Origin: Acidobacteriota bacterium
Lineage (GTDB): Bacteria > Acidobacteriota > UBA6911
Length of the DNA: 43,819 nt
Reading direction: 5' to 3'
NCBI GenBank assembly: GCA_031271905.1
Contig: JAISUT010000059.1
Span: 1-43,819 of the forward strand
Part shown: piece by piece, positions 1 through 43,819 of the stretch
How the letters are laid out: every line of letters begins with the position of its first letter
How positions within the stretch are numbered: position 1 is the stretch's first letter
The notes under the pieces: generated by a model
The model's input: the letters and a program-made list of their open reading frames with translations, nothing else
Databases searched by the model: none
What the model was told of the DNA's origin: nothing
Made by a program: the position numbers and the translations under genes

Positions 1-794
1 TCGGTCAGGAAGGTCGCCACGCCCTTCGCGTCCACGGTGGCGGCGGTGTTGTAGGAGCTGCTCCACTCGTAGTCGGAGGGTTTTTTCGACGCGCCGTTGT
101 CGGCGACCAGTTGCAGCACATCCCCCTTCTTGGCCGTCTCCCTGCCGTCCTGCTCCGTGACGTAGACCAGGCTCACCTTGTCCTTGGTGGCGACGACGGA
201 AGCCTTGTCGTAGTAGGCGTCCACGTCGGTGCCGACATAGTGGATGGCGTGCAGGACGAGCCGTGCGGTTGCCGCGCCTTCTGGGATGGGGGTGACGAAG
301 CTCTGCAAGTTCCAGTTCGGGTTGCGCTGGTCTTGGGTGTAGCTCTTGACCACGTTGCCGGAGCCGTCGAGGAATTGCAAGTCCACGCGCCCCATGTCGT
401 GCGGCGGCTGGTCGTAGTTGCAGACCATGACAGACATGGCCACGGTGTCGCCCGCCGTGTAGCCGCGAAGCGGCACGTCTTGGTAGATGAAGGTGTTCTC
501 CCTTGCGGCTTTCTTGGGCCACGAGAGGAATTTGCCGTCCCGCGGCTTGTACCTGTCGCTGTTCACCGCATAAGGCACGGATTCCCATTTGCCGTCCGGC
601 ACCGTCCAGCCGTTCATGCCGTCCTCGAAGCTGGGGTTGACCAGGAGGTTGCCGTCCGCGAACTCCTCGTCTTCGTCCTCTTCGTCTTCGACGACGGCCG
701 TTTTCTTGGTGGTTTTCTTTATGGTGGTCGCCGCGAATGCGTGTTGCGAACCCCAATCGCGCCAGAAGCGCACACAGGTCGGCAAACGGCACAT
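1..794 (-). CDS. Partial exported carbohydrate-binding-module-like protein (C-terminus beyond window)
   Basis: Reading the minus strand from 794 to the window edge gives 264 codons without a stop; the 3' end is missing. Around residue 45 an acidic linker (VVEDEEDEDEEF) is followed by NLLVNPSFEDGMNGW, the typical opening of a jelly-roll domain of the CBM4/9 (galactose-binding-like) kind, which runs to about residue 200 (ends near ATARLVLHA, DAYYDKASV). After that comes an Ig-like stretch. The N-terminus is odd: in-frame TGA lies six codons upstream of the only ATG, and the residues before a plausible signal-peptidase site (AFA-ATT) are not hydrophobic. A frameshift in the signal peptide, or a sequencing error, would explain this. 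Function inferred as extracellular, glycan- or surface-associated; substrate unknown. Confidence 0.6.
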   Translation of the reverse strand, partial: MCRLPTCVRFWRDWGSQHAFAATTIKKTTKKTAVVEDEEDEDEEFADGNLLVNPSFEDGMNGWTVPDGKWESVPYAVNSDRYKPRDGKFLSWPKKAARENTFIYQDVPLRGYTAGDTVAMSVMVCNYDQPPHDMGRVDLQFLDGSGNVVKSYTQDQRNPNWNLQSFVTPIPEGAATARLVLHAIHYVGTDVDAYYDKASVVATKDKVSLVYVTEQDGRETAKKGDVLQLVADNGASKKPSDYEWSSSYNTAATVDAKGVATFLT

Positions 795-1160
795 TCGAGT
801 CAGAACGTCGTGTCATGATATGTTCGAATACTTTTTCGAATCTCCCCACACCCCTTCCAAGCCGAGTTTTCAGTATAACACCCGCAACACATAAAAGCGG
901 ACACTGGAGTTCAACCTAGTAGGATTAGTAGGATTAGGTGCAAAACTCACGCTCTACAAGGCGCTGGGCGGCGGCGCGTAACCGCGCGCGCCAGCCTGTC
1001 CACGCATCTGCGCATTGCAATTGGGGCGCGCCCGCCGGACGCGCCCTTGGGGGCAGGATTCAAACTATTGCAATCGATTCCTTCGCAAAAATCCTATGGG
1101 GGGACGGGATGGGGGACGATTTTCAAAATATCCTGTAAGTTGTTGAAAACAAAGGATGGC
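795..1160. other. Intergenic, no gene seen; one GC-rich hairpin
   Basis: I see no credible coding sequence. It contains a short tandem of GTAGGATTA near 920-940 and a hairpin at 1024-1046 (GGGCGCG / CGCGCCC, 9-nt loop) without a U-run. Confidence 0.5.
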
Positions 1161-1250
1161 TGGCGGAGGAAGTAGGATTCGAACCCACGAGGGGCTTGCA
1201 CCCCTAACGGTTTTCAAGACCGCCGCCTTCAACCGCTCGGCCATTCCTCC
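1161..1250 (-). tRNA. tRNA-Ser (anticodon TGA)
   Basis: The minus strand folds as a class II tRNA: acceptor GGAGGA (1250 side) pairs with TCCTCC, followed by G discriminator and encoded CCA at 1163-1161. The anticodon loop is CTTGAAA flanked by CGGT/ACCG, giving anticodon TGA (serine UCA codons). The long variable arm (TTAGGGGTGCAAGCCCCT) and the T-loop GGTTCGAATCC are present. Length 90 nt including CCA fits tRNA-Ser. Confidence 0.95.
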
Positions 1251-1307
1251 GGTCTTTCGCAACTGTAGAAATTATGCCTGCGCCGCCGCGTTTTGCAAGG
1301 TTGGCTT

Positions 1308-1362
1308 GCGTTGGCGGCGGCGACGACGGCGCGAGGCGCGGGTCGCCGCCGCCAGCCAACGC
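1308..1362 (-). terminator. Long GC-rich hairpin downstream of asd
   Basis: GCGTTGGC at 1308-1315 pairs with GCCAACGC at 1355-1362, and GGCGGCGAC pairs with GTCGCCGCC inside it, with a short bulge. It lies between the asd stop codon and tRNA-Ser, so it may end asd transcription. No clear U-run is seen, so intrinsic termination is only possible. Confidence 0.4.
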
Positions 1363-1403
1363 GGGGTTCTGAAACGCCTGCCCGAAAACCGCCTGCCGCG
1401 TCG

Positions 1404-2483
1404 CTACTTTGGCTGGATGTACCCCTCGGCCTTGAGCAGCTCGGCGATCAGCACCGCGCCGCCCGCCGCGCCGCGCACGGTGTTGTGCGAAAGGCTCACG
1501 AACTTGTAGTCGTGCAGGATGTCCTCGCGCAACCTGCCGACGGCGACCCCCATGCCGTTTTCCAAGTCGCGGTCGAGCCGCGTCTGCGGCCGGTCGGGCT
1601 CCTCGAAATAGCGCACGAACTGCTTGGGCGCGCTCGGCAACGCCAGCTCCTGCGGCTTGCCGCGGAACGAACGCCACCGCTCCAGCATCTCGTCCTTCGA
1701 GGGCTTCTGCTCGAAAGTCACGAAGACCGCCGCCAAGTGCCCGTCCGAAACCGGCACGCGGATGCACTGCGTCGTGATGTCGGGCTTCGCCGCCTTGACG
1801 ATCGCGCCATCGACGACCGCGCCCCAGATGCGCAACGGCTCCTGCTCGCTCTTCTCCTCCTCGCCGCCGATGTAGGGGATGACGTTGTCCGTCATCTCCG
1901 GCCAGTCCTTGAAGGTCTTGCCCGCGCCCGAAAGCGCCTGGTAGGTGCAGGCGACGACGCTGACCGGCCTGTACTCCATCAGCGCGTGCAACGCCGGGAC
2001 GTAGCTCTGGATGGAGCAGTTGGGCTTGACCGCGATGAAGCCGCGCGCGGTTCCGAGGCGCTTTTTCTGATGCTCGATGACGTCGAGGTGGCCGGGGTTC
2101 ACCTCGGGGATCACCATCGGCACGTCGGGCGTCCAGCGGTGCGCCGAGTTGTTGGAGACGACCGGCGTCTCCGTGCGGGCGTAGGCCTCCTCCAGCGCGC
2201 GGATCTCGTCCTTCTTCATGTCCACGGCGCAGAAGACCAGATCTACGCCGGAAGCCACATCTTCGATCTTCGACGCGTCTTGGACGACGATGCGCTTCGC
2301 GCCCTCGGGGATGGGCAAGTCCAGCTTCCACCTGCCGCTGACGGCATCCTCGTAGCTCTTGCCCGCCGACGCGGCGCTGGCCGCGATGGAAGCCACTTCA
2401 AACCAAGGATGATGTTCGAGCAGGGTGAGGAACCGCTGTCCCACCATGCCCGTGCCGCCGACGACGCCCGCTCTCAGTCTCAT
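1404..2483 (-). CDS. asd: Aspartate-semialdehyde dehydrogenase, archaeal/fungal-type
   Basis: Converts aspartyl-4-phosphate to aspartate semialdehyde with NADPH, the branch point to lysine/diaminopimelate, threonine and methionine. The 359-residue protein starts MRLRAGVVGGTGMVGQRF, a Rossmann GxxGxxG motif, and has the catalytic cysteine in KPNCS (C156) and a likely catalytic histidine in VSDGHL (H249). The spacing and wording of these motifs match the archaeal/fungal branch rather than the E. coli-type enzyme. The start at 2483 is chosen because GGAGGAG precedes it by about 10 nt; the frame stays open a further 47 codons upstream, but that extension translates the inserted repeat at 2559-2679 and is not part of the family. 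It stands alone, diverging from the sugar symporter gene. Confidence 0.93.
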   Translation of the reverse strand: MRLRAGVVGGTGMVGQRFLTLLEHHPWFEVASIAASAASAGKSYEDAVSGRWKLDLPIPEGAKRIVVQDASKIEDVASGVDLVFCAVDMKKDEIRALEEAYARTETPVVSNNSAHRWTPDVPMVIPEVNPGHLDVIEHQKKRLGTARGFIAVKPNCSIQSYVPALHALMEYRPVSVVACTYQALSGAGKTFKDWPEMTDNVIPYIGGEEEKSEQEPLRIWGAVVDGAIVKAAKPDITTQCIRVPVSDGHLAAVFVTFEQKPSKDEMLERWRSFRGKPQELALPSAPKQFVRYFEEPDRPQTRLDRDLENGMGVAVGRLREDILHDYKFVSLSHNTVRGAAGGAVLIAELLKAEGYIQPK

Positions 2484-2558
2484 ATCCGCTTGCGCTCCTC
2501 CAAACAATCTTGTTAATTGTGAGGGAAACCGCCGCAGAATCCCAGCGGTATCTTTCAA

Positions 2559-2679
2559 GGGAACCTCTAAAAACCCCGGACGCTGCGTTGCACCTTGGTC
2601 GAAAATGCTCATTCGCCTCGGCAAACTCCGCTTTTCGACCTGCGGCGACGCCTTGTCGGCGAGGTTTTTAGAGGTTCCC
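2559..2679 (+). mobile_element. MITE-like element, copy 1 (full length, perfect terminal inverted repeats)
   Basis: 121 bp bounded by GGGAACCTCTAAAAA (2559-2573) and its exact reverse complement (2665-2679). It is flanked on both sides by TCAA (2555-2558 and 2680-2683), as expected of a 4-bp target-site duplication. An inner inverted repeat GGTCGAAAA / TTTTCGACC is also present. It has no transposase. It lies between divergent genes asd and the GPH symporter, 75 bp upstream of the asd start, so it may add or separate promoter signals. Confidence 0.85.
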
Positions 2680-2836
2680 TCAACAATAAATCGGGGGGCA
2701 GGGGTTGAACTCCCGGAGAAGTTGATGGTGCACCCATGCGGTAATATGTTAGATTTGCCCGTCGGGTGCGAAAGTTCCAGAGGCGCGCGAGGCCGCCGCT
2801 TCGCAACCCGATGATCGAACCGGAGGGAGGGGCGTC

Positions 2837-4306
2837 ATGGATGTGGACACGGCAAAGGGTGCGGCTGGAGCGGCTGGACGCGACGAGTACGCCAAGCTGT
2901 CGCTGGGCGAGCGCATCGGTTACGGTTTGGGCGACTTCGCCCAGAACCTCGTCTTCGGCACCGTCGGCGGTTTCCTGCTGCTCTACCTGACGACGGTCAA
3001 CGGCATCGCCTCCGCCACGGGCGCTTTCATCTTCACCTTCGTGCGCGTCTTCAACGTGTTCTGGGATCCGTGGGTCGGCACCTTCGTCGACAAGCACATC
3101 TTCAAGACGGGCAAGTATAAGCCCTATCTCCTGTACGCGGGCATCCCGCTGGTCGTCTTCGCGGCGATGCTGTTCTACCCGAACCCCGCCGTGCGCGGCT
3201 CCGTGCCCTTCGCCTTCCTGTCCTATCTGGCGACTGCGATGATCTACTCGTTCGTCAACATCCCTTACGGCTCGCTGAACGCCTCCATGACGCGCGACCC
3301 CGGCGAGGTGGACAAGCTGACGACGACGCGCATGATGCTCGCCAACGGCGCCAACCTGCTGGTCTACACCCTGTTCCCGATGTTCGTGCAGATGGCCGCC
3401 CCGTCGGACCGCTCGCTGAAAGACACCGGCCTTTTCGGCTTGAAGCTGAACCTCGGCAACTACACCGCCTCCGACGCGGGCGACGCCTGGTTCAACGTCT
3501 ACGCCGTCTACATGGTCCTAGGGTTCGTCGCCCTGATGGCGTCCTACTTCACGGTCAAGGAGCGGGTCGTGGCGACGGCGGAGCAGACCTCCGAGGTCAA
3601 ATACTCCGACCTGTTCGCGGAGTTGAAGAACAACCGCCCGTTGCGGATCCTGGGACTGTTCTTCCTAGTCGCATTCACCTTCATGTTCTTCGGCAACACG
3701 GTGTTCGGCTTCTTCGCCCAGTACAACGTCAACCACTCGGAGTGGATGGGCGCCATCGGCCTGGTCGCCTCGGTTCCCGGCATCGTCTTCCCGGTCTTCT
3801 GGCCTAGGTTGCGCAACATCTTCGGCAAGAAGGGGTTCTTCTATTTCTTCCTAGGCATGTTCATCGTCGGGACCCTGCTGCTGTGGGTCTGGTCGTGGCC
3901 GTCGATGCACGACAGGCTGTGGCTGGGCTACATCGCCCGCTTCATCCACCAGTGGGGGCTGTCCTCGGCGACCGGCTTCATGTGGGCGCTGGTCCCCGAA
4001 GTCGTCTCCTACGGCGAGCTGCGCTCGGGCAAGCGCGAGTCCGGCGTCGTCAACGCCATCATGGGGCTGTTCTTCAAGCTGGGCATGGCCGTCGGCGGCG
4101 CCATACCGGGCTTCATCAACGGCTGGTTCGGCTTCGACGGCGACGCCAAGACCCAGAGCGCCAAGGCATTGCTCGGCATCAATCTGTCGATGGTCTGGTT
4201 CCCGGTCGTCCTGGCCCTGCTGGCGATGTACATCATGAGCAAATATCCGCTCTCGGAAGCCGACGTGGACGACATCAACCGGCAGCTCGACGCGAAGCGC
4301 GCCTGA
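2837..4306 (+). CDS. GPH-family (MelB-like) sugar:cation symporter
   Basis: 489-residue integral membrane protein of the major facilitator superfamily, glycoside-pentoside-hexuronide group. It opens with a soluble stretch, then LSLGERIGYGLGDFAQN, and carries the family motif region VNIPYGSLNASMTRD (around residue 140) and about 12 hydrophobic segments. Such carriers bring glycosides, pentosides or uronides across the inner membrane with H+ or Na+. The substrate cannot be read from the sequence and no glycosidase gene is adjacent. The ATG has a strong ribosome binding site (GGAGGGAGG, about 6 nt upstream). It is apparently monocistronic, followed by the helicase remnant and tRNA-Sec. Confidence 0.88.
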   Translation: MDVDTAKGAAGAAGRDEYAKLSLGERIGYGLGDFAQNLVFGTVGGFLLLYLTTVNGIASATGAFIFTFVRVFNVFWDPWVGTFVDKHIFKTGKYKPYLLYAGIPLVVFAAMLFYPNPAVRGSVPFAFLSYLATAMIYSFVNIPYGSLNASMTRDPGEVDKLTTTRMMLANGANLLVYTLFPMFVQMAAPSDRSLKDTGLFGLKLNLGNYTASDAGDAWFNVYAVYMVLGFVALMASYFTVKERVVATAEQTSEVKYSDLFAELKNNRPLRILGLFFLVAFTFMFFGNTVFGFFAQYNVNHSEWMGAIGLVASVPGIVFPVFWPRLRNIFGKKGFFYFFLGMFIVGTLLLWVWSWPSMHDRLWLGYIARFIHQWGLSSATGFMWALVPEVVSYGELRSGKRESGVVNAIMGLFFKLGMAVGGAIPGFINGWFGFDGDAKTQSAKALLGINLSMVWFPVVLALLAMYIMSKYPLSEADVDDINRQLDAKRA

Positions 4307-4334
4307 CGTTGCGTTGCCGCGCCATTGCCGTGCG

Positions 4335-4541
4335 TTGCATGGAAGGAGTTTCGCCTGCGTCGTTGTACCGGTAGACGATGGACAGGGCGCGGGCGGCGTT
4401 CAGATCCAGGGGGCGGGCGAGGATATCATCCTTCCATTGTTCGATGACCGACGGCGGCGTGGCGACGACGATGACCTTGGCCTTCTTGCGCAGGGGCAGT
4501 TCGCGGGCGATCAGAGTCCTGCCCGGGGCGCGCAGGCGTCT
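4335..4541 (-). pseudogene. Fragment of an SNF2/RapA-type helicase
   Basis: About 69 codons on the minus strand, with no start codon of their own, contain RTLIARELPLRKKAK followed by VIVVATPPSVIEQWKDDI. This reads like the segment between helicase motifs I and Ia of SNF2-type ATPases (E-A-G-L-I-x-R-E-L...; C/A-P-x-S-x-x-x-Q-W). Neither Walker A upstream nor DEAH downstream is present, and the similarity fades after DDI, so it is a remnant. It begins about 40 bp past the 3' end of tRNA-Sec, a common place for integrated islands. The parent could have been a defence or plasmid helicase; that is a guess. Confidence 0.5.
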
Positions 4542-4580
4542 CTTCGGGTTTGGATGTCGTGAGGTCCCTTGGACGGAACT

Positions 4581-4680
4581 TGGCGGAGGTGCATGGGAAT
4601 CGAACCCACCGAACCCGGCTCCCGCCGAATCCCAAACTGGATTTGAAGTCCAGGCCGACCACCAGGCCGGATTCACCTCC
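4581..4680 (-). tRNA. selC: tRNA-Sec (anticodon TCA)
   Basis: 100 nt including encoded CCA. The anticodon arm GGCCTGGACTTCAAATCCAG gives anticodon TCA, which decodes UGA, and resembles the anticodon arm of known bacterial selenocysteine tRNAs. The acceptor GGAGGTGA pairs with TGCACCTCC-side bases to give the extended acceptor stem; a long variable arm (TCGGCGGGAGCCG region) and T-loop GGTTCGATTCC follow. TACAAT at 4698-4693 is a plausible -10 box. It implies that the genome uses selenocysteine, but selA, selB, selD or a clear selenoprotein is not in this window. Confidence 0.92.
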
Positions 4681-4883
4681 GCGACGCCATCGATTGTAAC
4701 AGAAATCGCCGGGGGGCGGGCCGATAAAATTCTGGATGGAAAAAATGCTTCCGTGTTAGAGTGTTGCGGACTGAAAATGTGTAGGGCGCACTGCTTCCGC
4801 GCCAAAGCGGAGAAGCGGACGACGGCGCCGGGATGGGAATGGGGGAGGGGCGCGGCGAGCGGCCCGGCCCCGGGTTGCAAGGC

Positions 4884-6422
4884 ATGGCAAAATCCTTAGA
4901 CGACGGTTCATCGCAGATGTTCCCCGACGAACTGGGGATACTGCGCTCCACGCTCTACCACCTCTCCGAAGGGGTGGTGGTGGCGGACAAGGACGGGCGC
5001 TTCCTGATCTGCAACCAGACCGCCCGCCGACTGCTGGAAACCGCGACCCACGGCGGCAACCCCCAGGCGTGGCGCGACATCCATGGCGTCTTCAAGACGG
5101 ACGGGCAGACCCCCTACCCGCCTGCGGAATTGCCCAGCGTCCGCGCCCTCGACGGGGAGGACGTGTCCGAGACGGAGGTGTTCATCCACAGCGACGAGCG
5201 CCCCTCCGGCATCTGGCTCGCCGTGCGCGCCACCCCCCTGCGGCGCGAGGATGGGGAGATCGGCGGCAGCGTCGTGGTCTTCCACGACGTGACGCACAAG
5301 AAGGAGCGCGCCACGCGCCTGCGCATCCTCGCCAGCGCGGTGGAGCAGACCGCCGACAGCGTCATCATCACCGACCGTCGCGGGCTGATCGAATACGTCA
5401 ACCCCGCCTTCGAGGCCACCACCGGCTACAAGCTCGACGACCTGAAAGGGCTGACGCCGCGCATCCTCAACTCCGGCGTCCACGAGCGGATGTTCTACGA
5501 GAACCTCTGGGACACCATCCTCTCCGGCAACGTCTTCCGCGCCACGATGGCGAACAAGAAGAAGACCGGCGAGATATTCTACGCGGAGCAGGTGATCGCC
5601 CCCATCTGGGGCGCCACGGGGAGCATCACGCACCTGGTCACGATCTTCCGCGACGCCACCGAGCAGCGCAAGCTGCAAGAGCAGCAGTTCCAGATGGGGT
5701 TGGCGCGCGCGGTGCAGCAGCAGTTCTACAACGCGCCCCCGCCCCGGATCGACGGGTTCGACTTCGCCGCCGCCGCCTTTCCCGCCGACGCCATCGGCGG
5801 CGACTACCTCGACTTCATCCCGATGCCCGACGGCGGCATCGGCTTCGCCATCGGCGACGTCTGCGGCCACGGCATCAGCTCCGCGCTCCTGATGGCGGAG
5901 CTGCGCGCCTACGTCCGCGCCTTCGCCCCCCGCAGCCGCGACCTGTCGGAGATCTTCACCCTCACCAACGACGCGCTGGTCGCGGACATGGGGCAGGACA
6001 AGTTCGTGACGCTGGTCTGCTGCCGCCTGCACCCGGAGACGCGGACGCTGGCCTACGCGAGCGCCGGGCACACGCCCGGCTTCATCATCGGCAGGGACGG
6101 CGCGGTCAAGCGGATGCTCGACAGCATCGACATCCCGCTCGGCTTCATGGAGGGGCATGCGTTCGCCCGCAGCGGCGACATCGCCCTGGAGCCGGGGGAC
6201 GTGCTGGCGCTCCTGACCGACGGCATCATCGAGGCTGAGCGTCCGGACCAGGCTGGCTTCGGCGTGGAGCGCGCCATCGAATATGTCCGGGCGCACCGCG
6301 ACGAGGGGGCGAAGGATCTGGTGGACGGGCTTTTCCGGACCGTGCGCGAGTTCTCCGACGGGATGCCCCAGGTCGATGACATCACCTCGGTCATCTGCAA
6401 GGTCACAGGGCGGGTTTCATGA
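4884..6422 (+). CDS. PAS-PAS-SpoIIE (RsbU-like) PP2C serine phosphatase
   Basis: Predicted cytoplasmic protein phosphatase of 512 residues. A first PAS region spans about 15-140 (HLSEGVVVADKDGRF), a second about 150-270 (QTADSVIITDRRGLIEYVNPAF), then a SpoIIE/PP2C domain from about 300 with metal-binding motifs GGDYLDF, GDVCGHGISSALLM, LLTDGIIEA and DDITSVI. All acidic metal ligands appear present, so it should be active. RsbU-type enzymes dephosphorylate anti-sigma-factor antagonists; no such partner is nearby. There is no transmembrane segment. The start at 4884 (weak SD CAAGG) is uncertain; an upstream ATG at 4833 and a downstream one at 4917 are possible. Its TGA overlaps the next gene's ATG (ATGA at 6419-6422), so it is probably translationally coupled to the channel gene. 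Confidence 0.87.
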   Translation: MAKSLDDGSSQMFPDELGILRSTLYHLSEGVVVADKDGRFLICNQTARRLLETATHGGNPQAWRDIHGVFKTDGQTPYPPAELPSVRALDGEDVSETEVFIHSDERPSGIWLAVRATPLRREDGEIGGSVVVFHDVTHKKERATRLRILASAVEQTADSVIITDRRGLIEYVNPAFEATTGYKLDDLKGLTPRILNSGVHERMFYENLWDTILSGNVFRATMANKKKTGEIFYAEQVIAPIWGATGSITHLVTIFRDATEQRKLQEQQFQMGLARAVQQQFYNAPPPRIDGFDFAAAAFPADAIGGDYLDFIPMPDGGIGFAIGDVCGHGISSALLMAELRAYVRAFAPRSRDLSEIFTLTNDALVADMGQDKFVTLVCCRLHPETRTLAYASAGHTPGFIIGRDGAVKRMLDSIDIPLGFMEGHAFARSGDIALEPGDVLALLTDGIIEAERPDQAGFGVERAIEYVRAHRDEGAKDLVDGLFRTVREFSDGMPQVDDITSVICKVTGRVS

Positions 6423-8110
6423 AAAGACGGTGGAAAGCGGTCGGGTGGGTGTTGTGGGCGGTCTTCGCCTTGTCCGGCGCGGCGGCGGTCGGCGCGTCAT
6501 CTGCGCCGGAGACGCCGCCCGCCGGGCCCGCCGCGCAAACACCCGGCGCGGAACCCTCGCCGGAACCGCCTTCGACGCCGCCCGCCGCCATGGCGCCGGG
6601 GGCGCCGGTCGCGCCGTTCCACCAAACCATCTTTTCCGTCTACGCGCGCTACGGCCCCTTCTCCCCCGAGGAGCGGGCGGACAACCTGGAGCAGAAGATC
6701 AAGCAGGTCAACGCCGATCCCGACTTCGCCCCTGAGCTGATGGAGATCGTGCCCGTCGGGGGGTATCGGGAGATCGTCTACAAGGACATCGTCGTCATGT
6801 CGGTGTCCGACGCCGACGCCGACGCGTTGCAGAAGACCTTGGACGCCGCCGCCGCATACTACCGGGACAACATCGCCGCCGCCGTCGCGCAGCACCAGAA
6901 GGAGACGGAGCTGCTGACCGTCCTGACCAAGGCCGGCCTCGTGTTGCTCATCCTCGCCGCCTTCTACCTCATCATCAAGTATGTGAACAAGCTCTTCCAG
7001 TTCATATGCGGCAAGGTGGTCGCGCTCAAGGGCACCGTCATCAAGGGGGTGCGGATAAAATCCTACGACGTGCTGGACGAGGGGCGGTGCGTCCTGGTCG
7101 TCCTCTTCCTCGTGCGCGCCGTCAAATACGCCTTCCTCCTGACAGTCCTCTACGTCTCGCTCATGCTGCTGTTCAGCGTCTTCCCCGAGACGCGGGGGCT
7201 GGCGGGCAAGCTCTTGTACAACGTGCTGGACCCGCTTTCCGACATCGTGATCGGCGTCCGCGACTACATCCCCAAGGCCATCGCCATCGCGGTCATCGTC
7301 ACGGTCTTCACCTACCTCATCAAGGCGATCAAGTATTTCGCGGGAGAGATCGAAAGGGGGCGGCTGGTCATATCCGGCTTCTACCCCGATTGGGCGATAC
7401 CCACCTACAACATCGTGCGGGCGCTCCTGCTGGCGTTCATGTTCGTGGTGATCTACAACTTCCTGCCCTATTCCGACTCGGACGTGTTCAAGGGCGTGTC
7501 GGTGTTCCTCGGCGTCATCGTCTCGCTCGGCTCCACCTCCCTCATGGGCAACCTGATGTCGGGGCTGGTCATGACCTATATGCGGCCGTTCCGTGCGGGC
7601 GATTTCGTCAAGATCGGGGACGTCACGGGGACGGTGCATGAGAAGACCCCCTTCGCCGTGCGGATCACGACCGTCAAGAACGAGGAGGTCGTCATCCCCA
7701 ACGCGACCGTGATGTCGGCGTACACGACGAACTACACCTACTCGGTCGGCGGCGCGAGCGCCGACGGGGTGACCGGGATGGACGGGGGGGACGGCCTGAT
7801 ACTGCACGCCACGGTGACCTTCGGCTACGACACCCCTTGGCGCCAGGTTCACGATCTGCTGCTGGACGCCGCGCGCAAGACGCGGTACGTCTTGGCGGAG
7901 CCCCCGCCGTTCGTCCTGCAAAACGCCCTCGGCAACTTTTGCGTGGAGTACCACATCAACGTCTACGTGCGCGAGGACAAGAAGATACTCGCCATCTACT
8001 CCGACCTGTACGCGAACATCCAGGACGCATTCAAGGGGGCGGGGCTGGACATGGTCTGCCCGACCTTCGAGAACTTCAGGGGCGAGACCCGCATCACGGT
8101 GACGAAGTAG
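6419..8110 (+). CDS. MscS-family mechanosensitive channel with periplasmic N-domain
   Basis: 563 residues: a signal sequence (WVLWAVFALSGAAAVGA, about 9-26), a Pro/Ala-rich linker, a periplasmic domain to about residue 160, then several hydrophobic segments and an MscS core. The pore-lining region is FLGVIVSLGSTSLMGN followed by the beta-domain MRPFRAGDFVKIGDVTGTV and the motif VVIPNATVMS. Family members open under membrane tension to release solutes on hypo-osmotic shock; larger members such as this can be gated or tuned by extra domains. The start codon overlaps the stop of the PAS/SpoIIE phosphatase gene, which suggests that the two proteins act in one stress response (inference). Confidence 0.88.
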   Translation: MKRRWKAVGWVLWAVFALSGAAAVGASSAPETPPAGPAAQTPGAEPSPEPPSTPPAAMAPGAPVAPFHQTIFSVYARYGPFSPEERADNLEQKIKQVNADPDFAPELMEIVPVGGYREIVYKDIVVMSVSDADADALQKTLDAAAAYYRDNIAAAVAQHQKETELLTVLTKAGLVLLILAAFYLIIKYVNKLFQFICGKVVALKGTVIKGVRIKSYDVLDEGRCVLVVLFLVRAVKYAFLLTVLYVSLMLLFSVFPETRGLAGKLLYNVLDPLSDIVIGVRDYIPKAIAIAVIVTVFTYLIKAIKYFAGEIERGRLVISGFYPDWAIPTYNIVRALLLAFMFVVIYNFLPYSDSDVFKGVSVFLGVIVSLGSTSLMGNLMSGLVMTYMRPFRAGDFVKIGDVTGTVHEKTPFAVRITTVKNEEVVIPNATVMSAYTTNYTYSVGGASADGVTGMDGGDGLILHATVTFGYDTPWRQVHDLLLDAARKTRYVLAEPPPFVLQNALGNFCVEYHINVYVREDKKILAIYSDLYANIQDAFKGAGLDMVCPTFENFRGETRITVTK

Positions 8111-8115
8111 CCTCG

Positions 8116-8131
8116 CCGGCGTTTTCGCCGG
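8116..8131 (+). terminator. Hairpin after the MscS gene
   Basis: CCGGCG-TTTT-CGCCGG, a perfect 6-bp stem 5 nt after the TAG stop. No U-run follows, so it may be a terminator or mRNA 3' stabilising stem. Confidence 0.45.
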
Positions 8132-8222
8132 GGCGTCTCCCGCCATGTCGGATAACGCCGCATCCGGCGGTGCCGTGTGGTAATATCCAACCCTGTTTTA
8201 ACGGATGGGTGCGAAGGTTTTT

Positions 8223-8996
8223 ATGCTGGCTAAGAGAATCATCCCGTGCTTGGACGTGCGCGACGGGCGGGTGGTGAAGGGGACGCACTTCGTGAACCTG
8301 GTGGACGCCGGGGACCCCGTGGAGGCCGCCGCCGGCTACGACGCCGCCGGCGCGGACGAGTTGGTCTTTTTGGACATCACCGCGTCCTCCGACCGGCGGG
8401 ACATCGTGACGCGCATGGTGCGCGCCGTCGCCGACGCCATCTTCATCCCGTTCACGGTCGGCGGGGGGTTGCGCACGCTGGAGGACATCCAGGCGATCCT
8501 GCGCGCCGGCGCGGACAAGGTCTCGCTCAACACCTCGGCGGTCGAGAACCCGGAGCTCATCAGGGAAGGGGCGCGCTATTTCGGCTCGCAGTGCATCGTG
8601 GTCGCCATCGACGCGCGGCGCGTCCAGCCCTTCGACGAGTCCGCCCCCCGCTGGGAGGTGACCACCCACGGCGGGCGGGTCACGCGGCCTTTGGAGGCGG
8701 TCGCCTGGGCGGAGGAGGCGGCGCGCCAGGGGGCGGGCGAGATATTGCTGACCTCCATGGATTGCGACGGGACGCAGGCCGGGTACGACAACCTGCTGAA
8801 CCGCCGCGTGTCCGAGCGGGTGGGCATCCCCGTCATCGCCTCCGGCGGCTGCGGGACGTTGCAACATCTGGCGGACGCCTTCGCCGAGGGCGACGCCAGC
8901 GCGGCGCTGGCGGCGTCGATCTTCCATTTCGGCAACCACACCATCGCCGAGGCGAAGGAGTTCCTCCGGGGCAAGGGCATCCCCATGCGCCTGTAG
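8223..8996 (+). CDS. hisF: Imidazole glycerol phosphate synthase, cyclase subunit
   Basis: Closes the imidazole ring in histidine biosynthesis, using ammonia from the HisH partner, and releases AICAR to purine synthesis. The 257-residue TIM barrel starts [20 protein letters not shown], with the catalytic aspartates at D11 and D130 (VVAIDARR) and phosphate-binding loops FTVGGGLRT and VIASGGCGT. Full length for the family. An ATG six codons upstream is in frame, but the family N-terminus begins at 8223. No other his gene is adjacent, so histidine genes are dispersed here or hisF is at the end of a rearranged operon. Confidence 0.95.
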
Positions 8997-9062
8997 GCGG
9001 AATCGCGACGCCGCCTTGCGGTCGCCGCCGCGCTTCTTCGCGACGCCTCTCCAAAGGCTTCA

Positions 9063-9126
9063 GGGAGCCTCTAAAAAAACCGGACGCTGCGGCGACGCCT
9101 TGTCTGCGAGCTTTTTTAGGGGTTCC
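9063..9126 (+). mobile_element. MITE-like element, copy 2 (internal deletion)
   Basis: 64 bp. Left end GGGAGCCTCTAAAAA, right end TTTTTTAGGGGTTCC, flanked by TTCA on both sides. Compared with copies 1 and 4 the middle is missing exactly between two CTGCG direct repeats: CGGACGCTGCG is joined to GCGACGCC. The deletion is therefore a recombination or slippage product. It lies between hisF and the convergent Cys-rich protein gene. Confidence 0.8.
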
Positions 9127-9149
9127 TTCAAGGTCGCCGCGCGCCCACC

Positions 9150-9890
9150 CTACTTTTTCTTCTTCGCCGTCGCCTTGCCAGCCGCCTTGGATGCGGGTTT
9201 CGCCACGGCCTTCTTCGCCGTCGCTTTCTTGGCGGGCGTGACGGGCTTGGCGGACGCCTTCGCGGCGGCCTTCTTCACCACGGCTTTCTTGGCGGCGGGT
9301 TTTTTCGCCGGGGCGTCCAGCTCCTTCGCCTTGGCTTGGAGCTCCCGGTAGCCCGCCTCGCCGAGGATCAGCTTCGTCTCGTCGGGATACATCTCGAACA
9401 GCGGCTCAGGTCCCGGACGGTACTTGCGGCACATGCCGGTTTTTTTGTCCACCGGCGTGTCGTCATCGACCGTCATCTCGCCGTCCTCCTCGTACAGGGG
9501 GTAAATGGCGCAGTAATACGGCTTGATGCCGGGCCAGCCGAGCTTCTTTTTGCGGGAGACCACTTGCAGCGAGCATTTGCGGTCAGCCTGCAAGAAGACG
9601 CAGCAGGTCTTGCCCGGCCTTTGCGGGTCATCGACCGTCTGCGTGCCGTAGCCCGACTCGTCGTCCTTCTCGAACCACAGGCTTTCGTCGTGCCGTTCCT
9701 TGGGCAGGCACGCCTTGACCGCCGCCTTCCACTTCATGACGGGCGGGTACTCCTCGTCCTTCACCCAGACGCCGCCGGAGCAGCAGTCCGCCTGGCAGTC
9801 AACCTGCGAGCAGGGGTAGGTGGTCTCCTTGCGCAGGACTTTCAAATCGACGCTGATGCCGCCGATGACTAGCTTCTTGCTCTTTGCCAT
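9150..9890 (-). CDS. Cys-rich putative metal-binding protein (DUF3109/YkgJ-like) with Lys/Ala-rich tail
   Basis: 246 residues. The core (about 1-190) has ten cysteines in the order C27, C32, C36-C37, C61, C96-C97, C106, C127, C153, including CSQVDCQADCCSGG near the N-terminus and KPYYCAIYPLYEED; this resembles the DUF3109/YkgJ group, thought to bind zinc or an Fe-S cluster. Function is unknown. Residues 194-246 are almost only Lys, Ala, Pro, Val and Thr (repeats such as AKKA), like the C-terminal tail of histone H1 or of bacterial HU/AlgP proteins, and probably bind nucleic acid. ATG at 9890 is preceded by GGAG at about -12. Monocistronic, pointing towards hisF. Confidence 0.75.
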   Translation of the reverse strand: MAKSKKLVIGGISVDLKVLRKETTYPCSQVDCQADCCSGGVWVKDEEYPPVMKWKAAVKACLPKERHDESLWFEKDDESGYGTQTVDDPQRPGKTCCVFLQADRKCSLQVVSRKKKLGWPGIKPYYCAIYPLYEEDGEMTVDDDTPVDKKTGMCRKYRPGPEPLFEMYPDETKLILGEAGYRELQAKAKELDAPAKKPAAKKAVVKKAAAKASAKPVTPAKKATAKKAVAKPASKAAGKATAKKKK

Positions 9891-10186
9891 AGGTCGCTTC
9901 GTCTCCCAGATGTTCGTTTCGCGCGCAATCCACGCGGTGACGCGATCCGCGCGGTGAGATTGTAAGCCAAAAGGCCGGCGGCGCGATAGTCCTTTTCCGC
10001 TTTCCCAACGGGCTTTCCCAACGGGGTGTTTGTGAGATTTCCAAAAACCTTCCCCGAAGGGAGCCCTGGCGCGCGGCGCGCGTCCCGGCGGTCCCGTTTG
10101 TCTGCGGGCGGTTCGAGGCGTACCATTTCAGACATGTGGCGACATTCGGGGGGCGGCGCCGGCGCCGGTCGCGCGGCGCGGGGATT
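9891..10186. other. Divergent intergenic region without a gene
   Basis: Separates the minus-strand Cys-rich gene from the plus-strand MFS gene and should hold both promoters, but I recognise none confidently. It contains the direct tandem CTTTCCCAACGGG twice (about 9999-10024). Confidence 0.4.
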
Positions 10187-11377
10187 ATGAGGCACGGGAT
10201 GCGGCGGGAAAGGCGGCGCCATCTGGCGGCGTTGCTGCTGGTCGGCTTCTGCGCCTTCCTCACTTTGAACATGACCCAGCCGCTCCTGCCGATGCTGCGG
10301 GAGATGTTCCACGTCTCGGCGGGGGAGGCGAGCCTGACCGTCGGCGCGTCGGTGCTGGCTGTCGCCCTCATGGCGCCGCTGGCGGGGATGCTCGCCGACG
10401 CCTTGGGGCGCAAGAAGGTCGTCGTCTGCTCCCTGCTGGGGGCGGCGGTGTTCACGGCGCTGGGCGCCGCCGCCCCCAACCTGCACCTGCTGGTGCTGTG
10501 CCGCTTCCTGCAAGGGGTGTTCATCCCCGGCATCGTGACCGCGACCATCGCCTATGTCACCGAGGAGCCCCTCGGCGGCTCGTCCAGCTCCGCGATGGCG
10601 ACCTACGTCACCGGCACGGTCGTCGGCGGCTTCGCGGGCCGCTTCGTCGCGGGCGTGGTCGCCGCGCGCCTGGGCTGGCACGCGCCGTTCGTCGTGCTGG
10701 GCGCCCTGACCTTCCTGGGGATGCTGGCGGTCCAGCGCTGGCTGCCGCGCGAGAAGGCGTTCGTCCGGCAGGCCGACTCGCACGAGGCGCTGCGCAACCT
10801 GCGGACGCACGTCAAAAACCCGCAACTGCTGGTCGTCTACGCTACAGGCTTCCACGTCCTGTTCTCGCTGATGGGCGTGTTCACCTACATCAGCTTCTAC
10901 CTGGCGGCGCCTCCGTTCCACCTCTCGACGGCGGCGCTGGGCTCGCTCTTTTTCGTCTACCTGATCGGCGCGGTGATCACGCCGGTTTCCGGGAGGCTCA
11001 TCGACGCCATAGGCAACCGCCGCACCCTCTCCATGGCGCTGGTGCTGTCGGCGGCGGGGGTGCTGACGACGCTCGGAGGGCGTCTCTGGGTGGTGGTCCT
11101 GGGGCTCGCCGGATGCTGCTCCGGCGTCTTCGTCTGCCAAGCAGCCTGCTCCGGCCAGATCGGTAAGGCGGCGCAGACGGCGCGCTCCTCGGCGGCGGGG
11201 CTGTATGTCTCGCTCTACTACCTGGGCGGGAGCGCGGGCTCCACGCTGCTCGGCTTCTTCTGGGAGTGGCGCGGCTGGCCCGCCTGCGTCGCCGTCATCG
11301 TCGCGCTGGAGCTGGTCATGGCGTGTGTCGCCTGGCGCTTCTGGCGGGACTACCCCCCGACCCCCGTGCCGCGCTGA
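10187..11377 (+). CDS. MFS transporter (YnfM/AraJ-like drug-type exporter)
   Basis: 396 residues with about 12 hydrophobic segments. After a short basic N-terminus (MRHGMRRERRRHL) comes the first helix and TLNMTQPLLPMLREMF, and the MFS motif A equivalent GMLADALGRKKVVV between helices 2 and 3; a second half-repeat is seen at GRLIDAIGNRRTLSM. The pattern fits 12-helix YnfM-type efflux carriers; substrate unknown. Start at 10187 is chosen for GGGG just upstream and because a longer frame adds only an Arg/Gly-rich tail. Last gene before the receptor island; no partner gene. Confidence 0.82.
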   Translation: MRHGMRRERRRHLAALLLVGFCAFLTLNMTQPLLPMLREMFHVSAGEASLTVGASVLAVALMAPLAGMLADALGRKKVVVCSLLGAAVFTALGAAAPNLHLLVLCRFLQGVFIPGIVTATIAYVTEEPLGGSSSSAMATYVTGTVVGGFAGRFVAGVVAARLGWHAPFVVLGALTFLGMLAVQRWLPREKAFVRQADSHEALRNLRTHVKNPQLLVVYATGFHVLFSLMGVFTYISFYLAAPPFHLSTAALGSLFFVYLIGAVITPVSGRLIDAIGNRRTLSMALVLSAAGVLTTLGGRLWVVVLGLAGCCSGVFVCQAACSGQIGKAAQTARSSAAGLYVSLYYLGGSAGSTLLGFFWEWRGWPACVAVIVALELVMACVAWRFWRDYPPTPVPR

Positions 11378-11439
11378 TCTGAATGCCCCCCCCGGGGGCG
11401 CCCCTCGTGCCCCCACCACCACCCGGCTCCGGCTCCGGG

Positions 11440-11859
11440 ACGTAAAAAATCGTATGCGGATTCCAATGAAATCGCCGCGGAACGCCCGGGGAAATCCCGC
11501 ATCCCTCCCTCGTTTGGACGTTTTGACCCGTGTTTTCGCCTGTTTCCATGGGGATCGCCGCTCCCGGCGCGTGTGTCGCATGTTTCAAATGATGTCGTAA
11601 ATATCGTATACGATTTTTTTTGCTTGACCTTGGAAAACCCTCCATGCAAGGATGGGCAACCGCTCGATAGAGGAGGTCGGCGGTCTCACCCGATTTTTGG
11701 AATGCGTTTCTACGGATGTTTCTTTTGCGGACGTTTGTGAGCGGGCGGCGTTCCGGGGAAGGGGAAGAAGGGCCCCGGGACGTCTTTCCATCTGTAAAAA
11801 ACCGCCCCCCGTACTGGCCGGGGGGCGGGTCTAACGATGGTTTTGACGAGGTAGGCATT
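11440..11859 (+). promoter_or_regulatory. Receptor 1 regulatory region and structured leader
   Basis: Closely related to the region before receptor 2 (17105-17540). It contains an operator-like palindrome (ATCGTATACGAT, 11603-11614) and a distal variant (11449-11461), a -35/-10 pair TTGACC (11624-11629) and AAGGAT (11648-11653) with 18-bp spacing and an extended TG, then about 200 nt of leader. Stem 1 pairs 11749-11758 with 11773-11782; stem 2 pairs CCGCCCCCCG (11802-11811) with CGGGGGGCGG (11819-11828) around a TACTGGC loop and ends about 30 nt before the ATG. The conservation between paralogues of otherwise divergent DNA points to function. Confidence 0.65.
11603..11614. promoter_or_regulatory. 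Perfect 12-bp palindrome upstream of receptor 1 promoter
   Basis: ATCGTATACGAT, ten bases before the -35 box. Related sites occur at 11449-11461 and, before receptor 2, at 17120-17132, 17275-17284 and 17290-17301; a weaker one (TCCGTATACATT, 22403-22414) lies upstream of the IclR gene. Likely binding site for a dimeric regulator; the linked IclR protein is the obvious candidate (inference). Confidence 0.55.
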
Positions 11860-14800
11860 ATGTCAAGAAGAACGTGTACGGGTTGTACGGCGCATTCTCC
11901 CGGCAGAATGTCCGGGGTTCGCCGATGTGGTCCGCCCCCCGATGAAGACGTGAAGCGCATCGGGGTTCGCGCAGCGCAGTGTTTCTCGCTTCTCGCCCTC
12001 GCGTTGCTGACGGTGCTGCTGTCGGCGCCGGCGTTCGGGCAGGGGACTTCCGCTTCCTTGCGCGGAACGGTCTCAGACGCTTCAGACGCGGTGCTGCCCG
12101 GAACGGCCATCACCGCCATCAACGTGGACACCGGCGTTGAAACCAAGGTCACGACCAACAATGTCGGAATCTACACGTTGGTCTTGCAGCCGGGCGTCTA
12201 CATCATCAGCGCCGAAGCCGCAGGCTTCCAACGCACCACCCGCACCGACGTGAGGCTCGGCGCCGGCGCACAGGTCAACCTCCCCCTGGTGATGGCGGTC
12301 GCGGGGCAGTTGACGGAGATCGAGGTCACCGAGACGGTCGAAAGCATGGTGCTGGAGGCCAGCGCCTCGACCGGGACCGTCATACAGGAAGACGTCATCA
12401 CATCGATCCCGACGCTCGCCCCCAACGCCATCGAGGCGACGCTCAACGTCATGGGCGGCGTGACGAAGATGACCTCCGGCAGCACGGTGTTTAGCGCCGC
12501 CTCCCAGGAGGTCGCCGGCATATCGTCGTCGATGATCAACGTTTCGCGCGACGGCATCACCGTCAACGAAGTCCGCAACCCCACCGGCATCGCCGCCTCC
12601 TCGAACATCAACCCGGAAGTCGTCGGTGAGATGAGGGTCATCCAGTCCGCGGTGGACGCGGAGATGGGGCGCGGCGCCGGGCAGATCCAGATCACCACCC
12701 GGTCGGGTTCCAACGCATTCCACGGCTCCGCCGTCTGGAACGTCCAGAACACGGTGTTCGACGCGACCGATTTCAGCGTCAAGCAGCGCGGGCTGGAGGC
12801 CAACTGGCGCAATGTGCACAACTATACGCTGACCGGCAGCGGCCCGATCATCAAGAACAAGACGTTCTTCTTCGCCAGTTGGGAGCAACAGATCGCCCGC
12901 GACAAGATGATCCAGATCCCGCGCGTCATGACCTCGTGCGCGAGGCGGGGCATCTACCGCTGGCTGTCTTCCAACGTCAACGGCGTCCAGCAAGGATGGC
13001 TGCCCAACGTCATCAGCTCGACGGATTCGTACAACATCGCCCAGGGGAACATGCGCAGCGTGAACGAGGACGGCACGCCTTGGGGCGGCGGCACGGTCAC
13101 AAACACCGTCGGCAACGCGCCCTACACCGTGGGGCCCACCAGGGTGGAGTTCGAGAGCGTCTTCGGCGTGTTGCAACCGAGCGTCAGGGCGCAATTGAAC
13201 CAGCCGGGCGCCTCCGGCGTCTATGGCGATTGCTCGATCATGGACACGCTGGGTTACGACCCGATGAACAACGTTTTCCTGACCACGACCGACGGCTCGA
13301 ACACCAACGCCTGGGCCAGCGGCGCCTACCGCTACGCCTACGACCCCACCGGGTTCGCGGATCGGTTCGTCAGGACGGGCGCCGATTACGGTTCGGGCAC
13401 GGTTGTGATGCCCGAGGCCAACTATTTCATGGGCCAGGGCGACGGGCTGAACTCCGCCGGCTATAAGTGGAACACGCTCATGATAGGTCAAGGCGCCTCG
13501 AACTACGGTCTCGGCGGCGATCCCGACCGCAAGTCGATCACCGTGAGAATCGACCATAACATCAACAACAGCCACCGTCTGAGCGGCACCGTCGATAAGG
13601 AGTTCTACCATGTCTGGGACGCCTACCGCGTATGGCCGGAATCTTACGGGGGCTACCATGGCGACATCAACCGCAAGCCCCTGCGCTTCTCGGTCACCCT
13701 CAACTCCACGGTCACATCGACCATACTGAACGAATTGCGCTTCGGCGTCTCGCGGTCGGACACGTGGGTCTATAAGCCGCTGGACAGCCCGCAGGACGGG
13801 GAGAAGATGAAGGCGGTGTTGCAGGCGTTGGCGGGGAACCTCCCGGCCAGCGCGAACAACCCGTACGCCGGCTCGTGGGCCGCCGACCAACCGCTCCTCA
13901 TCGGCTTGGGGGACGGGGACGGCGGCGCGGTGAACACCACCGCCGCCCTGAACGCCACGGCATACCGGAACGACGTCAACCCCGTGATGGGCGCGACGGA
14001 CAACATCGACCGCTCCCATCCCTACGGCACGCGCGGCAACCTCCAGGCGACATGGGGCGGGAGCGACCCCCGCTGGTCGATCGGCGACACGGTGACGTGG
14101 ATAAAAGGCACGCACAGCTTCAAGGGCGGCTTCGAATATCGCCGACAATCCTCGTACCAGTCCTACCAGGGCACCACATCCTCGTTCGCGCGCGGCGGCG
14201 GGAACACGAACCTTTCGACGGTTCGCGGCGGGATAGTCTCTGCCGCCAGCCAGCGCCGCAGGGAGTCGCTGGCAAACGCGAAGGCGGCGGGGTTGGGATG
14301 GCAGAACGTGTATCCGGGCAGCCTGGACAACGCCTCGGGGACCGTGTCTGGGAACTTCGTGATGCCTTACAACATGATGACCTTCTTCTCCGGGTCGCTC
14401 TCGGACACGAGCCTGATGTACTACGCGATCCCCGACCAAAGCGCCGTCAACGGCGCCAGGTGGAACGACATGCTGGCGGGGGAGGATTCGTATGACTACA
14501 CCATAAGGAACCAGGAGTTCAGTTGGTTCTTCAAGGACGACTGGAAGGTGACCAGCAACCTGACGCTGAACCTCGGCGTGCGCTGGGAATACTATGGGGT
14601 CCCCCATGCGGACAACGGCGTGACCTTGGCGGTCAAGGGCGGCAGCAAGAGCGCCTGGGGCATTACGACGCCTGGCGATTTTTACAACCACGGCGAAGGC
14701 TGGGTCGTGAACCGGAACTACCTGCCCGGTTTCGAGAGGGACGCCGCAGGCAACCCGATCCTCCCCGATCCGGTGATCGAGTACGAGTATATCGGCCCCG

Positions 14801-16782
14801 GATCGCCGAACCCCGACAAGTCGGTCTGGAACAAGGATCTGAACAACTTCGCGCCCCATGTCGGCTTCGCGTGGCAGTTGCCCTGGTTCGGCAGGGGGCT
14901 GACGACGTTGCGCGGCGGTTATTCGGTCAGCTACTCCCCGATCGACAACTTCAACAGCTTCCCGGGCCAGTTCGTCAACGTGGGCGCCGCAGGCGTCACC
15001 TACACCAACACCTTCACCGGCTCCGGGAGCCTGACCGATCCCAACAGCACGGCCTATTACATGGATCTCACCGACCTTGGGAACAACCCGAGGCACGATG
15101 CGCTCCTGCCGCTCCAAGTGCCGGGGAACGTATACCCCCTGGGCGTCCAGAGGAATGACGCGATCTTCAGCTCCGCCGTGACCGCGATCGACGAAAACCT
15201 CAGCAGCCCCTACGTACACAGCATCAATGCGTCGCTGACCCGCAGCATCGGGAACATGTTCACGGTCGATGTGCGGTACATCGGCACTTTCAGGCGGAAC
15301 ACGATCAGCAGCCTGAACGTCAACGCGAACCCCTACCTCGACACCTCCCTGCTGAACTGGACGGAGGAGCTCAACAAGGTTCGCGCGGGGGGCGAGAGCA
15401 TGTACATCAACAGCCTCATCCCGCAGAACGGGCCGGCGGGGAGCCAGATGTATTACAGCACCGTCGCCGGCGAGACCGGTTCGGATCAGCTCCGGCGGCA
15501 GCAGGCGGGCAACTTGGCGCGCGCGCTCTACGGCACCCTGGTCAGCACCCTGGGTTCCGCAAACGGACAGCTTCCCACGACCTTCGGCACGGAAAACGGG
15601 CTGCTCATGCGTTCCGGATGCCTGCCGGGGGATCGCCCGGGCTACATCGCCGCTTTCAACGCGGCCGCCAACCCCCACAGCGTGGATGTGAACCAATACC
15701 CGTGTTCGGTCGGCACGCCGCTGAACATGTTTTACTCCGCCCCGCAGTATGCCAACGTGTACATACGGCATAACGACAACTCGGTGAACAACTACAATTC
15801 GATGCAGGCGCAGGTGACGATGCGTCCTACCCGCGGATTGAGTTTCCAGACCACCTACACGTGGAGCCGCAACATCGGCGACTCCGCATGGACAAACTAC
15901 CTCGGCGACCGGGACTATGTCCTGTCGACCCAGCATCGCACCCACATGCTGAGGGCCTTCGGAAGCTACGAACTGCCTTTCGGCCCGCAGGGGTTCTTCC
16001 TGCGCAACGCTTCCGGCTTATTGAAGAAAGCCATCGAAAAGTGGCAGGTGCACTGGGTCCTGGGGATGGAATCCGGGCCGCCGCTCTCCGTGACCGCCTC
16101 CGGATCGGGCTCCACGCTGTGGGGCAGGACCTGGCCGGTCCTTGTGCGTTCCGACCTTTGGGACGACAAGCAGGGGAACGCGAGGATGGAATGGGGGCCC
16201 GACGGCGAGTTCGTGTCCGGCACCTATCTGTCCAGGGATTATGTGAAAGTGATCGATCCCGTCATCTGCAACCCTGACAAGATGACCCCCTCCCTTTACT
16301 CCGCGCAATGCGGCGTCCTGACGGCGACCTACGCGCTCGCGCTGGCCACCAAGAACTCCAGCGGGCAACTGGTTGCCGCCACCTACGACCGCGACACCGT
16401 GGGCGAGGACGGCGTCACCTACAAAGCGGGAACCCCCATCATCGTGTTCCGCAACGCCGACCAGTCCGAAGGCGTCAACGCCAGCGGCAACTACAAGCCC
16501 AACCGCATGACGGGCCAAGGTCGTTTCAGCTTGGACATGGCCGCGTCGAAGACGATCGAGTTCATGGACGGCAAACGGTTCGAGATCCGCGTCGACGTCC
16601 AGAACATACTCAACCACCCGACTCCGATCGGCGGCACGGCTCCCACGGCGATGGAATCCGGCGGTCGCTACGTGTCGATCGACTCTCCCACCATGGCCAT
16701 CTCCACATCCACCCCCATCGGCCTGTTGCAGAACAAGGGGGGGCATCGCACATTCCAGGCGAAATTGGCATTCCGGTTCTAA
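11860..16782 (+). CDS. Oar-like TonB-dependent outer-membrane receptor 1
   Basis: 1640 residues. An unusual 36-residue N-terminal extension (MSRRT...SPGRMSGVRRCG...VKRIG) precedes a signal peptide (LLALALLTVLLSAPAFGQ). Then a carboxypeptidase-regulatory-like beta-sandwich (SLRGTVSDASDAVLPG... to about residue 160), a plug region (about 160-330, ending near AEMGRGAGQIQITTRSG) and a very long beta-barrel ending LAFRF, with the terminal Phe of outer-membrane barrels. This is the Oar/Acidobacteriota type; ligand unknown, probably a large glycan or peptide. Start chosen at 11860 because GAGG precedes it and the same start and extension are kept in receptor 2. ATG at 11909 is an alternative. About 1640 residues is long even for this family (usually near 1000-1200). 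Confidence 0.88.
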   Translation: MSRRTCTGCTAHSPGRMSGVRRCGPPPDEDVKRIGVRAAQCFSLLALALLTVLLSAPAFGQGTSASLRGTVSDASDAVLPGTAITAINVDTGVETKVTTNNVGIYTLVLQPGVYIISAEAAGFQRTTRTDVRLGAGAQVNLPLVMAVAGQLTEIEVTETVESMVLEASASTGTVIQEDVITSIPTLAPNAIEATLNVMGGVTKMTSGSTVFSAASQEVAGISSSMINVSRDGITVNEVRNPTGIAASSNINPEVVGEMRVIQSAVDAEMGRGAGQIQITTRSGSNAFHGSAVWNVQNTVFDATDFSVKQRGLEANWRNVHNYTLTGSGPIIKNKTFFFASWEQQIARDKMIQIPRVMTSCARRGIYRWLSSNVNGVQQGWLPNVISSTDSYNIAQGNMRSVNEDGTPWGGGTVTNTVGNAPYTVGPTRVEFESVFGVLQPSVRAQLNQPGASGVYGDCSIMDTLGYDPMNNVFLTTTDGSNTNAWASGAYRYAYDPTGFADRFVRTGADYGSGTVVMPEANYFMGQGDGLNSAGYKWNTLMIGQGASNYGLGGDPDRKSITVRIDHNINNSHRLSGTVDKEFYHVWDAYRVWPESYGGYHGDINRKPLRFSVTLNSTVTSTILNELRFGVSRSDTWVYKPLDSPQDGEKMKAVLQALAGNLPASANNPYAGSWAADQPLLIGLGDGDGGAVNTTAALNATAYRNDVNPVMGATDNIDRSHPYGTRGNLQATWGGSDPRWSIGDTVTWIKGTHSFKGGFEYRRQSSYQSYQGTTSSFARGGGNTNLSTVRGGIVSAASQRRRESLANAKAAGLGWQNVYPGSLDNASGTVSGNFVMPYNMMTFFSGSLSDTSLMYYAIPDQSAVNGARWNDMLAGEDSYDYTIRNQEFSWFFKDDWKVTSNLTLNLGVRWEYYGVPHADNGVTLAVKGGSKSAWGITTPGDFYNHGEGWVVNRNYLPGFERDAAGNPILPDPVIEYEYIGPGSPNPDKSVWNKDLNNFAPHVGFAWQLPWFGRGLTTLRGGYSVSYSPIDNFNSFPGQFVNVGAAGVTYTNTFTGSGSLTDPNSTAYYMDLTDLGNNPRHDALLPLQVPGNVYPLGVQRNDAIFSSAVTAIDENLSSPYVHSINASLTRSIGNMFTVDVRYIGTFRRNTISSLNVNANPYLDTSLLNWTEELNKVRAGGESMYINSLIPQNGPAGSQMYYSTVAGETGSDQLRRQQAGNLARALYGTLVSTLGSANGQLPTTFGTENGLLMRSGCLPGDRPGYIAAFNAAANPHSVDVNQYPCSVGTPLNMFYSAPQYANVYIRHNDNSVNNYNSMQAQVTMRPTRGLSFQTTYTWSRNIGDSAWTNYLGDRDYVLSTQHRTHMLRAFGSYELPFGPQGFFLRNASGLLKKAIEKWQVHWVLGMESGPPLSVTASGSGSTLWGRTWPVLVRSDLWDDKQGNARMEWGPDGEFVSGTYLSRDYVKVIDPVICNPDKMTPSLYSAQCGVLTATYALALATKNSSGQLVAATYDRDTVGEDGVTYKAGTPIIVFRNADQSEGVNASGNYKPNRMTGQGRFSLDMAASKTIEFMDGKRFEIRVDVQNILNHPTPIGGTAPTAMESGGRYVSIDSPTMAISTSTPIGLLQNKGGHRTFQAKLAFRF
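11937..11965 (+). other. Conserved hairpin inside the receptor 1 N-terminal codons
   Basis: CCCCGATG (11937-11944) and CATCGGGG (11958-11965) form a perfect 8-bp stem with a 13-nt loop. The same stem and loop length occur in receptor 2 at 17612-17640. It lies between the presumed start codon and the signal-peptide codons. Confidence 0.5.
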
Positions 16783-16817
16783 GGGGTCGTTTCGCTGGAG
16801 GGTATGGCATGTAGGCA

Positions 16818-16855
16818 AACCACGGGGCGCCCTCGGCGACGGGGGCGCCCACCCG
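16818..16855 (+). terminator. GC-rich hairpin after receptor 1
   Basis: GGGCGCC and GGCGCCC around a short loop (ACGGGGCGCCCTCGG... GGGGGCGCCCAC), some 40 bp after the stop codon of receptor 1. No strong U-run, so termination is possible but not certain. Confidence 0.4.
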
Positions 16856-16943
16856 GGAAGCCGGGATGGGGCGTGGCGAGACGGTAAATCGCCCGCCCCT
16901 GCACCCCATGTGATATAGTCGCTAGGAATTTTGGGAGGTCGCC

Positions 16944-17104
16944 ATGGCACATCCTTGATTTTCCAGACTCGTCACCGCATTCCTGCTTCTATCCGCTTTC
17001 TCCATCCTTCCCCTCTCCATCGGACGGGCGGCGGACGACGCTTTCGAGCCCGAGGCGTCCGAACCGCTCAGGATAAAGCTGTCCGTCACCCCTTCCCGGT
17101 GCCG
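16944..17104 (+). pseudogene. Decapitated exported-protein gene with premature TGA at codon 5
   Basis: A good ribosome binding site (GGGAGG, 6 nt upstream) precedes ATG-GCA-CAT-CCT-TGA. Reading on in the same frame gives FSRLVTAFLLLSAFSILPLS then IGRAADDAFEPEASEPLRI and KLSVTPSR: a textbook signal peptide with AxA-like cleavage site and the start of a mature protein. TGA is one base from TGG (Trp). About 45 codons later the frame runs into DNA homologous to the start of the receptor 1 upstream region. The simplest reading is a secreted-protein gene that once followed receptor 1 and was cut when the second receptor with its own control region was placed here. Product unknown. Confidence 0.6.
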
Positions 17105-17540
17105 GGATGCATCGAAAAAATCGCATGCGAATTCCAGTGAGATCGAACCGAACCATCGGTGGGGGTCTCGCCATTCTCCGTCGTTTGGGCGTTTCGACCG
17201 GTGTTTTCGCGGGTTTTATACGGAAAACACCGCTCCCGGCGCGGGTGATGCATGTTGTAAATTAGGTCGCAAAAATCTTATACGCAAAAATCTTATACGA
17301 TTTTTTGCTTGACCTTTGGAAACCCTCCGTGCAAGGATGGGCAACCGCTCGACCACCCTATTAAAAGGAGAGGTCGGCGGCGGACACGCCCAGGGAATGC
17401 GTGATTGAGAAGGGCGTTTTGGTGAAAAAGGGCGACGCTCCGGGGAAGAAGGGCCCCGGGGCGTTTTCCATCTGTAAAAAACCGCCCCCCCGTACTGGCC
17501 GGGAGACGGGTCTAACGATGGTTTTGACGAGGTAGGCATT
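17105..17540 (+). promoter_or_regulatory. Receptor 2 regulatory region and structured leader
   Basis: Homologous to 11440-11859. Operator-like sites: TCGCATGCGA (17121-17130) and two tandem ATCTTATACG copies (17275-17284 and 17290-17299). Promoter: TTGACC (17309-17314) and AAGGAT (17333-17338), 18-bp spacing. Leader stem 1 pairs CGCTCCGGGG (17436-17445) with CCCCGGGGCG (17454-17463); in receptor 1 the third pair is T-A instead of C-G, a compensatory change. Stem 2 (around TACTGG) is kept but has a 3-nt internal mismatch here. Differences in operator number suggest different regulation of the two receptors. Confidence 0.65.
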
Positions 17541-20500
17541 ATGTCAAGAAGAACGTATGCGGCGGCGTATTCTCCCGGCAGAATGTCCGGGGCGCGCCGA
17601 TGTGGTCCTCCCCCCGATGAAAACGTAAAGCGCATCGGGGCTTGCGCAGTATTTCTCGCCCTCGCGTTGCTGCTGTCGGCGCCGGCGTTCGGCCAGTCCA
17701 CGGCCGCGTCCCTCGGCGGGACGGTCATGGACGCCTCGCAGGCGGTCTTGCCCGGGGCGGCGGTCACCGCCATAAACACCGCGACGGGCGTGGAGACCAA
17801 GACGACGACCAACAACTCGGGCGTCTACAACTTCCCCAGCTTGCAACCCGGCGTTTACAACGTGGTCGCCGTCATAAGCGGGTTCCAGACGGCCACCAAG
17901 ACCGATGTGCGCCTGGGCATGGGTTCGCAGACCCGGTTGAACTTCGACCTCGTGGTCGCCGGGACTACGACGGAAGTGGAGGTGACCACGAGCGTCGAGA
18001 ACGTGATCCTGGACGCCGGTTCCTCGACCGGGACCGTGTTGCAGGAAAACGCCGTGATCGAGCTGCCCTTGGTCGCCAACGACGCGATGGAGTTGATCAA
18101 CGTCATGGGCGGCGTGGTCAAGTCCGAAAGCCCGACCTTCTACGGCGACCAGCAGACCTTCGCCGGCGTCTCGGGCAACAACATCAACATCTCGCGCGAC
18201 GGCATCTCCGTCAACGAGATCCGCTACAACTCCGGCATCACCTCCCCCGCCCGGCTCAACCCGGAGCTGGTGGGCGAGTTCAAGATGGTGCTCTCCCCGG
18301 TGGATGCGGAGATGGGGCGCGGCGCCGGACAGGTGCAGATGACCACCAAGTCGGGGACGAACGCCTTCCACGGCTCGGGCGTCTGGAACATCCAGAACTC
18401 GGCGTTGGACGCCTACGACTATTCCGACAAGGATCAGGCCGTGGTCAACCCGCGCGCCTGGCGCAACCTGCACAACTACACGTTGTCCGTCAGCGGCCCG
18501 ATCATCAAAAACAAGACCTTCTTCTTCGCGTCTTGGGATCAGGCGATCGCGCGCGGCCGCACCTCGCTCAGCACCCGGGTGCTGACCAACTGCGCGCGCA
18601 AAGGCATCTACCGCTACCTCACCGGCGTGCGCAACACCAACGCGCTCGCCGACCCGGCGGTGATCTCGGGCACGACCCCGCAACGCCCCACCGTGGACTT
18701 CGCGGGCAACCCGTTGCTCAACTACACGTTCCCGGACAACCCGATGTACGGCGCCTTCTCCGGTCAGCAGAACAACGCCACGCTGATGTACCAGAGCGTG
18801 CTGGGGGAACTCGACTCGACGGCGCTCGCCCAGATCGCCGCCGAACCGGTCAACTGCTCGCAGTACCTGCCCGACTACGGCCCGAACGACATGATACCGG
18901 TCACGGCGAACTTCCGCGTCTCGAACCCTTGGGACAATTACCGGAACCAGTACGACCAGAGCGGCTTCGTGTCGCGCTTCACGGCGATGATGCCGGAGGC
19001 TAACGACTGGCAGGTGGGCGACGGCCTGAACATCGCGGGCTATCGCTGGACCCGCACCAGCAAAGGCTCCGCCACGATCTTCGGCGGCAACCTTTACGAC
19101 GACAACCGCAAGGCGCTCACCGTCAAGATCGACCACAACATCAACGTCAACCACCGCATCAGCGGCACATACTCCTATGAGACCAACTACGGCGACGACG
19201 GCGAGCGCGTGTGGCCCGAGTCGTACGGCGGCTACGGCGGCCTGATCGAACGCAAGCCGCAGACCTTCACCGTGACGCTGACCTCGACGCTGAGCCCGAT
19301 GCTGCTCAACGAGTTCCGCGTCGGCATGTCGCGCACGGAGACCGAGACTTACGACTCGATCTACAACCCGCAGACCGGTTCGACGCTGAGTCAGATCCTC
19401 GTCGACCTGATAGGGTCGGACGACGCGACCAGGTTCCCGCGCTACACGAACCTGCCGATCCTGGCCGGTGCGGGCGCCGGCGGCACCGCCATAGAAAGCA
19501 CGCTGTTCCATCCCGAGGGCGGCCTCAACAGCCAGCCTTACGGCTCCCGGGGCAACCTTTCGACGACCTGGGGCGGCGTGGATCCGCGCTGGACGTTCGC
19601 CGACACGGTCACCTGGATGAAGGGGTCGCACTCCTTCAAAGGCGGCGTCGAGTACCGCATGCAGAAGTCGTACCAGGAGAACAACGGCTTGCCGTCGTTC
19701 TCCAACGGCGCCGACACCTACCCGTCGGTCAAGGGCGGCGTGTTGAGCTCCCTTTCGCCTTACCGCGACGATGCGTTCTCCTCCGGCGCCAGCGCCTGGC
19801 AGAACATGCCCGCCGCCGACCTCGACTACTTTACGGGTCTGCGGACGCAAACCGGCAACTACGCCGGCGCCTACAACCTGATGACCTACATGACCGGCTC
19901 CATCGGGGTCATCTCCCAGTATTTCTTCGTCACCGACGCGAAGAACCCGCGCTGGAACAAGGCGGGCGACGGCGAGCTGTTCAAGGTCGCCGACCTGCGC
20001 AACCGCGAGTTCAGCGCCTTCTTCAAGGACGACTGGAAGCTCAACAACAGCCTGACCCTCAACCTCGGCGTGCGCTACGAGTATTATGGCGTGCCGTGGG
20101 ATGCGCAGGGGTTGACCGCCGGAGTCCTGGGCGGTTTCGCCGCCGCGATGGGGGCGACCGGGGGCGACCTGTCCAACTGGATGCCCACGGTCAGCCAGTT
20201 GGAGTCCGTCAGCGGGCCTGCGGGCACGGGCGACACCGGCTACCGGACGCAACAGGCGTTCATCGGCCCGAACTCGTCGCACCCGGAGATCTCGGCGTTC
20301 AACAAGGACATGAACAACTTCGCGCCCCACGTCGGCTTCGCCTGGCAGTTGCCCTGGTTCGGCGCGGGCAAGACCACGTTGCGCGGCGGTTATTCGATCA
20401 GCTACACGAAGGTCAGCAACTTCGACAACACCTTCGGCTACTCCTCGGTGCTGTCCAACGCCCCGGGCATGACCTACGCCTACCTCTACTCCGGCGGGGA

Positions 20501-22193
20501 GAACTGCCTCGGCGTGGATCAGAACGGCGCGGCGCCGGGGAACGGCTGTTACCTGAATTTCGACAACTTCGGGAAGCTGCTGCCGTTGTATGACAGCTCG
20601 AGCGGCTTCCTCGGCATGGCGACCCAGCCGACCATCTTGGGCGAGCAGCCGATCTACAAACGCGACCAGACCCTGAGCATGTACGATCCGAACATCAGGA
20701 ACCCGTACATCCAAAACCTGACCCTGTCGCTGACGCGGCAGATCGGCAACAACCTGACGGTGGACGTCCGCTACATTGGCACGCTCACCCGCAAGGGGAT
20801 CTCCAGCACCAGCATGGGCCTGAACGTCAACACGCCCAACCTGATCAACTCCGGCTTGATGGAAGAGTTGATCAAGGTGCGCGCCGGCGGCGAGTCCGCC
20901 ATGCTGAACGAGATGATCCGGCCGGGAACCCTCAACGTCCAAGGGAATAACTTCACCTTGAGCGGCTCCCAGCAGATCCGCAACCAGTACGCGACCAACC
21001 TCGCCCTCGGCAACATGAATGCCGTGGCGGCGGCCCTCGCCACCGCCAACGGCGCCGCCACCGGCAGCTTGGCGACCCTGCAGGCGCCCGGCGTCAGCGG
21101 CCTGGTGTTGCGCAATTCCGCGAGCGGCAGCACCCTCAACGGCAAGCCGACCCCGGAAAACCTGATCTACGCCAACCCGCAGTACGCCGCGGTGTACGTC
21201 CGGCGGAACCAGGAACACGCCAACTACCATTCGATGCAGGCGCAGGTGACCATGCGCCCGACGCGAGGCCTCAACTTCCAGGCGACCTACACCTGGAGCC
21301 GGAACCTGGCGCGCGCCGCCGTCACCGACTACCGCGACTGGACTGCCGATTACTGGCTCTCCGGCCAGCACCGCTCCCACCAGTTGAACGTCAACGGGAC
21401 GTACACGCTGCCGTTCGGCGCCAACGGGTTCATCGCCCGCAACGCCTCCGGCTTGGTCAAAAAGGCCGTCGAGGGGTGGCAGGTCGGCTGGATCGCCAGC
21501 GCGGTCAGCGGCGTGCCGATGTCCCTCACCGGTGCCACCACCCTGTGGGCCAACGGTGCCATGAACATCACGCCCGAGGGCGAGAAGCTGTGGAACAACA
21601 AGGCGGGCAAGGTGGAGTGGGACGACGAGCTGAACGACGGTCAGTTCTTCGGGGGCAAGTACGAGCGCATCATCGATCCGCAGTGCTTTAACCCCGCCGT
21701 GATCGCGCCCGGCGCGTCCGGCATCCCCGGCACCGGGCTGCAGGGGACTTGCGCCACCAACGCCAGCGGCTTGAAGGCGATAGTGCTCGTCGATCCCAGC
21801 AAGCCGGTCGCCGGGTACCAGACCGTGAACACCGTGACCGGGGCGTTGAGCAACCCGGTCAACGGCACGATCATCTTCGAGAACCCGCTGCCAGGTCAGC
21901 GGGGCAACTTCCAGGGGCCGCGGCTGACCGGTCCCGGTCGCTGGAACCTCGACATGAACATCAGCAAGTCCATCGAGTTCATGGAAGGCAAGAGGATCGA
22001 GCTGCGCGTAGACGCGCAGAACATCTTCAACCATGCGACCCCGTCCTACGGCTCCTCTACGCTTGGCGCTCGCAACAACACGATCTCCAACCCGTACGTG
22101 ACCGTGAACACGAACTCCAGCAACTCGTTCGGCCTGCTCGACACCAAGACCGGACACCGGACATTCCAAGGGAAGATCAGGATCAGCTTCTAA
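17541..22193 (+). CDS. Oar-like TonB-dependent outer-membrane receptor 2
   Basis: 1550 residues, a paralogue of receptor 1 with the same order: N-terminal extension (MSRRTYAAAYSPGRMSGARR), signal peptide (FLALALLLSAPAFGQ), carboxypeptidase-regulatory-like domain (SLGGTVMDASQAVLPGAAV, to about residue 145), plug (ending AEMGRGAGQVQMTTKSG) and barrel ending IRISF. Long matching blocks with receptor 1 include NFAPHVGFAWQLPWFG, MQAQVTMRPTRGL and TVDVRYIGT; loops differ strongly, as expected if the two bind different ligands. Start chosen by identity of context with receptor 1 (GAGG then ATG). Both receptors lack an adjacent SusD-like or TonB/ExbBD gene. Confidence 0.88.
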   Translation: MSRRTYAAAYSPGRMSGARRCGPPPDENVKRIGACAVFLALALLLSAPAFGQSTAASLGGTVMDASQAVLPGAAVTAINTATGVETKTTTNNSGVYNFPSLQPGVYNVVAVISGFQTATKTDVRLGMGSQTRLNFDLVVAGTTTEVEVTTSVENVILDAGSSTGTVLQENAVIELPLVANDAMELINVMGGVVKSESPTFYGDQQTFAGVSGNNINISRDGISVNEIRYNSGITSPARLNPELVGEFKMVLSPVDAEMGRGAGQVQMTTKSGTNAFHGSGVWNIQNSALDAYDYSDKDQAVVNPRAWRNLHNYTLSVSGPIIKNKTFFFASWDQAIARGRTSLSTRVLTNCARKGIYRYLTGVRNTNALADPAVISGTTPQRPTVDFAGNPLLNYTFPDNPMYGAFSGQQNNATLMYQSVLGELDSTALAQIAAEPVNCSQYLPDYGPNDMIPVTANFRVSNPWDNYRNQYDQSGFVSRFTAMMPEANDWQVGDGLNIAGYRWTRTSKGSATIFGGNLYDDNRKALTVKIDHNINVNHRISGTYSYETNYGDDGERVWPESYGGYGGLIERKPQTFTVTLTSTLSPMLLNEFRVGMSRTETETYDSIYNPQTGSTLSQILVDLIGSDDATRFPRYTNLPILAGAGAGGTAIESTLFHPEGGLNSQPYGSRGNLSTTWGGVDPRWTFADTVTWMKGSHSFKGGVEYRMQKSYQENNGLPSFSNGADTYPSVKGGVLSSLSPYRDDAFSSGASAWQNMPAADLDYFTGLRTQTGNYAGAYNLMTYMTGSIGVISQYFFVTDAKNPRWNKAGDGELFKVADLRNREFSAFFKDDWKLNNSLTLNLGVRYEYYGVPWDAQGLTAGVLGGFAAAMGATGGDLSNWMPTVSQLESVSGPAGTGDTGYRTQQAFIGPNSSHPEISAFNKDMNNFAPHVGFAWQLPWFGAGKTTLRGGYSISYTKVSNFDNTFGYSSVLSNAPGMTYAYLYSGGENCLGVDQNGAAPGNGCYLNFDNFGKLLPLYDSSSGFLGMATQPTILGEQPIYKRDQTLSMYDPNIRNPYIQNLTLSLTRQIGNNLTVDVRYIGTLTRKGISSTSMGLNVNTPNLINSGLMEELIKVRAGGESAMLNEMIRPGTLNVQGNNFTLSGSQQIRNQYATNLALGNMNAVAAALATANGAATGSLATLQAPGVSGLVLRNSASGSTLNGKPTPENLIYANPQYAAVYVRRNQEHANYHSMQAQVTMRPTRGLNFQATYTWSRNLARAAVTDYRDWTADYWLSGQHRSHQLNVNGTYTLPFGANGFIARNASGLVKKAVEGWQVGWIASAVSGVPMSLTGATTLWANGAMNITPEGEKLWNNKAGKVEWDDELNDGQFFGGKYERIIDPQCFNPAVIAPGASGIPGTGLQGTCATNASGLKAIVLVDPSKPVAGYQTVNTVTGALSNPVNGTIIFENPLPGQRGNFQGPRLTGPGRWNLDMNISKSIEFMEGKRIELRVDAQNIFNHATPSYGSSTLGARNNTISNPYVTVNTNSSNSFGLLDTKTGHRTFQGKIRISF

Positions 22194-22213
22194 GGGACGG
22201 TTCGAGTCGCACA

Positions 22214-22235
22214 GGGGCGCGGCGCACCGCGCCCC
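22214..22235 (+). terminator. Stable hairpin after receptor 2
   Basis: GGGGCGCGG-CGCA-CCGCGCCCC, a perfect 9-bp stem with tetraloop, 20 bp after the stop codon. It is followed by C-rich rather than U-rich sequence, so it may be a 3' processing block upstream of the true terminator. Confidence 0.5.
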
Positions 22236-22286
22236 CCCCGGAGTGGCGGGATGACACCCCGCCGCCCCGGGATGCCAAGGCAAGCC

Positions 22287-22322
22287 ACGGGGCGTTTCGC
22301 AACATGCGGACGCCCCGTTTTT
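22287..22322 (+). terminator. Rho-independent terminator after receptor 2
   Basis: ACGGGGCGT (22287-22295) pairs perfectly with ACGCCCCGT (22310-22318), 14-nt loop, followed by a run of five T (22318-22322). It isolates the IclR gene from receptor transcription. Confidence 0.8.
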
Positions 22323-22538
22323 CATGGCGTCGCCGGCAGGGGGGCGTTTTCCCCGCGCCAGACGCATTTGGGCGACATTTCGTTCTGGACGACGCAACGA
22401 AGTCCGTATACATTCTGGCCATCGGCAACCGGCAACCGGCGATCCTGGATGCGGCGCATTTTCATGTGAACCGGTCGCCGCCGGTTGGCATCTATTACGA
22501 AGATATTAGAGAAGGGGCTTGGATTGGAGGTCTTGGAC

Positions 22539-23375
22539 ATGGCTGATGCCAAAGGCAGGGGGACGAAGAAGCGCGACGAGAATGTCGAGACGGAAGGCGT
22601 CCTGGTGGACGGGAAGTTGCAATACATCGTGCCGGCGGTGGACAGGGCGGTGAAGATCCTCCTGCTGTTGAAACGCGAAGGGCGCGAGATGACGATAGCC
22701 GAGATAGCCGACGCGACCGGGTGGCCGCGCAGCAGCATCCACAAAATCCTCCTGACATTGAACTACCACGCCCTGCTCGACCGGGACGTGCGCACCAAGC
22801 GCTACTCGCTGGGAAGCGAGTTCACGGACATGGGGCAGTTCACCATCGCCGCCGGCGTCCAGAGGTTGCGTTCCGTCTCGAGGCCGTTCCTGGAGCAGCT
22901 CGTCAAGTACAGCAACGAGAGCGCGTCCGTGTCCGTGTTGCGGAACACGCAGATAATATTCCTGGACGGCGTGGAGGCCCCCGTCCCCAACCGGGTATCC
23001 GTGATCATCGGCGTGAGCATGCCGGCGACGGTCACCGCGAGCGGCAGGGCGGTGTTGGCGTTTCTGCCCAGCGCGCGCGTGGACGAGATCGTGCGCAGCG
23101 TGGGGCTGCCGTCCACGAGCGGGAAGTCCATCGTCAGCATACGCGACTACTACAATGAGCTGGATATCGTCCGCAAGCGGGGCTACGCCATAGACGGCGA
23201 GGAATGGCGCACCGGGATGGTCGGCGTGGCGGCGCCGGTGTTCAACCCGAGGAAGCAGGCGGTCGGCGCCGTGTCCATCGTGGGCGAGCCGGCGCGGATG
23301 CCGATGGACAAGCTCGACCGCTACGGAAAGAAATGCGTGAAGGTCTCCGAGGAAATCACCCGCCAACTGCGCTGA
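22539..23375 (+). CDS. IclR-family transcriptional regulator
   Basis: 278 residues. A winged helix-turn-helix at about 33-95 (VPAVDRAVKILLLL, MTIAEIADATGWPRSSIHKI) is followed by an IclR effector-binding domain to the end (SGRAVLAFLP, RKRGYAIDGEEW, GVAAPVF, GAVSIVG). The first 28 residues are a charged, probably disordered tail. Start at 22539 is set by GGAGGT 7 nt upstream. IclR proteins bind short palindromes as dimers of dimers and answer to small catabolites. It sits behind the receptor pair, separated by a terminator, and a GTATAC-centred site like those before both receptors lies upstream of it; local control of the receptors is likely but unproven. Confidence 0.9.
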   Translation: MADAKGRGTKKRDENVETEGVLVDGKLQYIVPAVDRAVKILLLLKREGREMTIAEIADATGWPRSSIHKILLTLNYHALLDRDVRTKRYSLGSEFTDMGQFTIAAGVQRLRSVSRPFLEQLVKYSNESASVSVLRNTQIIFLDGVEAPVPNRVSVIIGVSMPATVTASGRAVLAFLPSARVDEIVRSVGLPSTSGKSIVSIRDYYNELDIVRKRGYAIDGEEWRTGMVGVAAPVFNPRKQAVGAVSIVGEPARMPMDKLDRYGKKCVKVSEEITRQLR

Positions 23376-23583
23376 CACGCAGACCGCCTTGCCCCATGAC
23401 ATCGGTTCGCGTCGCGCGACGCCGCAGGCGCGGCACCCCATGCGCCCGCTACGTGCTACAAGTTTGTGGTGGAAATTCCTCTCCCATACATCTCTGTAAT
23501 TTTCTCGCGCCCCGGCCCCGTCCGGCTGTCTTCTATATTGTTGATATGAAACGCCTTGTCAATGTGTTTCCCCGTGGGGGTTC

Positions 23584-23600
23584 TGGTCTGGATATTGCTT
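23584..23600 (+). promoter_or_regulatory. Sigma-54-like promoter of glnA
   Basis: TGGTCTG-GATA-TTGCTT has GG (23585-23586) and GC (23597-23598) separated by exactly 10 bases, as in the -24/-12 consensus TGGCACG-N4-TTGCW. It lies about 105 bp before a glutamine synthetase gene, a classic sigma-54 target. Activator sites were not identified. Confidence 0.55.
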
Positions 23601-23704
23601 ACTTCCTAACCACGGAGAGAGTTAATTTAGAAATGAGCCTTCCGGGGCAGGCGAAGCGTGTCGCGGCGCCGGGGGCTTGATTCGAATGAAAGGGAATCAA
23701 ACTG

Positions 23705-25879
23705 ATGAGTAACTCGCGACTGAATGCGATCGCGGCTGTCACCAACTACAAGCCGCTGGAAAAGCCTTTGAATTTTGCGGAAACCCCGTCGAAAAACCTG
23801 TTCGGCGTCAACGTCTTCAGCGACAGCGTCATGAAGGAGCGGCTGCCGAAGCCGGTCTACAAGGCGCTCAAGCGCACCATCGACTATGGCGAGAAGCTGG
23901 ACGTGAGCGTCGCCGACGCCGTCGCCGTGGCGATGCGCGACTGGGCGATTGAAAAGGGGGCGACCCACTACGCGCATGTGTTCTATCCGTTGACCGGCCT
24001 GACCGCCGAGAAGCACGACAGCTTCCTCGAACCCGACGGCAAGGGCGGGGTGCTTGCCGAGTTCACCGCCAAGCAGCTCATCCAAGGGGAGCCCGACGCT
24101 TCGAGCTTCCCGTCCGGCGGCCTGCGCGCCACGTTCGAGGCGCGCGGCTACACCGCGTGGGACGTGACCAGCCCGGCATACATCCTTGAGAACCCGAACG
24201 GGACGACGCTCTGCATCCCGACGGCGTTCAGCTCCTGGACTGGCGAGGTCTTGGACAAGAAGGTTCCGCTGCTGCGCTCCATGCAGGCGCTCAACGCGCA
24301 GGCGCAGCGCATCTTGAAGCTGTTCGGCAACACGGATCAGGAGCTGGTCTACTCCACCGCCGGCTGCGAGCAGGAATACTTCCTGATCGACCGCAACTTC
24401 TTCTTCGCCCGCCCCGACCTGATCAACGCGGGACGGACGCTGTTCGGTGCCAAGCCGCCCAAGGGGCAGGAGCTGGAAGACCAGTATTTCGGGACGATCC
24501 CCGATCGCGTGCTGGCGTGCATGCTGGAGACCGAGCGCGAGCTGTACAAGCTGGGCGTGCCCGTCAAGACGCGGCACAACGAAGTCGCCCCGGCGCAGTA
24601 CGAGATCGCCCCGGTGTTCGAGAACGCGAACCTGGCGACCGACCACCAGTACCTGATCATGACGACCCTGCAGCGCATCGCCCAGAAGTACGGCATGGCG
24701 TGCCTGTTGCATGAGAAGCCGTTCTCCGGCATCAACGGCTCGGGCAAGCACCTGAACTGGTCGCTGGGGACCAAGTCGGCGAACCTGCTCGAACCGGGCG
24801 CCACGCCGCACAGCAACATGCAGTTCCTGGTGTTCTGCGCCGCCGTCATCCGCGCCGTCCACCAGAACGGCGACCTGTTGCGCGCCACCGTGGCGCATGC
24901 GGGCAACGACCACCGCCTGGGGGCGAACGAGGCGCCGCCGGCCATCATCTCCGTCTACCTGGGCGAACAGCTCACCACCATCTTCGAGCAGCTTGGCAAG
25001 GGCGAGGTCAAGGGCGCCAAGAAGGTCGCCTTCCAGAACGTCGGCGTGGACACGTTGCCCACGTTCCCCAAGGACGCCGGCGACCGCAACCGCACCAGCC
25101 CCTTCGCCTTCACCGGCAACAAATTCGAGTTCCGCGCCGTCGGCTCCAGCCAGTCGGTGGCTGACCCCCTGACCGTGCTGAACACGATCATGGCGGAGTC
25201 GCTGGACTACATCGCCACGGAGCTGGAGAAGAAGGCCAAGGGCGCCCCGGACAAGTTGCAGGCGGCGGTCCAAGACATCCTGAAGCAGATCGTCAAGGAT
25301 CACTTCGCCATCGTCTACAACGGCGACAACTACGTCGAGGCGTGGCAGGAGGAGGCGGCGAAGCGCAAGCTGCCGAACCTCAAGAACACGCCGGACGCCT
25401 TGCCGGTGTTCACCGACAAGAAGAACGTCGCGATCATGGAGAAGTACAAGATCCTCTCCAAGCGCGAACTGGAAAGCCGCGAGGAGATCTACCTCGAGCG
25501 CTACGTCAAGGACGTGAACATCGAAGGGAACCTCTCGCTGGAGATCGCCAAGACGATCATCTTCCCGGCGGCGGTGCAGTACCAGTACCAGTTGGCGTCC
25601 ACGGCGCTGGCGCTCAAGCAGCTCGAAAAGAACCCCTGCACGACGGTCTTGGACGAGGTGGACGAACAGGTCGCGGCGTTGCAGGGCGCGATGAAGGCGC
25701 TGGAGGGGGTGCTGCGCCACGAGGTCTCCGGCTCCACGATGGACCACGCCAAGTATGCGCGCGACAAGGTCATCCCCGCCGTCGCGGCGGTGCGCGAAGT
25801 GGCGGACAAGCTCGAAAGCCTGGTGTCGGACGAGTATTGGCCGTTGCCGACCTATCAGGAAATGCTGTTCATCAAATAG
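23705..25879 (+). CDS. glnN: Glutamine synthetase type III
   Basis: ATP-dependent ligation of ammonia to glutamate, the entry point of nitrogen assimilation. 724 residues, the size of the GSIII family (types I and II are about 470 and 350). Diagnostic stretches: [58 protein letters not shown]. Family members form double hexameric rings and lack the adenylylation loop of type I. Start at 23705 follows AAGGGAAT. It is monocistronic, with the sigma-54-like promoter described at 23584 and a strong hairpin after it, which fits control by nitrogen supply. Confidence 0.95.
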
Positions 25880-25931
25880 CCGCTGTTTGCTTATTGGTGT
25901 GGCAGCGCAAGCCCGCTTGGTGGGAGGTTCG

Positions 25932-25963
25932 CAAGCCCCGGGGATCCTGAGCTCCGGGGCTTG
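25932..25963. terminator. Bidirectional hairpin between glnN and gltX
   Basis: CAAGCCCCGG (25932-25941) and CCGGGGCTTG (25954-25963) form a perfect 10-bp stem with a 12-nt loop in a convergent intergenic region. A second hairpin lies at about 26052-26083 (CGCCTCGG / CCGAGGCG). Either could end both transcripts. Confidence 0.6.
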
Positions 25964-26117
25964 CCGGGCTTTCCGTCCGACGGGCGGATTCCCTGTCTCT
26001 TTCCCCGCCTGTCCACATTTGCCAGGGCAGGCAGGTCGGCGACGACCACCGGGGCGCCTCGGAAAACAGGCCGAGGCGTCCCATCACGCCTTCCTCGCGC
26101 AAACTCTCCTTTTTGAT

Positions 26118-26196
26118 GGGAGCCTCTAAAAACCTCGCAGACAAGGCGTCGCCGCAGGTCGAAAAGCGGAGTTTGCTGAGGTGGATGAGCATTTCC
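26118..26196 (-). mobile_element. MITE-like element, copy 3 (truncated half)
   Basis: In opposite orientation to copy 1: GGGAGCCTCTAAAAA at 26118-26132, then CCTCGCAGACAAGGCGTC and on through the inner GGTCGAAAAG arm to GATGAGCATTTCCGA, where similarity stops. The second terminal repeat is missing, so it is a decayed or 3'-truncated copy. It lies just after the gltX stop codon. Confidence 0.75.
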
Positions 26197-26222
26197 GATG
26201 TGACATCAGCGCTTGACGGCGC

Positions 26223-27770
26223 CTACAGCATGGCGAGGAACGCCCGCAGGCGCTCTTTGCACGATGCCACCTTGCGCGGCAGGCCGAGACGCGCCCCATC
26301 TTCATAGACCGCGATCAGCCTCTCCAAGTCGGGGCCGGAGTCACGCCCGGTCAACGCCGCGCGGATGGGATGGTACAGGTTGCGCCCCTTCTGCTTCGTG
26401 GCGGCCTTCACGCCGCCCAGCATCTCGCGGTAGCTTTCCGAATCCAGACGCTCCCTCCCATACGCCAGGCGCGCGAACTCCTCCGCCACCGCCCGCGCCT
26501 CGGGTGGGGCGAGCGCCGCCCGCGCCGCGTCCTCCAGCGCCAAGGGCGCCTCCGGTGGAACCGCCGTCTCGCCGCCCGCCGCGTCGGCGAAGCCGTAGAC
26601 GACGCCCGACGCCGCAGGCAACTGGTCCAGGTGATCGACGTGGGTCTTGACCAGGTCTATCACCCGTCCCAGCCATGCGTCCGTCGCCGCCGGATCCGGG
26701 TCGGCGTCCGCGTCGGCGACCAGCCCCGCCTCCTCGAAATAGGGGCGGGCGGTTTTCGCCAGAACCTCGCCGGGGGTCTTGTTGATATAAGTGCGGTTCA
26801 TCCAGTCCAGTTTCGCCGGGTCGAAGACCGCCGGGCTTTTCACCACCCGCCCGAGGTCGAACTGCGCCTTTATCTCGTCCGCCGAGAATATCTCCTCGCC
26901 GTCCGTCGCCGGCGACCAGCCGAGCAGGGCGAGGTAGTTGACCAGCGCCTCCGGCAGGTAGCCCCGCCGCCGGAACTCCTCGATGGAAGTCGCGCCGTGG
27001 CGTTTGCTCAGCTTCTGCCCGTCCGGGCCCAGGATGGTCGAAAGGTGCGCGAAACGGGGCGGCGCGAAACCCAGCGCCTCGTAGGCGAGGACTTGCCGGT
27101 GCGTGTTCGGCAGGTGCCCGTCGCCGCGGATGACGTGCGTGATCCGCATCAGCGCGTCGTCGATGACGCAGCAGAAGTTGTAGGTCGGGCTGCCGTCGCT
27201 GCGCAACAGCACCGGGTCGCTGACCATCGACGTCGCGATCTCGACGCGCCCGAAGACCAGGTCGTCGAACCCCACCGTGCCGGGCCGCACCCGCAGCCGC
27301 AGGGTGAAGGGCGCTCCAGCCCGCAGCTTCTCATCGACTTCGCCTTGGGGGAGGTGGCGGCACTTGCCGGAGTACAGCGGCGTCTCCTTTTTCGCGGCCT
27401 GCTCCTGCCGCACCGCATCGAGCTCCTCGGCGGAGCAGAAGCAGCGGTACGCCTTGTCTTCGTCCAGCAGCCGCCGCGCATATTCCCGATAGATGCCATA
27501 GCGGTCGGACTGCCGGTAAGGGCCGCAGTCGCCGCCGCGCCCGACGCCTTCGTTCCAGTCCAGGCCCAGCCAGCGGAGGTCTTCCATGAGCTGTTCTTCG
27601 TAGCGCGCCTCGCTGCGCTCGGCGTCCGTGTCCTCGATGCGCAGCATGAACGTCCCTCCGAGCCGTCCCGCCCAGAGCCAGTTGAACAGCGCCGTGCGCA
27701 CGTTCCCCACATGGATGAAGCCGGTCGGACTGGGGGCGAAGCGCACACGCACAGGTTTTTGCATATCCAT
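26223..27770 (-). CDS. gltX: Glutamate--tRNA ligase
   Basis: Charges tRNA-Glu (and possibly tRNA-Gln if the organism uses the amidotransferase route). 515 residues, class I synthetase: the HIGH-like site is in FAPSPTGFIHVGNVRT and the KMSKS-like site is KLSKRHG; the C-terminal anticodon-binding domain follows (about 330-515). Family-length. It begins 9 bp after the ispDF stop and is the last gene of a PIN-TRAM, ispDF, gltX operon. Start at 27770; a second ATG two codons later is equally possible. Confidence 0.95.
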   Translation of the reverse strand: MDMQKPVRVRFAPSPTGFIHVGNVRTALFNWLWAGRLGGTFMLRIEDTDAERSEARYEEQLMEDLRWLGLDWNEGVGRGGDCGPYRQSDRYGIYREYARRLLDEDKAYRCFCSAEELDAVRQEQAAKKETPLYSGKCRHLPQGEVDEKLRAGAPFTLRLRVRPGTVGFDDLVFGRVEIATSMVSDPVLLRSDGSPTYNFCCVIDDALMRITHVIRGDGHLPNTHRQVLAYEALGFAPPRFAHLSTILGPDGQKLSKRHGATSIEEFRRRGYLPEALVNYLALLGWSPATDGEEIFSADEIKAQFDLGRVVKSPAVFDPAKLDWMNRTYINKTPGEVLAKTARPYFEEAGLVADADADPDPAATDAWLGRVIDLVKTHVDHLDQLPAASGVVYGFADAAGGETAVPPEAPLALEDAARAALAPPEARAVAEEFARLAYGRERLDSESYREMLGGVKAATKQKGRNLYHPIRAALTGRDSGPDLERLIAVYEDGARLGLPRKVASCKERLRAFLAML

Positions 27771-27779
27771 AAAGTCCGC

Positions 27780-29033
27780 CTATCTGCAAATCAGGGCGAC
27801 GGCTTGCGCCGAGACGCCCTCGCCGCGCCCCTCGGCGTTCATCCCCTCGGTCGTGGTCGCTTTCACGCTGACCGCCCGCATGTCGATGCCCAGCGCCCCG
27901 GCGATGTTCCGTCGCATCGCCTCGGCGTGCGGCGCGATTTTCGGTCGCTGGAGCAACAGCGTCGCGTCCACGTTCCCGACCCGCCAGCCCGCCGCCTCGA
28001 CCTTCTCCCGCACCGCCTTCAGGAAGAACATGCTGTCGCGGCCGCGCCATGCCGGGTCGGTGTCGGGGAAATGCCGCCCGATGTCGCCCAGCGCCGCCGC
28101 GCCGAGCAGGGCGTCGCACACCGCGTGAAGCAGCGCGTCCGCGTCCGAATGCCCATCCAGCCCCTTCTCGAAAGGTATCTCCACCCCGCCCAGGATCAGC
28201 TTGCGCCCCTCCACAAAACGGTGGTAGTCCAGTCCCTGCCCTATGCGCCAATCGCCGCCTGCTGCCATGTCCACCTCGCCCTGTCCGTCCCCCGGCCCTT
28301 CTCCCGACGCGCCTCCCCGACCGGCGCGCGCCTGCAACAACAGCCGCGCGAGCCGCATGTCGAGCGGTCGCGTTATTTTGATGTTCTCCGGCGCCCCTTC
28401 GACGACCGCGACCGGATGCCCCGCCCAGCGCACGACGGAGGATTCGTCCGTGCCGAGGAACCCCTCGCGCGCCGCCCGGTCGAGCGCCTCGGCAAGCAGC
28501 TTCGCATGGAACGCCTGCGGCGTCTGGATGGCGTAAAGCTCCTCGCGCGGCGGCGTCTTGAGCACCCGCCCCGACCGCGACACCCTCTGGATGGTCTCCG
28601 TCGCGGGAAGGCCCGGCACCGCCGCGCCTTTCTCCCACGCGGCGTCCAACACCCGCCGCATGACTTCGCGCGGACAGAGGGGGCGCACGGCGTCATGCAC
28701 CAAGATGACGTCCACGCCGGGGCCCACGCGGCGGCAGCCGTTGCGCACGGATGCCTGGCGGTTCTCCCCGCCGGGGACGCAGGCGACGGGCACCCGCAAG
28801 GGATGGCTTGAAAAGACCGCTTCCGCCTGCGGAATGTGCTCCGGCGGCAACGCGACGACCACTTGCGCCACCTCCTCCAGGGCGGCGCACGACTCGGCGG
28901 TGCGCAGCAGGATGGGCTTGCCGTCGAGTGCGAGGAACTGCTTGGGGACGCTGGCGTTCATGCGCGTCCCCGTCCCCCCGGCGGCGATGACGAACGCCGC
29001 CCGGGGCGTGCGGTTTTCTTTGGACAGGATCAT
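27780..29033 (-). CDS. ispDF: Bifunctional MEP-pathway enzyme IspD-IspF
   Basis: One 417-residue polypeptide with two steps of non-mevalonate isoprenoid synthesis. Residues about 10-230 are IspD (2-C-methylerythritol 4-phosphate cytidylyltransferase): VIAAGGTGTRM, VHDAVRPLCPREV, ETIQRV. After a Gly/Ala-rich linker, residues about 255-417 are IspF (2,4-cyclodiphosphate synthase): RIGQGLDYHRF, LGGVEIPFEKGLDGHSDADA, zinc ligands in DYH and the later H, and KATTTEGM. Both halves look complete. ATG at 29033 is preferred over an in-frame TTG at 29054. The PIN-TRAM gene lies 58 bp upstream and gltX 9 bp downstream. Confidence 0.94.
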   Translation of the reverse strand: MILSKENRTPRAAFVIAAGGTGTRMNASVPKQFLALDGKPILLRTAESCAALEEVAQVVVALPPEHIPQAEAVFSSHPLRVPVACVPGGENRQASVRNGCRRVGPGVDVILVHDAVRPLCPREVMRRVLDAAWEKGAAVPGLPATETIQRVSRSGRVLKTPPREELYAIQTPQAFHAKLLAEALDRAAREGFLGTDESSVVRWAGHPVAVVEGAPENIKITRPLDMRLARLLLQARAGRGGASGEGPGDGQGEVDMAAGGDWRIGQGLDYHRFVEGRKLILGGVEIPFEKGLDGHSDADALLHAVCDALLGAAALGDIGRHFPDTDPAWRGRDSMFFLKAVREKVEAAGWRVGNVDATLLLQRPKIAPHAEAMRRNIAGALGIDMRAVSVKATTTEGMNAEGRGEGVSAQAVALICR

Positions 29034-29091
29034 ATCTCGCTTTATGGTGAGCAAAGCGCGGCGGCCGCGTCACGACCGCCGCGCCGACGGT

Positions 29092-30195
29092 TTACTTCTT
29101 GCCGTCATCGGAGACGCCGACGGGATGTTGCGCCTGGGCGGAGCGCCGGTCGTACATCCGGCGCTCCGCCCGGGTGCCCTGCGTCGAGGGGCTGGAGGAG
29201 TCGGACTCCTCCGGGAAGCGGCCGAAGATCATCTTCCCCGCCGTCGTTTGCAACACGGAGGTGACCTGCGTGGCGATGGTCTTGCCGATCATGCGGCGGG
29301 CGTTGTCCACGACCACCATCGTGCCGTCGTCGAGGTAGGCGACCCCTTGGTTGTACTCCTTCCCCTCCTTGAGGATGAAGACCCGCATCGTCTCGCCCGG
29401 CAACACCACCGGCTTGAGGGCGTTGGCGAGCTCGTTGATGTTCAGCACGTCCACGCCCCGCAGTTGCGAGACCTTGTTGAGGTTGAAGTCGTTGGTGACG
29501 ATCTTCCCCCCGATCTCCTTCGCCAGCTCGATCAGCTTGAGATCCACCTCCTTGACGTCGGGATAGTCCTTTTCGACGATCTGCACCGTGACGCCGGGGA
29601 CGGACTTGATCTTTTCCAGCACGTCCAAGCCCCGCCGCCCGCGGTTGCGCTTGGCGGAGTCGGCGCTGTCGGCGATCTGCTGCAACTCGCGCAACACGAA
29701 GTGCGGCACGATGAGCGCCCCTTCCAGGAATCCGGTCTTGCAGATGTCCGCCACCCTGCCGTCGATGATGACGCTGGTGTCCAGTATCTTGCCAGTCCGG
29801 CGGATGGAGTTGTCTGAGAACAGCGCCCCGAACTGGGAGAGGTTTAGGCTGTTGCCCCGGTGGATGCCGCAGATCAACCCCCCGTAGGTCATCACGACCA
29901 GGATGAGGATCTGCACGAACGCCGCCGTCGGCTTTTCGAGCTGCATCCGCGCGACCACGAGGCTGATCAGGTTCGCGCCGATGACGCCGATGAGGGCGCC
30001 TCCCATGGCGCCCAGCAGGGATTTGATCTCAAGCTGCCGTATCCTGAACTCGGCGACGACCACAAGCACGCCGACCACCACCCCTGCCGCGAGCGCCGAA
30101 GCCAGGCCGGCGGGCTCCTGCCCGAAGGGATGGATGAGATATCCGCTTATGAGAATGACCAAAAACAAAAAGACGCGCATCCACCAGATGTTCAT
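29092..30195 (-). CDS. Membrane-anchored PIN-TRAM protein (YacL-like)
   Basis: 367 residues. Four hydrophobic helices occupy about 5-24, 31-48, 63-82 and 92-110. A PIN nuclease-like domain follows, with acidic residues D139 and D145 (KILDTSVIIDGR), E170 and D236 (VTNDFNLN), then a TRAM domain at about 263-325 (MRVFILKEGKEYNQGVAYLDDGTM read in parts) and a Ser/Arg-rich tail. This is the YacL architecture, often next to ispD/ispF and gltX in many bacteria, as here. Function is poorly defined; an RNA-linked role at the membrane is assumed from the domains. Confidence 0.9.
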   Translation of the reverse strand: MNIWWMRVFLFLVILISGYLIHPFGQEPAGLASALAAGVVVGVLVVVAEFRIRQLEIKSLLGAMGGALIGVIGANLISLVVARMQLEKPTAAFVQILILVVMTYGGLICGIHRGNSLNLSQFGALFSDNSIRRTGKILDTSVIIDGRVADICKTGFLEGALIVPHFVLRELQQIADSADSAKRNRGRRGLDVLEKIKSVPGVTVQIVEKDYPDVKEVDLKLIELAKEIGGKIVTNDFNLNKVSQLRGVDVLNINELANALKPVVLPGETMRVFILKEGKEYNQGVAYLDDGTMVVVDNARRMIGKTIATQVTSVLQTTAGKMIFGRFPEESDSSSPSTQGTRAERRMYDRRSAQAQHPVGVSDDGKK

Positions 30196-30257
30196 TGGAA
30201 ACTCCTGTATATGAAACGTCTAGCTATGGAACCGACGGCACCCTTCCGGCGCTAGAC

Positions 30258-30291
30258 CTCGCCCGCGCTTATTTCGAATGATGGCGGGCGA
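30258..30291. other. 9-bp stem hairpin between radA and the PIN-TRAM gene
   Basis: CTCGCCCGC pairs with GCGGGCGAG around a loop of about 16 nt. It may terminate the minus-strand radA message or be part of the PIN-TRAM promoter region. Confidence 0.4.
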
Positions 30292-30440
30292 GACATCCGT
30301 ATCCCCCCAAGGGTCGTGCCGGTGCCTCATGGGATAAATTTTATTTACGTGCCGGAAAATGAGACTCCGCGCACCTCGTCGCCCCGTTTCGTCCAAGGCA
30401 GGAAAAGGGCTAAAGGCTCTGCGAGTAAATGTAATCCTAA

Positions 30441-30560
30441 GGTAACCTCTAAAAAAACCGGACGCTGCGTTGCGCCTTGGTCGAAATGCTCATCCGCCCC
30501 AGCGAACTCCGCTTTTCGACCTGCGGCGACGCCTTGTCTGCGAGCTTTTTAGGGGTTCCG
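30441..30560 (+). mobile_element. MITE-like element, copy 4 (near full length)
   Basis: 120 bp from GGTAACCTCTAAAAAAA to TTTTTAGGGGTTCCG, flanked by CTAA on both sides (30437-30440 and 30561-30564). The interior is almost the same as copy 1, including the inner TCGAAA / TTTTCGA arms and GCGGCGACGCCTTGTC. The remaining intergenic sequence up to radA (30565-30678) shows no gene. Confidence 0.85.
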
Positions 30561-30678
30561 CTAATTCACATCCATCCGGCGAGCCAACCTTGCGAGCCAA
30601 CCTAGTAAACAATAACCCACTTGGAGAGTTTGTAAATAGCAAATTTAAGAAATGGGCCGGACGCCGGGGGGAACCCCC

Positions 30679-32079
30679 TCACCCGAAAAGCAGGTCGGAA
30701 GCCTCGCCCACCGTCTTGACGGGCTCGATCACGATGCCGTTCACCGGGTCGGGCAACGGGAGGTTCCCCGCCGGGATGACGCAGCGCCGGAAGCCCATCG
30801 CCGCAGCCTCGCGCACCCGCAGCGAGGCTTGCGTCACGGGGCGCACCGCGCCGGAGAGGCTCAACTCCCCGAGCAGCACCGCGTGCGCGTCCAGCGGCCT
30901 GTTCCGCAAGCTGCCGAGGATGGCGGCGAAAATGCCCAAGTCCGCCCCCGGCTCGTCGATGTCCAGCCCCCCCGCCGTGTTGACATAGATGTCGCTGCCC
31001 GCCATGTGGACGCCCAGGCGCTTTTCCAGCATCGCGGTCAGCACCGAGATGCGGTTGTAGTTCACCCCGGTCGCCACCCGCCGCCCCGTGCCATACTGCG
31101 TCGCCACGACCAGCGACTGCACCTCGACCAGGATGGGGCGCGTCCCCTCGAGCGCGCAGACCACGGCGCTCCCCGCCGCCAGCCTGTCCCGGTCCATCAG
31201 GAAGAGGCTCGACGGATTGACGGCGGGGACCAGCCCCCGCGAGGTCATCTCGAAGATGCCGACTTCGCCCGCCGCGCCGAAGCGGTTCTTCACGGCGCGG
31301 ACGATGCGGTGGTGTCGCCGCCCCTCGCCCTCGAAGTAGAGCACCACGTCCACGATGTGCTCCAGCGCCTTGGGCCCCGCGATGCCCCCCTCCTTGGTGA
31401 CGTGGCCGATCAGGAACACCGGCAGGTTGCGCGTCTTCGCCAGTTGCAGCAATTGCATGGCGGCGTGGCGCACTTGGCTGACGCTGCCCGGCGCGGAGTC
31501 GAGCGACCCGGCGTAGACGGTCTGTATCGAATCGACCACCAGCACGCCGGGGTCGGTCTCCCCGACCGCGTCCAGGATGAGTTCCAGGTTCGACTCCGCC
31601 AACAGGTATATGCCGCCTCCGTCCCTCGCGCCCGCACCGGAGGAGTCCGCAATCCTCTCCGCCCGCAGCTTGATCTGTTGCGCCGACTCCTCGCCCGAGG
31701 CGTACAGCACGCGCACCCCCTCGTCCCGCAGCGAGTGGGCGAGTTGCAAAAGCAGGGTGGACTTGCCCACGCCGGGCTCTCCGCCGACCAGGATCAGCGA
31801 GCCGGGGACGATGCCGCCGCCGAGGGCGCGGTTGAACTCCGGGTTGCGCGCGTCGATGCGCGGCACCGCCTCGGTCGAGACCTCCTCCAGCAACATCGCC
31901 CCGCCGCCGCCCCCCCGCCCCGTGTCCCCGCGCAGGTGCGCCGGGGCGGCGTCGTGGAACCTGAAGCGTTTCTCCTCGACGAAGGAGTTCCAACTGCCGC
32001 AGTCCGGGCAGCGCCCCAGCCATTTGGCGGAGGCGTGGCCGCAGTTCTGGCATTCGAACATGGCGGGCGTCTTGCTCAT
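30679..32079 (-). CDS. radA: DNA repair protein RadA (Sms)
   Basis: RecA-related branch-migration helicase in recombinational repair. 466 residues: a zinc finger with C10, C13, C24 and C27, a RecA core with Walker A GGEPGVGKST (99-108), the RadA signature KNRFG followed by AAGEVGIFEM, and a C-terminal Lon-protease-like domain (about 300-466). A Gly-rich insert follows the finger (GRGGGGGAM). Full length. Diverges from aspS, 203 bp away. Confidence 0.95.
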   Translation of the reverse strand: MSKTPAMFECQNCGHASAKWLGRCPDCGSWNSFVEEKRFRFHDAAPAHLRGDTGRGGGGGAMLLEEVSTEAVPRIDARNPEFNRALGGGIVPGSLILVGGEPGVGKSTLLLQLAHSLRDEGVRVLYASGEESAQQIKLRAERIADSSGAGARDGGGIYLLAESNLELILDAVGETDPGVLVVDSIQTVYAGSLDSAPGSVSQVRHAAMQLLQLAKTRNLPVFLIGHVTKEGGIAGPKALEHIVDVVLYFEGEGRRHHRIVRAVKNRFGAAGEVGIFEMTSRGLVPAVNPSSLFLMDRDRLAAGSAVVCALEGTRPILVEVQSLVVATQYGTGRRVATGVNYNRISVLTAMLEKRLGVHMAGSDIYVNTAGGLDIDEPGADLGIFAAILGSLRNRPLDAHAVLLGELSLSGAVRPVTQASLRVREAAAMGFRRCVIPAGNLPLPDPVNGIVIEPVKTVGEASDLLFG

Positions 32080-32282
32080 AGGAGTTCCGTTCTTGCAAAC
32101 ATGCCGTCATTATAACCGCGATAACCGCGTTTTTCACCGGTCGGCTCACTTTTTATCCAGAAGCCGCATTTTTTGATGTAATCTTTATTGGTTTTGCTTT
32201 GGCGCGGCGGCGCAGGCGCGCCCACATCGTGGCATCGGGGCCGCGTCGGCGGCCCTCCGGGATCGCATCAGGGGATGGAGAT

Positions 32283-34043
32283 ATGTTGAAGACGCGGAAT
32301 TGCGGGGATTTACGTTTGCAGGATGTCGGACTGACGGTGACGCTGGCGGGATGGTTGCAGCGGAGCCGCGACCACGGCGGCCTGGTGTTCCTAGACCTGC
32401 GCGACCGGTCGGGGGTGGTGCAGGTGACCGCCGACCCGACCGTGGGCGAGGCGTTCGAGGTCGCGGAGAAGGTGCGGGGCGAGTATGTCCTGCGCATCGA
32501 GGGGGTGGTGCGCGCGCGGCCCGAGGACACGGTGAACCCCGACCTTGCGACTGGCGAAATCGAGGTGCTGGCGCAGTCCATCCAGATATTGAACCCCGCC
32601 AGGACGCCGCCGATCCCGCTGGACGACGACGGCTACAAGACCGACGAGACCACGCGGCTGAAGTACCGCTACCTCGACCTGCGGCGCGAGCGCCTGCAGC
32701 GCAACATCATCCTGCGCCACAAGGCGGTCAAGTTCATGCGCGACTACCTGGACGCGCAGGGCTTCCTGGAGATCGAGACCCCCATCCTGATCAAGTCCAC
32801 GCCCGAGGGGGCGCGCGACTACGTCGTCCCCAGCCGCGTGCATCCGGGCAAGTTCTTCGCCCTGCCGCAGAGCCCGCAGCAGCTCAAGCAGTTGCTGATG
32901 GTCGCGGGCTTCGAGAAATATTTCCAGATCGCCCGCTGCATGCGCGACGAGGACCTGCGCGGCGACCGGCAGCCGGAGTTCACCCAGCTCGACCTCGAGA
33001 TGTCGTTCGTCGAGCGCGACGACGTGCTCGCGGTGGTCGAGGGGATGGTCTCCGGGCTGGTGCCTGCCGTCGCGCCGCACAAGCGCTTCATCGCGCCGTT
33101 CCCCCGCATGAGCTACGGCGAGGCGATGAGCCGCTACGGGAGCGACAAGCCCGACATCCGCTTCGGCATGGAGATCGCGGACGTCACCGAGCCCCTGCGC
33201 GACTCCGAGCTGCGCTTCATCTCCGAGGCGGTGGCGCAGGGCGCGGCGGTGAAGTGCCTCCTGGCCAAGGGGTGCGGCGACTACTCGCGCAAGGACCAGG
33301 ACACGCTCGCGGCGCTGGTCAAGGCGGCGGGGGCGAAGGACCTGGCGACCATCGCCTGGACCGCGGAGGGGATCAAGGGGAACATCGGCAAGAAGTTCGC
33401 GGCGTCGGAGGTCGAAGCCGTCGCGGCCCTCACCGGCGCGTCGGAGGGCGACTTGGCGTGCATCGTGGTGGACAGGCCCGCGACGGCGTGCAAGGCTTTG
33501 GGCGCGTTGCGGCTGGAGTTCCGCGACCGGCTCGACCTCGCGCCGCCGGACCTGCTGGCCTTCGCCTGGGTGGTTGATTTCCCGATGTTCGAATGGGACG
33601 AGGACGAGAAGAAGTGGAGCTTCATGCACCACCCGTTCACCAGCCCCCGCCCCGAGCACATGCACCTGCTGGAAAGCTCGCCGGGCGAGGTCATGAGCGA
33701 CGCCTACGACCTGGTGTGCAACGGCTACGAGCTTTCCAGCGGCAGCATCCGCATCCACGACCGCGAACTGCAGTCGCGCATCTTCCGGGCGCTGGGGTAC
33801 GAGGAGGAGGAGACGCGCCGGAAGTTCGGCCACATGCTCGACGCCTTCGAATACGGCGCGCCGCCGCACGGGGGGATGGCGCCCGGCATCGACCGGCTGG
33901 TGATGCTGCTGGCGGACGAGCCGAACATCCGCGAGGTGATCGCGTTCCCGAAGACGGCCAGCTCCGTCGACGTGATGTTCGACGCGCCGTCGGACCTGTC
34001 GCCCCGGCACCTGCGGGAGTTGCACATCCGCACCAGCGATTGA
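32283..34043 (+). CDS. aspS: Aspartate--tRNA ligase, bacterial type
   Basis: 586 residues, class IIb. N-terminal OB fold (about 1-105, GWLQRSRDHGGLVFLDLRDR), class II motif 2 (QIARCMRDEDLRG, DRQPEFTQLDLEMSF), bacterial GAD insertion (about 290-420) and motif 3 (GGMAPGIDRLVMLL). Size and the GAD domain match the bacterial enzyme. ATG at 32283 is preferred over an open frame reaching 32199 because the added residues are an Arg-rich tail absent from the family, and GGGGATGGAG lies just upstream. Whether it also charges tRNA-Asn is not decided here. Confidence 0.95.
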   Translation: MLKTRNCGDLRLQDVGLTVTLAGWLQRSRDHGGLVFLDLRDRSGVVQVTADPTVGEAFEVAEKVRGEYVLRIEGVVRARPEDTVNPDLATGEIEVLAQSIQILNPARTPPIPLDDDGYKTDETTRLKYRYLDLRRERLQRNIILRHKAVKFMRDYLDAQGFLEIETPILIKSTPEGARDYVVPSRVHPGKFFALPQSPQQLKQLLMVAGFEKYFQIARCMRDEDLRGDRQPEFTQLDLEMSFVERDDVLAVVEGMVSGLVPAVAPHKRFIAPFPRMSYGEAMSRYGSDKPDIRFGMEIADVTEPLRDSELRFISEAVAQGAAVKCLLAKGCGDYSRKDQDTLAALVKAAGAKDLATIAWTAEGIKGNIGKKFAASEVEAVAALTGASEGDLACIVVDRPATACKALGALRLEFRDRLDLAPPDLLAFAWVVDFPMFEWDEDEKKWSFMHHPFTSPRPEHMHLLESSPGEVMSDAYDLVCNGYELSSGSIRIHDRELQSRIFRALGYEEEETRRKFGHMLDAFEYGAPPHGGMAPGIDRLVMLLADEPNIREVIAFPKTASSVDVMFDAPSDLSPRHLRELHIRTSD

Positions 34044-34050
34044 ATTGACG

Positions 34051-34071
34051 GGGCGGCGCGCGCCGTCCCCG
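34051..34071. terminator. Bidirectional hairpin between aspS and the DUF4097 gene
   Basis: GGGGCGGCG and GCCGTCCCC form a stem with one G-T step around CGC, between two converging stop codons only 33 bp apart. Confidence 0.55.
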
Positions 34072-34076
34072 CCCCT

Positions 34077-34895
34077 TTACTTCTTCACGAGGGAGACGTC
34101 TCCGAGTTGCGTGCCGAGGCGCAGGGGTGCGCCGCCGTCGCCGATGGTGGCCTTCAACTGTTGCGCCCGCTTCTGGATGACGACCTCGGGGGGGAGGATC
34201 TCGCCGTCAACTTCCTGCGGCGGGTAGTCCACGGTGATCGTCCCGTTGCGCGTGTCGAGTTGCAGCGCGGCGGAATATTTCTCCGGCAGCCGGAGATCGA
34301 CGCGCCCCGACTGGGTCGCGGCGGTGAAGCCTTGGCCGCGCCACTGGCTCCCCCACATGTCCACGTAGATGTCGCCCTTCGAAGTCTTCCCGGAGAAATA
34401 GCCGTCGGGGTTGACGATGTTCATCCTCCCTTCCGCGAGCGTCGCCTCCACCCAGCCGTTGACGGTGTCGATGGAGAAGTCGCCCCGCTTTATGCCCGCC
34501 GTGACGTCCGTCCGCGACTTTGGCACGTAGATGGTGAGGTTGACCTCCAGCGTCGCGGGTTGGGGCGGCGCGCCGGTGACGGAGATGGTGGCGGTCGTGT
34601 CGGTGTAGCGCACGCGGATCGGCGATTTCGTCAAGAACTCGCGCGCCGCCTCCGCCTCCATGCCGGTGACGATCTTCTCGGCCTCCATCCGTACGGAGCC
34701 TCGCTCCCATCCGACGATCTTCACCGCGCCGGGGACGTCCAGGGAGATGCCGACCCGCCCACCCGGATAGAACTTGAACTCCTTCTCCTGCGGCTCCACG
34801 TATCGCAGCGGCGCGTCGCCGCCGGTCGTGGGGAGCTCTTGTGCGACGAGGGCGGGAAGCATCAGCAACAGGCAAATGGCGGGTAAAGCTCGCAT
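34077..34895 (-). CDS. Exported DUF4097-like beta-helical protein
   Basis: 272 residues. Signal peptide MRALPAICLLLMLPALVAQE, then a region of short repeating beta-strands (SVRMEAEKIVTG, VTAGIKRGDFSIDTVNGWVE, GRMNIVNPDGYFSGKTSKGD, GRVDLRLPEKYSAALQLDTR read in parts) typical of DUF4097/putative adhesin-like beta-solenoids. Function unknown; periplasmic or secreted. Start at 34895 is fixed by GAAGGAG 9 nt upstream. Monocistronic; converges on aspS and diverges from nrdR. Confidence 0.8.
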   Translation of the reverse strand: MRALPAICLLLMLPALVAQELPTTGGDAPLRYVEPQEKEFKFYPGGRVGISLDVPGAVKIVGWERGSVRMEAEKIVTGMEAEAAREFLTKSPIRVRYTDTTATISVTGAPPQPATLEVNLTIYVPKSRTDVTAGIKRGDFSIDTVNGWVEATLAEGRMNIVNPDGYFSGKTSKGDIYVDMWGSQWRGQGFTAATQSGRVDLRLPEKYSAALQLDTRNGTITVDYPPQEVDGEILPPEVVIQKRAQQLKATIGDGGAPLRLGTQLGDVSLVKK

Positions 34896-35174
34896 GTATG
34901 GGACTCCTTCAGAAAATTTTAACAATCGGCCGGTCAGACCTTCGTTTCCGCATTCCATGTTCCTATATCGGCGCCTCCCCGCCTATATATCAGAAAATAA
35001 TGCGCCCCCCTCCCGGCGGACGCGGGAACCCGGAAACTTCCCCTGCACGTCCGCGCCCCGATTTGCTATGATTCTGCGTTTCACGGCAGGGGTCGCCTTG
35101 CGACGCCTTTTAATTTAATGCGGACAGTGCCTTGGGCGACGAGGTACCGCCCCCCACTTTGGTTTCCTTGCGCC

Positions 35175-35633
35175 ATGAAGTGTCCCTATTGCGGATTTCT
35201 GAAAGACCGTGTGGTGGATTCCCGCGAGAGCCGCACCGGCGACTCCATCCGCCGCCGCCGCCACTGCCTGAACTGCGGCCGGCGTTTCACCAGCTACGAA
35301 CGGATCGACGACATCCCCTACATGGTGGTGAAGAAGAACGGGGGGCGGGAGAGGTTCGACCGGAGCAAGATCATGGGCGGGTTGCTGAAGGCGTGCGAAA
35401 AAAGGCCGGTCGGCATGACCCAGCTCGAGAAGATCGTGGACAAGGTGGAGGCGACGGTCCAGGAGAACCCCGAGCGCGAGCTGGAATCGACCGCCATCGG
35501 CAAGATGCTCCTCTCGGAGCTTTTGCGCCTGGACAAAGTCGCCTATCTGCGTTTCGCATCCGTCTACCTCGCCTTCGAGGACGTGGGCGAGTTCATGACC
35601 GTCATCAACGACCTGTTCGAGAAGAAGCAGTGA
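35175..35633 (+). CDS. nrdR: Ribonucleotide reductase repressor NrdR
   Basis: 152 residues. A zinc ribbon with C3, C6, C31 and C34 (MKCPYCGFLKDRVVDSRES ... HCLNCGRRF) and an ATP-cone domain (about 46-136) that senses ATP/dATP. It represses nrd genes through NrdR boxes; none was sought outside this window. The start is set by the conserved MKCPYC N-terminus, although the SD there is weak; the frame is open to 35118. thiL begins 18 bp after its stop. Confidence 0.95.
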   Translation: MKCPYCGFLKDRVVDSRESRTGDSIRRRRHCLNCGRRFTSYERIDDIPYMVVKKNGGRERFDRSKIMGGLLKACEKRPVGMTQLEKIVDKVEATVQENPERELESTAIGKMLLSELLRLDKVAYLRFASVYLAFEDVGEFMTVINDLFEKKQ

Positions 35634-35651
35634 AATCCCCCTGGTGAGGCG

Positions 35652-36734
35652 ATGCGGCAAGGCATACGGCAAGACACGCTCCCGGGGCGGCGCCGGAAGC
35701 CGTCCCGTCACGCGGAAGGATCCCCCATCCGTGCGGGCGAAGACGCGCTCGTCGAGTTTTTGAAGGACCGCTTCCCGCCGAAGAAGCCAGCGTTGGAGAA
35801 AGGCATAGGCGACGACGCCGCCATTTGGCGTCCGCACGGGGGCGAGGGGCTCTGGGCGGTCACGACCGACATGCTGGTCGAGGGGATCGACTTCCGCCGC
35901 GAATGGACCGCCCCGGAAGACTTGGGCTACAAGTCGCTGGCGGTGAACCTGAGCGACTTGGCGGCGATGGGCGCGGCACCGCGCTTCTTCACGGTGGCGC
36001 TGGCGCTCCCCCCGGACTTGACGGGGCGGTGGGTGCGGCGGTTCTACGACGGCATCGCCGAATGCGGCGACGGGCACGGCGCGGCGCTTGTCGGCGGCGA
36101 CCTCTCCGGCGGCGGGACGGTCGTGGTCTCGATCACCGCCTTCGGCGAGTCGGGGGACGGGAAGGTGGTGTGCCGTTCGGGCGCGCGGGCGGGCGACCTG
36201 CTCTACGTGACCGGGACGCTGGGCCGGTCGGCGGCGGGGCTGGAGTTGTTGCGCCAGGGGGCGACGCATCCCCGCGCCGCCGCGCAACGGGAGGCGCTAC
36301 GGGCGCACCGCAAACCTGAGCCGCGCTGCGCCGCAGGCGCATGGCTGGCGCGAAGCGGTTGCGTCCGCGCCATGATGGATATCAGCGACGGCCTTTCCAC
36401 CGACCTGCCGCGCCTGTGCGCGGCATCCGGAGACGGCGCGGGCGCGGGCATGGACGCGGAGGTTTTCCCGGAAAGGCTGCCGGCGTTCGCCCCGTCGTCC
36501 CTGTGGGGGTGCGACCCGCTGGCGCTCGCCTGCGACGGCGGCGAGGACTACGAGCTGCTTTTCGCCGTGCCGCGCGCGCGCCGGAAGCGGTTGCTTGCGA
36601 CCTACCCGCCGGATCTCCCCGCGGTCACGCACATCGGAAACATGGTCGAAGGGCGGGGGAAGGTGTGGCTCGTCGCGTCGGACGGGAGGCGGCGCCCCCT
36701 GCCCCCGCGCGGCTTCGACCATTTCGCCAGGTGA
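35652..36734 (+). CDS. thiL: Thiamine-monophosphate kinase
   Basis: Makes thiamine diphosphate from thiamine monophosphate and ATP. 360 residues, PurM-like fold: EDALVEFLKDRF, KGIGDDAAIW, TTDMLVEGIDF, NLSDLAAMGAAP, GGDLSGGG and MMDISDGLSTDL. About 25 extra N-terminal residues, basic, precede the usual start; no better start codon is seen inside them. SD GGTGAGG just upstream. In a two-gene operon with nrdR. Confidence 0.92.
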   Translation: MRQGIRQDTLPGRRRKPSRHAEGSPIRAGEDALVEFLKDRFPPKKPALEKGIGDDAAIWRPHGGEGLWAVTTDMLVEGIDFRREWTAPEDLGYKSLAVNLSDLAAMGAAPRFFTVALALPPDLTGRWVRRFYDGIAECGDGHGAALVGGDLSGGGTVVVSITAFGESGDGKVVCRSGARAGDLLYVTGTLGRSAAGLELLRQGATHPRAAAQREALRAHRKPEPRCAAGAWLARSGCVRAMMDISDGLSTDLPRLCAASGDGAGAGMDAEVFPERLPAFAPSSLWGCDPLALACDGGEDYELLFAVPRARRKRLLATYPPDLPAVTHIGNMVEGRGKVWLVASDGRRRPLPPRGFDHFAR

Positions 36735-36790
36735 GGGGCGCGCAGTTCGCCGGACGCATCGACGCGCGCCTCCTCGGCGCGGGGATGCGG

Positions 36791-39735
<2,945 letters not shown>

Positions 39736-39739
<4 letters not shown>

Positions 39740-39855
39740 AGCGCACTTCCCGGTTCGACGAAGCGGTGTTGCGCCGCAAAGACGCCGCCGCGCACCGCAC
39801 GGCACCGGTTTTTGCGCGACCGCCGTCCGAACCGTGCCTTGGTCACGACATCCAT
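39736..39855 (-). CDS. 39-codon leader ORF overlapping the sensor kinase
   Basis: ATG at 39855 has a near-perfect ribosome binding site (GGGGAGGTGGCG then ATG). It encodes MDVVTKARFGRRSRKNRCRA and ends ...FVEPGSAL, Arg-rich and without recognisable domain. Its TGA (39738-39736) overlaps the GTG start of the kinase as GTGA, the arrangement used for translational coupling. The kinase start itself has only a weak SD. It could be a regulatory leader peptide or a small protein of its own; conservation is untested. Confidence 0.5.
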
Positions 39856-39895
39856 CGCCACCTCCCCATGTTCCCACGTCCGAACAAACGACTGT

Positions 39896-39925
39896 TTTAT
39901 AAATCATTTGAACCCCGTAAAACAA
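39896..39925 (-). promoter_or_regulatory. Putative promoter of the leader ORF and sensor kinase
   Basis: On the minus strand TTGTTT (39925-39920) and TATAAA (39901-39896), 18-bp spacing, about 40 bp before the leader ORF start. Confidence 0.5.
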
Positions 39926-40102
39926 GGGGAAATTGTATTTTCGGGATTTTTGGCGGTTTTGGATGTTTGCCCGGCGCGTGGGGCGTGTGCGCGGGAAGGC
40001 GCGTCCGACGCCCCTGAATGCCCCTGACTCGTGGCGGGGGTTGCCGGCGGTTTCGCAATCGCCTCCGCTGTGGTATTAATTTGGCGTGGTTCCGAGGCGC
40101 TT

Positions 40103-40837
40103 ATGCAAAGACAAAAAGAAAAAGAATACGCGGATGTTTCGTTCACGCCGGAGATGGCGGATGCGCTGGAAGGCAGGCTGGGATACCATTTCCGCGACCG
40201 GTTGCTTTTGCGGCAGGCGTTGACGCACCGCTCCTACGTCCACGAACACGAGGAGCAGGGGTTGCGCCACAACGAGGCGTTGGAGTTCTTGGGCGACGCG
40301 GTCTTGGGTTTTTTGATCAGCTCCCGCATCTTCCGGCGCTACCCGGAGTCGAACGAGGGGGATCTCAGCAAGATGAAGGCGTACCTGGTCAGCGCCACCA
40401 ACCTGATGAAGCTGGCGAAGGCGATACGCTTGGGCGAGTGCGTCCTCCTGAGCCGGTGCGAGGAGAAGACCGGCGGGCGGCACAAGCGGAACATCGTCGC
40501 GGACGCATGGGAGGCGATCCTAGGCGCCATCTTCCTGGACGGCGGGGTGCTCGCGGCATCCGAATTCCTGAACCACCAGATGAAGGACTGCATCGAGGAG
40601 ATCGACCTCGACAAGCTGACCGCCAGGGACTTCAAATCCGCACTCCAAGAGCGCTTGCACGACTTGGGGCGTTCCGAGCCCGTCTACCGGGTCGTGAACG
40701 AGCTGGGACCCGACCATGAGAAGACCTTCGTGATCCAGGCGGTGGTTGACGGCGAGGTCGTCGCCGAGGCCTCCGGCGGCACTAAGAAGGCGGCGCAAAA
40801 GGCCGCCGCGCAACTCGCTTTGGAACGTCTGAAATAA
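40103..40837 (+). CDS. rnc: Ribonuclease III
   Basis: Cleaves double-stranded RNA in rRNA and mRNA processing. 244 residues: nuclease domain with signature NEALEFLGDAVL (E61, D65) and the second metal-binding pair D134 and E137 (ADAWEAILGAIFLDGG), then a double-stranded-RNA-binding domain (about 173-243) ending GGTKKAAQKAAAQLALERLK. ATG at 40103 follows GAGG; a longer frame adds residues not found in the family. The TAA stop lies in the 4-bp duplication flanking the downstream MITE-like element. Confidence 0.95.
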   Translation: MQRQKEKEYADVSFTPEMADALEGRLGYHFRDRLLLRQALTHRSYVHEHEEQGLRHNEALEFLGDAVLGFLISSRIFRRYPESNEGDLSKMKAYLVSATNLMKLAKAIRLGECVLLSRCEEKTGGRHKRNIVADAWEAILGAIFLDGGVLAASEFLNHQMKDCIEEIDLDKLTARDFKSALQERLHDLGRSEPVYRVVNELGPDHEKTFVIQAVVDGEVVAEASGGTKKAAQKAAAQLALERLK

Positions 40838-40949
40838 GGGGGCTCCTGAAAAACCCGGACAACGGCGCCGGCGCCTTGGTCGAAAATGCTCATTCGCCCT
40901 GGCAAACCCTGTTTTTCGACTTGCGCCTGCGAGCTTTTTAGAGGTTCCC
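40838..40949 (+). mobile_element. MITE-like element, copy 5 (abuts rnc stop codon)
   Basis: 112 bp from GGGGGCTCCTGAAAAA (diverged left end) to TTTTTAGAGGTTCCC, flanked by ATAA on both sides (40834-40837 and 40950-40953). The inner GGTCGAAAA / TTTTTCGAC arms are kept, and a block of about 14 bp is missing near the right end compared with copy 1. It fills most of the space between the converging genes rnc and purM. Confidence 0.82.
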
Positions 40950-40997
40950 ATAAGGCTGGCGCAAAGGGGCGTCCGCGCCTTCGCCGCGCGCCCTGCG

Positions 40998-42104
40998 CTA
41001 CCCCTTGCTGAACTTGTCGTCGAAACCCACCAGACCGTCTTTCGGGAGGTAGACCTTCTTGTCGGGGTCTTTGACCGTGTGGCCGATGGTGAAGGACGGG
41101 ACGCCGTGCTTGGCTGCGATGGCATGTACGGCGCCGGCGTCGGCGGGATCGACGACGATGCAAAACCCTATGCCCATGTTGTAGGTGAAGTACATGTCCT
41201 CGATGCCGACCCCGCCCTCGTTTTGGATCAGGTCGAAAACCGGCAGGGGTTCCGGCAGATTGTCCAGCACGTAGCCCATCGGCGCGTCGGCGCGGTTGAG
41301 GTTGAGGAAGCCGGTGCTGGTGATGTGCGCCATCGCCTTGACGCGCAAGCCGGACTGCATCATCTCCACCGCCTCGCGCACATAGATGCGCGTCGGCTCC
41401 AGCAGCTCCTCGCCGATGGTGCGCCCCAGATCCGGGACGTAACGATCGGCCTTCCAGCCCAGTTTCTCGAACACCACCCGGCGCGCCAGGGTCAACCCGT
41501 TGCTGTGGATGCCGCTGGAGCGCAAGCCCACGACGGCGTCCCCTTCGGCGATGTCCCGCCCGATCATGATCTTGTCGAGCGGCACCTTGCCGACGCAGGT
41601 GGCGACGAGGTCGAAGCCGTAGCCGTCCTTCACGCCGTGGATCATCTCCTTGATCTGGGCGATCTCCCCGCCGGGGATGGTGACGCGCGCCAGCTCCGCG
41701 CCCTTGTACAGGCCGCGCGCCAGGCTTTCGAGCAGGTCGGGGTGCGGCACCTGCACGGCGATGTAGTCGAGCAGCGCCAAAGGCTCCGCCCCCACGCAGA
41801 GCAGGTCGTTGACGTTCATCGCCACGCAGTCGATGCCCACGGTGTCGTACTTCTCCAGCATCTCCGCCACGATGATCTTCGTCCCCACGCCGTCGGTCGA
41901 GACCGCGAGCCCCACGCCGCCCACGTCGATGACGTTGGCGAAGTATCCGAGCGGCAGCTTCACCTCGCCGGGGCGCAGGTCGAAGCTGCGCTCCACCCAA
42001 CTGCCCAGGCGTTGCATCCCTTGGTCTTTCTGCCCGGAGTCCACGCCGGCGGTCTTGTAGCTCATCGAAGTTCCTTGGGGGTCCTGGGGGTTGTCAACGG
42101 TCAT
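40998..42104 (-). CDS. purM: Phosphoribosylformylglycinamidine cyclo-ligase
   Basis: Closes the imidazole ring in de novo purine synthesis (FGAM to AIR, with ATP). 368 residues: SYKTAGVDSGQKDQGMQ, STDGVGTKIIVAEML, GIDCVAMNVNDLLCVGAEPL, GGEIAQI and SSGIHSNGLTLARRV. ATG at 42104 is preferred for the SD GAGGTGG; an ATG at 42065 (MSYKTAGV, SD AAGGAA) is also possible and would give 355 residues. Monocistronic as far as can be seen. Confidence 0.94.
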   Translation of the reverse strand: MTVDNPQDPQGTSMSYKTAGVDSGQKDQGMQRLGSWVERSFDLRPGEVKLPLGYFANVIDVGGVGLAVSTDGVGTKIIVAEMLEKYDTVGIDCVAMNVNDLLCVGAEPLALLDYIAVQVPHPDLLESLARGLYKGAELARVTIPGGEIAQIKEMIHGVKDGYGFDLVATCVGKVPLDKIMIGRDIAEGDAVVGLRSSGIHSNGLTLARRVVFEKLGWKADRYVPDLGRTIGEELLEPTRIYVREAVEMMQSGLRVKAMAHITSTGFLNLNRADAPMGYVLDNLPEPLPVFDLIQNEGGVGIEDMYFTYNMGIGFCIVVDPADAGAVHAIAAKHGVPSFTIGHTVKDPDKKVYLPKDGLVGFDDKFSKG

Positions 42105-42273
42105 GGGTATCCACCTCGCCTTGGGTCGTTCAGTGCCAATCCGATGCAAATGATGCCAATTAAGTGCGCAATGGTATCACGGAACGGGGGTGGTTTGTAG
42201 TTCTATGATGGGAACCTGATGGGCGTCCTCGGGGCTGGTCGGCAGACCCGCCGATGAAACCGTGCCGCCGCCC

Positions 42274-43500
42274 CTATATCAAATTGCATGGAATGAAGCA
42301 GTTTAGGGAGTCGATGGGGATCACTTCTTCGCACATGCAGATGATGCCCCCCGCCCCCGCCTCGAGGGTGGTTTTTTCCAGCACGGAAAACTTCTTCACA
42401 TCCCTGCGATCCGGATTCGCCGATTTCTTGATTTCAAGCGGGTGGACGAGGTTGTTTTCCTCGATGAGGATGTCGATCTCTTTTTGGTTCGAGTCCCGAT
42501 AGTAGGTCATGTTCCATTTCAACGGCGAATAGGAATAGTTTTTGAGCAATTCCGTGACGACATGGTTCTCGAAGAAAGAACCGCTTGCCGCGCCGTTCAT
42601 CAGGGTTTCGCGCGTCAGCCACATGGACAGGTGCGCCGCAAGGCCGCTGTCGCAAAAATAGAGCTTCGGGGTTTTCGCGAGCCGTTTGAGCGCATTGTTT
42701 GCGTAAGGGCGGAGCAGATATACGATGGACAGTCCCTCCAGCAGGCGCAACCATTCTTTGGCGGTCGGCTGTGAAATCTCCGCAGTTTCGGCAAGCGTGG
42801 CGTAATTCACCTGCGCCGAGGTCAGCGCGGCGCAAGCCGAGAGGAATTTCCCGAAGCGCAGCGTGTCCGTCACCCCCCCCGATTCCGCCACATCCCTCAT
42901 AAGGAAGGTGTCGATGTACGAATCGTAGTATTCTTGCCGTTGCTCCGCGTCGACGTGGAGCACCTGCGGCATGCCGCCGCGCCAGATGTGCTCGAACACC
43001 TCCACGAGGTCGTTCTTCGGGGCGATGGATTGCCGCCCCTGCAAACAGGGTAGCGAGAAGTCGAGTTCGTCGGGGAAGCGGATGCCCGACGCCTCGGTTT
43101 GCGACAACGGATGCAAGGTGAGGATGCCGACGCGCCCGGCGAGCGTTTCGCGAGCCTTCGTCATCATTTTGTACTGCTGTGAACCGGTCAGCCAAAACCG
43201 CCCCGGTTCTTCGCTCCCGTCGCACAGGATTTTGATTTGCCCGAACAAATCAGGCGCGTACTGGACTTCATCGATCAGAATCGGCGGCTTGTAAGCCTGG
43301 AAGAACATCACCGGGTCGGACTGCGCGAGTTCGCGCGCCATCCTGTTGTCAAGGCTGACGTAGGTGCGGTTTGTGCCTTCCGCCAAGTGCTTCAGCATGG
43401 TGGTCTTCCCAACTTGGCGCGCACCCGTCACAAGCACGGCTTTGAAGAATTCGCCCATGTGGGTGAATTTGCGTTCTAAACGGCGTGCAATGTAATTCAT
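42274..43500 (-). CDS. DUF4143-type AAA+ ATPase
   Basis: 408 residues. Walker A GARQVGKTT (26-34), Walker B ILIDEVQ (74-80), sensor-like WLTGSQQYKMM, a DUF4143 domain (about 190-360, with a winged-helix-like SACAALTSAQVNYATLAETA) and a C-terminal EIDILIE...PLEIKKS pattern like a PD-(D/E)XK nuclease fold. This family is widespread, often in variable copy number and in accessory loci, and its role is unclear. ATG at 43500 follows GGGAGAG. Lower GC than its neighbours in places, which would fit horizontal gain. Confidence 0.85.
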   Translation of the reverse strand: MNYIARRLERKFTHMGEFFKAVLVTGARQVGKTTMLKHLAEGTNRTYVSLDNRMARELAQSDPVMFFQAYKPPILIDEVQYAPDLFGQIKILCDGSEEPGRFWLTGSQQYKMMTKARETLAGRVGILTLHPLSQTEASGIRFPDELDFSLPCLQGRQSIAPKNDLVEVFEHIWRGGMPQVLHVDAEQRQEYYDSYIDTFLMRDVAESGGVTDTLRFGKFLSACAALTSAQVNYATLAETAEISQPTAKEWLRLLEGLSIVYLLRPYANNALKRLAKTPKLYFCDSGLAAHLSMWLTRETLMNGAASGSFFENHVVTELLKNYSYSPLKWNMTYYRDSNQKEIDILIEENNLVHPLEIKKSANPDRRDVKKFSVLEKTTLEAGAGGIICMCEEVIPIDSLNCFIPCNLI

Positions 43501-43635
43501 CGCAACTCTCCCGGTTCGGACAATCGAAAGCACGGTTTACATTATCCTAGATTCTGTGGGGCGTCAAGGAAGTCCAAATCATCGACGCGGGGATCCGCGA
43601 CGGTGCCGCTTGGGATCGACGAGGGTGTTTTCCGC

Positions 43636-43665
43636 TTGACATTTTTCGCGCAAGTCCCCTATGCT
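43636..43665 (+). promoter_or_regulatory. Strong sigma-70-like promoter
   Basis: TTGACA (43636-43641) and TATGCT (43660-43665) with 18-bp spacing, 67 bp before the ATG at 43733. The best match to the -35 consensus in the window. Confidence 0.7.
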
Positions 43666-43732
43666 CGACCTCAGCGTGCGGCACCCGCGGTTTTGGCGCT
43701 GACGCGGCAGATTCGGCAAACGGGAGGCGCGC

Positions 43733-43819
43733 ATGACCAACCCCACCGGAGGCAATCCTGCAAGCAGAATCAAGCGGGCCCTCGCCCGAATCCCCTCCCG
43801 GACCCCCTGCGGACGCGTC
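43733..43819 (+). CDS. Start of an unidentified gene (truncated by window end)
   Basis: ATG preceded by GGGAGG (7 nt). 29 codons are visible: MTNPTGGNPASRIKRALARI then PSRTPCGRV. The frame is open to the end. Too short to identify; the basic, helical-looking residues 12-20 could be an N-terminal amphipathic segment. Confidence 0.5.
   Translation, partial: MTNPTGGNPASRIKRALARIPSRTPCGRV

Follow-up and report, generated by a model that had tools for sequence, protein, structure and literature searches.

The locus and the leaders of its receptor genes

The window analysed here comprises positions 1 to 43,819 of contig JAISUT010000059.1 of assembly GCA_031271905.1, from an Acidobacteriota bacterium (UBA6911). 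It carries two genes encoding Oar-like TonB-dependent receptors, in which PF13620 is followed by PF25183, both above the Pfam cut-off. The leaders of these two genes are designated c1 and c2; c3 is the leader found on C64, and C9a, C9b, C9c and C55 are the other leaders of the same genome. The features of the window are the following:

11603..11619, + strand: operator-like palindrome ATCGTATACGAT with a T-run, copy 1, just 5' of the -35 (genome-wide pattern search)
11624..11653, + strand: predicted promoter, copy 1, TTGACC, 18 nt, AAGGAT (consensus match only)
11747..11784, + strand: stem-loop 1, copy 1, with GAAGGG at the loop end and a 6-nt loop insertion (covariance model, 80.3 bits; covariation; folding)
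11802..11828, + strand: stem-loop 2, copy 1, loop UACUGGC (covariance model, covariation, folding)
11829..11862, + strand: near-invariant stretch UUUUGACGAGGUAGGCAUU, with the Shine-Dalgarno (SD) sequence GAGG at 11848-11851 and AUG at 11860 (97-100% identity among c1-c3)
11860..16782, + strand: Oar-like TonB-dependent receptor 1, 1640 aa, CarboxypepD_reg and OMP_b-brl_4 (Pfam)
17290..17306, + strand: operator-like site, copy 2, ATCTTATACGATTTTTT (genome-wide pattern search)
17309..17338, + strand: predicted promoter, copy 2, TTGACC, 18 nt, AAGGAT (consensus match)
17434..17464, + strand: stem-loop 1, copy 2, loop AAGAAGGG (covariance-model match 17434-17509, 83.5 bits; folding)
17482..17509, + strand: stem-loop 2, copy 2, loop UACUGGC, with internal mismatches (covariance model, folding)
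17541..22193, + strand: Oar-like TonB-dependent receptor 2, 1550 aa (Pfam)
22485-23375: IclR-family regulator, directly 3' of receptor 2

The match between 11440-11859 and 17105-17540 reported in the initial annotation is confirmed. In a blastn search of the whole genome, 11440-11859 retrieves c2 at 17115-17540 (72% identity, E 1.3e-62) as well as c3, which precedes a third receptor (C64:74662-75066, 74%, E 7.7e-70). The genome harbours seven copies of the leader in total, i.e. two in the window and five elsewhere, of which one is close (c3) and four lie beyond the reach of DNA searches (C9a, C9b, C9c, which is at a contig end, and C55). The latter four are barely detected by a DNA profile; examined by eye and by folding, they display GAAGGG on the 3' side of the stem-1 loop, followed by a second stem whose loop contains CUGG, an SD and the ATG. 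All seven precede members of a long (1400–1700 aa) Oar-like subfamily. The genome encodes about a dozen Oar-like proteins, and the shorter genes (on C27, C30, C37 and C61 and at 19 kb on C55) do not carry the motif.

Conservation between c1 and c2 is patchy: 90% identity in the operator and promoter, 46% in the spacer, 76% in stem 1, 84% in stem 2 and 100% in the final 31 nt, ATG included. The corresponding ranges for c1-c3 are 90–93%, 44–74%, 76–94%, 75–84% and, for the last 31 nt up to the ATG, 97–100%. This alternation fits what is expected of functional blocks. The c1/c2 match runs about 100–150 nt past the start into the coding region (signal peptide), and leader similarity among paralogues dies out by about codon 30–50. 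The frame of receptor 1 is open across the leader (window 11716-11859), where translation from ATG 11716 would lengthen the protein by 48 residues, and the leader frame is open in c3 as well. Since it is closed in C9a, C55 and the relatives, the leader is unlikely to encode the N-terminus of the receptor.

A conserved two-hairpin RNA

Of the features described in the initial annotation, the U-A to C-G compensatory change in stem 1 and the shared U-G wobble are both present. Stem 2 (loop TACTGG), said to lie just before the SD, is found as described in c1, where it ends about 20 nt 5' of the GAGG at 11848; in c2, it is weakened by internal mismatches. Over an alignment of 12 sequences fitted to the covariance model, a plain alignment misplacing the outer stem pairs, 16 of the 21 pairs have changed on both sides and 88.9% of the pair cells hold standard pairs. 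The covariation score reaches 0.64, compared with 0.30 ± 0.03 for shuffled alignments (none of 500 shuffles reaches 0.64) and with 0.15–0.29 (maximum 0.285) when partners are slid along the alignment. When 14 leaders are aligned plainly with MAFFT, RNAalifold detects the core of each hairpin, 8 of 10 pairs being compensated, and all 14 sequences fold both hairpins individually, loop 2 being different in one of them (G005b). For single sequences, the folding energies in many cases do not stand out (z between +0.2 and -3.3), and they do not clearly separate the sense from the antisense strand.

The stems vary more than the loops. Stem 2 varies from CCGCCCCCCG/CGGGGGGCGG in the window to UUAUUUUUCG/CGAAAAAUAA in genome G002, and its loop stays YNYUGGC. 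The GAAGGG of loop 1 is invariant (14/14) and YUGG is found in loop 2 of 12 of the 14 leaders, being altered in G005b and in G003b (CCUGC). A stretch resembling UUUUnACGAGGU precedes the AUG in most of the leaders of relatives. The compensatory changes support a common RNA structure, whose loops and position the sequences show to be fixed.

The two hairpins might be passive and act without a partner, serving only to shield the 5' end of a long mRNA for a membrane protein or to leave the start region accessible. Leaders that confer stability on mRNAs of outer-membrane proteins are known, and in each of the 14 copies stable hairpins do lie close to the start codon. However, a stabilizer needs stems and not particular loop letters, and here stems vary freely while GAAGGG is invariant and the CUGG-type loop seldom altered, making a purely passive role unlikely.

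Range of the leader

The initial annotation had proposed a cis-acting RNA for Oar-like receptor genes, which could be sought with a covariance model. A first model (R1) was built only from the seven leaders of the source genome. These score 62–84 bits in their own genome, the next match being at 25 bits; as the seven match by construction, the informative part is that nothing else does. R1 also retrieved five new matches (31–47 bits) from four other species of the same genus (two in G002, one each in G003, G005 and G006), before any of them entered a model. Four of the five directly precede a receptor of the same long Oar-like subfamily; the other one (G002, C341) ends with UUUUUUUGACGAGGUAGUGU-AUG, then the contig ends and the downstream gene is cut off. 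With the rebuilt model (R2), the 12 strong members score 53–79 bits and two weaker matches appear, on C4 of G005 (29.5 bits) and on C131 of G003 (22.9 bits), both directly before the same receptor subfamily as identified by an independent protein profile. In total, the models yield seven copies in the source genome and five strong and two weaker ones in four sister species, and every copy with readable downstream sequence (13 of 14, all in the sense orientation) precedes the subfamily. The other weak R2 matches examined do not precede it, one of them, in G278, being associated with a distant match.

The proposed association passes the search suggested in the initial annotation, further copies having been found upstream of receptors, and is to be narrowed to the long subfamily, since the shorter Oar-like genes of the source genome lack the motif. 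The nearest branch of the subfamily (G003 C221, G008 C227) does not have the motif, and the leaders of more distant members (G003 C221, G007, G008, G009 and G014) give no model match. Among 396 genomes of the phylum, nothing besides the members rises above the noise level of about 25 bits. Used as a DNA query against 59 relatives, the leader gave no match outside the source genome, and the 28-nt conserved block has no exact occurrence in the genome contigs and viral contigs searched. Among the named relatives of the receptor, 10 of 11 are labelled Acidobacteriota and the closest is a metagenome-assembled genome (MAG) labelled Lentisphaerae; that genome, G396 (L132), has no convincing match to the motif. 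The known range of the element is one clade within one genus, in five genomes.

Two observations concern individual receptor genes. A more distant one, in G008 (C112, L147), has a TTGACA/TAGGAT promoter and, behind it but well 5' of the ATG, a single hairpin whose loop is UUGAAGGG, possibly a remnant or a variant of the motif. The leader-bearing gene of G003 C131 (L088, about 1695) has an in-frame TAG within the signal peptide, read as a pseudogene or a sequencing error.

Promoter, operator and terminator signals

A TTGACN/TAGGAT-like pair separated by 16–18 nt, mostly located after a T-run, is found in each of the 13 leaders whose upstream DNA can be read, the second hexamer being poor in G002b (GAACAT). 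In c1-c3, the palindrome ATCGTATACGAT abuts the -35. Searched genome-wide with up to two mismatches, ATCGTATACGAT plus the T-run occurs only at the c1-c3 promoters, and a control pattern gave no hit. The IclR-family regulator encoded at 22485-23375 is a candidate for these sites, its link to ATCGTATACGAT being only a guess. The C55 leader (L030, minus strand, first 240 nt; L031:17150-17430) lacks a promoter of its own: the DNA 5' of it bears no relation to that of C9c, and the junction lies at a repeat, GACAAACGSCGGTTTG, that also occurs close to C9c and at the end of the contig, which looks like a rearrangement.

Transcription attenuation, with stem 1 or stem 2 acting as an intrinsic terminator, could be suggested by the 4–6 T found in the 8 nt after stem 1 in 8 of the 14 copies. 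However, this T-rich tail is missing from the other six, no conserved leader peptide is seen on inspection, and neither leader of the window contains an intrinsic terminator on the plus strand, the sole terminator-like site being stem 2 read on the minus strand. Attenuation is therefore quite improbable. A leader-peptide mechanism was discarded as well, as the short ORFs (ATGCGT..., about 11700) are not conserved on inspection. On the minus strand, stem 2 (11802-11828; 17486-17506) is a hairpin followed by TTTTTT, a run that is not retained in the C9/C55 group.

Comparison with known leaders

No Rfam 15 family, including riboswitches, thermometers, Acido-1 and Acido-Lenti-1, matches the window leaders or the 14 leader loci near threshold, and searches with E-value limits of 5 and 3 gave unrelated weak matches only. 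Acido-1 and Acido-Lenti-1, neither of which matches the leader, are motifs from Acidobacteria that were listed in 2010 as not cis-regulatory (PMC2864571). In its nature, i.e. a covarying 5'-UTR RNA with fixed loops tied to one gene family, the leader resembles the orphan cis-regulatory motifs of the Weinberg/Breaker type. Compared with Rfam 15 and with the two motifs of the 2010 list, it looks like a real new family of structured-leader RNA.

Cobalamin riboswitches also form structured leaders before TonB-dependent receptor genes, but they do not match the leader, which consists of only two simple hairpins. A metabolite-binding riboswitch or an RNA thermometer controlling the receptor would be in keeping with a conserved leader before transport-type genes, with the two conserved hairpins and with a possible AGGG-CCCU contact between loops 1 and 2, feasible in 10 of the 14 leaders. 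However, the leader has neither a junction nor an extensive conserved core, conserves neither an alternative terminator nor a stem that would sequester the SD, and matches no Rfam riboswitch. The loop contact cannot form in c1-c3 and shows no covariation, and such a kissing interaction is not claimed here. A sensor of this kind is thus improbable, though slightly less so than attenuation.

The leader can also be compared with outer-membrane protein mRNAs that are controlled by small RNAs or by RNA-binding proteins (CsrA/RsmA sites), in which loops before the SD serve as recognition sites. By analogy, the two loops might play such a part. In contrast to CsrA/RsmA targets, the hairpin loops do not all contain GGA (UUGAAGGG in G006, for instance), loop 1 reading nnGAAGGG in the alignment of the leaders. 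Concerning the downstream proteins, they share the CarboxypepD_reg and OMP barrel architecture of the family of Oar, a protein that in Myxococcus is needed for the secretion of the protease PopC (PMC6434023). Within the Oar/TonB-dependent transporter family, the leader is restricted to the long 1400–1700 aa subfamily of one genus.

Distinct histories of leaders and receptor bodies

The receptor bodies are only about 50% identical (protein range about 44–64%), with 47–65% identity at four-fold sites; between the c1 and c2 bodies, the values are 46.6% in protein and 55.5% at four-fold sites. The leaders form two groups, {C9a,C9b} and {c1,c2,c3}, both of which are rejected by the maximum-likelihood tree of the bodies (p 2.6e-63 and 1.1e-9, respectively). 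C9a and C9b have leaders that are 90–100% identical and bodies that share 51%, and the C9b body is closest to that of c3 (64%), though the c3 leader is only about 40% alike. The near identity of the C9a and C9b leaders indicates recent conversion. The divergence of the bodies and the conflict between their tree and the leader groups argue for the exchange or homogenization of a 5' module: most likely, the promoter-leader-start unit was exchanged or converted between paralogues, or the bodies were replaced behind it.

A very recent duplication, named in the initial annotation as something that could alone account for the similarity, is contradicted by these data. More generally, the view that nothing is selected and that duplication or gene conversion alone keeps the leaders alike could draw on the C9a/C9b pair. 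However, between groups and species the stems are almost wholly different in sequence and still pair, and the bodies are far diverged at four-fold sites; covariation across five species already refutes this view, which hardly retains any probability.

The same conflict of histories might point to an element that works as DNA, for instance a cruciform or a site of recombination swapping receptor 5' ends, and compensatory changes would preserve DNA hairpins too. Against it, the position of the element is tied to the start codon, no recombinase was recognized among ten neighbouring ORFs tested, and plain homologous recombination suffices. In addition, G-U is twice as common as A-C on the sense strand (26 versus 13 cells), which leans towards RNA without being decisive. 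Overall, a DNA element appears very improbable.

A model for the control of the receptors

Based on the conserved structure, the fixed loops and their placement, the promoter pattern and the decoupling from the body, all of which emerge from the sequences compared, the following scheme can be proposed; the transcription start, the action in cis and the recognition by a trans factor are inferred. The receptor mRNA of the long subfamily would start at the TTGAC/TAGGAT promoter with a leader of about 130–250 nt. The 3' part of this leader would consist of stem-loop 1 (nnGAAGGG), a linker of about 10–25 nt, stem-loop 2 (nYUGG) and, usually, UUUUnACGAGGU-AUG. The element would work in cis on translation or on mRNA stability, and a shared, hypothetical RNA-binding protein or small RNA would most likely read the two fixed loops. 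Such a shared partner is favoured because the loops are more conserved than the stems and because the genes form a repertoire of divergent surface receptors. Divergent and interchangeable receptors would thereby be controlled together, and the promoter-leader-start unit would be a 5' module exchanged or homogenized between paralogues. The probability given to this reading as a whole, i.e. action in cis, probable reading of the loops by a shared trans factor and exchange of the 5' module, is about 0.62.

A more ambitious and only tentative proposal is a new RNA regulon: a single factor would bind the leader common to the receptor repertoire, and recombination would swap bodies behind promoter-leader cassettes; the homopolymer tracts of some cassettes could then switch expression on or off. 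If true, this would be a surface-variation system under common post-transcriptional control. Beyond this proposal, an RNA family supported by covariation is linked to a subfamily of receptors whose regulation has received little attention, and the GAAGGG and CUGG loops provide a concrete tag for seeking the partner that would control the repertoire. As receptor bodies and 5' control units appear to evolve separately, the modular rewiring of surface receptors becomes testable.

Several homopolymer runs lie near the 5' ends of the receptor genes. In c1, c2 and c3, runs of 6, 6 and 8 C are found in the N-terminal coding sequence, before the signal peptide (window 11920-11950 and 17600-17620; L004, about 7140). 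Soon after its ATG, C9b carries a run of 14 G (L031:10127-10170) that puts this ATG out of frame with a 1524-codon receptor frame; the neighbouring C9a, with 9 G at the corresponding site, is in frame. The C9b run is possibly a phase-variation tract, or else an assembly error in the MAG.
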